Source of the DNA: Dehalococcoidia bacterium
GTDB taxonomy: Bacteria; Chloroflexota; Dehalococcoidia; Lucifugimonadales; UBA3495
Length of the DNA: 64,000 nt
Assembly: GCA_022823505.1 (NCBI GenBank)
Contig: JAJEIA010000058.1
Coordinates: forward strand, 29,770-93,769
Reading direction: 5' to 3'
In this document: positions 1 through 64,000 of the stretch, piece by piece
How positions within the stretch are numbered: the stretch's first letter is position 1
Layout: every line of letters begins with the position of its first letter
Translations under genes and position numbers: made by a program
The notes under the pieces: model-generated
What the model was told of the DNA's origin: nothing
What the model saw: only the letters and a program-made list of their open reading frames with translations
Database searches by the model: none

Positions 1-1279
1 GTATCAACTGCCGCTTGGTGGTTTCCAGGGTCATGATGATGACCACGCCCAGGCCACTGAAGGTCATTGACAGGATGAAAGCCGGCAAATAGCCGATGAA
101 CTGGATGATGATGCCGGCCACGAGGGTCGAGATGAAGTGTCCCATCATGGCGCCGGAGATCTGGAAGCCGTACACCGTGGCCACCGGTCCTGTACCAAAA
201 TACTGGCGGTTGACCACTGGGTATGCCGACATCTCGCCGCCAAATCCCAGGCCGAACACGCAGGCGAAGAGGTAGAAAGCCCACACGTCACCGGCGACCA
301 GGAGGATAGCCACCGAGCCGGCCTGGATGGCCAAGGCGGCGGACATGATGAGCTTGCCTCCGATGCGCTCGGTGATGATGGGAACGAGGAAACGACCGGC
401 GATGCTGAAGACGTTGATGAGCGTGAGGATGACCGCGGCGGTGGTGAATTCGATGCCGCGGGTCACCGCGAAGTCGACGACGAAGATCAGGACAATGCCG
501 TGCCCGGCGCAACCCATGCCGTGGATGACCGGCAGGTTCCAGAAAGCGCGGGTGTGCTTCATCTGCCGCTGGAAAACCTTGAGACGGAGCTTGGAGGCTT
601 CCGAGCTGAACTTGACCGGTGGCGGATCGGTGGCCGAAGCTCCGTATGCCAGCAGTCCCTTTTCGGATGGCTGATTGCGGAAGAACGGCATCAGGCCCAG
701 GGTCAACCCACCGCCCACCAGGCCGATCACCACGAATGTGGCGGTCCACCCGAAATTGACCAGCAACAGCGAGTACACGGGAGCGAGGGCGGCAGCGCCG
801 ACGCCGCCGGCCGCCCACATCAGGCCGATGCCCAGTCCGAGTCGCCGCTTGAACCAGGGGTTGACGGCGGCCATCAGGGGGACCATCGCGATCGAAGAAG
901 TGAGCGCCAGCATGATGCTGTAAACGATGAAGAACTGCCAGACCTGGGTGATGAACCCGATCAGGATCATGCTCACACCGAACAGAATCCCACCAGCCAT
1001 CAGGAGTTTACGGGCGCCCAGGATGTCGCCAAACCGTCCGCTGAACGGCGAAGTGAGCGAGCCGACCAGGTAGTAGCCGGCCAGCGCGAAGCCGATGACC
1101 GCGGGAGACCATCCGAAGCGGCCGCCTTCATCCAGGGGCATGCGCAACTCGGGGACCATGATCCCGGCCGACATTGAGATGGACTGGCCGAAGATCTGGA
1201 CCACCGAGAGGATCGCGATGATTATCCAGGCGTAGTGAAACCCGCCGTCGGACCGGCGAATGCGGTTGGGTGTGGCCAT
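1..1279 (-). CDS. MFS transporter, 3' end truncated by window start
   Basis: Open minus frame from ATG at 1279 off the left edge (MATPNRIRRSDGGFHYAWIIIAILSVVQIFGQSISMSAGIMVPELR...), multiple hydrophobic segments, MFS-like GRFGDILGARK loop; absent from ORF track because it has no stop in the window. Confidence 0.85.
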   Translation of the reverse strand, partial: MATPNRIRRSDGGFHYAWIIIAILSVVQIFGQSISMSAGIMVPELRMPLDEGGRFGWSPAVIGFALAGYYLVGSLTSPFSGRFGDILGARKLLMAGGILFGVSMILIGFITQVWQFFIVYSIMLALTSSIAMVPLMAAVNPWFKRRLGLGIGLMWAAGGVGAAALAPVYSLLLVNFGWTATFVVIGLVGGGLTLGLMPFFRNQPSEKGLLAYGASATDPPPVKFSSEASKLRLKVFQRQMKHTRAFWNLPVIHGMGCAGHGIVLIFVVDFAVTRGIEFTTAAVILTLINVFSIAGRFLVPIITERIGGKLIMSAALAIQAGSVAILLVAGDVWAFYLFACVFGLGFGGEMSAYPVVNRQYFGTGPVATVYGFQISGAMMGHFISTLVAGIIIQFIGYLPAFILSMTFSGLGVVIIMTLETTKRQLI

Positions 1280-1315
1280 TCAGAGGGGACTCCTGTGTGG
1301 AGGAATGCCGGGGGG

Positions 1316-1606
1316 TCAGTGCAGGGGGCAGGCGAACAGGAACGATTTGCCCCACCAAGTTTCCGAGACAGGAGTCGCGGAAGCCAAACGGGGAACGGAA
1401 TCGGAGTCGATGGCGCCGGGCACCGAGCCGGGCTGGTAGGGGGTGCCGGCAAAGCCGGAAGTTGCCGTGTTGGCAAGGCCGGAGAGATCCGCATCGCCCG
1501 ACGCAGAGACCGCCCACGCGCCGAGGAAGATGATCAACATCACGGTGATCACCATCGCGCCGATGGAGGTCAGTATGGCGAAGTTGCGCCGAGCGTACCC
1601 AACCAT
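1316..1606 (-). CDS. Small single-TM hypothetical protein
   Basis: 96 aa ORF with one strong N-terminal hydrophobic segment (ILTSIGAMVITVMLIIFLGAWAV). Confidence 0.5.
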   Translation of the reverse strand: MVGYARRNFAILTSIGAMVITVMLIIFLGAWAVSASGDADLSGLANTATSGFAGTPYQPGSVPGAIDSDSVPRLASATPVSETWWGKSFLFACPLH

Positions 1607-1860
1607 AGGGCGGTATTGTACTCCTGCCGCCGCCTACACGCCAATCGCGGGGTTGCCTCACGCGTACCCATTTGTCTTTTGCATCGATATACAGGATGGG
1701 CAAGATTAGATTGATTGCCGGAAACGCCCCGCACCCCGGGCGGCGCCATAACCGGAGCAAAGAGCCGTCGTTGCCGGCATCCTATGTATCCCGTTCATCG
1801 ATGTAAGTTTGCTTCCGTCGTCGATCTGGGCGGGTATGAGCGGAGTCACCGGATGTGGGG

Positions 1861-3015
1861 CTATTCGGCTAGGCTCTGCTGGAAAACCTGATCCCAGGCC
1901 AGGGCCCAGGGTGGGCGCAGGTATCCGAGGGCGCGGACGTCGTCGTACCAGACCGACAGGGGCGAGTAGCGGGTGTAGGCGCTGCCGCCGGACAGCTTGC
2001 AGAGGCGGCCCAGGCAGTCCTCGGCGAGACGGGCCACGCTTTCTTTCGCCAGCAGAAGTTCCCGCCGACCAGTATTGGTCTCCAGGCAACGGATCGCGCC
2101 CTCCCACGCCTGGCCGATGAGCCAGGCCTCCTGCTCGGCGTGGGCCCACTCGACCTGCTGGAACGCGCGCAGCCCGGGGTCGGACGCCATACCGTTCTTG
2201 ATGCGGGGGCGGACATGATCCATGGCGGCATCGACGACGCCGACGATCACGGAGGTGAAGGCGGCGGCGCCCAACCCTCCGTTGGCGCCCATCAGTTCAG
2301 CCTGATGATTGGGCCAGGCCACGCGAGTGGCCGGGAAGTCGGAGAACTGAAAGGCGTGGCTGTTGGTGGACTTCATGCCGTGGCCGCGCCACTCGGCGGT
2401 GAGCTTGAGGCCGGTGGAGCCGTCCCAGGGGTGGTTCCGGACTTCCATGAAAAACAGGTCGGGAGCGGTTTCCCCGGCGGCGAGGGCACGGGTGGTCATG
2501 AACGACGTGAGGCCGGAGCCGCTGCCGAAGTGTTTCTGCCCCGAGATTCGATAGCCAAAATCGGTGACGCCGTCGGGTTCGCACACGCTGGCCGTGCGGG
2601 AGGTGTCGCCGCCGGAGCCGGGTTCGCTGACGATGGTTCCCCACCAGCAGCCGCTATGGACACTGTCGAACACGGCGTTGCGCTGCTTGATCCAGCCAGC
2701 GGTGAAAGGTTCGGGGACGGTGGGCAGCCGCCAGGATGACAGCACCAGGTGGTGCATAGCGCTGGCGAGGGTGATGGAAGGGTCGCCGACGGCCAGCTTG
2801 CGCAACATGGAGCAGATGGGCCGGGCCGACTGCTCGAGGGTCTCCCAGGTGCCGCCGAGGTCGGTGGGCACTGCCATGAGAGGCACGCCGATCTGGGCCA
2901 GGCGCGCGTAGTCGGCCGGGTCGGCCTTGATCCGCTGCTGGCGGTCGGCGCGCTCTTCGGCCCATTCGGCGGCCACGGCAGGGGCCTGTTCCAGGATGGA
3001 AGCGATGGTCGTCAT
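1861..3015 (-). CDS. Acyl-CoA dehydrogenase family protein
   Basis: 384 aa; acyl-CoA dehydrogenase-like layout (GTIVSEPGSGGDTSRTA, GYRISGQKHFGSGSG). Confidence 0.85.
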   Translation of the reverse strand: MTTIASILEQAPAVAAEWAEERADRQQRIKADPADYARLAQIGVPLMAVPTDLGGTWETLEQSARPICSMLRKLAVGDPSITLASAMHHLVLSSWRLPTVPEPFTAGWIKQRNAVFDSVHSGCWWGTIVSEPGSGGDTSRTASVCEPDGVTDFGYRISGQKHFGSGSGLTSFMTTRALAAGETAPDLFFMEVRNHPWDGSTGLKLTAEWRGHGMKSTNSHAFQFSDFPATRVAWPNHQAELMGANGGLGAAAFTSVIVGVVDAAMDHVRPRIKNGMASDPGLRAFQQVEWAHAEQEAWLIGQAWEGAIRCLETNTGRRELLLAKESVARLAEDCLGRLCKLSGGSAYTRYSPLSVWYDDVRALGYLRPPWALAWDQVFQQSLAE

Positions 3016-3019
3016 GCTG

Positions 3020-3730
3020 TTATTCTCCGTGGCCCGTCAGTTCGGCGTAGCGGTCGAACACGAGCCTCTGCACTTCAAACACGAAACCGGTCAGCACGTC
3101 CTCACCGGACAGGGTTTCAGGGTTGTCCAGTACCTCAACCTCTCGTCCGGCGCGATAGACGTACACGCGCCGTCCGTACGGATCAATGTACCAACCGAGT
3201 CGAGCGCCGCCGTCCATCCATTCCTGCATTTTGGACAGACCAGCCTCGACGCGGTCGGTCCGGGAGCGGACCTCAACGACGAAATCGGGGGCGCCGGGTA
3301 TGGTGCTCCGGTATTCCGCGGACCGGAGAGCGTCGAACCTTTCCTGGGTGATCCAGGCGGCGTCGGGGATGTAGACGGCGCCGCTGTGGAGTTGGTATGC
3401 CACGGTCTGGGATGACGCATAGCCGCCGTTGTCGTTCGTCCACAATGCGAGAGGAACGTTGGTCTGGTTCTCGCCGATATTGCTCTCCCAGCCAGTTGGC
3501 GGCATAACGATCAGGTCTCCATCTGCCGAAAATTCAAAACTGTACGGCTCGTTGTCGCAAGCCATACGGAAGAGCTGCTCGGCGAATCCCGGAGATCTGC
3601 AGTCGATGCCCAACGCCGACAGGTTCAGGCGGAATTGGCCGACCAAGGGGGAAGAGGTGATCCCGCCGGGCTGCGACTGTGCTGCTGCTCCGGCGGGCGA
3701 TCTTGTTGCAGTTGCCATGGCAGTCCCCAC
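3020..3730 (-). CDS. Uma2 family (PD-(D/E)XK-like) endonuclease domain protein, copy 1
   Basis: 236 aa; IPDAAWITQERF...GAPDFVVEVRSRTD...GARLGWYIDP motif set typical of Uma2/DUF820. Confidence 0.85.
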   Translation of the reverse strand: MGTAMATATRSPAGAAAQSQPGGITSSPLVGQFRLNLSALGIDCRSPGFAEQLFRMACDNEPYSFEFSADGDLIVMPPTGWESNIGENQTNVPLALWTNDNGGYASSQTVAYQLHSGAVYIPDAAWITQERFDALRSAEYRSTIPGAPDFVVEVRSRTDRVEAGLSKMQEWMDGGARLGWYIDPYGRRVYVYRAGREVEVLDNPETLSGEDVLTGFVFEVQRLVFDRYAELTGHGE

Positions 3731-3748
3731 AGCGGATAGGCTTGGAGC

Positions 3749-4954
3749 CTATTGTACTGTGATGTCGTACCCGACGATGGCGCTGAAGTTCTTGCGCATG
3801 TTGTTGTAGCGTGGTTCGTGGGACTGGACGTTGCCCACGCTGTCCGTGGCGCGGGACATGACGTTGTACTGGCCGGGAGCGGCGTCCCAGACCCAGGACC
3901 AACGGCGCCACATCCAACGCTCCGCCGGCTCCTCCAGGCGCGCCGGTTGCCAGGACTTGCCGCCGTCGACGCTGACGTCGACCTGGGTGATGGCGCCGCC
4001 GCCACTCCAGGCGTAGCCACGAACGACGTGCTGGCCGGTGGGCAAGGTTGACGTGTCATCGTTGGGCTGGGAGACCAGCGATTTGACGCCGATGGTGGTG
4101 ATCAGCTCCTTGTTGGGATCGTCGGGGGAGTCGCCGTAGTAGTAGAAGTTGTAGTGGTACCAGCAGTCGGGCTCGTGGTCGAGCACCTCCAGGCGGCGCA
4201 GCCACTTGACGGACCAGTTGCCGGACCAGCCGGGAACCAGGAGACGGATGGGAGCGCCGTGCAGGTGCTCAAGGATCTGGCCGTTCTGCGCGTAGGCGAG
4301 GATGGTGTCGGGATGGAGCGCCTTCTGGAGGGGGAGGCCCTTGTCGTAGAAGAACGGCTCGGTGCCCTCTTCCGCGGTGGCGGGCACGCCCTCGTCCCAG
4401 CCCTCGGCGCGGATGTGGGTGGCGCGGCCGGTCAGGCCGGCCTCGTTGAGGAGGGCGGCCAGGGGAACGCCGGTCCACTCGCTCCCGGACAGGATCATCC
4501 GCTCCTGGGTGCGTGACGGACGGGGACCCTCACCCTTGAAGTACTCGAAGTAGGTGGCGTCGCTGCCGGAGCATTCCATGACGGTGCGGACCGAGCGCGA
4601 AGGGAAACGGCGCACGTCGTCGTAGGACAGGCGCAGGGGCTTTTTCACCTCCCCATCGACGGAAAGGGACCAGTCGCGAATGGCCACGGTGTCGGGTACG
4701 CCGAAGTGCTGGACGACGTAATGCAGTTCGGTGGGCGTGATGAGGCCCTCGAGTTCCATAACCGGCGTGCGGACGCGCTCGGTCTTGCCATCCGGGCGGA
4801 GCAACGTGACGGGTTCAACCTTTTTGTGGGGCCAACCGTACCAGGAGTCGGTGTTCTCGGCGCCGTCCGACGACTGTGCGCCGTCCATCTGCAAAAAGTC
4901 GGGCCGGGCCGCGTCGTCGGCCTGATTCTCCGGGGTATTCTGCTGGGTAGTCAT
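3749..4954 (-). CDS. Sulfite oxidase-like molybdopterin-dependent oxidoreductase
   Basis: 401 aa; TVMECSGSD Mo-cofactor Cys region, GAPIRLLVPGWSGNWSVKWL, C-terminal Mo-co dimerisation-like domain. Confidence 0.85.
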   Translation of the reverse strand: MTTQQNTPENQADDAARPDFLQMDGAQSSDGAENTDSWYGWPHKKVEPVTLLRPDGKTERVRTPVMELEGLITPTELHYVVQHFGVPDTVAIRDWSLSVDGEVKKPLRLSYDDVRRFPSRSVRTVMECSGSDATYFEYFKGEGPRPSRTQERMILSGSEWTGVPLAALLNEAGLTGRATHIRAEGWDEGVPATAEEGTEPFFYDKGLPLQKALHPDTILAYAQNGQILEHLHGAPIRLLVPGWSGNWSVKWLRRLEVLDHEPDCWYHYNFYYYGDSPDDPNKELITTIGVKSLVSQPNDDTSTLPTGQHVVRGYAWSGGGAITQVDVSVDGGKSWQPARLEEPAERWMWRRWSWVWDAAPGQYNVMSRATDSVGNVQSHEPRYNNMRKNFSAIVGYDITVQ

Positions 4955-4980
4955 ACGTAGTGCGTCTCCGGGTTTGGATG

Positions 4981-5046
4981 GCCGGCTCCCAGCCGGCGGT
5001 GTGCCAGTTTCCCATGTCGGCGGCGCGGCGACAAGTGGGAGCCGGC
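4981..5046. repeat. Inverted repeat GCCGGCTCCCA ... TGGGAGCCGGC
   Basis: 11-nt perfect inverted arms at 4981-4991 and 5036-5046. Confidence 0.8.
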
Positions 5047-5095
5047 GAATTCAGAGCGAAGCGGCAGGCTCGCCGATGCCCGGGAGACGACGTGC

Positions 5096-5204
5096 TCGAT
5101 GGGTATCGACCCCATGGGAATTGGATCGATGGGTATCGAAGGATTGGAACGGAGAAGCCGGTTGCGCGGCGAACGCATGGGTTCCGGCGAACGGATGGGT
5201 TCCG
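5096..5204. repeat. Short direct repeats in intergenic region
   Basis: TCGATGGGTATCGA at 5096-5109 and 5126-5139; CGAACGCATGGGTTCCG / CGAACGGATGGGTTCCG at 5170-5186 and 5188-5204. Confidence 0.8.
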
Positions 5205-5319
5205 CTGTACACAGCAACGGCCGGGCACGGTGAGGATGGGTCACGAGGATTTGACAGGGGATGTGTCCACGGGAAGAATCTGCGGCAGCCGCATTGGACG
5301 GCAACGCCGGGAGGTTCCA

Positions 5320-5577
5320 GTGACCACGCTGCACATCATCGTCGAGGTAACGGAGCAGGTCCCCACGGGACGAACGGAGTGGCGCGTGGACTGCGCGGAG
5401 TGCGACTGGTACGACATATTCGACGACCGGCGGCGCGCCGAGGACGCAGCGACCAATCACGTGGGCCAGACCCATACGTCGGAAACGACGTACAACCGTA
5501 TCGTCCAGACGCTGCGGATCGAGCCCAACCCGGAAGAAAGCGACCTGGTGTCGACCGACGGCGACGGTTATTCGTAG
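5320..5577 (+). CDS. Small hypothetical protein (85 aa)
   Basis: GTG start; VTTLHIIVEVTEQVPTGRTEWRVDCAECDWYDIFDDRRRAEDAATNHVGQTHTSE; CxxC and His residues suggest a small metal-binding fold. Confidence 0.5.
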   Translation: MTTLHIIVEVTEQVPTGRTEWRVDCAECDWYDIFDDRRRAEDAATNHVGQTHTSETTYNRIVQTLRIEPNPEESDLVSTDGDGYS

Positions 5578-6248
5578 CGATCGAATATCAGCCGCCGCAC
5601 CTCGAGCACAAAGCCGGTCATCACGTCTTCGCCGGACAGCATTTCCGGGTTGTCCAGCACTTCAACCTCCCGGCCGAGACGGTACACGTAGACCCGGCGC
5701 TGGTATGGCTGGATATACCAGCCCATCCTGGCGCCGGCGTCCATCCACTCCTCCATCTTGGCGAGGCCAGCTCTCAGGCTGTCTGAGCGAGAATGCAGCT
5801 CAATGACAAAATCGGGCGCTCCGTTGATGGAGCCCCGCTGTTCCAAGGCAGTGAGGTTTTCAAATCGTTCCTGGGAAATCCAGGCGGCATCGGGCATGTA
5901 CTGCGCTCCGCTGGGTAGGCGGAACAACGAAGTCTGCGGGTAGGTACGCCCGGGATTCTCCAACCCCCAGCCGTAAAGAGCGTAATTGATCCCCTGCTCG
6001 CCATGGCTGCCCTCCGCGCCGACGGGAGGCATTATGACCAGCTCGCCGTTTGCCGAGTATTCAAACTCGTAGCGCTCATTGTCCTGGGCAAGCAGGCATA
6101 GTCTTTCGCCGAAATCCGGGGTACTGCCGTCAACCCCCAGCGAGGCCAACTTCAAACGCAGCGGCCCAACCAGCGGGAATGGGAGAAAGTGGTCCGCGTT
6201 AACCGTCGCCTGGCCAACTACGGTTGGCTTTGGCGATTGCGTCGCCAT
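5568..6248 (-). CDS. Uma2 family endonuclease domain protein, copy 2
   Basis: MATQSPKPTVVGQ...; closely similar to the 3020..3730 protein throughout; start placed at internal ATG 6248. Confidence 0.85.
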   Translation of the reverse strand: MATQSPKPTVVGQATVNADHFLPFPLVGPLRLKLASLGVDGSTPDFGERLCLLAQDNERYEFEYSANGELVIMPPVGAEGSHGEQGINYALYGWGLENPGRTYPQTSLFRLPSGAQYMPDAAWISQERFENLTALEQRGSINGAPDFVIELHSRSDSLRAGLAKMEEWMDAGARMGWYIQPYQRRVYVYRLGREVEVLDNPEMLSGEDVMTGFVLEVRRLIFDRYE

Positions 6249-6277
6249 AACGCAGCCTCCGTCGAATGCAACGGTCC

Positions 6278-7897
6278 TCACGCACCCGGTGCGTACTTTT
6301 CGCCGAGGGCGGTCTCCCATCGCAGGTAGTTCTGCATGTCGGCGTAGGTGCGGTCGGGGCCGCTGAACACGATGTCCGAAGGGGTGCGGGTCACGCCGCT
6401 GAGTCCCTCCTCCACGGGCAGGCGGGCCGCCTGCCACGAGGTGACGCCACCGGACAGAACCCTGGCATTGGAATAGCCGATCTGGCGGAGCGTCGCCGCG
6501 GCCAGCAGGGACTGGCGCCCGTCGACACAGGTAACGACGATGCTGGCGTCATTGGACCGGACGTGGTCCTTGATCTGGAATTCGAGCCATCCGCGTGGGA
6601 TCCAGACGGAGCCGGGAACGTGAGCGCGAGCAAAATCCTGGCTGGTATCGACGAAGATGATCACGTCAGGGCGGTTCTGCTCGAGGGCCCTGGCCGAAAC
6701 GGCGGGCACCGCGCGGCGGGCATTAACCAACAGCTCAGACTCGGTCTCGCCGCCGATGGAGCCGTCGTTCAAGGCCCCAAGGCTCATGCCGGACTCCAGG
6801 GGGCGACCGTCGGCGACCCACGCCTCGGTCCCGCCGTCGACGGCGTAGACCTCGCGGTGTCCGAGTTGGCGGTACCAGGATCCGGTCAGGGTGGCGCGGG
6901 CCTTGCCGTCGCAGCAGAACACCAGGGGAGCATTTTTCACCACCGCCACGTCATCGCTGCGCTGGACGCACTGTCCGCCGGGGAACCAGCGGAAGCCGGG
7001 GATGCGGCCGCGGTCATACTCCTCGGAGGTTCGAACGTCGATGAAGTAGATGCTCTCGGTCACGCTGCGGTCGGCCATGGCGTCAAGGCCGGCGATGTCG
7101 AGGAACTGAACACCGTCTTCGGCGGCGCAGCGGTCGGCGTAGGCTTCGGCAGCGGCGCGGCCTTCGTGGGATACGCTGGGCAGCCGGTCCCGATTGGCGC
7201 CCGACTCCAGTTCGTATCCGGCGAGCACCCAACCGGAGGTGCCGTTTTTGAGCCCGACGACCTCGCGGTCCAGGCCCATGCGCTGCAGGACGCGGGTGCC
7301 GATGATGCTGCGAGTGCGGCCCGCGCAATTGACCACGACGGTGGTGTCCGGGTCCAGGTCGGCCGTGATGTCGGTAATCCGAAGCGCCAACTCGCCGCCG
7401 GGCACGCTGCGGCCGCCGGGTATGCAGAAACGGCGATACTCCTCGGGGGTACGGGTATCGAGAATGACCATCTTTTCGCCACGGTCCATGCGGGCGCGCA
7501 ACTCGATGGCATCGATTTCAGGGACATGGTGAACGACTTCGACCTTTTCGCCAAAGTCCTTGCTGGGAACGTTGACTCCCCATTCGGTGGGGTAGTCGAG
7601 GCTCATCCAACGGTTGATGCCACCGTCCAGCCAGCCGACGTGGTAGAAACCCATGGCTTCAACGGTGGCTACGGCGTGGGAAACGCGGCGGCCGTCATCG
7701 TCGCAGAGCACGATCAACGAGCCGGCGTGGGGCACGGCATCATGGAGATCGAACTCCAACCGGCGACGGGGAATCAGGCTGCTTCCCGGGATGTGGCTGG
7801 AGTTGTACTCGCCGGGTTCGCGTACATCGATCAGGGCAAAGGGGGACGTGTCGTTGAACAGCTCGCTGAGTTGTTGCGGACTAAACGACTTGGCCAT
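6278..7897 (-). CDS. Multidomain rhodanese-like sulfurtransferase (four rhodanese repeats)
   Basis: Repeated FALIDVREPGEY / VILDTRTPEEY / YFIDVRTSEEY / IIFVDTSQDFA units, each followed by a Cys loop (LCDDDGRR, NCAGRTRS, CCDGKAR, TCVDGRQS). Confidence 0.9.
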   Translation of the reverse strand: MAKSFSPQQLSELFNDTSPFALIDVREPGEYNSSHIPGSSLIPRRRLEFDLHDAVPHAGSLIVLCDDDGRRVSHAVATVEAMGFYHVGWLDGGINRWMSLDYPTEWGVNVPSKDFGEKVEVVHHVPEIDAIELRARMDRGEKMVILDTRTPEEYRRFCIPGGRSVPGGELALRITDITADLDPDTTVVVNCAGRTRSIIGTRVLQRMGLDREVVGLKNGTSGWVLAGYELESGANRDRLPSVSHEGRAAAEAYADRCAAEDGVQFLDIAGLDAMADRSVTESIYFIDVRTSEEYDRGRIPGFRWFPGGQCVQRSDDVAVVKNAPLVFCCDGKARATLTGSWYRQLGHREVYAVDGGTEAWVADGRPLESGMSLGALNDGSIGGETESELLVNARRAVPAVSARALEQNRPDVIIFVDTSQDFARAHVPGSVWIPRGWLEFQIKDHVRSNDASIVVTCVDGRQSLLAAATLRQIGYSNARVLSGGVTSWQAARLPVEEGLSGVTRTPSDIVFSGPDRTYADMQNYLRWETALGEKYAPGA

Positions 7898-8117
7898 CAG
7901 CGCATCTCCGTGGTCTGGGTCCAGTTAATTCGAAACCGATTAGAGCTCAAGCAGTCGCCTCGTCTAGGAGGACGCCAGACTGATATATTTCCGGACTTCC
8001 GCGCCATCGAAACTTAGGCCGCGCGGGGTCCAGCGCAGGTTGCCTATTGGTGCGAGTTGTATGATCGGTCAGTTTATCGGGCGGGCTAGAGTATATGGCC
8101 TATGTGATAAGTATACA

Positions 8118-8143
8118 CCCGGAGCGCGAAATCGCGCTCCGGG
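8118..8143. terminator. Perfect 11-bp hairpin downstream of cysteine dioxygenase-like gene
   Basis: CCCGGAGCGCG AAAT CGCGCTCCGGG; weak T-tract. Confidence 0.45.
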
Positions 8144-8156
8144 AGTCGTTACCCGA

Positions 8157-8744
8157 TCAGCAGTTATCGTACTTTTCGGTCATCATCTGCCGGATGGCGC
8201 CGGTTTCCAAGTCGTAGCGGACGCGCTCCAGGCCGCGAAGGTCCTGGCCGTAGACGTGGATCTCGACGGTGGGCCGGTCGGTGAAGTTGTCCATCTGGTG
8301 GATTTCGTCGACCTCGGGGATGAGAAGGCTGATCTCGCCGGGTTTTACCACGGCGGAACGATCTTGTTCCAACCGGGCCCAGTCGTCGCGTTCGCGGTCG
8401 TCGACGCGCCGGAAACGGGTCTCGGTGAGGGCGTTGTCCATCACCCCGATCATGCCCCAGGTCCGATGGTCGTGAGGGGAGGCATGGTCGCCGGGGCCCC
8501 ACACCACGGCGGTGACCAGCAGGCCGCTGTCGGGGCTGTGGTGTAGCAGCCAGGACCCGTGATTGGAGCGATTGCCGGAGCCGACGGGCAGGCGGAAGCG
8601 TTCCGGGATGGCGTCGGGATTGGCGATGAGGCGGGACAGGCACGCGGAACCCCGGTCGAAGATCTTCTCGTCGGTTGGTTCAGACGCGAGAAGGTCCTCC
8701 ATATCTTGAACGAAGTCTTCCAAAGGGTATCGGACGGCGACCAT
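8157..8744 (-). CDS. Cysteine dioxygenase-like cupin protein
   Basis: PHDHRTWGMIGVMDNALTETRFRR cupin motif; GGGAGGAAATG ribosome-binding site just upstream of ATG 8744. Confidence 0.75.
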   Translation of the reverse strand: MVAVRYPLEDFVQDMEDLLASEPTDEKIFDRGSACLSRLIANPDAIPERFRLPVGSGNRSNHGSWLLHHSPDSGLLVTAVVWGPGDHASPHDHRTWGMIGVMDNALTETRFRRVDDRERDDWARLEQDRSAVVKPGEISLLIPEVDEIHQMDNFTDRPTVEIHVYGQDLRGLERVRYDLETGAIRQMMTEKYDNC

Positions 8745-8945
8745 TAGACATTTCCTCCCTGGGCTGTTGTTGGCAGTGTAACCGTGGCGGGCGACCAGTG
8801 GCAACAGAAACACCGGCGGCGCGAGCGGAAAAGGTTTTCCGAGCGCGGCGACGGCAGCAACCGGATTGAGCAGGAAGTGATGGATTGCGCTGCTATACTA
8901 CCGCGACCGACTGGCGTGAGCATTTTTGCAGACGGAGGAACCCGC

Positions 8946-9995
8946 ATGGCAGAGTCCATAAAGATTTCGATGCGCGTGCCCGGCACATCGCCGATGCCCG
9001 ACCTGTTGCGGATGATAGGCCAAATTGAAGATGCGGGGTTCGACGGCGCCGGCATCCTGGACAGCCAGATGATCTGCCGCGACACGTTCGTGACCATGGG
9101 GATGGCGGCGAGCGCCACCAGCAGGCTGAACCTGTTCCCGGCGGTGACCAATCCCTTCGGGCGCATTCCATCGGTGCTGGCGGGTGCGGCACAGACGGTG
9201 GCGGAAATCGCCCCCGGACGGACCAAGTTCATCATCGGGACCGGGTACACCTCGGCGAGCACGATCGGACGCCGGCCGGCGACCCTGCGGCAGATGCGCC
9301 GCTGCATCATGGAGGTGAAATCGCTGCTGGCGGGGGAGGCGGTCGAGTATGACGGCATGACCAACCGGCTCGACTTCGCCGGCAGCGACGGCGGCCACGG
9401 GATCCCCATCCTGATGGCGGCGTCGGGGCCGCGCTCGCTGGAACTGGCGGGCGAGGTGGCCGACGGAGCGCTGGTGCTGGTGGGTTACACCCCGGGCATC
9501 GTGGGGAAGGCCCTGGAGCATCTGGAGGCCGGGGCGAAACGGAGCGGCCGGACACTGGATGATCTGGACGTGATGTTCGCGGTGCGCACGTGCGTGGCGG
9601 ACTCCACCGAAGAGGCTCGGCGGCTGGCGCGTCCGGTGGCGACGCACTGGGCGCTGCTGTGGGGCGGGCCCAATTGGCTCCCCTACTCCGGGCTGGACAT
9701 CCCCGACTACGAGGTGCCGCAGGCCGTGAGGGACGTTTATCCCGACCTGGGGCACGCCCCAAACTGGGAAGAGGCGATCGAGTTGACCCAGTTCGTGGAC
9801 GACGAGGTGAACGGGCAACTGTGCGACGCATTGGGGCTGATCGGCACTGCGGAATACTGCACGGCGCGGATCCAGGAGATGGCGCGACACGGGGTCAACC
9901 AGCTGTACCTGATGCCGTGCCTGACCTTCGCGCCGCCGGAAGCCGAGGTGCAGGCCTTCGGCAACCACGTCATTCCGGCGCTGGCGGCCGCGTGA
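8946..9995 (+). CDS. LLM class flavin-dependent oxidoreductase
   Basis: Luciferase-like TIM-barrel pattern (DAGFDGAGILDSQ, FIIGTGYTSAS, GIPILMAASGPRSLELAGEVADG). Confidence 0.85.
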   Translation: MAESIKISMRVPGTSPMPDLLRMIGQIEDAGFDGAGILDSQMICRDTFVTMGMAASATSRLNLFPAVTNPFGRIPSVLAGAAQTVAEIAPGRTKFIIGTGYTSASTIGRRPATLRQMRRCIMEVKSLLAGEAVEYDGMTNRLDFAGSDGGHGIPILMAASGPRSLELAGEVADGALVLVGYTPGIVGKALEHLEAGAKRSGRTLDDLDVMFAVRTCVADSTEEARRLARPVATHWALLWGGPNWLPYSGLDIPDYEVPQAVRDVYPDLGHAPNWEEAIELTQFVDDEVNGQLCDALGLIGTAEYCTARIQEMARHGVNQLYLMPCLTFAPPEAEVQAFGNHVIPALAAA

Positions 9996-10282
9996 CCGGA
10001 CGAGGGGCGCGCCGAAGGAACGTGGTCAGGACCGGGATTTACCGGACTTTGAGATTTGGCCGGGTTGGGTGAACTTGCTCACGGAACGGTTGCATCCTGA
10101 TGATTCCCAAATCTTGCAAGTCCCGACTCTGCCGTTTGCCCGCCGCAAGCCTCGGGTATCAATCGGATCGCGATTGAGTTGTGCGAGCGTGGGGCAATTT
10201 GCTAGTCTGCTGAGCCGAGGGCGGTCCAGACGGCTTGGTGCACCGTCCGGGGAATAAACACACGGGCAGACCAGAGGCGTGC

Positions 10283-11728
10283 GTGACTACGGCGGATCGG
10301 TTCCAGGGTTACAGCATCGACGCGGACATCTTCGACGAGATGTTCCACGCCGACGGGCGGACGAGGGCAGACTGGCTGGGACTGCAACGGACGCTGACCG
10401 AACTTTCCGCAGAGGAGTTGACGGCCATCCAGGAACGGGTGACGCGATCGTTCTCCAACGAGGGCATCACCTTCACGGTGTACGGCGACGACGAGGCCGA
10501 CGAACGGATCATACCCATCGACTGCGTGCCGCGGTTGATCGCCGAAGCGGAGTGGCGCGAACTGGAAGCGGGCCTCACGCAGCGGCTCCGGGCGCTGAAC
10601 CTGTTTTTGCAGGACGTGTACGGCGAGTCTCGGGTGACCCGTGACGGCGTGATACCGGAGGACATGGTCCGGGGCTGCCCGCAGTACCGGCTGGAAATGC
10701 GCGGGTTCACGCCGCCGCAGGGCACGTGGGTGGCCGTGTGCGGAACCGACCTAGTGCGCACCAACGACGGATATCGGGTCCTGGAGGACAACCTTCGAGT
10801 GCCCTCCGGGGTGTCCTACATGATCGCGAACCGGAAAGCGGTGAAAACCAGCCTGCGGAGGCTGTACCGCACCTCGCGGGTGCTGGAGGTGGAACACTAC
10901 GGCCGCCTGCTTTTGGAAACGCTTAAGGAACTGGCGCCGGCGGGCCGGGCCAACCCCAGCATCGCCCTGCTCACTCCCGGGGTATACAACTCCGCGTTCT
11001 ACGAGCACATGTTCCTGGCACACGAGCTGGGCGCCGAGTTGGTGGAAGGGCGGGACCTGGTGGCGCGGGACGGTTTCGTCTACATGAAAACCACCGAAGG
11101 ACTGCGGAGGGTCGACGTGATTTACCGCCGGGTCGATGACGACTTCATAGATCCGACGGTGTTCAGACCGGACTCGGTCCTGGGCGTGCCAGGGTTGATG
11201 GATGCGTACCTGAAAGGCAACGTCGCGTTGGCGAACGCGCCGGGCACCGGTGTGGCGGACGACAAGAGCGTCTACGCGTACGTGCCGGACCTGGTCAGAT
11301 ACTACCTCAGCGAAGAGCCGCTGCTGCGGAACGTGGAAACCTATCTGTGCCGCCGGCCGCAGGAACTGGAGTACACGCTGGATAACCTGGACAAACTGGT
11401 GGTGAAGAGGGTTGGTGAGTCGGGCGGGTACGGGATGCTGATCGGCCCCCACGCCACGCCTCAGGAACGGGCGGAGTACGCTGAGCAGGTGCGGGCCAAC
11501 CCGGCGGACTTCATCGCCCAGCCGACGCTGGCGCTGTCCCGGTCTCCGTGCCTGATCCGGGGGCAATTCGAGCCGCGCCACGTTGACCTGCGGCCCTTCA
11601 TCCTGCACGGGCAGACGACGAGGATAGTGCCCGGAGCCTTCTGCCGAGTCGCGCTGCGACGGGGCAGCCTGGTGGTCAACTCCAGCCAGGGCGGGGGCGG
11701 CAAGGACGTGTGGGTCCTGGAGGAGTAG
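10283..11728 (+). CDS. Circularly permuted type 2 ATP-grasp protein
   Basis: FLQDVYGESRVTRDGVIPEDMV, VLEDNLRVPSGVSYMIANRK, LVVKRVGESGGYGMLIGP; GTG start preferred. Confidence 0.9.
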   Translation: MTTADRFQGYSIDADIFDEMFHADGRTRADWLGLQRTLTELSAEELTAIQERVTRSFSNEGITFTVYGDDEADERIIPIDCVPRLIAEAEWRELEAGLTQRLRALNLFLQDVYGESRVTRDGVIPEDMVRGCPQYRLEMRGFTPPQGTWVAVCGTDLVRTNDGYRVLEDNLRVPSGVSYMIANRKAVKTSLRRLYRTSRVLEVEHYGRLLLETLKELAPAGRANPSIALLTPGVYNSAFYEHMFLAHELGAELVEGRDLVARDGFVYMKTTEGLRRVDVIYRRVDDDFIDPTVFRPDSVLGVPGLMDAYLKGNVALANAPGTGVADDKSVYAYVPDLVRYYLSEEPLLRNVETYLCRRPQELEYTLDNLDKLVVKRVGESGGYGMLIGPHATPQERAEYAEQVRANPADFIAQPTLALSRSPCLIRGQFEPRHVDLRPFILHGQTTRIVPGAFCRVALRRGSLVVNSSQGGGGKDVWVLEE

Positions 11729-12753
11729 CCGAATTGCTGGCTCGAAGCGCGCAGGGGCTGTACTGGATGGGCCGGTACCTGGAACGAGCGGTCCATCTGA
11801 GCCGGATGCTGCGGTTGCAGGCGGAGGCGCTGGTCGACCGCCCCACGGGCGAAATCTACTCCGGCTGGCGTCGCATCTATCGGAGCCTGGACCGCGAGCC
11901 ACCGGGAGGCGGATTGGAACTGGCGCCATCGCATGACGGAACGGCGCCGCAGTTCCAGCAGGTGCGGATCTCATCGGGACAGGTGCAGGCGCAGCGGCGC
12001 ATCAGCGACGAGTACACGCTCGCGGATTCGTTCACCCTGGCCGACGACCTCACGTTCGAGCGATCCAATCCGAGCTCGGTATGGAGTTGCTTCGCGTTGG
12101 GACGGGAGAACGCGCGACAGATGCGACACTGCATCAGCGCGGAGATGTGGCGGTCGCTGAACCTGACCTACCTGAAGCTGCAGCGGATCAGGATGCTGGA
12201 CATCTGGCTGGCCTCGCCCGAGGGGTTCTATACGGAAACGGCGGAGGACATCGAGACTTTCATGGGCGTGGCGTCGGCAACGATGTACCGGGACGAGGGC
12301 TGGCATTTCATGCAGCTGGGCCGGTTCATCGAGCGGGCCCAGCTGGCAAGCGGCCTGCTCCTGGCGCAACTGGAACTGGACGAAAGGTCGAATGACCACA
12401 CCGAGTCGGACTGGACCACGCTGTTGAGGGTGTACCACGCGCAGGAAGCGTACATGCGCACCTACGGGGTGGAGACCAGGCCGGAGCAGGTGGTGGACCT
12501 GCTGGTGACCGACCCGATGCTCCCCGACTCGATGAGGCGGGCGCTGGACGCCGTTTCGAACGCGCTGGATGCAGTCGGGTCGGGTCCCGACCGGGCGGCC
12601 AGCGCGGCGGCGAACCGGATGGCGGGCCGGCTCGAGTCGGCGGTGCTCCACGAGTGGGCGGACTCCGACGACAAACCGCAGCTGCTGGTTCAGGTCGCGG
12701 ACCACAGCCGGCAGTTGCACGGGCTGGTGAATGGGGTCTACTTCGATTACTGA
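11710..12753 (+). CDS. Alpha-E domain-containing protein
   Basis: LLARSAQGLYWMGRYLERA N-terminus (likely TTG start at 11734); directly follows circularly permuted ATP-grasp, a recurrent pairing. Confidence 0.9.
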   Translation: MGPGGVAELLARSAQGLYWMGRYLERAVHLSRMLRLQAEALVDRPTGEIYSGWRRIYRSLDREPPGGGLELAPSHDGTAPQFQQVRISSGQVQAQRRISDEYTLADSFTLADDLTFERSNPSSVWSCFALGRENARQMRHCISAEMWRSLNLTYLKLQRIRMLDIWLASPEGFYTETAEDIETFMGVASATMYRDEGWHFMQLGRFIERAQLASGLLLAQLELDERSNDHTESDWTTLLRVYHAQEAYMRTYGVETRPEQVVDLLVTDPMLPDSMRRALDAVSNALDAVGSGPDRAASAAANRMAGRLESAVLHEWADSDDKPQLLVQVADHSRQLHGLVNGVYFDY

Positions 12754-12878
12754 CCGCGGCGAGTGATGCCGGACGGCGAGCGCAAATGGGGCCCGGCCGG
12801 AGCGACCTGGCCCATCCGCACTTGAGGCTTATCCGGCCGGCGGAGGGGTGTTTCCGGGGTTTTCGTGTCAGGCCCGTG

Positions 12879-12907
12879 CTGACAGTGAAGATGCCGAATG
12901 CTATAAT
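12879..12907 (+). promoter_or_regulatory. Sigma70-like promoter upstream of rpsF
   Basis: CTGACA - 17 nt - TATAAT. Confidence 0.65.
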
Positions 12908-12943
12908 CGCCGTTGCGTTTTCACCCATTCAGGAGATTCGAAC

Positions 12944-13591
12944 TTGCGTCATTACGAACTGGTAACAATTCTGAGCCCGATGTTGAACCAGGACGAGGCA
13001 TCGGCCAAGTGGGACGAGATCAAGTCGTTCATCGTCAACCGGGAAGGCGAAATCACCGCCGAGCAGACCTGGGGCACTCGCCGATTGGCCTACCCGATCC
13101 GCAAAGGGAACTACAATTTCCTGGAGGGGGCATACTACCTGAGCACCTTCACGGTGGACAATTCGTTCAACCGGGAGCTGGAGAACTACCTGCGACTGGA
13201 CGAGCAGGTGCTGCGTTCGCTGATCGTGAACTGTGAGGGGCCGCTGCCCGACAAGCCGCCCCCGGGACCGCTGACAGCTCCCTCGCGTTACATTCCCCCC
13301 GGACGGGGCCGACGCCAGGACGGAGGCGGACCAATACCGGAAGCGCCGGGCGGCTTCGGCGACCGCCGGCAGGGTGGCCCCCCACCCGCCGCGGGCGCCC
13401 CGGGAGCGCCGCCGGCGAGTGCGGACGCGCCGGCCGCTCCAGCCGCCACCCCCGAGGCTGCAGCGCCGGCTCCGGCTCCCGCAGCCGAGGACGCTCCGAG
13501 TGCACCGGCGTCTCCAGAGCCGGCCGCGACACCCGAACCGGCGCCCGCGCCGGAGGCACCCGCCGAAACCGAAGGGGACGCGCAAGCGTAA
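12944..13591 (+). CDS. rpsF: 30S ribosomal protein bS6 with long Pro/Ala-rich C-terminal extension
   Basis: MRHYELVTILSPMLNQDEASAKWDEIK...GTRRLAYPIRKGNYNFLEGAYY; TTG start with upstream GGAG; about 110 aa low-complexity tail. Confidence 0.93.
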   Translation: MRHYELVTILSPMLNQDEASAKWDEIKSFIVNREGEITAEQTWGTRRLAYPIRKGNYNFLEGAYYLSTFTVDNSFNRELENYLRLDEQVLRSLIVNCEGPLPDKPPPGPLTAPSRYIPPGRGRRQDGGGPIPEAPGGFGDRRQGGPPPAAGAPGAPPASADAPAAPAATPEAAAPAPAPAAEDAPSAPASPEPAATPEPAPAPEAPAETEGDAQA

Positions 13592-13597
13592 TCTGCC

Positions 13598-14101
13598 GTG
13601 AACAAGATCATTATAATCGGCAACCTGGGCCGGGATCCGGAGATGCGGTATTCCGCGTCGGGAACTCCGATGACATCTTTCAGCATTGCCAGCAACCGCC
13701 GCTATACCACGGCAGCAGGCGAACAACGCGAGGAAACCGAATGGTTCAACTGCACCGCCTTTGGGCGGCTTGCGGATACCTGTAACCAATATCTCGCTCG
13801 TGGGCGACAGGTCTACGTCGAGGGGCGTTTAAGTTCTCGTCAGTACAATCGCCAAGATGGGACCCCCGGGTTTTCACTTGACGTGATGGTAACCGAGATG
13901 CAAATGCTGGGTCGGCGAGACGACCAGATGGATGACGGTGGCTACGGCGGATACGGCAGTCAGCAAGACCGCGGCTACGGCGGCCGGTCTGACGGAAGTG
14001 GATATGGCGACCAGCGCGGCGGATACGACGACCGGCGCGGGGCCGGCCAAGGTGTCGGCGGCCCGGGTGATCCCATGGACGTTGACGACCTGCCCTTCTA
14101 G
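13598..14101 (+). CDS. ssb: Single-stranded DNA-binding protein
   Basis: MNKIIIIGNLGRDPEMRYSASGTPMTSFSIASNRR; Gly/Tyr-rich tail ending DVDDLPF. Confidence 0.95.
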   Translation: MNKIIIIGNLGRDPEMRYSASGTPMTSFSIASNRRYTTAAGEQREETEWFNCTAFGRLADTCNQYLARGRQVYVEGRLSSRQYNRQDGTPGFSLDVMVTEMQMLGRRDDQMDDGGYGGYGSQQDRGYGGRSDGSGYGDQRGGYDDRRGAGQGVGGPGDPMDVDDLPF

Positions 14102-14146
14102 CAACGCAGCATTTCGACCACAGAAACCCCGGAGGAACCTCCAACG

Positions 14147-14614
14147 ATGACTACTCCCGAATCCGCTCCTGCCACTACGCCGGCCAGCGCGCCGCCACCT
14201 TCCCCGTCCGGTGGACCTCCACCTGCTGGTGGGCCTCCTTCCGGCGGGCCCCCTTCCGGCGGGCCGGGTGGAAGGCCGGGCGGCGGCCCTCCGGGCGGGC
14301 GACCGGGTGGCCCGGGCGGGCGACCGCCGGGTCGGGGCGGACCGCGCGGCGGAGGTCGAGGCGGGCGGAGGTACGGGCCGCGCCGGAGAGTTTGCGCGTT
14401 CACGGTTGAAGGGGTCACTCCCGACTACAAGGACGTCGACCGGCTGCGCCGGTACATCTCGGAGCAGGGGAAAATCGAGCCCACGCGCAAGACCGGCACC
14501 TCGGCGAAGAACCAGCGGCTGTTGGCCCAGGCGATCAAGCGGGCGCGTTATCTCGCGCTGCTGCCCTACGCGCCCGAACACAGCATCAACGTCGGCATGC
14601 GTTCGGGTCGCTAA
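14147..14614 (+). CDS. rpsR: 30S ribosomal protein bS18 with Pro/Gly-rich N-terminal extension
   Basis: bS18 core [63 protein letters not shown] preceded by about 80 aa [17 protein letters not shown]-type sequence. Confidence 0.93.
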
Positions 14615-14628
14615 CCGGCCCACCCCAG

Positions 14629-15822
14629 ATGCTGAACCTTTCGCTGCCCTGGAAACGCAGCGCCGCCGAGGCAGAGGAAACCCCGGAACAGCCGGTCAGG
14701 CGACGTCCCTCAAGAAACGCGGCCGGTCGCAATCGTCGGCTGGGAACGGCAGACTCGCATGCCGCCCAGGCCGCGCGGTCGCGCCGCCGGATGGAATCCC
14801 GCCGGCAGCGAATCGCGATCATCGTCGGGGCCGCGCTGATACTGGTAATCGTCGGCGTGGTGCTGGCGGGGGTGTACCAGCAGTTCATCCTGCCGCCGAG
14901 GGTGATGGCCGGGGATGTGAGGGGTGTCCGCTTTACCATGGGCGACCTGGTGGAACGGATCCGGGTGTTGCAGGGCATCAACCGCTACCAGGGCGGGCAG
15001 GTGGATTTCAGCCGCATACCGTTCCAGTTGCTGACCGACCTGCTGCACGCCGAGATATTGCGGCAGGCCGCCCCCGGCCTGGGCATAAACGTCACGGACG
15101 CCCAGATCGATCAGGCGATCCGGGACCAATTCCGCCCAGAACCGGAACCGGGGCAGGAAGTGACGGACGCCCAATTGGACGCCGAGTTCGACAACGTCTA
15201 CAAGAATTTTCTGACCCAGGTGAACCTGACCGACGACGCCTATCGTCGGATCATGGAAGAGCGGCTGCACCAGAGCACGCTGTTCGGCATCATGTTGGGG
15301 TCACTGCCGGAGGAGGCGCCGCAAGTGGAACTGCAGGCGATCGCGCTGAGCCTGAACTCCTCAGCGTCTCCGGAGGCGGTGCGGGAACGCCTGGTGCTGG
15401 GACAGGATTTCGGTTCCGTGTCCAGGGAGATCTCCGGCAACGACGGATACATCGGATGGGTACCCGAGGGCGCGTTTCCGGAGTTTGACAGGTACCTGTT
15501 CGGCGAGACCGAAATCGCGGAGGACGGGACCGAGACCCGCAAGCCCGCCACGCTGGAACCAGGAGAGATTTCCACTCCCATATACGATGACGAAACGATC
15601 TTCATCATCCAGACCATCGGCGGGCCAGAAACGCGCGAGGTCGGATCGCAAATGCTTTTCCAGATGGCCAGCGCCCGGGTTGAGAAGTGGAAGGACGACC
15701 AGCTGGCGCGCGGATCCGAGGAGGGCTGGGTGAAGATCAATTTCGACAGCAACCGGTACGCGTGGGTGACGGACCAGGTCCGGCTCACCGCGCCGCGCGT
15801 TACGCCGCCACCCCAGCAGTAA
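14629..15822 (+). CDS. Membrane-anchored SurA/PrsA-like peptidylprolyl isomerase
   Basis: One TM segment (IAIIVGAALILVIVGVVLAG), SurA-N-like region, parvulin-like C-terminal region (DFGSVSREISGNDGYIGWVPEG...PGEISTPIYDDETIFIIQ). Confidence 0.75.
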   Translation: MLNLSLPWKRSAAEAEETPEQPVRRRPSRNAAGRNRRLGTADSHAAQAARSRRRMESRRQRIAIIVGAALILVIVGVVLAGVYQQFILPPRVMAGDVRGVRFTMGDLVERIRVLQGINRYQGGQVDFSRIPFQLLTDLLHAEILRQAAPGLGINVTDAQIDQAIRDQFRPEPEPGQEVTDAQLDAEFDNVYKNFLTQVNLTDDAYRRIMEERLHQSTLFGIMLGSLPEEAPQVELQAIALSLNSSASPEAVRERLVLGQDFGSVSREISGNDGYIGWVPEGAFPEFDRYLFGETEIAEDGTETRKPATLEPGEISTPIYDDETIFIIQTIGGPETREVGSQMLFQMASARVEKWKDDQLARGSEEGWVKINFDSNRYAWVTDQVRLTAPRVTPPPQQ

Positions 15823-15916
15823 GACCCGCGAGGATTAAGAAAAAGGCAGCGCAGCCAGTCCGAGAACGCACCAGGTTCAACACCGCTTCAAGCAAAACAT
15901 CCCGCAGAATTACCAG

Positions 15917-17236
15917 ATGCCCGCCGCTACGGAAACAATCAACATCGGCCTGATGGGTCTTGGGACCGTTGGGGGTGGTGTCGCTGCGGCGCTGTCGGAC
16001 AACGCGGACGAGATCCGGCGGAAAACAGGGCGCACCGTTTGTCTACGCCGGGCCCTGGTGCGCGACGCGGCGAAAACCCGCCACCCGTCGCCGCCGCCGG
16101 GAGTGCTGACCACCAATCCCGAAGACATTCTCGCCGACCCTGACATCCACGTGGTGGTGGAGGTGATGGGCGGCGACACGCCGGCCGGCGAGTACCTGGA
16201 ACGGGCCCTGGGCAGCGGCAAGCACGTGGTCACCGCCAACAAGGAGGTGATGGCCAGGCGCGGCGCATCGCTGCTGGCGCTGGCACAGTCACAAAGCGTC
16301 AATCTGCTGTTCGAGGCATCAGCCGGCGGTGGGATCCCCATCGTCGGCTGCTTGATGTCACAGCTGCTGGCCAACGACATCCGCTCAATCCGTTCCATCA
16401 TCAACGGGACCACCAACTACATCCTGACCCGGATGGCGCGGAGCCAGACCCCATTCGGCGAAGCGCTGGCCGAAGCCCAGGAACGGGGATACGCCGAGGC
16501 GGACCCCACCAACGATGTCGAAGGCATCGACGCCGCGTACAAGCTCTCGGTACTGGGAAGTTTGGCGTTTCACCAATCCATACCGCACGGGGCGATCCAC
16601 ACCGAGGGCATCAGCCGCCTTGCTCCCGAGGACTTCCGCTATGCGGCCGAGCTTGGCTACGCGATCAAATCGCTGGCCATCGCGGCGGCGCAACCGGACG
16701 GAACCGTGCAGGCACGGGTCCACCCCGCCCTGGTTCCTGAGGATCATCTGCTGGCGAAAGTGGACGGCGTGTATAATGCCGTCGAGGTGACCGGCGACCT
16801 GTGTGGCCAGATCATTCTGCACGGCCAGGGAGCCGGGCGTGACGCGACCACCAGCGCGGTGATGGGCGACGTCCTGAACGTGGTGAGGTTCATCGACAGC
16901 GCAGGCGCTCCGCCGCTGCTTCCCGTTTCCAACGGAAACAGCCAACGAGCCGGGGACGCCATCCGACCCATCGACGAGCTCTCCAGCGCGTACTACATGC
17001 GGCTGACCTGCGCGGATCAGGCGGGCGTGTTGGCGCAAATAGCGCGTCTGCTGGGGGACGGCAACATCTCCATCGCCACCGTGATCCAGAAGGACACCGA
17101 CCCAGGAAGCGGCACCGCGCAACTGGTGATCACCACCTATCCTTCCCGCGAAGCAGACGTGCAAACCGCGCTGGCGGCCGTGGCGGAGCTGGGGGTGGTG
17201 GTGAGCGTAGACAACCTGATTCGTATCGAGCAGTAA
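15917..17236 (+). CDS. hom: Homoserine dehydrogenase (with ACT domain)
   Basis: INIGLMGLGTVGGGVAAAL; VVEVMGGDTPAGEYLERALGSGKHVVTANKEVMA; FEASAGGGIPIV; C-terminal ACT-like segment. Confidence 0.95.
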   Translation: MPAATETINIGLMGLGTVGGGVAAALSDNADEIRRKTGRTVCLRRALVRDAAKTRHPSPPPGVLTTNPEDILADPDIHVVVEVMGGDTPAGEYLERALGSGKHVVTANKEVMARRGASLLALAQSQSVNLLFEASAGGGIPIVGCLMSQLLANDIRSIRSIINGTTNYILTRMARSQTPFGEALAEAQERGYAEADPTNDVEGIDAAYKLSVLGSLAFHQSIPHGAIHTEGISRLAPEDFRYAAELGYAIKSLAIAAAQPDGTVQARVHPALVPEDHLLAKVDGVYNAVEVTGDLCGQIILHGQGAGRDATTSAVMGDVLNVVRFIDSAGAPPLLPVSNGNSQRAGDAIRPIDELSSAYYMRLTCADQAGVLAQIARLLGDGNISIATVIQKDTDPGSGTAQLVITTYPSREADVQTALAAVAELGVVVSVDNLIRIEQ

Positions 17237-17336
17237 ACCGACCGCAAGCGAGCATCCAACTGCAAGCGAGCGTCCGACGCATAGATTGCAGGAACCAAGC
17301 GACACCGTGCTACCAGCCAACCAAATCCGGTAGGAA

Positions 17337-18400
<1,064 letters not shown>

Positions 18401-18404
<4 letters not shown>

Positions 18405-19003
18405 GCTCCGCCGGGACCAAAATGAACCTCGCAGCCATCGAGGTCGCCGTGGGCACCGTCCTCAAGTACATTGACGAGGACAGCGGGCGCGAGGGCCTTT
18501 GGCGGACGCCCGAACGGGTCGCGGAAATGTACGCGGAGCTGTTCTCGGGCGTGGGGACGGATCCGGCGACGGAAATCGACGCGATCTTCTCGGACGACGT
18601 GACCCATGACCCGGTGATGGTGGCGGATCTCCCGTTCCACTCGATGTGCGAGCATCACCTGCTGCCGTTTTTCGGAAGAGCCAGCCTGGTCTACGTACCC
18701 GACCGGCACATCGCGGGGATCAGCAAAATCGCCCGGGCGCTGGAAACCACGGCGCGACGATTGCAGGTGCAGGAGCGGCTCACCGCGCAGTTGGCCGACG
18801 CCGTCATGGCGAGAGTGCAGCCGCTGGCGGTGGCGTGTCGCGTCGAAGCGGAGCACCTGTGCATGTCCATGCGGGGGATCCAGAAACCGGGCCATCGCGT
18901 GGTGACAACCGCGATACGGCACGGGCACGGCGGCGGGGACAACGGCGCCGCGCCGTCATATTCGGCAAACGAACTGCTGAGCCTGCTGGACAGCCGAGGA
19001 TAG
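18401..19003 (+). CDS. folE: GTP cyclohydrolase I
   Basis: EGLWRTPERVAEMYAELF; FHSMCEHHLLPFFGRASLVYVP; ISKIARALE; ATGA overlap with thrC. Confidence 0.95.
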
Positions 19004-19017
19004 GCGGCGCTTCCGAC

Positions 19018-20034
19018 ATGACAACATCGCATCCTGCAACTCCAATCACGTCGTTTGAAGAAGTGCGACAGCAGTGGCAGGAACTGCTGGGCCGGTCGGT
19101 AGTCAATAACCTGTACATCACGCCGAGCTGGCAGGAGTTATGGTGGAGCGCCTTCCAGAACGGCCGTTCGCTGGCGGGTTTTTACCTGACCGACTCGGCG
19201 GGGCAACTCACCGCGCTGGCGTCGCTGTCGCGCTGCGGCGACAACTTCTCCTTCGTGGGGAACAGCGACACCTTTGACTACAACGACTTCGTCATCGCCC
19301 GCGGGACTGAGCCGGCGTTCTACCCGGCCCTGCTGGACGAGATCGACTCGGGGGGCGGCCGACAATTGGACCTCTACTCGGTGGGGGAAGACTCGCCGAC
19401 GCTGACGATGCTGCCGGAACTGGCGCGAGCCCGAGGGTACGCGGTGGACATTGCTGAGGAAGACGTTGCGCCACGGATCGATCTACCGCCGACCTGGGAC
19501 GACTACCTGGCGGGGTTGAGCAAGAAAGACCGGCACGAACTGCGGCGCAAGCTGCGCCGGCTGGAGGGCCACGACAACTGGCGGTGGTTCTGCGTTTCGG
19601 ATCGCGACGAGGCGAGCGCGCGTACCGATACGTTCCTGGACCTGATGCGGAGCAGCGATCCGGCAAAGGCCGAGTTTCTCACCGCCGACCGGGAACAATT
19701 CTTCCGGGAGCTGATTGCTGCCACGGCGTCCGAGGGCGTGCTGCGGTTGTTCTTCATGGAGATGGACGACAAACCGGTGGCGGCCTCGCTGTGCCTGGAC
19801 TACGACGGGGTGCGGATGCTGTACAACAGCGGGCACGACGTGGAATACCGGTACTACAGCGTGGGGCTGCTGCTGCACGCGCTATGCCTGCGCGACGCGT
19901 TGGAACAGGGCTATCGATACTTCGATTTTTTGCGCGGAAACGAACCATACAAGTACCGGCTGGGCGGCCGCGACCATCATCTCTACCGCATAACGCTCCA
20001 GCGTACGGACGCGCTCGGCACGGGCGGCGAGTAA
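19018..20034 (+). CDS. GNAT/FemAB-fold N-acetyltransferase (BioF2-like)
   Basis: WQELWWSAFQ..., KKDRHELRRKLRRLEG, DKPVAASLCLDYDGVRMLYNSGHDVEYRYYSVGLLLHALCLRDALEQGYRYFDFLRGNEPYKYRLG. Confidence 0.8.
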   Translation: MTTSHPATPITSFEEVRQQWQELLGRSVVNNLYITPSWQELWWSAFQNGRSLAGFYLTDSAGQLTALASLSRCGDNFSFVGNSDTFDYNDFVIARGTEPAFYPALLDEIDSGGGRQLDLYSVGEDSPTLTMLPELARARGYAVDIAEEDVAPRIDLPPTWDDYLAGLSKKDRHELRRKLRRLEGHDNWRWFCVSDRDEASARTDTFLDLMRSSDPAKAEFLTADREQFFRELIAATASEGVLRLFFMEMDDKPVAASLCLDYDGVRMLYNSGHDVEYRYYSVGLLLHALCLRDALEQGYRYFDFLRGNEPYKYRLGGRDHHLYRITLQRTDALGTGGE

Positions 20035-20130
20035 CGACACGAAGCAGAAACGCCTCATTGCCACAATGCGGTCCATCCCGATTGCGCCGATCATGTCCGT
20101 GTGTGTTGATAGCCGCAGGAGCGTCTTGCC

Positions 20131-21369
20131 TTGATATCCGATTGTAGATACCGGGTGGCACTGATCTCCTACCACACCTGTCCGCTGGCCGCGCCCGGGC
20201 AGGGGAAGGCGGGAGGAATGAACGTGCACGTGCGGGAGTTGGCGCGCGCCATGGGCAAGCTCGGCGTCAGCGTGGACGTGTTCACGCGGGATCACGATTA
20301 CGCGTGCGACGCTGACGCCGCCGAGGGCGGGGCGGTCAACTATGTTCATGTGCCGGCCGGGCCGCCCGATGCGCCGCTGGGCGAACTGCCCAACTACCTG
20401 GACGATTTCGTAGCCGGAATTGGGGCGTACCGGGAGCGCAACAACGTTCAATACCGGGCGATCCATTCCCACTATTGGCTGAGCGGCTGGGCCGGGTCGC
20501 GCGTCGCCGCAGCAACCGGGACGCCTCACCTGATCACCTTCCACACGCTGTCACGCATCAAGATGCAGTCGCGATCCGGAGAGCAGGAACCGCCGGTGCG
20601 GCAGGAGACCGAGGAACGGATCATCGCCGACGCCGATTGTGTCGTCGCGTTCAGCCCACACGAGCGGGACGCGATGGTGCGACTCTACGGAGCCGACCGA
20701 AATCGGGTGGAGCTGATACCGTGCGGCGTCGATTTGAGCCGGTTCCGACCCATTGGACGAGCGGCAGCGCGCCGTGAGCTGGGCCTGAACGGACACAAGG
20801 TCATGCTGTACGTGGGACGGATCGAGCCCCTGAAGGGCGCCGACCTGTTGCTGCACACGGCGGCGGCACTGGAAACGGAGGAGGGCGTGCAGGTGCTCGT
20901 GGTGGGTTCGGACGCCGACGGCAGCGGAGAAGTGGAGCGGTTACAGCGGTTGTCCGAGGATCTGGAGCTGGGCGACACCGTGGAATTCGTGGGCCGCGTA
21001 CCCCAGGAGCAGTTGGCGCTGTACTACTCCGCGGCGGACGTGTGCGTCGTGCCGTCGTTCTACGAGAGTTTTGGCCTGGCCGCACTGGAGAGCATGGCCT
21101 GCGGGACCCCGGTGGTAGCCTCTCGCGTCGGGGGCCTCTCGACAATCGTGCAGCACGGCAAGACCGGCTACCTGAAATCGTGGCGATGCCCGGAGGCGTT
21201 CGCCCAGTCGTTGGAAATGATCATGGCCAACGAAGACCTGCGGGACAGCATGGGTCGAGCCGCGCGGCACCGGGCCGAAACCCTGAGCTGGGAACAGGTG
21301 GCGGGGCGCCTCCTGGCGCTTTACGAACGCCTGGCATCCGATGGGGATGGCCCGGAGCAGGTTCGCTGA
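20131..21369 (+). CDS. Glycosyltransferase family 4, MshA-like
   Basis: KAGGMNVHVRELARAMG; AIHSHYWLSGWAG; ITFHTLSRIK; RLYGADRNRVELIPCGVD; SFYESFGLAALESMACGTPVVAS. Confidence 0.88.
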   Translation: MISDCRYRVALISYHTCPLAAPGQGKAGGMNVHVRELARAMGKLGVSVDVFTRDHDYACDADAAEGGAVNYVHVPAGPPDAPLGELPNYLDDFVAGIGAYRERNNVQYRAIHSHYWLSGWAGSRVAAATGTPHLITFHTLSRIKMQSRSGEQEPPVRQETEERIIADADCVVAFSPHERDAMVRLYGADRNRVELIPCGVDLSRFRPIGRAAARRELGLNGHKVMLYVGRIEPLKGADLLLHTAAALETEEGVQVLVVGSDADGSGEVERLQRLSEDLELGDTVEFVGRVPQEQLALYYSAADVCVVPSFYESFGLAALESMACGTPVVASRVGGLSTIVQHGKTGYLKSWRCPEAFAQSLEMIMANEDLRDSMGRAARHRAETLSWEQVAGRLLALYERLASDGDGPEQVR

Positions 21370-22223
21370 TGCAGCAGCCACCTCCCGGCCGGTTGACCCC
21401 GAACGACCTGGGGTTTCCGCATCTGACGGGCCCCGGCGGGCAGAACCCGCGGAGGCGGCGCCGGCCGTTGGCGTCCGCGCTACGCCACCTGGAGAGCCGG
21501 TTGGGCGCGGGTCTGCTGGTGTTCCTGCCGGTGCTGGTGACCTATTTCGTCTTCAACTTTTTCTACGACGTCCTGGCATCGCTGCTGGAGCCGTTCGTCC
21601 GTTGGCTGAACATCCCGAAGACGGGAGGGTTCGACTGGTCCGACCTGGTCGCCGTCGCCGCAGTGCTGGTGGTGATCTACGTCGTCGGATTGCTCATCGG
21701 ATGGGCGGTGGTCAAGTTCCTGATCAACCAGATCCACGACCTGATCGGCCGGATCCCGGTGGTGGGAGCGGTATACAAGACGACGCGGGTGGGCATCGAC
21801 TTCCTGTCGGACACGCAACAACAGGACTACCGAGGGGTGGTGTTGATCGAGTTCCCTCGCCTGGGGGTTTTGTCGATCGGGCTGATAACGTCGAACCTGG
21901 GCAAACTCGACGGCGTGGAGGACCACCTGTCCATATACGTACCCACCACACCGGTGCCATCGTCGGGGTACCTGGTGGTGGCCGCCGCCAGCAAGGTGAC
22001 GCCGACTGACATCACCGTTGACGAAGCCATGCGCATCATCATCTCGGGCGGCATCCTTGCCGGCGAGATCATCGCGGGCCGCGTGTCGCTCAACGGCGCG
22101 GAGCACCCTGAACCCGACCTGCACTGGCTGTGGGGTTGCGACGAAACGGCAAAGGCGATACAGGACGCGCCGCCGCCACGCGTGCAAGAATCTGCCCCGG
22201 TGGTGACCGGCATCCAGGATTAG
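21369..22223 (+). CDS. DUF502 family membrane protein
   Basis: LEPFVRWLNIPKTGGFDWSD, GRIPVVGAVYKTTR, two hydrophobic segments; TGATG overlap with the GT4 gene. Confidence 0.85.
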   Translation: MQQPPPGRLTPNDLGFPHLTGPGGQNPRRRRRPLASALRHLESRLGAGLLVFLPVLVTYFVFNFFYDVLASLLEPFVRWLNIPKTGGFDWSDLVAVAAVLVVIYVVGLLIGWAVVKFLINQIHDLIGRIPVVGAVYKTTRVGIDFLSDTQQQDYRGVVLIEFPRLGVLSIGLITSNLGKLDGVEDHLSIYVPTTPVPSSGYLVVAAASKVTPTDITVDEAMRIIISGGILAGEIIAGRVSLNGAEHPEPDLHWLWGCDETAKAIQDAPPPRVQESAPVVTGIQD

Positions 22224-22265
22224 CCGTACCCACGGTCGGAGGCCGGGACCCCCACCCGCAAACAT

Positions 22266-22290
22266 CTCCGGCGCTTTCTCAGCGCCGGAG
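22266..22290 (+). terminator. Perfect 9-bp hairpin between DUF502 and PIG-L genes
   Basis: CTCCGGCGC tttctca GCGCCGGAG; followed by TTCATT. Confidence 0.4.
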
Positions 22291-22313
22291 TTCATTCCGG
22301 AGGATCAAATTCC

Positions 22314-23045
22314 ATGGACTACACACCCGAACGCGCCCTGGTCGTAATTCCACATCCCGACGATGCGGAGGTGTGGGCCGGCGGCACCATCGCCCGCTGG
22401 GTGCGCGGGGGATCCGAGGTGCACTACGTGCTGTGCACCGACGGCAGCAAGGGCACGGACGATCCGGAAATCGACCCGCAGGAACTCGCGGCAACTCGCA
22501 GCCGAGAGCAACTGGCCGCCGCAGACATCCTGGGCATCAAGAACGTGGTGTTACTGGGCCGGACCGATGGCGAGCTTGAGGATACGTCGGACTTTCGGCG
22601 GGACCTGGTTCGACAGATCCGCGTGGTCAAACCGGACGTTGTGCTGACCACCGAGCCCTACCGCCGCAACATGCAGTGGCACCGGGACCACCGGATTGCG
22701 GGCCAGGTGACGCTGGACGCGGTATTTCCCTACGCCCGGGACCACCTGCACTTCGGAGAGCTGTTCGCAAACGAGGGCATAGAACCGCACAAAACTGCCG
22801 CGATCATGTTCTGGGGATCGGAAAACCCGAACACCTTCGTGGACATAGCCGCCGATTTCGACACCAAGATGGACGCGGTGATGGCGCACCGCACTCAGGC
22901 CCGCCAACGCACCAGGGAAGAGCTGGAGGGGTTCGTGCGGGCTCGGGCCAAAGAGGCGGCACAAACCGGCAACGAGTACCCGGACGAGGATTTCAGCGGT
23001 CTGACGCTGGCCGAAGCGTTCCGGCGGGTGACCTTCCGAACCTAG
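22314..23045 (+). CDS. PIG-L/LmbE family deacetylase
   Basis: ALVVIPHPDDAEVWAGGTIARWV; YVLCTDGSKGTDD; MQWHRDHRIAG. Confidence 0.92.
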   Translation: MDYTPERALVVIPHPDDAEVWAGGTIARWVRGGSEVHYVLCTDGSKGTDDPEIDPQELAATRSREQLAAADILGIKNVVLLGRTDGELEDTSDFRRDLVRQIRVVKPDVVLTTEPYRRNMQWHRDHRIAGQVTLDAVFPYARDHLHFGELFANEGIEPHKTAAIMFWGSENPNTFVDIAADFDTKMDAVMAHRTQARQRTREELEGFVRARAKEAAQTGNEYPDEDFSGLTLAEAFRRVTFRT

Positions 23046-23070
23046 ACCGCTGCCGGGCGACCCGTCCGAA

Positions 23071-24510
23071 CTAAACCGGCGCGCGCCGGGTGTGCCAGTC
23101 AGTCGCCTCCTGGTAGGCGTAGGCGGCCCTAAGGATTGTTTCCTCCGCGAAGGGGCCGCCGCCCAGTTGAACGCCGATGGGCAGGCCGTCCTCCGTGAAT
23201 CCGCCCGGGATCGACACGGCGGGCATCCCGGCCAATGGGTAGCAGCCGGTGTACGAGCGGCGGAAAAAGAACCGCTGGCGCACGTCGTCCGCCGACTCGA
23301 ACGGCGCGGTCAGAGCGTCGTGGCGGGGAGCGGGATACGGGGCGGTGGGGGAAACGAGGACGTCCACCCGTTGGAAGGCATCCTCGAACTGCCGCCGGAG
23401 CAGGACCCGGGCTTTCATGGCCCGGTTCTGAACCTTGGCCGGCACCAGGGCGGCGCTCTGGAGGCGCGTGCGAGAAGCCCGGTCCAGCAGCTCGGGCGAG
23501 CGCCGCATCAGGCCGTCGCGGGCGCCGGCTCCCTCCGTATCTGCGATGCCAACGAAGATCGCGCCGGCGATTTCCGTGAGCGGCAGGGAAACGTCGGTTA
23601 CCTCGGCGCCCAGGCCAGCGAGGGTTTCCAGGACGGCATCGGTGGCGCGACGCACGTCCGGGTGCATGTCGGGGGCGTCGCAGAGCTCGGTCATGCGGCC
23701 GATCTTCATACCACGGATGTCACCGTCAAGCATGGCGCGATAGTCGGGCACCGGGCGACGACTCGTGGTGGGATCCATGGGATCGTATCCGGCGACCGCG
23801 CCCAGGACCAGCGCGCAGTCCTCCACAGTCTTAGTCATGGGAGATGCGGCGTCCATGAACCAGCACATGGGCGTGATGCCGTAACGACTGATGCGGGTGA
23901 AGGTGGGCCGCAGACCAACGGCGTTGCAGTAGGACGCCGGACCGCGTCCGCTGCCGCCGGTGTCCTCGCCGACGGATGCCGCGCAGAGGTGCGCGGCCAG
24001 CGCGGCGCCCGACCCGCTGCTGGACTCGCCAGGGGTGTGCCCGTGACGCCAGGGGTTGTCGGGAGTGCCGTAGGGCGGGTCGGCGGTGCCGCCCATGGCC
24101 AGTTCGCTGAGGTTGAGCTTGCCCAGCAGGATCGCGCCGGCGGACTTTAGCCGGGTCACCACCGTTGCGTCCTCGGCGGGCACGTTATCGGAATAAGCGC
24201 GGGAGCCGTTGCTGGTGAGGATGCCCTCGGTGTTGAACTGGTCCTTGATGGCCATGGGCACGCCGAACAACGCACCGTGGATGGCCGATTCATCCCCGCG
24301 ACGGATCGCATCATCCACGTCGGCGGCCGCGCCCAACGCTTCCTCCCGGCTTACGGTGATGTAGGATTTGATGCCACCGTCGATGGCGTCGATGCGGCGG
24401 AGATAGGCGTTGACCGCATCGGTGGCGGTGAATTCGCCGTTGCGGATGGCAGCCGTGGTGGCCTCGGCGGAGAGAAAGACGATGTCGTCGCGATTGATGG
24501 AAGCGGTCAT
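23071..24510 (-). CDS. Amidase (GatA-like amidase signature family)
   Basis: FGVPMAIKDQFNTEG; GESSSGSGAALAA; GEDTGGSGRGPASYCNAVGLRPT; start taken as ATG 24510. Confidence 0.9.
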   Translation of the reverse strand: MTASINRDDIVFLSAEATTAAIRNGEFTATDAVNAYLRRIDAIDGGIKSYITVSREEALGAAADVDDAIRRGDESAIHGALFGVPMAIKDQFNTEGILTSNGSRAYSDNVPAEDATVVTRLKSAGAILLGKLNLSELAMGGTADPPYGTPDNPWRHGHTPGESSSGSGAALAAHLCAASVGEDTGGSGRGPASYCNAVGLRPTFTRISRYGITPMCWFMDAASPMTKTVEDCALVLGAVAGYDPMDPTTSRRPVPDYRAMLDGDIRGMKIGRMTELCDAPDMHPDVRRATDAVLETLAGLGAEVTDVSLPLTEIAGAIFVGIADTEGAGARDGLMRRSPELLDRASRTRLQSAALVPAKVQNRAMKARVLLRRQFEDAFQRVDVLVSPTAPYPAPRHDALTAPFESADDVRQRFFFRRSYTGCYPLAGMPAVSIPGGFTEDGLPIGVQLGGGPFAEETILRAAYAYQEATDWHTRRAPV

Positions 24511-24827
24511 TGAATAGCTCCGGCGGGTTTGCCAGTCTGGATCACGGCGTAGTGTTGGGCGATTATCTGGTGGAATGAAGAGGACACGTTGTGCCGGTCG
24601 AGGACGTCGACGCGGAATGGGAGGGTTGATTCCTGGAAGGCTTCGATCAATCGTCCAATTTTTTGGAAACCCAAAGACTCCGGGCCTATCACCGCCAGGT
24701 CCAAATCGGACCACGGCTTGGTCATACCGGTGACACGAAACCCGAAGGCCGGCACCTCGCATCCAGGGACGTATTGTTCCAGTATGCTCTTGATTTCGGC
24801 CAATTGATCCGATCGTACGTCAGTCAT
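24507..24827 (-). CDS. MNT-type nucleotidyltransferase (MntA-like antitoxin)
   Basis: VPAFGFRVTGMTKPWSDLDLAVIG; overlaps amidase start by ATGA. Confidence 0.75.
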   Translation of the reverse strand: MTDVRSDQLAEIKSILEQYVPGCEVPAFGFRVTGMTKPWSDLDLAVIGPESLGFQKIGRLIEAFQESTLPFRVDVLDRHNVSSSFHQIIAQHYAVIQTGKPAGAIQ

Positions 24828-25135
24828 TTCTGGCCTCGAGGGCCGACAGCAGGCGTCTAGCATCCTCTGGAAAACCGGGGATTGCGGCATAGACTGCGTC
24901 GGCCGCGGTTTGTCTGTGGGTGTGGGACGTATCATTCCGTGCCAAGTGGTAATCCATCCAGCGATCAACGTCGTCAATGAGGCGATTCTCTGCGCCCGGC
25001 CGAAACAGCTCGCGCCCGGTGACGCCATCGGCCGGGTTAGGGTTGACGTTAAGTGCCCAGCAGCGCTTGAAAGACGTCGAGCACCTGTTCGAGGCTGATG
25101 ATCGCATGTTGCAGGTTTTCCAGGTCAACCGGCAT
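24820..25135 (-). pseudogene. HEPN-like (nucleotidyltransferase substrate-binding) toxin remnant, frameshifted
   Basis: ATG 25135 frame MPVDLENLQHAIISLEQVLDVFQALLGT stops at 25049; shifted frame gives ADGVTGRELFRPGAENRLIDDVDRWMDYHLARNDTSHTHRQTAADAVYAAIPGFPEDARRLLSALEARND with Rx4H motif RNDTSH. Confidence 0.65.
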
Positions 25136-25170
25136 GGAGGCTCACAGCAGACGCATCCCAGTGCCCGGGT

Positions 25171-25365
25171 TCAGCCGGCGTCCGCATCGGGGAAGATGGT
25201 AACCGGCTCGATACCTTCCAGGTCCAGGTCGCGGAGGCGGTCGAGTTCCTGCATCAGGCTGGCGAAGCGGTTGGCCACCTCGGGTAGGTCCGGATCGTCG
25301 ATGGTTATGCCGACAAGGTGCGCCATTTTGCGGACCTGTTCGGGGCTGAGGTCGGGGTCGGGCAT
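25171..25365 (-). CDS. GatC-like small protein
   Basis: LSPEQVRKMAHLVGITIDDPDLPEVANRFASLMQELDRLRDLDLEGIEPV. Confidence 0.75.
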   Translation of the reverse strand: MPDPDLSPEQVRKMAHLVGITIDDPDLPEVANRFASLMQELDRLRDLDLEGIEPVTIFPDADAG

Positions 25366-25375
25366 AGTGTATCTC

Positions 25376-25597
25376 CTACCGCTTCAATTCCACGTACCGC
25401 GCCAGATTGCGACCCTTGTTTATTTCCGTTCCGTAAGAACGGGGAATTCCAGCAGTCGCAACGACGGATGCAGGGGAAAACCGAGACAATTCGGCAGCAT
25501 ACTTTATGCCGAAAAGGTGTAAGTGCAAGACCTGCTCGTTTTTGGGAGCGGTGTCGTACATTTTGCGTAGTTCGTTGGCTAAATCCTGGATAGTCAT
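25376..25597 (-). CDS. Small HTH-like hypothetical protein (73 aa)
   Basis: MTIQDLANELRKMYDTAPKNEQVLHLHLFGIKYAAELSRFSPASVVATAGIPRSYGTEINKGRNLARYVELKR. Confidence 0.6.
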   Translation of the reverse strand: MTIQDLANELRKMYDTAPKNEQVLHLHLFGIKYAAELSRFSPASVVATAGIPRSYGTEINKGRNLARYVELKR

Positions 25598-25632
25598 TAA
25601 CACATCCCATCCACACCGTGCGTTGAAATGAA

Positions 25633-27702
25633 TCACAGCCAGCGCTGGAACCAATCGAGCATGCGCTGCAGGTATTCCTGTCGGAGGGCGACGTGCCCGG
25701 TGCGGAGGAACCCGTGGCCGCAGCCGGGGAAACGGACCATCTCCACTTCTTTGTCCAGCCGCTTCAGGACCTGGAAGTATTGCTCGCTCTGGCCGATGGG
25801 ACACCGGGCGTCGGATTCGCCGTGGAGCAGCAGCACGGGGGTGTTCACCTGCGGCGCCAACTTGATGGGTGACCGCTGGAGCAAGCGGTAAGCGAGGGTG
25901 TCGACGCCCTGGGCCAATTCGCTGGCCAGGGGGCGGCTGATCGACATGCCGCCGGCGAGGCGGACGGCCCACTGCGTCTCGCCGAAGCTGGTGGCGATGT
26001 CGGAGGTGCCGTACATCGTCCACAGGTCGATACAGGGAGCGCCGGCCACCGCCGCGCGGAACCGGTCGCTCTGGCCGATCATCCAGGCGGTCATGTAACC
26101 GCCGTAGCTGTAGCCGTGCACACCCAGCCGGTCGGTGTCCACGTAGTCCCGCTGGCAGACCAGGTCCACGGCGGCCATGAGATCGTGGTAGTCGTCGCCG
26201 CCCCAGTCACCCAGAACCGCGTTGACGAATTCCTCGCCGTAGGTGCACGAGCCACGGGGGTTCACTGCCAGCGTCAAATAGCCGGCGCCGGCCAGTACCT
26301 GGTGCCACGGCACGAACGAGTCGTAGAACGCGCCGTTGGGTCCCCCATGGATTTCGAGGACTAACGGGTAGCGCTGGGCCGGATCAAACCCGGGCGGATG
26401 GTACAGGCGGCACTCGATGTCCCAGTCCTCGCGCTCCAGGAGGAACTTTTCCATAGGAGCGGGGGAGTGGCGGGCCAGCCAATCGTCATTGTGGGCGGTA
26501 AGCCGGCGTCGGACCGATTTGGCCGATCCGGGGGCGCGTTCCACCAGGTAGGCATCGGACGGGCTGGCCGGGGCGGAACCGGTGACGACCAGGCGACAGG
26601 CCGCGTTGTCCATCGCGACGCCCGACAACAGTTCCCCGCCATTGGTGATAGCTGACGGGATGCCGCCTTCGTCCGGGCCCACCGGGATCTCGTAGAGTCT
26701 GGTTTCCCCCTGGGCGTCGCCGAGGAAGACGATGCGTTCACCGCCATCGTCGTCCGCCAGCCACCTCAATTCGAGAGGGGGATAGATGCCGGGGTAGCCG
26801 AGGCAAGGCCGCAGGCTATCGCCGGTCAATTGCCGGGGCGGACGGCCCGGCTCCAACACGTACAGATACGCCTGCCACAACACCATCAGGCCGTCGCCGG
26901 TTCCGCCGGCGGCCAGCAGCCGGCGACCGTCGGGCGACCACGAGACGGCGGCGACATCGGTGAGACCCTGCGACCACAGTTCGGGTTCGGCAGGGTCTTC
27001 GCCCGGCTCGATCGCCTCGGGCACGTCCAGTACGTAGACCTCGTTGGTGGCGGTGACGTCCCGGTCGGCAGTGCGGCCGGATATGAAAGCGATGCGACTG
27101 CCGTCCGGCGACCATGCGGGCGCCATGTCGTCCCAATCGCCGGAGGTGAGTTGGGTGGATTTCCCACCGGATGCATCCACGAGGAAGAGGTGAAAGTGGC
27201 GATCACCGCGCCAACCGATGGCGTCGTGCCGGTAGCGGATGCGGTGGACCTCGCGGGCAGCCGGCACGTCGGGGTCGGTGAGCTTGCCAGCCGGATCCAC
27301 ATCGGAGACGACGGACAGACGAGCGGAGTCGGGCGACCAGGCGAACTCGCGGACGCCTCCCGGCAGGTCGGTGAGTTGGGCGGCTTCGCCGCCGCCGGCC
27401 GGCATGGTCCAGATCTGGCGCGTCGGTTCGGCGCCGTTGGAGCCGGGTCGCAGAAACGCCAGGGTCGCGCCGTCGGGCGAGAAACGGGGGTGGCCGTCGT
27501 TGTTGCCCTGGGTGAACGGGCGAGGTTTCCCGCCGCCGGCGACGTCGTCCAGACCAACCTGGTAGATGCGCGCCCGCGGCTCGGAGGTGTCCGGATCAAT
27601 CCAGGAGAGCACATAGGCGCACCGACCGCCATCGGGGGACACGGTGGGGTCGGCGACGGAGTTGAGGTGGCGGAAGAGGTCTGGGCCAATGGGCTCGGTC
27701 AT
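25633..27702 (-). CDS. S9 family prolyl oligopeptidase/acylaminoacyl-peptidase
   Basis: N-terminal WSPDG beta-propeller repeats; GVHGYSYGGYMTAWM nucleophile; VLLLHGESDARCPIGQSEQ; HGFLRTG. Confidence 0.93.
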   Translation of the reverse strand: MTEPIGPDLFRHLNSVADPTVSPDGGRCAYVLSWIDPDTSEPRARIYQVGLDDVAGGGKPRPFTQGNNDGHPRFSPDGATLAFLRPGSNGAEPTRQIWTMPAGGGEAAQLTDLPGGVREFAWSPDSARLSVVSDVDPAGKLTDPDVPAAREVHRIRYRHDAIGWRGDRHFHLFLVDASGGKSTQLTSGDWDDMAPAWSPDGSRIAFISGRTADRDVTATNEVYVLDVPEAIEPGEDPAEPELWSQGLTDVAAVSWSPDGRRLLAAGGTGDGLMVLWQAYLYVLEPGRPPRQLTGDSLRPCLGYPGIYPPLELRWLADDDGGERIVFLGDAQGETRLYEIPVGPDEGGIPSAITNGGELLSGVAMDNAACRLVVTGSAPASPSDAYLVERAPGSAKSVRRRLTAHNDDWLARHSPAPMEKFLLEREDWDIECRLYHPPGFDPAQRYPLVLEIHGGPNGAFYDSFVPWHQVLAGAGYLTLAVNPRGSCTYGEEFVNAVLGDWGGDDYHDLMAAVDLVCQRDYVDTDRLGVHGYSYGGYMTAWMIGQSDRFRAAVAGAPCIDLWTMYGTSDIATSFGETQWAVRLAGGMSISRPLASELAQGVDTLAYRLLQRSPIKLAPQVNTPVLLLHGESDARCPIGQSEQYFQVLKRLDKEVEMVRFPGCGHGFLRTGHVALRQEYLQRMLDWFQRWL

Positions 27703-27935
27703 GGGCGGGAATGCTCTACAAAGGCGTCTGGCGTGCGGGCATTGGACTGAGCGTATTCTACCGCATCGCCGGCGGCAAACCGGCGTGCAGGGCCAACCGC
27801 GGCACACGGGATACATCGATCCAGATGGCCGGCCTATGGAATGATGCCATTCGGAGCGGCATTCATGCAGTAAAGCGGCGCACCCATTATGCTAGAATTG
27901 AGCACCGTTCAGCCATCGCATTATGGAGGGTTACC

Positions 27936-29621
27936 GTGCCCGAGCGCATCTTGATAGGTGTCGCCTGGCCCTACGCCAACGGCCCACTGCACATGGGACA
28001 CATTGCCGGCTGCTATCTAGCCGCGGATATTTTCGCCCGCTATCACCGCATGAAGGGGAACGATGTGCTGATGGTGTCGGGCTCGGACGCCCACGGCACC
28101 CCGATAACGATCCGCGCCGACCAGGAAGGCGTGGAACCGCAGGAGGTGCTGGAGCGCTACCACGCGCAGTTTCTGGACACCTGGGAGCGTCTGGGGATTT
28201 CCTTCGACCTGTTCACGTCGACGCACACCGCGAACCACCAGGAGGTGGTGCAGGACTTTTTCCTGCGCCTGAAGGAACAGGGGTACATCTACCCCGATAC
28301 GATGCTGCTGGCCCACTGCGCCGGCTGCGATCGTTTCCTGCCCGACCGCTACGTGGAGGGAACCTGTCCGCACTGCAGCAACGGGCGGGCGCGCGGCGAC
28401 CAGTGCGACAGCTGCGGGCACACGCTGGACCCCATCGATCTGGTGAACCCGTACTGCAGCATCTGCGGAGACACGCCGGAGTTCCGTGATTCGGAGCACT
28501 TCTTCCTGAAACTGTCCGCCTTCCAGGAACCGCTACTGGAATGGGTCAACCGGCAGGAACACTGGCGGCCCAACGTGGCGAACGGCACCCGGAGTTTCCT
28601 GCAGGGCGGGCTGAAAGACCGGGCGATCACACGCGACCTGACCTGGGGAGTGCCGCTGCCGCTGGACGGCTACGAGGAAAAACGTATCTACGTGTGGTTC
28701 GAGGCGGTGATCGGCTATCTTTCGGCGGCGGTGGAATGGGCTTCGCGGAACGGGAACGCCGACGGATGGCAGGACTACTGGAAGGATGACAACACCCGCA
28801 CGTATTACTTCATCGGCAAGGACAACATACCGTTCCACAGCATCATCTGGCCGGCCATGCTGATGGGGTACGGCGGCCTGAACCTGCCCTACGACGTGCC
28901 GGCCAACGAGTTCCTGAGCCTCGAAGGGCTGAAATTCTCCACCAGCCAGAACTGGGCGGTGTGGGTGCCGGACTACCTGGACCGGTACGATCCCGACCCG
29001 CTGCGCTACCTTTTGTCCATCAACATGCCGGAGAGCGGGGACACGGACTTCACCTGGAGCGAGTTCGTTCGTCGCAACAACGACGAGTTGGTAGCGACCT
29101 ACGGCAACCTGGTGAACCGGGTGCTGCGGTTCACGTACCGCAACTTCGACGGCCAGGTACCTTTGGACCCGTCGGCTCCCGAGGACATGGAGCTCCGGCT
29201 GCTGGGCACGGCTCGGGAGACGATGACAGCGGTTGACGACAGCCTGGCGCACACACGCTTTCGCGCCGGCATCAACCAGGCCTTCGGGCTGGCGCAGGAG
29301 TGCAACCGGTATCTCGACGCCAGAGCGCCGTGGCAGGCGATCAAGGAAGACCGGGCGCACGCTGCACGCTCACTGGGCACCACCATACAGGTGCTGAACT
29401 GCCTGAAGGTCATGCTGGCGCCGTATCTGCCGTTCACCAGCCAGAAGCTGCACGGGTTCCTGGGATTTGACGGCGACGTGACCGACGAGCCGTGGGATTT
29501 CGACGCGCTGACGGAGGCCATCAAGCCCGGAGGGATGCTGCGCAACCCGTCGAACCTGTACACCAAGCTGGATGACGCTGTGGCGGAGCAGGAAGCCGGC
29601 CAGCTGGGCGTGTCCGCCTGA
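27936..29621 (+). CDS. metG: Methionyl-tRNA synthetase
   Basis: VAWPYANGPLHMGHIAGCYLAADIFARYHR; zinc cysteines CAGC/CPHC/CDSC/CSIC; KFSTSQNWAVWVPDYLDRYDPDPLRYLLS. Confidence 0.95.
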   Translation: MPERILIGVAWPYANGPLHMGHIAGCYLAADIFARYHRMKGNDVLMVSGSDAHGTPITIRADQEGVEPQEVLERYHAQFLDTWERLGISFDLFTSTHTANHQEVVQDFFLRLKEQGYIYPDTMLLAHCAGCDRFLPDRYVEGTCPHCSNGRARGDQCDSCGHTLDPIDLVNPYCSICGDTPEFRDSEHFFLKLSAFQEPLLEWVNRQEHWRPNVANGTRSFLQGGLKDRAITRDLTWGVPLPLDGYEEKRIYVWFEAVIGYLSAAVEWASRNGNADGWQDYWKDDNTRTYYFIGKDNIPFHSIIWPAMLMGYGGLNLPYDVPANEFLSLEGLKFSTSQNWAVWVPDYLDRYDPDPLRYLLSINMPESGDTDFTWSEFVRRNNDELVATYGNLVNRVLRFTYRNFDGQVPLDPSAPEDMELRLLGTARETMTAVDDSLAHTRFRAGINQAFGLAQECNRYLDARAPWQAIKEDRAHAARSLGTTIQVLNCLKVMLAPYLPFTSQKLHGFLGFDGDVTDEPWDFDALTEAIKPGGMLRNPSNLYTKLDDAVAEQEAGQLGVSA

Positions 29622-29647
29622 CGCCGCCGGTTCCGGAGCGATCCACC

Positions 29648-30646
29648 GTGCAGCCCGGGCTGGACCTGCAAACCGTATCGATCTACGCCCCGGTGGTCGA
29701 CCAGCTGGCCCAGGTGGAAGAGCAGCTTTACGAGCTGTGCCAGACTGACATCGCCGACCTTGACCCGCTGCTGGACTACGCCCTGCGCTCGGGAGGCAAG
29801 AGGGTCCGTCCGGCGCTGACCCTGCTGGCGGCGGAATTCCACGAACACGAGCGTCAGCGGTCATTGATCATGGCGGCGGCGGTGGAGCTGCTGCACCTGG
29901 CGACCCTGATCCACGACGACACGGTGGACAACGCCGGCCTGCGGCGGGGCAAGCCGACGATCAACAAAATGTACGGCAATCACGTCGCCGTGCTGCTGGG
30001 CGACTACCTCTTCGCCACGTCCGCCACGTTCGTATGCGACACGGGAGTGGTCCGGGTCATTCGCCGGTTTTCGGAAACGATCATGGAACTGGCCAGTGGG
30101 CAACTGATCGAGTTCTTCACCACGTTCGACCCTTCCAAGGCCCGCCGGCTGTACGACGAGCGCATCTATCGGAAGACCGCGTCGCTGTTCCGCACTTCCG
30201 CCGAAACCGGGGCCATCCTCAGCGGAGCGCCGGAGACCCAAGTGCAAGCGCTGCGCCGGTATGGCTACAACGTTGGCATGGCGTTCCAAATTGTCGACGA
30301 CCTGCTGGACATTCAGGGAGACGCCAGCGAAATCGGCAAGCCGGTGGGCAACGACCTGCTCCAGGGAGTGTTGACGCTACCGACCATCATGCTGATGGAG
30401 AGATACCCCGACGATCACCCCATAGACCGGCTATTCGCGTCCATCACCAACGGCGGTTCGGACGTTGACCGGCTGTTGAAGAAATCGCTGGACATGATCG
30501 ACGGTTCCAGCATCGTGCCCGATTGCTTCACGGTGATTCGCGACTACTGCACCGAGGCGGCCGCGGCCCTGGACGAGCTTCCGGACTGCGCGGCGCGGCG
30601 TTCGCTGCTGGAAATGGTCGACTACATCCGCGAGAGATCGCGCTAG
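29648..30646 (+). CDS. Polyprenyl synthetase family protein
   Basis: GGKRVRPALTLLAAE; LIHDDTVDNAGLRRGKPTIN; FQIVDDLLDIQGD. Confidence 0.93.
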   Translation: MQPGLDLQTVSIYAPVVDQLAQVEEQLYELCQTDIADLDPLLDYALRSGGKRVRPALTLLAAEFHEHERQRSLIMAAAVELLHLATLIHDDTVDNAGLRRGKPTINKMYGNHVAVLLGDYLFATSATFVCDTGVVRVIRRFSETIMELASGQLIEFFTTFDPSKARRLYDERIYRKTASLFRTSAETGAILSGAPETQVQALRRYGYNVGMAFQIVDDLLDIQGDASEIGKPVGNDLLQGVLTLPTIMLMERYPDDHPIDRLFASITNGGSDVDRLLKKSLDMIDGSSIVPDCFTVIRDYCTEAAAALDELPDCAARRSLLEMVDYIRERSR

Positions 30647-30659
30647 GCGCATGAGCCAC

Positions 30660-30690
30660 GCCGGGTCGGCCGTCGCCGGCCGACGCCGGC
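30660..30690. terminator. GC-rich hairpin after polyprenyl synthetase gene
   Basis: GTCGGCC gtcgcc GGCCGAC extended by GCCGG/CCGGC with one-base bulge; no T-tract. Confidence 0.35.
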
Positions 30691-30823
30691 ACCAGGGGTG
30701 GCGATCTCGCCGTACCGAGGGGTGACACCGTTGCGGTGCGCCGGGGCGGCTGATGCCTTATAGTTGCGGCGAGCGCGTCGACGTGGCGCAGCTTCATGCT
30801 TTGAACGCGGACGGAGCAAGACC

Positions 30824-32074
30824 ATGACCTCACCTGCCAACCCCGATTCGAGCCTGCAACCACTCCCACTGGAAGGGCTTCGCGTGCTGGACGCCACGCA
30901 CATCGTGGCCGGGCCCTTCTGCTCCATGATCCTGGCGGACATGGGAGCCGAGGTGATCAAGATCGAACGGCCGGGCACCGGAGACCAGGCGCGCGCGAAC
31001 GAGCCTTTCGTGGAAGGGCCGGACGGTTCAAGGGTCAGTGCGCGTTATCTTGGCGTCAACCGCAACAAGAAAAGCGTATCGCTGGACCTGCGAGACCCGA
31101 TCGGGAAGCGCGCGTTTGAAAACATGCTCAAGGTGTCGGACGTGCTGCTGGACAACTTCGGGCCCGGCGCGCTGGGGCGGCTGGGGTTCAGCTACGAGCG
31201 TCTGAGCGAAATCAACCCCGGGCTGGTGTATGCCAGCATCTCCGGCTACGGGGACAGCGACGGAATGCGTGGGCCGTACTCCAACTGGCCGGCAAACAAC
31301 CCCTGCGTGCAGGGCATGGGCGGGTGGATGGTGACCACCGGCACGCCGGAGAGCGGGCCGCAAATGGTGGGCGACAACATGGGGGACTCGGTGCCGGGAG
31401 TTTGGACGGCGCTGGGCATCATGCTGGCGCTGGAGTCGCGGCGCAAGACCGGCCGGGGTCAGCACGTGGACATGGCGATGTACGACTGCATGGTGGCGCA
31501 CACCACCAGCAGCATGCCGCTGTTCCAGTCGACCGGTCAGGTGACCACCACGGCGCGGGAGAACATGTTCTCGGCTCAGTTGGCGCTGCGGGCGTCGGAC
31601 GGGTACGTGGTGCTGGCCGGCGCGGGCAACGCGGACGAGAAGTGGCGGGCAATGTGGAACCTGATCGGGCGGCCGGAACTGGCCGAAGACCCGCGCTACC
31701 TGGGTCGTGGCGTGACCGGCCCGTTTTACACCAGCCACATCGTGCCGGCAATCGAGGAGTGGTCGCAGCACATCCCGAAACGCGAACTGAACCAGCACCT
31801 GCTGGATTGCGGGTTTTCCATGGGCATCGTGCAGGATGCGGCGGACCTGGACAGCTGCCCGCACCTGGAGACCCGCAACATGTTCGTTGACAGTGGGGAC
31901 ACCTACGGCGGGTCCTTCCGGACGGTGAACACGCCGGTGCAGCTGACCGGGTGCGTGGACACGCCGGTGAATCCGCCGCCGACGCTGGGCCAGCACAACC
32001 CCGACATACTGTGCACCATCGGTGGGTTGACGGAGGACGAATTGGCTCAGTTGGTGTCCGACGGCAAGGCATGA
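30824..32074 (+). CDS. CaiB/BaiF (class III) CoA transferase
   Basis: GLRVLDATHIVAGPFCSMILADMGAEVIKIERPGTGDQAR; NRNKKSVSLDLRDP. Confidence 0.93.
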   Translation: MTSPANPDSSLQPLPLEGLRVLDATHIVAGPFCSMILADMGAEVIKIERPGTGDQARANEPFVEGPDGSRVSARYLGVNRNKKSVSLDLRDPIGKRAFENMLKVSDVLLDNFGPGALGRLGFSYERLSEINPGLVYASISGYGDSDGMRGPYSNWPANNPCVQGMGGWMVTTGTPESGPQMVGDNMGDSVPGVWTALGIMLALESRRKTGRGQHVDMAMYDCMVAHTTSSMPLFQSTGQVTTTARENMFSAQLALRASDGYVVLAGAGNADEKWRAMWNLIGRPELAEDPRYLGRGVTGPFYTSHIVPAIEEWSQHIPKRELNQHLLDCGFSMGIVQDAADLDSCPHLETRNMFVDSGDTYGGSFRTVNTPVQLTGCVDTPVNPPPTLGQHNPDILCTIGGLTEDELAQLVSDGKA

Positions 32075-32562
32075 GGCGGAGATGGCGGAGGCGCGACGGT
32101 CCCCGGAGAGCATCGGGTGATATACTGCGAGAGGAGCCAAGCGGTGCGCCGTGGACGTTCGTTGAGGGGTCAATATCGGTCAGCGCCAGCATCATCATGG
32201 CAAATGCAATTGCCCGTTGCGACCGCTGTGTGGGCTGGCCCGTCGTTGGATTTTTCAAAAGACTAACCGAACAGGAAGATGGGGTGATAATAGCGGGGAT
32301 GGCCCTGCTGTTTCCCACGGCGCTGGTTTTCTACTCGGGGGTCAAGATGGTGTTCTCGGCGTACAAGGAATACAAGAGGTGGCGAGAGGCCTGGCAACAT
32401 GAGCTGCTTGAAGAGGGACGCCAGGAGGGTCGACAGAAGGGACGCCAAGAGGGCCAACAGGCTGAGCGTGCTCGCATAAAGCGGGAGCTTGCGGAAAAGG
32501 GCGTAACCCTGTCACCGGAAGCCGAACAGGTGCTGTTCGGCGAAACGGACGACCGCTCTTGA
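32071..32562 (+). CDS. Small membrane protein with charged (EGRQ)n tail, paralog A
   Basis: WTFVEGSISVSASIIMANAI...GFFKRLTEQEDGVIIAGMALLFPTALVFYSGVKMVFSAYKE...EEGRQEGRQKGRQEGQQAERARIKRELAEKGVTLSPEAEQVL; ATGA overlap with CoA transferase. Confidence 0.65.
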   Translation: MRRRWRRRDGPRRASGDILREEPSGAPWTFVEGSISVSASIIMANAIARCDRCVGWPVVGFFKRLTEQEDGVIIAGMALLFPTALVFYSGVKMVFSAYKEYKRWREAWQHELLEEGRQEGRQKGRQEGQQAERARIKRELAEKGVTLSPEAEQVLFGETDDRS

Positions 32563-32610
32563 TCCAGCCGACAATCTATGAAGCGACGCCAATGGAGCGC
32601 TGAGAAAGCC

Positions 32611-33870
32611 ATGCCAACCTTCCAGGCCCCGCGGGGCACCGCCGACCGCCTGCCCGCAGAGCAAAAATACTGGCGCTACATCGAAGGTCATGCCACCGAC
32701 GTGGCCCGCCGGTTCGGTTACGGCCGGATCGACAGCCCGATGTTCGAGGACGCGGGGCTGTTCGTGCGCGGGGTCGGCGAGGGGACGGACATCGTAGAAA
32801 AGGAGATGTACGTTTTCGAGGACCGGGGCGGCGACCACCTGACACTCCGGGCGGAGGGAACGGCGCCGGTGTGTCGCGCCTACCTGGAACACGGCATGCA
32901 CAACCAGGCGCAACCGGTGCGGATGTACTACCTTTGCCCGGTGTTCCGCTATGAACGGCCTCAGGCGGGCCGGTTCCGCCAGCACCACCAATTCGGCGTG
33001 GAAGCCATAGGAGACGGCGACCCGTCGGTGGACGCGGAAGTCATCGAACTGGCCTGGACATTCATGCACGACATCGGGTTGTCCGACATCACGCTATTGA
33101 CCAACAGCATCGGCGACGGTGAGTGCCGCCCGGAATACATCGAGGCACTGAAATCATATTACCAGCGGCAGACAAGCAACCTGTGTCCCGACTGCCGGCA
33201 GCGTCTGGAGCGCAACCCGCTGCGGCTCCTGGACTGCAAGGTGGAAACGTGCCGAGCACTGGGCGAAGAAGCCCCGAAATCGGTGGAGTGCCTGTGCGCG
33301 GAGTGCGAGACACACTGGGACCGGGTGCGTTCCTACCTGGATGCGGCGGGCATACCCAACCGGGTGGACCACCGCCTGGTGCGGGGTTTGGACTATTACA
33401 CCCGGACGGTGTTCGAGATCCAGCCAGCCGTGGAAGGGGCCCAGTCCACGATCTGCGGCGGGGGACGTTACGACGGGCTGATCGAGCAACTGGGCGGGCG
33501 TCCCACACCCGGCATCGGGTTCGGCAGCGGCATCGAGCGGCTGGCGCTCAACCTACGGCGAGCGGAAACCCCGGTTCCCGATGAACCGTCCCCTCGCTAC
33601 CTGATTGCGACCATCGGCGAGGACGCGCGCATCGAGGGCGTTCGGTTGGCGAACCGGATGCGCGGCGCCGGGGTTGGCGCGATCCTGGCCAACGGGGGAC
33701 GCGCTCTGCGGGGACAGATGCGACAGGCCAACGCGCTGGGCGTGGCGGCCACGGTGATCATCGGTGATGACGAGGTCCGGGACGCGACCGTCGTGGTGCG
33801 GGACATGGGCACCTCCAGCCAGGAGACCGTATCGGTCGAGCAGTTTTTGCAGCAGGCCAGCGCGGGATAA
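32611..33870 (+). CDS. hisS: Histidyl-tRNA synthetase
   Basis: FQAPRGTADRLP; LTLRAEGTAPVCRAYLEH; GRFRQHHQFGVEAIG; LVRGLDYYTRTVFEI. Confidence 0.95.
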   Translation: MPTFQAPRGTADRLPAEQKYWRYIEGHATDVARRFGYGRIDSPMFEDAGLFVRGVGEGTDIVEKEMYVFEDRGGDHLTLRAEGTAPVCRAYLEHGMHNQAQPVRMYYLCPVFRYERPQAGRFRQHHQFGVEAIGDGDPSVDAEVIELAWTFMHDIGLSDITLLTNSIGDGECRPEYIEALKSYYQRQTSNLCPDCRQRLERNPLRLLDCKVETCRALGEEAPKSVECLCAECETHWDRVRSYLDAAGIPNRVDHRLVRGLDYYTRTVFEIQPAVEGAQSTICGGGRYDGLIEQLGGRPTPGIGFGSGIERLALNLRRAETPVPDEPSPRYLIATIGEDARIEGVRLANRMRGAGVGAILANGGRALRGQMRQANALGVAATVIIGDDEVRDATVVVRDMGTSSQETVSVEQFLQQASAG

Positions 33871-33898
33871 CCGCGTGGAGACATGCGAGCGACGAACA

Positions 33899-33922
33899 GG
33901 CCGGCGGCATCGCCGGCCTTTT
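33899..33922 (+). terminator. Rho-independent terminator after hisS
   Basis: GGCCGGCG GCAT CGCCGGCC TTTT. Confidence 0.8.
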
Positions 33923-33980
33923 GCATTGGACAGGGCCGGGGAAATTGAAACAAAAATCCGAAAATACGACAGCTCCGGTG

Positions 33981-34008
33981 TTGACATAGAACGGACGTTT
34001 GTTAGAAC
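33981..34008 (+). promoter_or_regulatory. Promoter overlapping a LexA-like operator
   Basis: TTGACA - 16 nt - TAGAAC; spacer holds AGAACGGACGTTTG (33988-34001), core matches the Gram-positive type operator core GAACRNRYGTTY. Confidence 0.5.
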
Positions 34009-34054
34009 ATACGCTCAACACAAATGCGCTGCAATCAGCGCGACAGGAGCCGAT

Positions 34055-34363
34055 ATGAGCACCGACACCCGCAACAGCGTTATCAACGCGACCCACGCCG
34101 TGGCCACCTCCCGCATCCCGGCCGGCGGCCGGCGGATATCCTACCGGGGATACCTGATCCACGGGGAGGTTCCGTCGATCTGCTACGTGATTTACGGGCG
34201 GAACGGGTTTGGGCAACTGACCGAACTGGGCGCCACCCGCAGTTTCCCCGATGCCATGCGCTGGATCGACAAGCACGTGGCCAACATGCAGGGAATGATC
34301 CCGGCCGGCGTGCCGGCAGGAACCGCGGCGCCGGGGCACGATACCCTCCGGGCGGCTGCCTGA
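34055..34363 (+). CDS. Small hypothetical protein (102 aa)
   Basis: MSTDTRNSVINATHAVATSRIPAGGRRISYRGYLIHGEVPSICYVIYGRNGFGQLTELGATRSFPDAMRWIDKHV; GGAG upstream of ATG. Confidence 0.6.
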   Translation: MSTDTRNSVINATHAVATSRIPAGGRRISYRGYLIHGEVPSICYVIYGRNGFGQLTELGATRSFPDAMRWIDKHVANMQGMIPAGVPAGTAAPGHDTLRAAA

Positions 34364-34380
34364 GCGACGTGGCGCCGAAT

Positions 34381-35097
34381 ATGAACCGATTGGAGAGGAC
34401 TGACGCCTTTCGCCGAGTGGTGGACCTGACGCACCCGATCAGGCCGGACATACCAACCTGGCCCGGCGACCCGCCGGTGCAATTCGAAACGTCGGCGACG
34501 GTCCAGCGCGACGGTTACTTTCTGCGTCGAATCAGCATGGGGGAGCACAGCGGCACCCACATCTCAACGCCATCAACGTTTTCAGATCAGGGCCCTGGGC
34601 CGGACGGCATCGCGCCCGAGGCTCTGATCGCGCCTGCCGTAGTGATCGATTCCCGCGCCAACGCCGGACAGAACCCGGATTACACGCTGACGGCGGCTGA
34701 TCTCGCGGAATGGGAGCGCCGACACGGCCGGATCGCGGCCGGGTCGATCGCCCTACTGCTCACCGGTTGGCACCGCTACTGGGACGAACCCGGACGATTC
34801 ATCAACCTGGGAGATGACGGTCTGATGCATACCCCGGGGTTCGGTTCCGACGCGGCCGAGTTCCTGTTGGACGAACGAGCGGCGGCCGGGGCGGGAATCG
34901 ACACCCACGGGGTGGACGCCGGGAGCGATGCTGAACTGCTGGTCAGTCGCAGGTTCGCCCAAGCGGGCGGAATGATCCTGGAATGCCTGAACAACCTGGA
35001 CAGACTGCCAGCCACCGGTTCGACGCTGGTCATCGGCAGGTTGCCACTGGTGGGCGGCAGCGGCAGCCCGGCCTGCGTGCTCGCGCTGGCGCCCTGA
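34381..35097 (+). CDS. Cyclase family protein (kynurenine formamidase-like)
   Basis: VVDLTHPIRPDIPTWPGDPPVQFE; GEHSGTHISTPSTFSDQGPGPDGI. Confidence 0.88.
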   Translation: MNRLERTDAFRRVVDLTHPIRPDIPTWPGDPPVQFETSATVQRDGYFLRRISMGEHSGTHISTPSTFSDQGPGPDGIAPEALIAPAVVIDSRANAGQNPDYTLTAADLAEWERRHGRIAAGSIALLLTGWHRYWDEPGRFINLGDDGLMHTPGFGSDAAEFLLDERAAAGAGIDTHGVDAGSDAELLVSRRFAQAGGMILECLNNLDRLPATGSTLVIGRLPLVGGSGSPACVLALAP

Positions 35098-35185
35098 TCG
35101 AGACGAAGAACCCGCCGGCGAAACGGAGCGTGCACCGTTGCCCCGTTTCGGCGGCGGAACCCGGACCGCCGGGCAAGTGATGGGT

Positions 35186-35581
35186 CTAAAGAGCTGCGGC
35201 TCCGGCTGCGGCGCACTGCTCATCTTCTTCGCTGGTGCCGCCGCCGACACCGCAGGCTCCAACCACCGCACCGTCCTGGACGATGGGCACCGCGCCCTGG
35301 CCAAAGATCATCTCGGCACCGGATCGTTCCCGGATGCCGGCGGGCGTGGGAGCCGTGGCGCGGTCCTGCATCTCGCCGCTGGGTCGGCCGAAGGCCGCCG
35401 ACGCGACCGCCTTGCCCTGACAGCCGTAGGCCGACGCCCAGATCGCGCCGTCCATGCGCTGCACGCCGATGAGGCGGCCGCCGGCGTCGACCACGGCCAC
35501 GCTGATCTTGATGTTGAGTTCGTTCGCCTGGGCGATGGCCGCCGCCATGATCCGGTTGCTGTCTGCGAGTGAAATTGCCAT
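35186..35581 (-). CDS. GlcG/HbpS-like heme-binding family protein
   Basis: AIAQANELNIKISVAVVDAGGRLIGVQRMDGAIWASAYGCQGKAVASAAFGRPS. Confidence 0.85.
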   Translation of the reverse strand: MAISLADSNRIMAAAIAQANELNIKISVAVVDAGGRLIGVQRMDGAIWASAYGCQGKAVASAAFGRPSGEMQDRATAPTPAGIRERSGAEMIFGQGAVPIVQDGAVVGACGVGGGTSEEDEQCAAAGAAAL

Positions 35582-35749
35582 GTTGTGCCTCCTGTGTGCA
35601 ATCGGCCTGAACCGTTAAGTCAGTGCAACATCATAGATGCCGCTCGGACTCTGGGCAAGGATGTTAATCGCAACCGCAGCGCCATCGGAGGGCATGGCTG
35701 TCTCTGATACGGATAGATCGCGCCCGGTGAACGAGCGGGTAAGGACGTT

Positions 35750-36127
35750 ATGACAGGACATCAAGACGACAATCGGTCAATATGGCGGTTCTTCGACGGG
35801 GCGGTGTCAATCAGCATCAGTATGCTGGCGGCCGTACTCGTCAGCGACTGCGTGCTCTGCGGCCAACCGCCGGGCCTGGGCTGGCTCAAAGGGCTGACCG
35901 AACGGGAAGACGGAATTATAATAGTGGCTACGCTGCTGCTGTTCCCCACCACGGCAGCGCTATACGGAGGTTTCAAAGTGTTCTTCGCTGCCAAAGAAGC
36001 GGTCGAGAAAAGAGCCAAAGCCCAAGGTCGAAAGGAAGAACGCGAGCGGATCCAGCGAGAGTTGGCAGCGCAGGGAATGCCGCTTACTCCGGAGCAGGTC
36101 GCCGTCTTGACTCGTGAATCCGAATAA
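35750..36127 (+). CDS. Small membrane protein, paralog B
   Basis: WRFFDGAVSISISMLAAVLVSDCVLCGQPPGLGWLKGLTEREDGIIIVATLLLFPTTAALYGGFKVFFAAKEA...ERERIQRELAAQGMPLTPEQVAVL; aligns with 32071..32562. Confidence 0.7.
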   Translation: MTGHQDDNRSIWRFFDGAVSISISMLAAVLVSDCVLCGQPPGLGWLKGLTEREDGIIIVATLLLFPTTAALYGGFKVFFAAKEAVEKRAKAQGRKEERERIQRELAAQGMPLTPEQVAVLTRESE

Positions 36128-36185
36128 TGCGCCCGGCTGACTTTGGACCGTCCAAGACCCTATCGCATCGGATGATGAAACCGCT

Positions 36186-36995
36186 GTGCTGACCCGCCGC
36201 ATCATACCCTGCCTTGACGTTGACGCCGGCCGGGTCGTCAAGGGCACCAGTTTCGTCAACCTGCGCGACGCGGGAGACCCGGCGGAACTGGCGGCGCGTT
36301 ACGATCTGGAAGGCGCCGACGAGTTGGTCTTTCTCGACATCACCGCCAGCAGCGACTCCCGGAACACCATGGTTGACGTGGTGCGCAGCGTGTCGGAACA
36401 GGTCTTCATTCCGCTGACGGTGGGCGGCGGGATCAGGTCCATTGAGGATGTGCGTCGCATGCTGAACGCCGGGGCCGACAAGGTGTCGGTCAACACGGCT
36501 GCGATCAACACTCCGGAGTTGGTGTCGGAAGGGGCGGCACAGTTCGGCAGCCAGTGCATCGTCACGGCCATCGACGCCAGGCGGGTAGCACCCGGCGAAG
36601 AGTTCCCGGCGGCCCGGGACCCCTCGCTGGCGGTCGACGCCAATTCAGGATGGCAGGTTTTCACCCATGGCGGGCGGAACCCCACCGGCCTGGACGCCGT
36701 GAAATGGGCCGAGCGCACCGTGGCCCTGGGCTCCGGAGAGATCCTGCTGACCAGCATGGACGAGGACGGTCAGCAGGACGGGTACGACCTGGCGCTTACC
36801 CGTGCGATATCCCGGGCGGTGCCGGTTCCGGTGATCGCCAGCGGCGGAGCGGGCACCCTGGAGCACCTGCACGACGCTTTTGCAGACGGCGAGGCAGACG
36901 CGGTGCTGGCGGCCAGCATCTTCCACTTCGGGACCTATTCGATTGCGCAGGCGAAGGAGTACCTGGCCGCCTGCGGCATACCGATGCGGGTCTGA
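36186..36995 (+). CDS. hisF: Imidazole glycerol phosphate synthase subunit HisF
   Basis: [64 protein letters not shown]. Confidence 0.96.
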
Positions 36996-37026
36996 TCGCG
37001 GCCACACACCGACGGAAAGGAACCTG

Positions 37027-37728
37027 ATGAGCGCTATCACGACGGTAATCTTCGACATGTTCAACACGATAGCGCAGGATGGTTACGACCTGTGGCGTCA
37101 GACTTTCGCCGCGATCATCGAGGAACAGGAACTCGATACAACGCCGGATGAATTGCGGCACGCGTGGGACTATGGCGCGGGCAATTTCCGGGATCGTCGC
37201 ACTGCGCCGGGGGCTCCGTTCATTTCCTACCTGGACGGTTGGGCGGAAGCTTTCGCCACAGCGTTCGTCGAGCTAAACGTGCAAGGGGACGGCATGGCGG
37301 CCTCCCAAAAATCGATCGACGATCTGGGGACGCGACCGCTCTTCCCGGATTCAGCCGAGGCATTGTCAATCCTGGGCCAAACCCATCGACTGGCGGTGAT
37401 CTCCAACGCGGACGACGCGTAACTTGAACCCGTTGTGGCGCGCATACCCGCCAACCTGGAGGCTGTCATATCCTCGGAAGCCGTTCGGTGCTACAAGCCG
37501 GACCGGCGGCTCTTCGAAGCCGCGGTGGACCAGTTGGGCGTGCGGCCATCGGAGTGCGCCTACGTGGGTGACCGCCAATTCGAGGATGTGCTGGGTTCTC
37601 GGTCGGTGGGCATGACCGCGATCTGGATCAACCGCTTCGACCGGCCAACGGACCCGGACCTGCCCATTCCGGACGCCGAAATACGCGATCTTCTGGAACT
37701 GCCGGCCGTACTGGCCAAGCTGGGATAG
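37027..37728 (+). pseudogene. HAD family hydrolase interrupted by one in-frame TAA
   Basis: Same frame before and after TAA at 37420-37422: ...RLAVISNADDA*LEPVVARIPANLEAVISSEAVRCYKPDRRLFEAAVDQLGVRPSECAYVGDR... Confidence 0.85.
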
Positions 37729-37747
37729 CCGTTACCCGACGGAGGAC

Positions 37748-38374
37748 ATGATGAGCGAAGTGAAACTGGACGACAAAGGGTTGGTACCCGCCATCGCGCA
37801 GGACATCAACACGGGCCAGGTGCTGATGCTGGGGTACATGAACCCCGGCTCGCTCAAGCGGACGGTGGAAGGCACCCAGGTGTGGTTCTACAGCCGCAGC
37901 CAGGAAGACCTGTGGCACAAGGGCGAAGTGTCCGGGAACTATCTGAACCTGCGCGAATGGTACGTCGACTGCGATGCCGACACCATCCTGCTCAAGGTGG
38001 AGCCCGACGGCCCGGCGTGTCACACCGGGGAGGTATCGTGTTTCTACACCCGGATGGAGGACCTTCCGGACGACTATACGAGCAGCGAGGGAGGGCCCCG
38101 GGTCCTGGACGAGCTGTTCGCGGTGATCAAGGACCGGCAGCGTGAAATGCCCGAGGGCAGCTACACCGCCAGACTTTTGGCCGAGGGCACCAGCCGGGTG
38201 GGGCAGAAGGTGATCGAAGAAGCGGGCGAGGCCGCACTGGCCGCGGCGACCGGCGAAACGGAAAACCTGCCCGGGGAGATCGCAGACCTGCTCTACCACA
38301 CCCTGACGCTGATGGCGTCGGCCGGCGTTTCACCCAACGCGGTTTGGGAGGAGCTGCGGTCCCGGCGGGGTTAG
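37748..38374 (+). CDS. hisIE: Bifunctional phosphoribosyl-AMP cyclohydrolase/phosphoribosyl-ATP pyrophosphatase
   Basis: GLVPAIAQDINTGQVLMLGYMNPGSLKRTVEGTQVWFYSRSQEDLWHKGEVSGN; C-terminal RVGQKVIEEAGEAALAA. Confidence 0.95.
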   Translation: MMSEVKLDDKGLVPAIAQDINTGQVLMLGYMNPGSLKRTVEGTQVWFYSRSQEDLWHKGEVSGNYLNLREWYVDCDADTILLKVEPDGPACHTGEVSCFYTRMEDLPDDYTSSEGGPRVLDELFAVIKDRQREMPEGSYTARLLAEGTSRVGQKVIEEAGEAALAAATGETENLPGEIADLLYHTLTLMASAGVSPNAVWEELRSRRG

Positions 38375-39081
38375 CCGGCCGGGCCGTTCACCGTCAAATC
38401 GGGGACCTGGTCTCCGGCGGCGTAACGACGCCACTCGCCGGATTGGTAGACGGTGACATTGCCGGAACCCAGGGCGGCAGCGCCGTCCGTATCGAGGAAC
38501 ACGCCGGAACCGCCGTCGATGCCCAAAACCATAAGCCCGAAGGTTGCGGAGCCGGACAACTGCTCGGCTACGACGTTGGGGTCGCTGCGCTCGTGGTGAG
38601 GCAGGACCATAACGTTGGGCACGATGTCCAGGGCCGGAGAGACGGGAGAACCCGACGACGGGCGGCGCATCACCGAACCCAGCACCATGGCGCCAGCGCT
38701 GGAGCCGGCCCACACTGCGCCGCCTTCGCACGCTTGAACGACTGCCGTCAGCAGAGGAGAATCGGCCAGCACCGAGCGCAGGTGCTCGGGACTGCCGCCG
38801 GTGAAGTAAATGACGTCAGCGCCGTTGAGTTGAGCGATGATGCGCGGGTTTTCTGCGTCTTCGCGGCGCACGACATCCACACCGAAAGCGGATGCGCCCA
38901 AGCCGGCGAAGTGACGCACACCGTTGCTGGCCGCCAGGCCGGGGTTCTCAAAGGCGGCAGCCGTTGGTACGATGGCGACGCGGGGAGTCACCGCTCCGGT
39001 AGCCGCGAGAACATGACGATCCATGGTGGCGCAGGACGCCCGGAACTCGTCGCCTCCGACCAGGAGAAACCGCTTCACCAC
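38371..39081 (-). CDS. Peptidase S51/cyanophycinase-like protein
   Basis: VIYFTGGSPEHLRSVL; GGAVWAGSSAGAMVLGSVM nucleophile region. Confidence 0.85.
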   Translation of the reverse strand: MVKRFLLVGGDEFRASCATMDRHVLAATGAVTPRVAIVPTAAAFENPGLAASNGVRHFAGLGASAFGVDVVRREDAENPRIIAQLNGADVIYFTGGSPEHLRSVLADSPLLTAVVQACEGGAVWAGSSAGAMVLGSVMRRPSSGSPVSPALDIVPNVMVLPHHERSDPNVVAEQLSGSATFGLMVLGIDGGSGVFLDTDGAAALGSGNVTVYQSGEWRRYAAGDQVPDLTVNGPAG

Positions 39082-39132
39082 GTGTTCGAGCCTCCGCTAC
39101 CAGCCTCATTTTGGGTCCCAGGAGAACTGGCG

Positions 39133-39534
39133 ATGTTCGAGTTTATACATCACGTTAGAATCCTTGTCCACGACGCCGACGCCATGGCGGCATACATAGA
39201 GGAGAACTTTGGCCTGTCGCCGGAGAAGATCGAGGTGTTCCCCACCCGGGGGATGAAAAACGCCGTCTACAAGGTGGGCCAGACCAACGTGGAGTTCACC
39301 GAACCGCTGGATCCGGATTCGGCGATGGGGGAATACCTGAAGACCTTCGGCCCGGGGCCGTATCACCTGGCATTTGGCGTATCGGACATCGCGGACAAAG
39401 CGGCGGCGCTGGCGGGAAAGGGCAACGAGATGCGCGGCGAAAACGGCATGTCCCGGAGCGCGGAAGGGTACATGACCGCCAATATCGCCGCGGCCAGCGC
39501 GCTGGGCTACCCGTTCCAAATCGCCGAGGGCTAG
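39133..39534 (+). CDS. VOC family protein
   Basis: FIHHVRILVHDADAMAAYIEENFGLSPEKIE; PGPYHLAFGVSDIADKAAALAGKG. Confidence 0.85.
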   Translation: MFEFIHHVRILVHDADAMAAYIEENFGLSPEKIEVFPTRGMKNAVYKVGQTNVEFTEPLDPDSAMGEYLKTFGPGPYHLAFGVSDIADKAAALAGKGNEMRGENGMSRSAEGYMTANIAAASALGYPFQIAEG

Positions 39535-39733
39535 CAGCCGGGCGGGACTGGTCCGGGCGCGTTCGTCGCTCGGATGGGCGCGCAACGACTCGTTGGCACG
39601 GCTGCCGGGCACGGGCATCCGGTCCGCGCTCGGAACGTGGTGAATTGACCCAGCGCCGCGGGCACGCGCGCCGGGACGAGAATTCCACGCGGATGCTAAC
39701 ATGTAGACCCCAGCGCAACCCTCTACCAGTTGG

Positions 39734-41434
39734 ATGACCATCATGCTTGTTAAAGACACCGTAGCCGGAATTGTCGCCGCCGCCCTGGAGCAGGCCAACC
39801 GCGACGGGGCGATCAGCGTGGACACCGCGCCGGACATCGAGATCGAGCGGCCGAACAACCCGGAGCACGGCGATTTCGCCACCAACCTGCCGCTACGCCT
39901 GGCCCGGGCGGCACGGGCGAATCCGATGCAGCTGGCGCAACTGATTGCGGAACGCATCCAACCTGGTCCGGAGATCGCTAGCGTGGAGCCGGCTCCGCCC
40001 GGGTTCATCAACTTCAAACTCAGCGACGCGTGGTTGCAGCGGCAGGTGGAGACGGTCATCGCCGCCGGAGCCGGTTTCGGGTCGGCGGAGGTCGGCACCG
40101 GGCGGAGAGTCATGGTCGAGTTCGTGAGCGTCAACCCGACCGGGCCGGTCCACGTGGGCCACACCCGGGGGGCGGTGCTGGGCAGCGCGCTGGCCAACAC
40201 CATGCAGGCGGCCGGGTACGAGGTCACGCGGGAGTACTACATCAACGACGCCGGCTCCCAGATGGAGGCGTTCTATCGCTCGGTGTGGACCCGTTACCAG
40301 CAGGCCCTGGGCCGGGAAGCCCAGATGCCGGAGAACGGCTACCAGGGCGACTACATCGCCGACATTGCCGCGGAGATCATCGATACCGAGGGGCCGGGCC
40401 TGCTGGAACTGGCGGAACCGGCGGCCATCCGCCGGATCGGCGACATTGCGCGGGAGAAGATGGTGGCGCTGATTCGCGACGACCTGGACGCAATCGGGGT
40501 GAATTTCGACAACTGGTTCAGCGAACGCTGGCTGTTCCAGAACGAAGACACGCCCGCCAGCGACTACGACCGGGCAATGGCCCGGCTGCGGGAGGGCGGG
40601 CACCTGGCCGAGCGCAGCGGCGCCCTCTGGTTCAATTCCATCGCGCTGGGCGACGATCGGGACAACGTGGTGGTGCGTTCCTCGGGCGACCCTACGTACT
40701 TCGCCTCGGACATCGCCTACCACTTCAACAAGTTCTCCGGGCGCGGGTTCGACCGGGTGATCGATATCTGGGGGGCGGACCACCAGGGCCATGTACCGAG
40801 GATGAAGGCGGCGGTTGCGGCGCTGGGCGTGGAGCCCGAAAACCTGACCGTGCTGATCTCCCAGATGGTCACGCTGAAACGGGGAGACGAAACGGTGCGC
40901 GCCTCGAAACGGACCGGCGATTTCGTCACCCTGCGGGAGCTGGTGGACGAGGTGGGGATGGACGCGTGCCGGTACTTCTTCCTGGCCAGGGCGGCCTCCA
41001 CGCAGATGGAATTCGACCTGGAACTGGCAACCCGGGAGTCATCGGAAAATCCGGTGTACTACGTCCAGTATGCCCACGCGCGCAACGCCAGCATCCTGAG
41101 CCTGGCTGCCGAGCGCGGCATCGATTATTCCGGCGGGGACGTGTCACTGCTCACCCACCCCAACGAACTGGCCCTGATCCGCACGATGCTGAGGCTGTCG
41201 GAACTGATCGTGCAGGTGGCGGAAAACCTGGAACCGCACCATCTGCCTCATTACGCAATGGAACTGGCGACGGCCTTCCACCACTTCTACGAAAACTGCC
41301 GGGTGATCTCGGCCAACCCGGAGGACAACGAGCTGACGCTGGCGCGGCTCAAGCTGGTGGCGGCCGCGCAGGTGGTGTTCCGGCGGACGTTGACCCTGAT
41401 GGGCATGTCCGCGCCGGAGCGCATGGAGCGATAG
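39734..41434 (+). CDS. argS: Arginyl-tRNA synthetase
   Basis: VEFVSVNPTGPVHVGHTRGAVLGSALANTMQAAGYEVTREYYINDAGSQ; RASKRTGDFVTLRELVDEVG. Confidence 0.96.
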   Translation: MTIMLVKDTVAGIVAAALEQANRDGAISVDTAPDIEIERPNNPEHGDFATNLPLRLARAARANPMQLAQLIAERIQPGPEIASVEPAPPGFINFKLSDAWLQRQVETVIAAGAGFGSAEVGTGRRVMVEFVSVNPTGPVHVGHTRGAVLGSALANTMQAAGYEVTREYYINDAGSQMEAFYRSVWTRYQQALGREAQMPENGYQGDYIADIAAEIIDTEGPGLLELAEPAAIRRIGDIAREKMVALIRDDLDAIGVNFDNWFSERWLFQNEDTPASDYDRAMARLREGGHLAERSGALWFNSIALGDDRDNVVVRSSGDPTYFASDIAYHFNKFSGRGFDRVIDIWGADHQGHVPRMKAAVAALGVEPENLTVLISQMVTLKRGDETVRASKRTGDFVTLRELVDEVGMDACRYFFLARAASTQMEFDLELATRESSENPVYYVQYAHARNASILSLAAERGIDYSGGDVSLLTHPNELALIRTMLRLSELIVQVAENLEPHHLPHYAMELATAFHHFYENCRVISANPEDNELTLARLKLVAAAQVVFRRTLTLMGMSAPERMER

Positions 41435-41499
41435 CCAGGACGGGCGGCGGAACCGGGAGAATCCGCGACAAAAAAGGGCATTACGCGTTGCGCCTAACG

Positions 41500-41528
41500 T
41501 TGCCGTGCCCAAGTTTTAGGTGTATATT
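41500..41528 (+). promoter_or_regulatory. Candidate promoter upstream of ABC exporter operon
   Basis: TTGCCG - 17 nt - TATATT. Confidence 0.45.
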
Positions 41529-41665
41529 GCAGGCCCTATGCTATCCGATTTCATAATCGCATCCAGGTTCGTAGCGCACCCCGCGCGCCCTTGCGATTCT
41601 CGTAGCCCGGCCTGCAACATCCTCCGCGCGGTGCCGGCCGGCCGCATCACAGGCAACGATCGCTG

Positions 41666-43474
41666 ATGGGCATACTCTGGCGCATCATCGGAATGGCCGC
41701 GGATTACCCGGCCCGGCTGTCCCTCGCCTACATCACTGCCCTGGTTTCGATCGGGTTTTCGCTGGCCCTGCCGTGGCTTTTCGGAAGCGCCATCGACCTG
41801 ATGGTGGGCCAGGATCAGATCAGCAAGGAGTTCTTCAAGAAGGACTTCACGCTGACCGCCCTGGTGGTGCTCGGCATGGGCATTCTTGGGGTCAGTTTGG
41901 GTCGCGGATTCTGCGACTTCGGCCGCACGTACACGACCGAATCGTTGTCGCAGAAGGTGTCATTCGACTGCCGGAACCTGCTGTACGACAAGCTCCAGAA
42001 TGTGAGCTTTGCCTTCCACGACAAGGAGCACACGGGCGACCTCATGTCGCGGGCCACCGCCGACGTCGAGGCCATGCGGCGTTTCGTGAATATGGGGATG
42101 ATCCGCTCGCTGGACGTGATCATCCGCATCCTGGCGATTCCGATCATCCTCTTCGTGGTTCACTGGCAACTGGCGCTGGTCAGCATGATTTTCGTGCCGG
42201 CCATCATCCTGCGCTCGTCCTTCGTGATGCGAGCCCTGCGGCGCAAGTGGCTGCACGTGCAGGAAGTGATGGGGCAATCGGTGACGGTCCTGCAGGAGAA
42301 CCTGGCCGGGATGCACGTGGTCAAGGCGTTCGCCTCCGAGGACTACGAGCGTGCCAAGTACAACCGGAAGGCAGAAGAGCTGCGGGTCGAGTACTACGAC
42401 GCCGAGAGGATGCAAGGCACGAACAGCGCGTGGATGACGCTTTATTTCACCTTTGCGCTGGGAGTGATCCTCTGGATCGGAGGGTGGCTGGTGGTCCGCG
42501 GGGATCTCACCCCGGGGCAGCTTGCCATGTTCTTCCTGTATCTCAACCAGTTGACCTTCCCGATACGGGCATCAGCCCAGATCATCAACACGTTCTCCAG
42601 GGCGATCTCCTCCGGGCAGCGTTTGTTCAACGTGCTGGACACGGTGTCGCCGGTGTCGGAGCGGCCGGACGCAAGGGAGATGGGGCGCTCCAACGGGCAC
42701 GTCCGATTTGACAACGTCGCTTTCGCCTACGAGGACCGGGCGCCGGCGCTGCGCCAAGTGGACCTGGATGCAAAGCCGGGTCAGGTGACAGCCATCCTGG
42801 GCGCCCCGGGCAGCGGGAAGACCACCGTGGTCAGCCTTTTGCCGCGCTTCTACGACGTGACGTCGGGCAAGATCACCATTGACGATGAGGACATCCGCGA
42901 CTTCACGCTGCAATCACTGCGGCACAACGTGGGCATCGTTCACCAGGACGTGTACCTGTTCAGCGCGAGCATCCGCGACAACATCGCCTACGGCGTGGTG
43001 GGCGCCACCCACGAAGACGTGGAACGCGCCGCCAAGGTGGCGCAGTTGCACGACCAGATCATGGCGTTGCCCGGCGGATACGACACCTGGGTGGGCGAAC
43101 GCGGCACCACGCTATCGGGCGGACAGCGGCAGAGGCTGTCCATCGCGCGGACGATCCTGATCGACCCGCCGGTGCTGATCCTGGACGACTCCACCTCGAG
43201 CGTTGACGTGGAAACAGAGCGGCAGATCCACCGCGCCATGACTGAGGTGATGAAGGGTCGCACGACGTTCGTAATCGCCCACCGGCTCAGCACGGTTCGG
43301 GAAGCCGACCAGATCCTGGTGCTGGACAAGGGAGTTATCGCCGAACGAGGCTCGCACGACGAACTGGTGCGCAAGGGCGGCATCTACCAGAGCATCTACG
43401 AACTGCAGTTGCGACCGCAGGAGGAAGTGTTGCTGGAGGCGGCAGTGCCGGCCTACGGGAGGGCTGCCCTATGA
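41666..43474 (+). CDS. ABC exporter half-transporter A (degenerate catalytic residue)
   Basis: Walker A GAPGSGKTT, signature LSGGQRQRLSIART, Walker B VLILDDSTSSVD (D instead of E). Confidence 0.93.
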   Translation: MGILWRIIGMAADYPARLSLAYITALVSIGFSLALPWLFGSAIDLMVGQDQISKEFFKKDFTLTALVVLGMGILGVSLGRGFCDFGRTYTTESLSQKVSFDCRNLLYDKLQNVSFAFHDKEHTGDLMSRATADVEAMRRFVNMGMIRSLDVIIRILAIPIILFVVHWQLALVSMIFVPAIILRSSFVMRALRRKWLHVQEVMGQSVTVLQENLAGMHVVKAFASEDYERAKYNRKAEELRVEYYDAERMQGTNSAWMTLYFTFALGVILWIGGWLVVRGDLTPGQLAMFFLYLNQLTFPIRASAQIINTFSRAISSGQRLFNVLDTVSPVSERPDAREMGRSNGHVRFDNVAFAYEDRAPALRQVDLDAKPGQVTAILGAPGSGKTTVVSLLPRFYDVTSGKITIDDEDIRDFTLQSLRHNVGIVHQDVYLFSASIRDNIAYGVVGATHEDVERAAKVAQLHDQIMALPGGYDTWVGERGTTLSGGQRQRLSIARTILIDPPVLILDDSTSSVDVETERQIHRAMTEVMKGRTTFVIAHRLSTVREADQILVLDKGVIAERGSHDELVRKGGIYQSIYELQLRPQEEVLLEAAVPAYGRAAL

Positions 43475-45396
43475 TGCGCGGCGGCGGCATGGGCGGCGGC
43501 ATGATGGGGGGGATGCGCGGCACCTCCGCCGACAGCATGTTTGCCCCGACCAACGACAACCTCACGGATGAGGATGTGGTCGGTCGCGTGTACGACAACC
43601 GGGTCGTGATGCGCTTCATGACCTACATCAAGCCGTACAAGAAATACGCGATCATCGCCCTGATTTCCCTGCTGACCTACGCGGCGGTGAACGCGGCGAT
43701 CCCGTTGCTTATCAAGTACGGCATCGACTGGGCCATCGGCGAAGGAAGCGTAAACCGGGTTCATGTGATTGGCGCGGCCTTCATGGTCATCACGGTGATC
43801 CACTTCCTGTCGAACCGGCTGCAATTCATTTTCATATCGATGACCGGCCAGCACATCCTGTACGACCTGCGGTCGGGGATGTTCAGCCACCTCCAGAACC
43901 AGTCCAACGCCTTTTACCATCGCACGCCCATTGGGCGGATCATGTCCCGGATGCAATCGGACGTGCTGCAGTTGCAGGAGACGTTCGAGCTGCTGGCGCT
44001 GGCGCTGGCGGAACTGGTGACGGTGGGCGCGATCATCATCCTGATGCTGGTGATCGACTGGCAGTTGGCGCGGGTCTGCATGCTGGTGGTGCCGATTCTC
44101 ACGCTGATCATGATGTACTGGCAGCGGTTCGCGCGGCATTCGTTCATGCGTATCCGCCGGGCCATCGCCATGGTCAACGGGGAATACAACCAGAACATCA
44201 CGGGCGTCCGCGTGGTGCAGAGCCTGAACCGCCAGGACGAGAACCTGGCGCACTTCCGGACGCTGAACCAGGAGTACCTGGACGCCAACCTGGAAGCGGC
44301 GCGGTATTCGGGCATGCTGCAACCGCTGGTGGAGCTCCTCATCGGGCTGGGCATCGGGGTCGGCGTGGTGCTGTTTGGCGGGTTCCTACTGCAACGGGAC
44401 GCGCTGGAGGTGGGCACGCTGGCGGCATTCGCCCTGTGGATCCAGCGGTTCTTCGAGCCGATTCGGCAGCTCACCATGCAGTACAGCCAGTTGCAGCGGG
44501 CGATGGCGGCCGGGGTCCGAATTTTCGAGGTCCTGGACCTGGATCCCGACATCCTGGATAAGCCGGACGCTGCCGTCCTCCCACAAGTTGACGGAGAAAT
44601 CCGGTACAACGATGTCACGTTCCATTACATACCCGGAACCGACGTACTGAAGAACGTCAACCTGCACATCAAGGCCGGCGAGAACGTTGCCCTGGTTGGC
44701 TCGACCGGCGCGGGCAAGAGCACGTTGGTCAATCTGCTGCACCGGTCGGCGGACGTGACCGGCGGATCGATAACGATCGACGGTTACGACCTGCGCGACG
44801 TGAAAAGGACGTCGCTGGTGCACCAGATGAGCATGGTGCTGCAGGAGCCCTATCTGTTCTCCGGTACGGTGCGCGAGAACATCCGCTATCAGAGCGAGGG
44901 CACGACGGAAGAAGAGATGATCGAAGCGGCCAAGGCGGTGGGAGCCCACGATTTCATCATGGAGATGGAAGACGGCTACAACTCCGAGTTGGCAGAGCGG
45001 GGCGTCAACCTCAGCATCGGGCAGCGGCAGTTGATCAGTTTCGCCCGGGCCATCGTGGGCAACCCGCGGATCCTGGTGCTGGACGAGGCGACGGCGAACA
45101 TCGATACCCACACCGAGCTTTTGATCCAGCAGGCCCTGAACCGCATCCTGAAGGGCCGGACATCCATAGTCATCGCCCATCGGCTCTCCACGATACGAAA
45201 TGCGGACAAGATCGTGGTGTTGGACCGGGGGCAGGTTGCCGAAGTCGGCTCCCACGACGAGTTGCTGGAAGCCGGCGGCGTGTACGCTCAGCTCTACGCC
45301 ATCAACTACGGCCTGTCGGGCCCCAGCGTTGACGTGGCGCCGGTTGGCGGCGAGGTCATCGGCGCCGACGGATTGTCGCCGGCGGCCGCTGACTGA
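43471..45396 (+). CDS. ABC exporter half-transporter B
   Basis: Walker A GSTGAGKST, signature LSIGQRQLISFAR, Walker B ILVLDEATANID; ATGA overlap with partner. Confidence 0.93.
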   Translation: MMRGGGMGGGMMGGMRGTSADSMFAPTNDNLTDEDVVGRVYDNRVVMRFMTYIKPYKKYAIIALISLLTYAAVNAAIPLLIKYGIDWAIGEGSVNRVHVIGAAFMVITVIHFLSNRLQFIFISMTGQHILYDLRSGMFSHLQNQSNAFYHRTPIGRIMSRMQSDVLQLQETFELLALALAELVTVGAIIILMLVIDWQLARVCMLVVPILTLIMMYWQRFARHSFMRIRRAIAMVNGEYNQNITGVRVVQSLNRQDENLAHFRTLNQEYLDANLEAARYSGMLQPLVELLIGLGIGVGVVLFGGFLLQRDALEVGTLAAFALWIQRFFEPIRQLTMQYSQLQRAMAAGVRIFEVLDLDPDILDKPDAAVLPQVDGEIRYNDVTFHYIPGTDVLKNVNLHIKAGENVALVGSTGAGKSTLVNLLHRSADVTGGSITIDGYDLRDVKRTSLVHQMSMVLQEPYLFSGTVRENIRYQSEGTTEEEMIEAAKAVGAHDFIMEMEDGYNSELAERGVNLSIGQRQLISFARAIVGNPRILVLDEATANIDTHTELLIQQALNRILKGRTSIVIAHRLSTIRNADKIVVLDRGQVAEVGSHDELLEAGGVYAQLYAINYGLSGPSVDVAPVGGEVIGADGLSPAAAD

Positions 45397-45420
45397 CGAG
45401 CCGGAACAGCACCCGAGACC

Positions 45421-45446
45421 AGCGGCCCTGGCGGCCGCTCTTTTTT
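45421..45446 (+). terminator. Rho-independent terminator after ABC exporter
   Basis: AGCGGCC ctggc GGCCGCT c TTTTTT. Confidence 0.85.
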
Positions 45447-45457
45447 GGCCGGCGATC

Positions 45458-46342
45458 CTAAGGTTCTGCCAGGAAGGCACGGATGACGGACGCCAGTTCC
45501 TCCGGTTTGTGGTAGCCGATGTCGTGGATGGTGTCGGCAATCCAGTGGACACGACCGTTGGGCAGGGCGGCCTCAGCGGCGGCGACCATCACCTCGCGCT
45601 GGCGGGAGAACTGGGAATTGGCGCGGTCGGCGCGGGGTCCGGCGGCGACAACCAAGGCGGGGATGGTGATGCGCGGGAGCACCACGGAAGGCGGTTCGTT
45701 CCACATGGTCTCCAGAACCTGGGCGTGGTTGTCGGGCCGCAGGTTGTCGCGCATCTGGCCATCGGGGTCTTCGTGGACCATGGTGAGCGCGATTTCAGCC
45801 AGGTCCTCGCCCCAGCAGAAGGACAGATTGGCGGCCAGGCGATCGAGGTATTCCTCGCGGGTGCCGGCCACCAGGCGTGGAGCCAGCCGCTGCCGGAACG
45901 CCTCCCAGGTGGGGTTCGGCAGCAGGCCGCCGTCCTGGAATCCGCCGTCGATCATCACCACGCTGGACACGCGATCCGGAAAGCGCATGGCGAGGTTGCT
46001 GGCGACGTGCCCGCCCCACGAGTGCCCCAGCACCGGCGCACGGGCGATGCCGAAATGATCCATGAGTCGGACCGCGTCCTCGGCGAGGGTCTGCCAGTCG
46101 TAGCCGCCGGGGGCCTGGGTGGTTGCGCCGTGGCCGCGCTGGTCGGGAGCGACCACGCGGTACCGGTCGGACAGGTGCGGGGCGACGCGCCGGTACCAAT
46201 GACCGGAAGAAGCCAGCCCATGCAGGGCGAGCAACGGCTCACCGTCGCCGCCCCAATCGAGGTAGTGCACTTCCAGTTCGCCGACTGCGGCGATACCGGA
46301 TTCCGGTGCTGATGCGTCGCGGTTCGTGTCAGATCCAGGCAT
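45458..46342 (-). CDS. Alpha/beta hydrolase
   Basis: GEPLLALHGLASSGHWYRRVAPHL; VLGHSWGGHVASNLA nucleophile elbow. Confidence 0.92.
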   Translation of the reverse strand: MPGSDTNRDASAPESGIAAVGELEVHYLDWGGDGEPLLALHGLASSGHWYRRVAPHLSDRYRVVAPDQRGHGATTQAPGGYDWQTLAEDAVRLMDHFGIARAPVLGHSWGGHVASNLAMRFPDRVSSVVMIDGGFQDGGLLPNPTWEAFRQRLAPRLVAGTREEYLDRLAANLSFCWGEDLAEIALTMVHEDPDGQMRDNLRPDNHAQVLETMWNEPPSVVLPRITIPALVVAAGPRADRANSQFSRQREVMVAAAEAALPNGRVHWIADTIHDIGYHKPEELASVIRAFLAEP

Positions 46343-46480
46343 GTCCGTCCATTGGCTCCAGCAATTTTGCGCAGATTATACGCCGGGTCGACGGTGGGCG
46401 TTTCGCCGCAAACGGGGGCCGAAAAATCCGGTGTGCTAAAATCGCGATATAGCGTCCACACGCCGGGCGAGGGAGTTGCC

Positions 46481-48121
46481 ATGACCGACCGCTATCACCT
46501 CGGCGACTATTCCCAATTGGTGGCGCATGCTGCGGCCAAACTGGATTCCGACCGCGTTCCGGCCCGACTTCGCGGCCACGACCACACCTTGTGGAGCACG
46601 GATCCCACCGAGATTTCGGACCGCCTCGCGTGGCTCACGCTTCCAACGGACATGCGGTCCGAGTTGCCCGGGCTGTACGAATTCGCCGACGAAATCCGTA
46701 CGGCCGGGTACCGCCACGTGGGGCTGCTTGGAATGGGCGGCAGCAGCCTGGGACCGGAGGTGATCCGCCGGGTGATCGGGTGTACCGTCTCCAACGGGGC
46801 ATATCCCCAGATGCTGACGCTGGACAGCACCGTGCCGGACTGGGTGGCTGTCACAACCGGGCAGATAGACCCCAAGCGCACCCTGTTTGCAGTGTCGTCG
46901 AAGTCGGGGACCACCACCGAGCCGCTCACCTTCTACGCATATTTCCGCGACCTGGTGGAATCCGGGCTGGGCGTCGAAGCAGCCGGCGACAACTTCATCG
47001 CCGTCACCGACCCGGCAACGGCACTGGCCAAGAGGGCCGGCGACGAAAATTTTCGCCGGGCGTTCCTGAACAACCCGGACATCGGGGGCCGCTATTCCGT
47101 TCTGTCCTACTTCGGGCTGGTACCCGCCGCGCTGACGGGGATCGATCTCCACCGTCTGCTGACCTCGGCGGAGCGGATGCAGGAACGGTGCCGGACGGAC
47201 GGGCCGGCCGCGGAGAACCCGGGCGCCTGGTTGGGGGCAGCCATCGGAACGATGGTGAAGCACGGGCGGGACAAGCTCACGCTGATCGCCACCGAGAGCA
47301 TGACCCCGTTCGGGCTCTGGGTGGAGCAGCTGCTGGCGGAAAGCACGGGGAAGAACAACACCGGGGTGATCCCCGTGGCGGCGGAGCCTCTACCGGGTCG
47401 CAACGAGGCTTGCTACGGAGAGGACCGATTCTTCGTCCAACTGCGGCTGGCAGATGATGACAACTCCGGGCCCGACGGGCTGGTGGAACAGCTGCAAGGC
47501 GCGGGCCATCCGGTGGCGGTCCTGGAGTTGGCGGACGTGTACGACCTGGGCGCCGAGTTCTACCGCTGGGAGTATGCCACCGCCGTCGCCGGCCACGTGC
47601 TGGGCATCCATCCCTTCGATCAGCCTGACGTGCAGGGTGCGAAGGACCGCACCGTCAGCGTGCTGGAACAGTGGCAAAGGGATGGAGCTTTGCCGGCCGC
47701 GCGGTCGGATGACGGCGCTTTGCTCGCGCGACTGCTCGAATCCAGCCAGCCCGGCGACTACCTGGCCATCATGGCGTACCTGCCGGACACGGAAGGGATA
47801 CGCGAAGGGGTCCGCGAACTGCGCCAGCGTGTCATGGCGAAATACCGGATCGCAACCACCATGGGATACGGGCCGCGATTCCTCCATTCAACCGGGCAGT
47901 TGCACAAGGGCGGGCCGCCTTCCGGCATTTTCCTGCAGCTCACCCAGGACCATCAAACGGACATCCCGATACCCGGGTGGGACTTCAGCTTCGGCGTTCT
48001 GGCCGACGCGCAGGCGCTGGGTGATCTCCAGGGGCTGGACGATCTGGGACGGCGCACCGTGTCGGTGCACGTGGGCAGCGATCCCGCCGGCGGCATAAAG
48101 CGCATCGTTGAAGCCCTGTGA
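46481..48121 (+). CDS. pgi: Glucose-6-phosphate isomerase
   Basis: VGLLGMGGSSLGPEVIRRV; LFAVSSKSGTTTEPLTFYAYF; GVIPVAAEPLPGR; GPRFLHSTGQLHKGGPPSGIFLQL. Confidence 0.88.
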   Translation: MTDRYHLGDYSQLVAHAAAKLDSDRVPARLRGHDHTLWSTDPTEISDRLAWLTLPTDMRSELPGLYEFADEIRTAGYRHVGLLGMGGSSLGPEVIRRVIGCTVSNGAYPQMLTLDSTVPDWVAVTTGQIDPKRTLFAVSSKSGTTTEPLTFYAYFRDLVESGLGVEAAGDNFIAVTDPATALAKRAGDENFRRAFLNNPDIGGRYSVLSYFGLVPAALTGIDLHRLLTSAERMQERCRTDGPAAENPGAWLGAAIGTMVKHGRDKLTLIATESMTPFGLWVEQLLAESTGKNNTGVIPVAAEPLPGRNEACYGEDRFFVQLRLADDDNSGPDGLVEQLQGAGHPVAVLELADVYDLGAEFYRWEYATAVAGHVLGIHPFDQPDVQGAKDRTVSVLEQWQRDGALPAARSDDGALLARLLESSQPGDYLAIMAYLPDTEGIREGVRELRQRVMAKYRIATTMGYGPRFLHSTGQLHKGGPPSGIFLQLTQDHQTDIPIPGWDFSFGVLADAQALGDLQGLDDLGRRTVSVHVGSDPAGGIKRIVEAL

Positions 48122-48235
48122 TCCGGATCGGGCGCACATTATCTGATCGTCAGAGACGTCGGCGTAATTTAAGCGGGCAGCGTGACCGGAGCCGCGGACA
48201 AAACGGTCCGGCAGAGCCATAAGGAGAAAAGCATC

Positions 48236-49148
48236 TTGAAACTTGGGATGATTGGACTGGGGCGGATGGGCGCGAACATGACCCAGCGGTTGCTGCTGGC
48301 GGGACACCAACTGGTCGTCTACGACCAAAACGCAGACGCCGTCGCGTCCAGCGGTGCCAATGGCGCCATGGGAGCGGAGTCGGTCGCGGACCTGGTGGAC
48401 AAGCTGGAAGCGCCCCGGGCGGTGTGGATCATGCTGCCGGCCGGCGCGGTGACCGACGCCGTGATCGATGAACTGGCGGGGCTGTTGGCGTCGGAAGACG
48501 CGGTGATCGACGGGGGCAACGCCAACTACAAGGACACGCTCCGCCGGGGTGAAATGCTGGCACAGCGCGGCATCCACCTGATGGATGCCGGGACCAGCGG
48601 CGGCATCTGGGGACTGACCGAAGGGTACTCGCTGATGGTGGGCGGCGACGCGGATACCTACCGGAGGCTGGAACCGATCTTCCAGGCGCTGGCGCCCGGC
48701 GAGGACAAGGGGTACTCGCACGTGGGACCCATCGGCGCCGGCCACTTCACCAAGATGTGCACAACGGCGTGGAGTACGCGCTGATGCAATCCTACGCAGA
48801 GGGCTTCGAGCTTCTACAGGCCAAGCAGGAGGAGTTTGATCTGGATCTGACGGCGATCGCCAGGACGTGGCAGCACGGCAGCGTCGTCCGGTCGTGGCTG
48901 CTGGATCTGGCGGTGCGGGCGCTGGAAGAGGATCCGGGGTTGGAGAGCCTGGCCGCCTATGTGGACGATTCGGGGGAGGGCCGATGGACGGTGAACGAGT
49001 CGGTGGAGATGGCGGTGCCCACGCCGGCGATTACCGCGGCGCTGTACCAGCGGTTCCGATCGCGCCAAGAGGAGCCGTTCGGGGCGCGCCTGCTGGCGGC
49101 CCTGCGCAATCAGTTCGGCGGACACGCGGTTCGTGAGGCCGGTTCACA

Positions 49149-49152
<4 letters not shown>
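48236..49152 (+). pseudogene. gnd: 6-phosphogluconate dehydrogenase, apparent single-base frameshift
   Basis: LKLGMIGLGRMGANMTQRLLLAGH...MDAGTSGGIWGLTEGYSLMVGG...GPIGAGHFTKM then frame change near 48757 to VHNGVEYALMQSYAEGFELL; continues to 49152. Confidence 0.9.
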
Positions 49153-50654
<1,502 letters not shown>

Positions 50655-50678
50655 CGACCGGGCAAGCCGGAGAAACGA

Positions 50679-50706
50679 GCAGGGGCGAACGAACATTCGC
50701 CCCTGC
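50679..50706. terminator. Perfect 11-bp GC-rich palindrome between zwf and CMD-family gene
   Basis: GCAGGGGCGAA cgaaca TTCGCCCCTGC in a convergent intergenic region. Confidence 0.5.
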
Positions 50707-50734
50707 CACGAATTGTGGGTCTGCTGGCGACGGA

Positions 50735-51520
50735 TCAGCCGTTGTTGAAGATGTCGTTGGCGATGTCCATGGCGCCGCGGGCAAAGGGGATGCCGGCGTA
50801 CAGGGTCATGTGCCCGAACACTTCGATGATCTGGTCCTGGGTGAAGCCGATGTTGAGGGCGCCGCGGATGTGGCTGCGCAGCGGCCCCTCACGGCCCAGG
50901 GCGGCGAGGCAGGTCATGGTGCAGAGGCAGCGGCTGGGCAGATCCAGGCCCGGGCGGGTCCAGGTGGCACCCCAGTAGTACTCTCCGGTGACGCGGCCGA
51001 GTTCGCGCTCCGCCTCAGTCGGGGGCGCAGGGCGAGCTCCGCCTCCGCCGCCCATGTAGTTGCGGCGGTATTCGTCGCCGCGCTGGAACAGGCTGTCGGG
51101 GTCCTCGTTGGAGTCGTGGATGCGGGCCGGCGTGAAGTCGATGCCGCGTTCTTCGAAGACCTCTTTACAGAGCGTGAGCGCCTGAATGCCGGCGGGAGCG
51201 CCGCCGTACCAGGTGTCGTGGATGATCAGTTCCACTACCTGCTCGGGGGTGAGCCCGATGTTCAGAGCGTTGCCCAGGTGTCGCTTGAGTTGGACCTCAC
51301 GGTTCAGAACGATCAGGCAGGACAGGGTGATCATCTCGCGCTGGGCGGGAGATAGCGCGGGCCGCTTCCAGATGGTGCCGAAGAGGGCCTCGCCGAGTAT
51401 CCGTTCCAAGTCGGGCGCGATGTCCCATGCGCCGGGGGAAGAGCCGCCGGTGATCTGCCCGCCGCCGAACATGCGCCGGGTTTCCTGCCCGCGTTCATAG
51501 CGATCATCGAGTTCAGTCAT
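50735..51520 (-). CDS. Tandem carboxymuconolactone decarboxylase (CMD) domain protein
   Basis: Two repeats: LSPAQREMITLSCLIVLNREVQLKRHLGNALNIGLTPEQVVELI and LPSRCLCTMTCLAALGREGPLRSHIRGALNIGFTQDQIIEVF. Confidence 0.88.
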   Translation of the reverse strand: MTELDDRYERGQETRRMFGGGQITGGSSPGAWDIAPDLERILGEALFGTIWKRPALSPAQREMITLSCLIVLNREVQLKRHLGNALNIGLTPEQVVELIIHDTWYGGAPAGIQALTLCKEVFEERGIDFTPARIHDSNEDPDSLFQRGDEYRRNYMGGGGGARPAPPTEAERELGRVTGEYYWGATWTRPGLDLPSRCLCTMTCLAALGREGPLRSHIRGALNIGFTQDQIIEVFGHMTLYAGIPFARGAMDIANDIFNNG

Positions 51521-51665
51521 GTCATGCCTCCAACAGGGTTACGCCTCAGGGTCGGCGGCAGTGTAGCAGAAGGCGGGGCGATACGGACACGCGGCGCGTT
51601 GTCGCCGGTGACGCCCCGATGCTAAAGTGAACCCGGAAATCGCCGGCCCGAACAGGAACCCAACC

Positions 51666-51998
51666 ATGACAACCACAACACTGGAAACCATCACACCGCG
51701 CGAACCGGTCGTACCTCAGCGGCCGACGGAGAGCAAGGAAGAAATCAAGCTGGGACTACGCGACTACTCAGCCCGCTCGAAACTGCTTCGTAACAACCGC
51801 AGTGAGCTGACGGCCAGATTCCCTGACCAGTGGATCGCCCTGGGCGACAACTGGCGATTGGTTGTAGGAGATACGCATGATGACATTCTGGTCAAACTCA
51901 AAGAATGCGGTGCGTATTCGCCACATTCGGTAGTCCTTTGGTTGGAAACCAACCCGCCTAAGCGCATTCCGACCGTATGGCGGAAGCGCAAGGGATGA
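51666..51998 (+). CDS. DUF5678-like small protein
   Basis: 110 aa; FPDQWIALGDNWRLVVGDTHDDILVKLKECGAYSPHSVVLWLETNPP resembles the DUF5678 WIAVxG...G pattern. Confidence 0.6.
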   Translation: MTTTTLETITPREPVVPQRPTESKEEIKLGLRDYSARSKLLRNNRSELTARFPDQWIALGDNWRLVVGDTHDDILVKLKECGAYSPHSVVLWLETNPPKRIPTVWRKRKG

Positions 51999-52402
51999 TC
52001 GCTGGCTATTTCACCAGCGATGGTCTTCCCTGGGTAGGTTGTGATTTGTTGCTGCCGAGATTCGGTTTAAAGGCGCCGGTGACTTTTCTGATTGATACCG
52101 GATCTGACACCACTATTTTGCATCCCGCCGACGGACGCACATTACGCTGTCCGTTTGACTTGCTCGAAAATCCGGCGGAGTTCATCGGTGTGGGCGGCAC
52201 ATTGCACTACTACTTTGAGCCGGCCGTGCTTTCGTTTGACGATAGCGACGGCGGGACCTGGGAGTTTGAGATCGACATTTCTATCGCCAAACCCGGCCCC
52301 CTCACCGACGGCTTGGATTCGCTGCTGGGTCGCGATGTGCTGAACCAGATGCGCATGGATTACGATTTCCCGAGGAGCCGGCTGGCACTACACCAGGACT
52401 GA
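51977..52402 (+). CDS. Retropepsin-like aspartic protease
   Basis: VTFLIDTGSDTTILHPAD catalytic DTG and LLGRDVL C-terminal motif; overlaps preceding gene by 22 nt. Confidence 0.75.
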   Translation: MAEAQGMIAGYFTSDGLPWVGCDLLLPRFGLKAPVTFLIDTGSDTTILHPADGRTLRCPFDLLENPAEFIGVGGTLHYYFEPAVLSFDDSDGGTWEFEIDISIAKPGPLTDGLDSLLGRDVLNQMRMDYDFPRSRLALHQD

Positions 52403-52438
52403 GCCTGTGGACGCGGCGTTCACGCGGCCCGGCCGCGC

Positions 52439-53278
52439 TCAGGTTGGATCGCCCAGGTTGATGGTGTCCGCCGTCATGGCGACCGAAGCGCGAAATTCGG
52501 CGGGCACGGCTTCCAGCACCGGATGGCGGAGCAGGGCATTGACCAATTCTTGACTGGCCCCGACGTAGGTTGAATCGAGGTCGATGTCGGTGGCCACGAA
52601 CCAGGCTCGGTCGGCCGGCCACCAGAGGTTCGGAGGCTGCGACAGGAAATTGCGGTAAAACCCTGCGATATGCTCCAGGTGGCCCGTGTAGAGGAGATAG
52701 TCGCGACCGACTCCCTTCACACGTTGAGCCCTCCTGATTTCGCGGGGTGTCGACAAGCGCCCGCCGCGGCCGTCGGAGGTGAGCATGGCGCTGCCGCCGG
52801 AGTACTGTCCGTAGCCCTCCCAAACTCCGAAATAGCACTCCCCCGGCGTTACGGTGAATTGCGAGAGGAAAGCGGCCAACTGCGTTGCCGTCGCCTCCTC
52901 CATGCTGCCGTGGTCGGGGTCCTCACGCCACGGGGCAACAACTGCTCCGTGACCGGCTAATGGGGAACTGATGCCCTCGAAGGACATCTGCGAGTGATAA
53001 ACCCGACCGGACCATTCCGCCACCGTCGACCATCGCACGGGCTCGAACGAAGAGTCCAGCGCTGGGTGCAGAACTCGAGCGTAACCCTCGAAACCATACG
53101 GAACCAGCGCGCCGACGGACGCGAAATCGGAGGACAATCCTTCCTCCACCCAGCGTCCGGCGGATACCTCCATCAGGAAGCTCAACCCGGGCGGGTGGAC
53201 GCTGAAATCGTGGGCATGATGTCGCCGCCGTTCCCCGGAGGACAGTCTCCGAAACAATCGCGAAAGGACATCCAGCAT
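52439..53278 (-). CDS. Hypothetical protein (279 aa)
   Basis: Long ORF with no antisense competitor of comparable quality: FASVGALVPYGFEGYARVLHPA...FYRNFLSQPPNLWWPADRAWFVATDIDLDSTYVG. Confidence 0.7.
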   Translation of the reverse strand: MLDVLSRLFRRLSSGERRRHHAHDFSVHPPGLSFLMEVSAGRWVEEGLSSDFASVGALVPYGFEGYARVLHPALDSSFEPVRWSTVAEWSGRVYHSQMSFEGISSPLAGHGAVVAPWREDPDHGSMEEATATQLAAFLSQFTVTPGECYFGVWEGYGQYSGGSAMLTSDGRGGRLSTPREIRRAQRVKGVGRDYLLYTGHLEHIAGFYRNFLSQPPNLWWPADRAWFVATDIDLDSTYVGASQELVNALLRHPVLEAVPAEFRASVAMTADTINLGDPT

Positions 53279-53315
53279 GGCGTGCGCGCCTCCGTGCTCG
53301 TGCTATCATCCGGCC

Positions 53316-54896
53316 ATGATAGACCTACTGATTTCAAACGGACAGGTGATTGACGGCTCGGGGAGCCCCGGGTTCCGGGCGGCGGTGGCGGTTACGGGCG
53401 ATACGGTGACGATTCACCGGGGCGACGATGCGGACCTGCGCGAGAACGCCACGCGGGTGATTGACGCCACCGGCCACGTGGTCTGCCCTGGGTTCGTGGA
53501 TCTGCACTCCCACGCCGGGCTGACCATCCTCGGTGAACCGCACCACGACCCGAAGGTGCGCCAGGGAGTGACCACGGAACTGGTGGGGATCGACGGCATT
53601 TCGCATGCGCCGTTCAAGACCCAGGAGGATTTGCACCGCTACATCTGGCTGGACGCCGGGCTGAACGGCTACCCGCCCATGCCGGCGGACTGGCTCACGG
53701 TAGCCGACCTGCTGGGCAAGTACGACAACGCCGTCGCCATCAACATGGCCTACATCCTGGGCAACTCGCCGGTGCGCATCTGGAGCGTGGGTTGGGAGCA
53801 GCGGGACGCCACCGAGGGCGAGATCGCCGATATGCAGTCGGTGGTACGCGAGGCCATGGAAGAAGGCGCGTGGGGTTTGTCCACCGGCCTGGACTACCCG
53901 CCGGGCGCCTATGCGGACACCGACGAGCTGGTAGCGTTGTCCGAGACGGCGGCGTCGCTGGGCGGCATCTACCACACTCACACACGGGCCAGCCTGCTGA
54001 GCCAAGGCTACCTGGCGCCGTGGCACGAGGCGGTGGAGATAGGGCGGCGGAGCGGCATACCGGTGCATCTGACCCACTACCGGCAATCGGTGTCGGGCGT
54101 GGGAAGCCACCTGGGGCACCTGGGGCTGGTGGAAGACGCCCGGGCCGAGGGCATCGACTGCACCTTCGATTGCTACACCTACCCGTACTCCGGCACAACG
54201 CCGACCATCGGGCTGCCGCACTGGGCCAAGGACGGCGGACCGGAGCGTCTGATCGCGGCGTTGCAAGATGCTGATGACCGGGCGCGGATGAAACGGGAGA
54301 TCACGCCGAGCCGGCTGGAAAACAACTGGCTGACCAACTTCACGAAACCGGAAAACCAGATCTACGACGGCCGGCTGATTACCGACATCGCCGAGATGCG
54401 GGGGCAGGAACCGGCCGATACGCTGTTCGACCTGCTGCTGGACGAAAACCTGGGCATCAGCACGGTGGGGCTGGGCACCAACGCGCAGACCCTGTATGCC
54501 TTCGTGTCGCATCCCTACGGGATGATCGCGTCGGACGCCATCATCTTCGGCGAGTACCCCAATCCGCGGACCTACGGCTGTTTTCCCATCGTGCTGGCCG
54601 AGTTCGTGCGGGCTGAGAAGCACCTGCGGCTCCCCGAGGCAATCCGCAAGATGACGTCGTTCCCGGCACAGCGGCTGGGCATCCCGGACCGTGGCCTGCT
54701 GCGGGACGGGTTCAAGGCGGACATCGTGGTGTTCAACCCGGACACGGTGAAGGCGCTGGCCACCAAGGAAGTCCCCAAGCAGTACCCGGTGGGGATCGAG
54801 TACGTCATCGTCAACGGGCAGGTGGTGATCCAGCAGGGCGAGAACACGGGGGCACTGGCGGGTCGGGCGCTGCGTCGGGGCCGGGCGTCGACGTAA
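53316..54896 (+). CDS. Amidohydrolase, N-acyl-D-amino-acid deacylase-like
   Basis: DLLISNGQVIDGSGSPGFRAAVAVTGD; ATGHVVCPGFVDLHSHAGLTIL; GWEQRDATEGEIADMQSVVREAMEEGAWGLSTGLDYPPGAYADTDEL. Confidence 0.92.
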   Translation: MIDLLISNGQVIDGSGSPGFRAAVAVTGDTVTIHRGDDADLRENATRVIDATGHVVCPGFVDLHSHAGLTILGEPHHDPKVRQGVTTELVGIDGISHAPFKTQEDLHRYIWLDAGLNGYPPMPADWLTVADLLGKYDNAVAINMAYILGNSPVRIWSVGWEQRDATEGEIADMQSVVREAMEEGAWGLSTGLDYPPGAYADTDELVALSETAASLGGIYHTHTRASLLSQGYLAPWHEAVEIGRRSGIPVHLTHYRQSVSGVGSHLGHLGLVEDARAEGIDCTFDCYTYPYSGTTPTIGLPHWAKDGGPERLIAALQDADDRARMKREITPSRLENNWLTNFTKPENQIYDGRLITDIAEMRGQEPADTLFDLLLDENLGISTVGLGTNAQTLYAFVSHPYGMIASDAIIFGEYPNPRTYGCFPIVLAEFVRAEKHLRLPEAIRKMTSFPAQRLGIPDRGLLRDGFKADIVVFNPDTVKALATKEVPKQYPVGIEYVIVNGQVVIQQGENTGALAGRALRRGRAST

Positions 54897-54904
54897 GCCA
54901 ATTC

Positions 54905-55429
54905 ATGGCGGATTCCGTATCCCCCGACTACCGATTTTGTCCCCGCTGCGGTGACCCGCTGGGGACCAGGGTTCGCGGCGGGCTGCCGAGGCCGTCGTGC
55001 GAGCGGTGCGGGTTTGTGCATTTCCGCAATCCGGCCGTGGGGGTTGCGGTGGTCGTAATCGACAAGGACGGAAGGGTCCTGCTGGGCCGGCGGTCGGCCG
55101 GCGGGAACGTGGGAGAGTGGTGCATTCCCTGCGGTTATGTCGAGTGGGGCGAAGACATACGGGAAGCGGCGCGTCGGGAATTCTCGGAGGAGACGGGACT
55201 GGAAGTGCAGATTGGCGAAGTGTGCGCGGTGCATTCCAACTTTCACAATGCTGCCTCGCTGACGGTCGGGGTGTGGTTCTACGCGACGATCGTAGGAGGC
55301 ACCGCGGCAGCGTCGGATGACCTGGACCGCGTCGGCTGGTTTGCGCCGGAGGATCCCCCGGAGCCACTGGCATTTCCGACGGACCGGTTGGTGCTGGGGG
55401 ACCTTGCCAGCAAGCGAGTAACCACCTGA
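54905..55429 (+). CDS. NUDIX hydrolase with N-terminal zinc ribbon
   Basis: CPRCGDPL...CERCGFVHF; GYVEWGEDIREAARREFSEETGLEVQIGE Nudix box. Confidence 0.93.
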   Translation: MADSVSPDYRFCPRCGDPLGTRVRGGLPRPSCERCGFVHFRNPAVGVAVVVIDKDGRVLLGRRSAGGNVGEWCIPCGYVEWGEDIREAARREFSEETGLEVQIGEVCAVHSNFHNAASLTVGVWFYATIVGGTAAASDDLDRVGWFAPEDPPEPLAFPTDRLVLGDLASKRVTT

Positions 55430-56604
55430 TGGCGAAACGCTCAGTCATCATCCAGCATCATCCGGTGGAGACGCTGGGCGGCAACTTCACTGGAATCTTG
55501 AAGCAAGCAGGATTCGATCTGCACCACGTGCGGGTGTGCGACGGCGCACCTGACTTTGCCCAGTTCGACGCGCCGGACCTGTCCGAGGTTGACCTCGTGG
55601 TGGCGTTGGGGGGACCGATGTCCGCCAACGACAACTACCCCGCGCTGATCCAGGAGACGGCTTACCTGCGCGCCGCCGCCACGGGTGACGTGGGCAATCG
55701 GCCGGTAACGCCCGTGGTTGGCATCTGCCTGGGGGCGCAATTGCTGTCGCGGGCGTTGGGGGGAGCCGTTGCGCCGACCGGCGGGTACCAGTTCGGGTTG
55801 CGCAAGATCGACGTCACAGATGCGGGCTCATCCGACCCCGTTTTCGGCAAGATTGAGGTCCCGCTGGTGCCCACGCTGCATGGGGAGCAGTTCACCGTGC
55901 CGGCGGGCGGGACGCTGCTGGCCCAGGGAACGATGCTGCGACGGGACGGAGGTTACGTGCGGTTCCCGATGGCTTTCAGGTACGGGCTATCATACGGCTT
56001 TCAGTTCGAGCCTCAGTTGACATGGGATGAACTGTGCGTTTGGAACCGCGAGTTGGCGAGCGACTATGAGCTGATGGGCGACCGATTTGATCCCAGGGAA
56101 GAGGCGGCCCGCAACCTGCGGGAATTCACCGCCTTCGCGCCGTATCACGAGGCGCAGATGGGACGCATGCTGGAAGCGCTGCTGGCGCAAGCGGAGATGA
56201 TTTCACCGGACCCTAGAGAAGTAGAGCGGGACCCCGCATCATCACATCTTCTTCGCCGAGGGCGAGTGATCGCACATACCATACGACCACTATCCGGGAG
56301 AGGCACGGATATTCATTACCGAATGGAGGGCACGCGCTTCGCTGTAACTTGGGGCCACACGCAATTCTCGATCACTGAAAAGGATATTCGGCTGGTGCTT
56401 AACGAGTTTTTCGGCAATGTCGGCGAGTGGCAACAGCTTGGCGCGAGCATGACCGATCCCCCAACCCATGGCATGGGCCGCTTCGTCCAGGGAAATATCC
56501 GGGGACTAACCCCACGCCACGCATCGGCTATCGCAGCTATCATGGTCAACGAAGGATATTTGCAGTATCGCGGCACCAGTCCGATTGAACTCAAACGAGT
56601 TTGA
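55429..56604 (+). CDS. Class I glutamine amidotransferase-like protein with extra C-terminal domain
   Basis: N-terminal GATase fold with GICLGAQLLSRALGG; FQFEPQ where FQFHPE is expected; about 120 aa C-terminal segment of unknown family. Confidence 0.75.
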   Translation: MAKRSVIIQHHPVETLGGNFTGILKQAGFDLHHVRVCDGAPDFAQFDAPDLSEVDLVVALGGPMSANDNYPALIQETAYLRAAATGDVGNRPVTPVVGICLGAQLLSRALGGAVAPTGGYQFGLRKIDVTDAGSSDPVFGKIEVPLVPTLHGEQFTVPAGGTLLAQGTMLRRDGGYVRFPMAFRYGLSYGFQFEPQLTWDELCVWNRELASDYELMGDRFDPREEAARNLREFTAFAPYHEAQMGRMLEALLAQAEMISPDPREVERDPASSHLLRRGRVIAHTIRPLSGRGTDIHYRMEGTRFAVTWGHTQFSITEKDIRLVLNEFFGNVGEWQQLGASMTDPPTHGMGRFVQGNIRGLTPRHASAIAAIMVNEGYLQYRGTSPIELKRV

Positions 56605-56723
56605 CTTGCAGCAGGGCGAATAGTAATCTTCGTGCGTGCTTGGCGCGGGCAGCGCCGCAGGCGGCGTGCTGTGCGTCGACTCACTGAATCGAGAAAAACA
56701 TATCGCATCGGAGGTATCACACC

Positions 56724-57470
56724 ATGGCTTACCAAGGGATGACGGCCGAACACATCTGGGTGGAAGGACACAACGGCGACGCGATCAACGCTTACCTGGC
56801 GCGGCCGCTGGGAGCAGGCCCGTTTGGCGCGGTGATGCTGTTCCACCACATGCCCGGCTGGGACGAAGCGAGCAAGGAAATGGCACGCAAGTTTGCTCAC
56901 AACGGCTACATCGCCATCATGCCGAACCTGCACTACCGACAGGGCCACGACGACCCGGTCGCCAACAGCAACAGCATCCGCGAGGCGGGCGGCATGCCTG
57001 ACGACCGCACCCTGGGCGACGCTGAGGGCGCCATCAGCTACCTGCGCCACCTGTCCAACTACAACGGCAAGGTGGGTATCATCGGGTTCTGCTCCGGCGG
57101 ACGCCAGGTTTTCCTGGCCGCGTGCAAGCTCAAGGGTCTCAGCGCGGCGGTGGACTGCTGGGGCGGCGGCGTGACCCCGCGGGACAGCGAGCCTCCCACC
57201 GCGGCCATGCCCCACGCGCCCATCGAGTTCGTCAACGACCTGTCGTGTCCGCTGCTGGGGATCTTTGGCGAGGATGACGCGCGACCTTCAGTGGACGAGG
57301 TGAAGGCCACCGACGCCGCGATCAAGGCCGCCGGCAAGTCCTGGGAGTACGAGATCTACCCTAACGCCGGCCACGGGTTCGTCGCGGTAGACCGGCCCAG
57401 CTACGCGGTGGAAGCGTCCAACGCCGCCTGGCCGCGCATCTTCGAGTTCTACGCGCAGCACCTGTCGTAG
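56724..57470 (+). CDS. Dienelactone hydrolase family protein
   Basis: VMLFHHMPGWDEASKEMARKFAHNGYIAIMPNL; GFCSGGRQVFLAACK; AGHGFV. Confidence 0.92.
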   Translation: MAYQGMTAEHIWVEGHNGDAINAYLARPLGAGPFGAVMLFHHMPGWDEASKEMARKFAHNGYIAIMPNLHYRQGHDDPVANSNSIREAGGMPDDRTLGDAEGAISYLRHLSNYNGKVGIIGFCSGGRQVFLAACKLKGLSAAVDCWGGGVTPRDSEPPTAAMPHAPIEFVNDLSCPLLGIFGEDDARPSVDEVKATDAAIKAAGKSWEYEIYPNAGHGFVAVDRPSYAVEASNAAWPRIFEFYAQHLS

Positions 57471-57499
57471 AAGGCGATCACATACGGGCTCAAATTGAT

Positions 57500-57522
57500 G
57501 GGGCGGGTCGTGGACCCGCCCC
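57500..57522. repeat. GC-rich palindrome, left of TA module
   Basis: GGGGCGGGTC gtg GACCCGCCCC. Confidence 0.85.
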
Positions 57523-57842
57523 TAAATGATGGCTACCTCCCGGAGTTCTCCCGGTCTGATCGTGGCTATGGCAGCGTTGATCTCATCAGCTCCGGCCCGG
57601 ATTGACCGCCAGTTGTTGTGCATCAATACCACTACCGACAAGTTGCGACCGGATAGATTCTGCTGGTGCCTAAGGCGCTTGTCGCAGGTTAGGAACAACT
57701 CGTAACCCGCTTCCTCTGCCAGGGTCAACAGATCGCCATCGGGCAGACGATCCCACCCGAGTTGCCCGGCCGCGTGAACGGTATGTCCAGGTAGATACGC
57801 TCGTAAAGGTCTCGGGACGCTGTGATCAAGAAGAATGAGCAT
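57522..57842 (-). CDS. DUF5615 PIN-like toxin
   Basis: MLILLDHSVPRPLRAYLPGHTVHAAGQLGWDRLPDGDLLTLAEEAGYELFLTCDKRLRHQQNL. Confidence 0.82.
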   Translation of the reverse strand: MLILLDHSVPRPLRAYLPGHTVHAAGQLGWDRLPDGDLLTLAEEAGYELFLTCDKRLRHQQNLSGRNLSVVVLMHNNWRSIRAGADEINAAIATIRPGELREVAII

Positions 57843-58350
57843 AAGCAGCCGGGCTTCGGGTGCGCAAAGCTTCCGCCTCATGCTCCAGCACGGCTACAAC
57901 TTTGGCCCGGTCCGCATCGTACCAATCCACGAATTCGTCAATCGTAGACCCGGCCGCCAATTCCGAGTACATGGCCCACAGCGGCAAGCGACTCTTGGCG
58001 AATGTCCACGCTCCGCTCACCTTGCCGGCCACTCGCTCCACCACCGCGCAAATGCCCCAATCGGGTGTCTCATCGCCAGTGGGTGAAAACGCCGGAATCG
58101 GAGTGATTTCTCCCGGGCCATCGGGACGGATGAGGAGGTCTACGCGAAATTCTTCGGCTTCGTATTCCAAAATCGACGCGGCTCGCCCAGCATCCAAGCC
58201 AAATTTATCGGCGAAACCGCGGACGTTACCGCCGGAGGCCAGGTGCTCATAGAGTCGGTACAAGGGGACTCCCGTTCCCTTGAATACCCATTGCCCCCCG
58301 TTTGGCAGCGCCTGCAGTTCTACCTCGGGACAGTGCTGCCAGTTCGCCAT
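57826..58350 (-). CDS. Tandem DUF433-like antitoxin
   Basis: Two internal copies: GGQWVFKGTGVPLYRLYEHLASGGNVRGFADKFGLDAGRAASILEYEAEEFR and SGAWTFAKSRLPLWAMYSELAAGSTIDEFVDWYDADRAKVVAVLEHEAEALR; 17-nt overlap with toxin. Confidence 0.78.
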   Translation of the reverse strand: MANWQHCPEVELQALPNGGQWVFKGTGVPLYRLYEHLASGGNVRGFADKFGLDAGRAASILEYEAEEFRVDLLIRPDGPGEITPIPAFSPTGDETPDWGICAVVERVAGKVSGAWTFAKSRLPLWAMYSELAAGSTIDEFVDWYDADRAKVVAVLEHEAEALRTRSPAAYAHSS

Positions 58351-58381
58351 CGTAGGGCCTCCCTGCACTCGTCATCTGCGA

Positions 58382-58403
58382 GGGCGGGTTACACGACCCG
58401 CCC
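58382..58403. repeat. GC-rich palindrome, right of TA module
   Basis: GGGCGGGT tacacg ACCCGCCC. Confidence 0.85.
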
Positions 58404-58432
58404 CCGTCATCGTAGCACAACACGCGGCGGCT

Positions 58433-58954
58433 CTAGTTGTCCGTTGACTCGAAAGCCAGGGTGGCGAAGCGCATGAAGATGCCGCCGCGCGGGGCGGCCA
58501 GCGGGCCGTTCAGGCACAGGCAGGCGATGACGTATTGAGAGCCGGGTTCGCCGACCTCGGCGATTTCCACGCGATGGGGGGTGTTCAGGCCGACGATGCT
58601 ACCGTAGGCACGGTCGATCTCGCCGTTGACCCAGACCTCGCCGTAGTTGTCGAAATTGGTCTCGAACCAGACACGCGAACCGGCGACGCTGGCCCCGTCG
58701 ATGGTCTCGGGCAGGGTGACGGCGATGCGGTACCAGGCGAAGGTGAAACCAACGGACAGGCTCTGGCGGACGTTATCGCAGATCTCCCAGCCCGAGTCGT
58801 CGTAGTCGGCCAGGCGAGCCGACGTGGCGAGCAGCTGGGCAGTCAAGCCCTCGTTGGGCTCGCCGGGCACCAGGCCGGGAGCGACGCGCCAGGGTTGTCC
58901 TCCGACCTTTGCGCGGCCGTCGGCGGTGTTCAGGTCAACTGCGAATCTTGGCAT
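58433..58954 (-). CDS. Galactose-binding-like beta-sandwich protein (GH2 sugar-binding-like)
   Basis: DYDDSGWEICDNV...FAWYRIAVTLPETIDGASVAGSRVWFETNFDNYGEVWVNGEID. Confidence 0.65.
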   Translation of the reverse strand: MPRFAVDLNTADGRAKVGGQPWRVAPGLVPGEPNEGLTAQLLATSARLADYDDSGWEICDNVRQSLSVGFTFAWYRIAVTLPETIDGASVAGSRVWFETNFDNYGEVWVNGEIDRAYGSIVGLNTPHRVEIAEVGEPGSQYVIACLCLNGPLAAPRGGIFMRFATLAFESTDN

Positions 58955-59024
58955 TGGAACGCCTCCTTTGATGGTCAGGAAATCACCCTCAGCTCGACCC
59001 TCTCCCATCGAGAGAGTGAGTCGA

Positions 59025-59834
59025 CTAGCGAAACGCCCAGAGGTTTGCCGCGGTGCCGCCGAAGACCATGTCCCGCGCCTCGGTGCTCGGATAGTCGATC
59101 AGCTCCATGGGGAAACGCAGGGCGTTGCGGTAGCCCTCCCGGTTGGCGGAGGGCGGGAAGTCGCTGCCCCACATGAGGCGGTCGCCCCCGAAGGCCTCGA
59201 CTGCCATCTCGATCAGGGGCGGGATGTTGTCGAAGGGGATGGGCTGCCGGAAGGGTTGGGGCCGGGGGCAGAACTCACCCAAGCCCGGTATCTTCATGTA
59301 CACATTTGGGTACTTGGCAAGCTCCAGGGACTTTCGGTAGGTGTCCATGGGGATTTCGGTGTCCGCGCGGCCCGGCCCCCAGAACGCGCCGACGCCGGCC
59401 AGGTGCTCGATGACGATGTTCAAATTGGGCAACTCGCGGATGATTTCCTCGAACTCCGGGGCGGCGTAGTGTTCCGCGGGGCCCATGACGCTGGCGATCA
59501 CGCCCAGTTCGGCGCACTTGCGCCAGAGGGCCAGCGGGTCGTCGCCGGGGGACCGCCACGAGCACTGGAAACGCAGGCCGTCCGCGCCCTGGTCCTTGAG
59601 CTCGGCGACGCGGTCGACCGCATCGGGCTGGGTGTGGTCGACGATGGCGATGACGGCGAACCGGCCGGGGAAGCGCTTGACCGCCTCGATCAGATAACTG
59701 TTGTCGAAGACGCCGAAGAACTGGGTCAGGACTGCCTGGTCAACGCCGGCCCGCTCCATCTCGTCCAGGAGGATTTCGACCGGTTCGAACCAGTAGGGCG
59801 AAGCGTGGCAGTGGGTGTCGATGACAGTAGCCAT
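59025..59834 (-). CDS. Amidohydrolase 2 family metal-dependent hydrolase
   Basis: VIDTHCHASPYWFEP; IVIEHLAGVGAFWG; FGGDRLMWGSDFPPSANREGY. Confidence 0.9.
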   Translation of the reverse strand: MATVIDTHCHASPYWFEPVEILLDEMERAGVDQAVLTQFFGVFDNSYLIEAVKRFPGRFAVIAIVDHTQPDAVDRVAELKDQGADGLRFQCSWRSPGDDPLALWRKCAELGVIASVMGPAEHYAAPEFEEIIRELPNLNIVIEHLAGVGAFWGPGRADTEIPMDTYRKSLELAKYPNVYMKIPGLGEFCPRPQPFRQPIPFDNIPPLIEMAVEAFGGDRLMWGSDFPPSANREGYRNALRFPMELIDYPSTEARDMVFGGTAANLWAFR

Positions 59835-59926
59835 GTGAAAGCCTCCTCGCGGCTATGCGGAGCACGTCTTTTATCGCAGAATGCCGATGCCCGCGGGGTT
59901 GATATTGCAGGCAACCCGGCGGCACG

Positions 59927-60840
59927 TCAAGCAGCGTGCGCCGCCCCATTCCTGGACCGAATTGAACTCAGGGGTGTGACCCGGGTTACTCCGTGCTCAT
60001 CGACGCGCACGCTGGCGTGGACCTGGTACACGTCCCTGAGCATCGCCGGCGTGAGCACCGACGCGGCATCACCCGAGGCATAGATCCGGCCGTCGTCCAT
60101 CACCACGAAATGGTCGGCGAAACGGGTGGCCAGGCTGAGGTCATGTAGCGAGATCAGCGTGATCATGCCCCGGTTGGAGGCGACGGAACGGAGGAGGTCG
60201 AGCACTTCCGGTTGGCGCTGCTGATCCAGATCGCTGGTCGGCTCGTCCAGCAGCCGCACCCCGGGTCGCGCGCCAGCACCTGCGCGATAAAACCGATGGT
60301 GCCAACGAATGCCACCGCGACCGCCGCCAATATGGGGACCGACACCGGTACCCGCAGGCGCAGGGACCGCACGTTGATACCCAGGCTGAGAGCCTGTCCC
60401 TCACCGAGGTGCAGGGCGGTCAGCCCCCAGACCTGACGGACAAAGACGGGGACGGTGACCGCCAGCACGATGGTTGCGATCCCGATATTCGGCCAGGTCG
60501 CCTTGACGAGGCTCCCGAGGGTCCAGAACACCACCTGCTGCAACGCCTGCTCGGACGCGATGAACCGGAGCAACGCCAACAGCGAGCTGAACAGAAACAC
60601 CAAAGCGATGCCGAGCAGCAGCATCGTCTCGATGGTGGCGCCGCGCAGGTTGATCGGCAGGTAGATGGTCAGCGAGGCCAGCATGGCGAACACGAAGGCG
60701 TTCACCGAGATCAGGAACACGCCGGCAAAGGGTATGACGCTCACCCCCAGAACCAGGGCAAGAGCAGCGCCAAAACCGGGGGCCGCTGATATGCCGAGGG
60801 TGAAAGGACTGACCAGCGGGTTGTTAATGAATTTGGCGCA
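59927..60840 (-). pseudogene. Remnant of iron/siderophore ABC transporter: FecCD permease fragment fused by deletion to ATPase C-terminus
   Basis: Permease: NPLVSPFTLGISAAPGFGAALAL...EGQALSLGINVRSLRLRVPVSVPILAAVAVAFVGTIGFIA; then ATPase Walker B region in another frame: VRLLDEPTSDLDQQRQPEVLDLLRSVASNRGMITLISLHDLSLATRFADHFVVMDDGRI. Confidence 0.85.
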
Positions 60841-60842
60841 CG

Positions 60843-60868
60843 AAAAACCCCTCCCATGTCGGGAGGGG
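60843..60868 (-). terminator. Rho-independent terminator after SDR gene
   Basis: On the minus strand: CCCCTCCC gacat GGGAGGGG TTTTT. Confidence 0.85.
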
Positions 60869-60898
60869 CTGCGATCAGTCGGCCGTGGCCGCGAGAAA

Positions 60899-61654
60899 TC
60901 AGGCAGCGGTGGTACCGCCGTCGATCACGACCTCGGAGCCGGTGACAAAGGACGATTCATCGGAGGCCAGGTAGATCGCGCCATAAGCGATCTCGCTGGG
61001 CTTGCCGACGCGACCCAGGGGCAGCCGCTGCATGCGCAGGGCCATGTTGGCGGGGTCGTTCAGCGTATCGGCGATCATGTCGGTTTCGATTGGCCCCGGG
61101 TGGATGGAATTGCACCGGATGCCCTCACGGGCGTGCTGAATGGCGGTGGACTTGGTGAACAGGCGCACGGCGCCCTTGGTGGCGGTGTAACTGGCCGAAC
61201 CGTTGGGGCTTCCCACCAGACCGGCGGTGGAGGAGATGTTGATGATGGAGCCGCCGCCGGCGTCGCGCATGGCCGGGATTGCCGCCTTGGTGCCGAGGAA
61301 GACGCCCTTGGCGTTGACGGCGAAAATGCGGTCCCAGTCTTCCCCGGTGGTCTCTTCGATGTTTTTGCGGATGAGTATGCCCGCGTTGTTGAGGAGGACG
61401 TCGAGCTTGCCGTAGGTGTTAACCGCCGCCTGCACCGCCGCTTCCCAGTCCGATTCGCTGGTCACGTCGAGGTGCACGTAGGTTACGTTGTAGCCGAGTT
61501 CCTGGAGCTCGGCCTCAGTCTGGCGACCCTGATCATCGAGGATGTCGCCGATGACGACGCTGGCGCCCTCCTCGGCGAACATGCGGGCTTCCACGGCGCC
61601 CTGTCCGCGCGCTCCGCCGCTGATGAGCGCAACCTTGCCTTCCAACCTGGCCAT
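60899..61654 (-). CDS. SDR family NAD(P)-dependent oxidoreductase
   Basis: VALISGGARGQGAVEARMFAEEGASVVIGD; INISSTAGLVGSPNGSASYTATKGAV. Confidence 0.94.
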   Translation of the reverse strand: MARLEGKVALISGGARGQGAVEARMFAEEGASVVIGDILDDQGRQTEAELQELGYNVTYVHLDVTSESDWEAAVQAAVNTYGKLDVLLNNAGILIRKNIEETTGEDWDRIFAVNAKGVFLGTKAAIPAMRDAGGGSIINISSTAGLVGSPNGSASYTATKGAVRLFTKSTAIQHAREGIRCNSIHPGPIETDMIADTLNDPANMALRMQRLPLGRVGKPSEIAYGAIYLASDESSFVTGSEVVIDGGTTAA

Positions 61655-61750
61655 GGTGATGCCTCCTGTACGAGCGTATTCGATGCCGATGCTAACTGGG
61701 TGCGCCCACTTTATCGGTGATGCAGCGCAGGCGCAACCGGACTTCTCCCG

Positions 61751-62305
61751 CTATGCGGTGGCATCCCAAAGCCTTTCGAAACCCGCGGGCTTCCCGCAAC
61801 AAAATTGCAAACGGTAGACGTCCGGGTTGGTCAGGCTCCGCCACCCATCGAAGCCGAACGTCGCATCGACGGAGTGCAGAACCAGACTGAGCAGGTTGCC
61901 GTGGGTAACCAGCGCGGGCATCCGGTGGCCGCATCCCAGCGCGTCGTCCAGGCACGCCCAGGCCCGCTGAAGCACGTCGTTGGCGGACTCGCCGCCGGGG
62001 GCGCGGAGCGCGGGATCCGCGAACGAATCGCGGACGACGTCCTGCCAGTGCGGGATCGGGTGCGGCGAAAGGGTGCGCTCGTTCAGGCGGCGGTCGACCA
62101 CGACGGGGAGGGAGAGGGCACGGGCCAGGGGCCATGCCGTTTGGCGGGCCCGGCGGAACTCGCTGGCAAATATGGCGTCCACACCTCTCGCGGCCAGGAA
62201 ATCGGCCAGCGCCCGGGCGTGGCGATGGCCGGCTGCGGTCAGCGGTGCGTCCGGCTCCTGACCGGTTGCCTCGCAGTGACGGACCAGGATCAGGCTGGCG
62301 GCCAC
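61751..62305 (-). CDS. Histidine phosphatase (phosphoglycerate mutase-like)
   Basis: LILVRHCEATGQEPDAPLTAAGHRHARALADFL; IFASEFRRARQTA; LVTHGNLLSLVLH; GTG start. Confidence 0.88.
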   Translation of the reverse strand: MAASLILVRHCEATGQEPDAPLTAAGHRHARALADFLAARGVDAIFASEFRRARQTAWPLARALSLPVVVDRRLNERTLSPHPIPHWQDVVRDSFADPALRAPGGESANDVLQRAWACLDDALGCGHRMPALVTHGNLLSLVLHSVDATFGFDGWRSLTNPDVYRLQFCCGKPAGFERLWDATA

Positions 62306-62313
62306 GGTCTGGT

Positions 62314-62757
62314 CTACGGACGCCAGCGGAGTCGAGCCCCGACCTCGGTGAAACCGGCGCGCTGGTAGAACTGGATCTGCCGTTCGCCATGGAATGGCGT
62401 GCCCAGCTCGACCATGGCGCAGCCGCGCGATATGGCGTGATCCAAGGCGAACCGCAGGACCTCCATGCCGATGCCGGTGCTGCGGACACTGGGGTCGACG
62501 TACATCTCCTGGATGATGGCGTAGCGGCCGACGCTGCGGAGAGCGTCCACAAAGGAGACGGTGCATACCGCGACCGGTTGGCCTTCGGCTTCACCCAGTA
62601 CCACGAATCCGCCCGGACCGTCGTCGGCAAACGATTCGAACACCGGGGCCATCGCCTCCGCGGGGGCCGGCGTTCCGCCCAGTTCGGTGAGGAGTTGGCG
62701 GGCCAGGCCGATGGCAACGTCCCGATCTCCGCTGGTAGCCAGCCTGATCGTGGTCAT
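62314..62757 (-). CDS. GNAT family N-acetyltransferase
   Basis: FVVLGEAEGQPVAVCTVSFVDALRSVGRYAIIQEMYVDPSVRSTGIGMEVLRFALDHA. Confidence 0.88.
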   Translation of the reverse strand: MTTIRLATSGDRDVAIGLARQLLTELGGTPAPAEAMAPVFESFADDGPGGFVVLGEAEGQPVAVCTVSFVDALRSVGRYAIIQEMYVDPSVRSTGIGMEVLRFALDHAISRGCAMVELGTPFHGERQIQFYQRAGFTEVGARLRWRP

Positions 62758-62761
62758 GGGA

Positions 62762-63238
62762 TCACCTGAGGGTAGTTCCCACTGATACGGACGTGCACGG
62801 GCTATTGGGAACCCACATCATGACCCCGACGCTCTCACGCAACCGTTTTTCCTGCTCCTGAAGCTCCGGAGTCATCGCTTCCGCAAAATCTTCCATTTCG
62901 TAGAGCGGGCGGATTTCGATTTCGCTGGGTCCCAGCATGGGATTGGGGCACTTCTTCACCCACTCAACGGCCGCATCCATACTTGCTACTTCCCAGATCC
63001 AGAAGCCGGCTATAAGCTCGCTGACGGCGGGAAACGGGCCATTGATAACCGTGCGGTCGGCTCCGTTGAAGGCGACGCGCTTGCCCTGCGAGGAAGGCTT
63101 CAGGCTTTCGCCGGCCTGCATCACCCCGGCATTCACCAGTTCCTCGTTGAAAGCGAACCTGGCCTCGATGAGCTCCGTTGAAGGCATCACTCCGGCCTCG
63201 CTGTCTTCGGTGGCTTTCACCAACACCATCACTCGCAT
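62762..63238 (-). CDS. YciI family protein
   Basis: MRVMVLVKATEDSEAGVMPSTELIEARFAFNEELVNAGVMQAGESLKPSSQGKRV; DGPF-like ERNGPF/INGPFPAVSELIAGFWIWEV. Confidence 0.88.
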   Translation of the reverse strand: MRVMVLVKATEDSEAGVMPSTELIEARFAFNEELVNAGVMQAGESLKPSSQGKRVAFNGADRTVINGPFPAVSELIAGFWIWEVASMDAAVEWVKKCPNPMLGPSEIEIRPLYEMEDFAEAMTPELQEQEKRLRESVGVMMWVPNSPCTSVSVGTTLR

Positions 63239-63260
63239 TGCGGTTTCTCCGGAACAAGCC

Positions 63261-63737
63261 TCACAGCGCGTCGAATCCCTTCCAGCCCGGGATGGCGGAC
63301 GCCTGACGGATCCAACCGGCGACGAGTTCCTCGTCGATCGCCCCGTCCTCGTAGATGTGGTAGTAGCGGGTGTCCGGATCCTTGGACTCGACGGGCGGAA
63401 GGGGATCGAGCGAGGCGCCGTTGAGGAAGGTGACCTTCACGTAGCGGGTGAAGACGTGGTAGCTGAGGAACCAACCCTGGCCCTCGACGCCGTAGAAGGG
63501 CGAGTTCCACCGTACAGCCTTGCGCACGTCGGGCACGGTGCGCACGATGAGTTCGTCCAACCGGCGGCCGACGTCGCTTTTCCAGTCGGGCATGGCCTCA
63601 ATATAGGCCTGCACCGGGGCGTCGCCGTCGGCTTTGGCGATCTGAGGGTTGCCGCCGGAGAGGAGTTTGACCTCGCCGGGAGGGCTGCTGGGGGACGAAG
63701 AAGGTTTGGCGGAACGTTTGGAGCGTGAAGTGGGCAT
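63261..63737 (-). CDS. DUF1801 domain-containing protein
   Basis: VQAYIEAMPDWKSDVGRRLDELIVRTVPDVRKAVRWNSPFYGVEGQGWFLSYHVFTRYVKVTFLNGASLDPLPPVE. Confidence 0.88.
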   Translation of the reverse strand: MPTSRSKRSAKPSSSPSSPPGEVKLLSGGNPQIAKADGDAPVQAYIEAMPDWKSDVGRRLDELIVRTVPDVRKAVRWNSPFYGVEGQGWFLSYHVFTRYVKVTFLNGASLDPLPPVESKDPDTRYYHIYEDGAIDEELVAGWIRQASAIPGWKGFDAL

Positions 63738-63854
63738 TTTACCGGTCGATCCCTCTGGGACGTACGACGATTTGTCGGGGGTGGACCTCAGACGCGAACC
63801 GCAGGGGAGCGCGAACCGATTTTCGAGGGATGCGGGATCGCAATGGTTAAAGTC

Positions 63855-64000
63855 TCAGATGGTGGGCCTGAGTGCACGGTAGGTGGAACTATCTTCGAAC
63901 CGTGGTTGGGACAGCCCGTTGAATCCCACCGCTCCACCAGAATTGACTGAATCGAGGACATTCAAGTTGAGGTTCGCGCTGGAATTGTAGCCGAGTCCGG
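63855..64000 (-). CDS. C-terminal fragment of an unidentified protein running off the right edge
   Basis: Open minus frame GLGYNSSANLNLNVLDSVNSGGAVGFNGLSQPRFEDSSTYRALRPTI* with TGA at 63855-63857. Confidence 0.4.
   Translation of the reverse strand, partial: GLGYNSSANLNLNVLDSVNSGGAVGFNGLSQPRFEDSSTYRALRPTI

Follow-up and report, generated by a model that had tools for sequence, protein, structure and literature searches.

The window, a 64,000-nucleotide stretch of a Dehalococcoidia contig, carries an open reading frame in which a class-I-GATase-like core is continuous with a C-terminal domain that its relatives lack (Table 1). The frame is real, and both of its odd features, the altered catalytic site of the core and the unfamiliar C-terminus, are real yet unrelated to each other. 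The locus documents a domain fusion by insertion whose pre-insertion state survives in 13 congeners. It further brings to light a small-protein family, rare and unnamed, that spans several phyla and is enriched beside restriction and other defence genes, as well as a GATase-like clade that has kept the catalytic Cys and lost the His and Glu.

The genes on either side are syntenic: the nearest relatives keep the order amidohydrolase, NUDIX, GATase, dienelactone hydrolase (DLH), and in the closest of them the DLH protein is 98% and the NUDIX protein 90% identical. The neighbours of the GATase-like gene are an amidohydrolase, NUDIX and DLH, and a synthase domain was not seen among them. Adjoining the DLH gene on the reverse strand, overlapping DUF433 and DUF5615 genes (57522-58368) resemble a toxin-antitoxin-like pair; the DUF433 protein has two matching stretches and the DUF5615 match is weak, just under the cut-off. 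On the forward strand, positions 51977-52402 encode a small retropepsin-like aspartyl protease with a DTGSDTT motif, which matches gag-asp_proteas, Asp_protease_2 and RVP, all near their cut-offs.

Table 1. Positions in the window of the fused reading frame, its parts and the flanking genes
Feature	Position	Strand	Basis
NUDIX hydrolase, syntenic left flank	54905..55429	+	PF00293, 9e-22
Fused ORF, 391 aa	55429-56604	+	ORF call
Class-I-GATase-like core, aa ~1-256	55429..56194	+	PF00117, 28.1 bits; 75-88% identity to 13 congeners
Inserted foreign DNA, ~404 bp, 55% GC	56195..56598	+	Comparison with five congeners
Linker in frame, aa ~257-279, from read-through of donor upstream DNA	56195..56265	+	
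Possible internal GTG start of the inserted gene (VIAHTIRPLSGRG), GAGGG before it	56266..56268	+	Inference
Inserted small-protein domain, aa ~282-391	56272..56601	+	Eight stand-alone homologues; AlphaFold2 model
Conserved promoter-like element GTTTGAC...ATAGTAA, upstream of the DLH gene	56599..56637	+	Five congeners
Dienelactone hydrolase (DLH) family gene, syntenic right flank	56724..57470	+	PF01738, 7e-40

A GATase-like core with an altered catalytic site

The core scores above the 22.8-bit cut-off of the Pfam GATase model over aa 50-133. Over aa 2-256 it also resembles two NCBIfam amidotransferase models, PRK07053 and PRK06490 (E ~1e-25 to 1e-27), though at scores far under their equivalog cut-offs. 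With class I glutamine amidotransferases (PF00117; PRK07053, PRK06490; PDB 9xfs, 3m3p) it shares core sequence similarity, a conserved LHGE region and the Cys elbow, which is intact as GICLGAQ (Cys100). Unlike those enzymes, in which the His-x-Glu site conforms to xFHPE, the fused protein and its clade read QFEPQ (Glu194, Gln196) instead of QFHPE, so that both the His and the Glu of the triad are replaced.

This alteration, already pointed out in a sequence-only reading of the locus, extends well beyond the source genome. The core was matched in 26 of the 60 genomes of the relatives set, the source genome counted, and 24 relatives, comprising all 13 congeners and 11 others, are ~55-88% identical to it. 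Every one of the 24 retains the Cys elbow together with QFEPQ, and the missing His and Glu are therefore an old trait of the clade. A more distant protein of the same order (32-38% identity) reads FLFHMEYT at this site, His present. Since the whole clade lacks both the triad His and the triad Glu, the class I mechanism argues against a conventional glutaminase, and the GATase-like part, its Cys notwithstanding, is probably a non-glutaminase. We found no report in the literature of a GATase clade lacking the His, nor of a GATase fusion like the present one.

The inserted DNA and its junctions

The C-terminal segment is absent from all 24 GATase relatives; those that were translated stop at ~258 aa, mostly with a common ...LL.QAGL ending. 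From the GATase start to the DLH start the source genome measures 1295 bp, against 915-953 bp in five congeners, and the insert stands in place of the GATase stop codon and a spacer of 31-53 bp. It runs up to GTTTGAC, which opens a conserved element (the closest copies read GTTTGACTTGCAGCAGGGC.GATAGTAATCTTC). The distance from this element to the DLH start is 107-126 bp in the five congeners and 125 bp in the source genome. The TGA stop of the fused ORF falls within this GTTTGAC. Read by eye, the element is probably the DLH promoter; a generic promoter scan did not call it.

The composition of the insert sets it apart from its surroundings. At 55.2%, where the window averages 64.5% (sd 3.4), its GC content lies in the lowest 0.9% of 404-bp windows, in keeping with the lower GC that the sequence-only reading had remarked on in this part of the DNA. 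By codon position the inserted domain has a GC of 0.587/0.477/0.587, compared with 0.678/0.447/0.798 in the GATase core. The frame of the insert is open beyond chance, being equalled in 0.5% of shuffles, and the linker has no counterpart in the GATase relatives or in the stand-alone family described below.

We found no second copy or paralogue of the insert elsewhere in the source genome. Searching 60 relatives for the insert DNA gave short chance-like matches only, and no relative of the C-terminal domain was found in those 60 relatives or in 400 sampled genomes of the phylum. Rfam returned no match for the insert, and a repeat search produced only short, chance-like pairs. Weak matches in CoA-transferase genes of the relatives were likewise chance-like. 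An origin as an integron cassette was ruled out by eye, as no attC-like site follows the ORF.

Could the junctions have been made by the assembly or by binning, joining foreign DNA to a GATase gene? The draft genome comprises 164 contigs, its contamination being estimated at 7%, and the insert differs in composition. Both flanks, however, are syntenic within one contig, and it would take two misjoins within 404 bp of each other, one at the GATase end and one at the conserved element; the GATase is, moreover, single-copy in the genome. Given the two joins that it would take, each at conserved sequence, we regard an artefact as very unlikely. The proposal that the C-terminal part is a separate gene fused by assembly error thus holds for the separate gene and fails, as far as can be told, for the error.

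A small-protein family found beside defence genes

As a single query, the C-terminus returned nothing usable from Pfam, NCBIfam, PHROGs, PADLOC, PDB, phages, plasmids, GTDB or IMG/VR, and its description as unrecognised stands, with no match in Pfam or NCBIfam. PADLOC models matched neither the inserted domain nor the full fused protein, and a weak match of the domain to phrog_22281 gave no lead. The family was recovered by means of a hand-made degenerate DNA pattern for [LF][ST]PRHASAIA, which matched 17 stretches, one IMG/VR contig and 16 genome stretches. Full-length homologues are encoded in eight of these (phmmer E 1e-21 to 1e-30), and all eight are stand-alone frames of 119-157 codons, which gives about 116-140 aa when counted from a start codon. 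They occur in Clostridium ganghwense, Alkalibaculum bacchi, C. folliculivorans, Anaeromicropila populeti, an Oscillibacter MAG, Telluribacter, a Euryarchaeota MAG and the IMG/VR contig, which places the family in Clostridia and Bacteroidota as well as in an archaeal MAG and a contig of IMG/VR.

All 17 invariant columns of the family alignment (A1) are kept in the inserted copy, in which the PRHASAIA motif occupies aa 362-369 of the fused ORF. The insert reaches to within one or two residues of where family members usually terminate, and the inserted gene is therefore nearly complete. No family member exceeds a curated Pfam cut-off or matches NCBIfam, and PHROGs matches are weak (best E 0.0013); the family is undescribed and without a model in these three collections. 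It is also rare: of 391 genomes in the class to which C. ganghwense belongs, two carry it, in one case as a truncated copy. A truncated copy in that class (L090:1513-1713) has 66 aa and lacks the PRHAS half.

The stand-alone genes lie in distinctive company. At one locus (L068, in Alkalibaculum) two C5 DNA methylases and a HaeIII-type endonuclease (PF09556, E 2e-128) come ahead of the family gene, all on one strand; at another (L080) the family gene lies upstream of a GmrSD_N/HEC-05 protein (E 4e-104), in the same orientation. A CARF protein (L073), an HNH nuclease (L071) and a PD-T4-6/mad6-like kinase (L075) are found near the gene at three further loci. For comparison we used as controls the nine loci that share only the DNA pattern. 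At a threshold of E<=1e-20, 79 PADLOC models were matched among the 37 ORFs of the family loci and none among 48 control ORFs; the association, however, is drawn from eight loci, and the kinase and CARF models are broad. Strong PADLOC matches occur at five of the eight family loci and none of the nine controls (Fisher p ~0.009, hand calculation, with controls that are not taxon-matched).

This context suggests that the small protein, in its usual setting, may regulate restriction and other defence operons or serve them as a DNA-binding accessory, and its function is open to direct testing. Two reports (PMC9122601, PMC9122589) describe defence-linked winged-helix DNA-binding regulators, BrxR of the WYL family, that adjoin diverse defence systems. 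The family resembles BrxR, as described there, in lying near diverse defence systems, its own regulatory role being suggested by context; unlike BrxR, the small protein has no detected WYL domain, and its size is ~110 aa. Given the BrxR/WYL precedent, a regulatory role for the small protein would be reasonable.

Predicted fold and origin of the fusion

AlphaFold2, run on the small-protein domain with nine sequences, returned a model with pLDDT 93 and pTM 0.87. The predicted order is four strands forming a beta meander, a helix, a short strand, two helices and two strands, and the elements after the meander are H42-52, a short strand at 60-61, H74-81, H87-99, E103-106 and E112-115. The second half of the domain accordingly has the winged-helix topology H1-S1-H2-H3-S2-S3, with PRHASAIA opening the third helix. 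In the PDB the best look-alikes are the winged helices of HxlR, PerR and Z-alpha, with Z-alpha TM-scores of 0.67-0.71 in the best cases when normalised by target, but every match is below significance (best E 0.08). The H-S-H-H-S-S topology is common to these proteins and the inserted domain; unlike them, the domain has an extra N-terminal beta meander and its own invariant PRHASAIA, and there is no significant sequence or fold match between them. A viral structure library yielded nothing significant for the domain. In a model of the full-length fusion, informative for the C-domain only as the GATase part was folded without aligned relatives, the C-domain has block-mean pLDDT of at least 88 and the linker (aa 254-272) is below 50.

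With no significant fold-search match, the winged-helix assignment rests mainly on topology. On this model the small protein probably binds nucleic acid through a winged helix, with PRHASAIA as the putative recognition helix. The earlier suggestion of a nucleic-acid-binding module gains from the predicted topology and the genomic context, while the fold-search matches stay below significance.

We consider it likely that the ORF arose recently and by chance, through fusion of a defence-associated protein that probably binds nucleic acid with a probably non-glutaminase GATase paralogue. The stop codon of a conserved GATase-like gene of ~258 aa, together with some spacer, was replaced by ~404 bp of foreign, lower-GC DNA (about 56195-56598); the insertion reaches up to the promoter-like element that is conserved ahead of the next gene and brought in one nearly complete small gene that elsewhere stands alone. 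The small protein would then be produced fused to the C-terminal end of the GATase-like protein. Among the genomes searched, the fusion is unique to the source genome: no other GATase fusion with the same C-terminus was found among the 24 relatives or the eight homologues. The fused sensor or adaptor that the sequence-only reading suggested finds no support as an evolved fusion: the relatives lack the C-terminal part, and the data indicate a separate foreign gene joined by recent insertion.

By our estimate, very roughly 1/10 insertions would yield an open junction in frame by chance (1/3 frames x ~0.3, for 24 open codons), and the fusion alone is therefore no evidence of selection. Against chance, the frame is open and every invariant residue is kept, which also fits a selected fusion. 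In such a fusion the winged-helix-like domain would direct a GATase-like sensor to DNA, as a new ligand-responsive regulator. The frame open over the junction, the retained invariant residues, the flexible ~25-aa linker predicted between the domains and the probably non-catalytic core agree with that proposal, but the fusion occurs in one genome only, its open junction is expected by chance at the rate just given and the family stands alone elsewhere, and we find a functional fusion unlikely. The broader idea, quite unlikely in our judgement, is of a new winged-helix family of defence accessories or regulators, moving between phyla as a single gene and captured here on a catalytically dead GATase to give a DNA-binding sensor.

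Under the preferred reading of a chance fusion, the small protein may possibly also be made alone from the internal GTG. A bicistronic insertion would go further, the protein being produced mainly in stand-alone form from this start and the fusion being an incidental read-through product. We hold this to be possible but doubtful: the start codon is GTG rather than ATG, the Shine-Dalgarno spacing is short (3-4 nt) and a simple scan of the insert found no promoter-like site, yet the GTG lies at the start position of the stand-alone members, with GAGGG just upstream.
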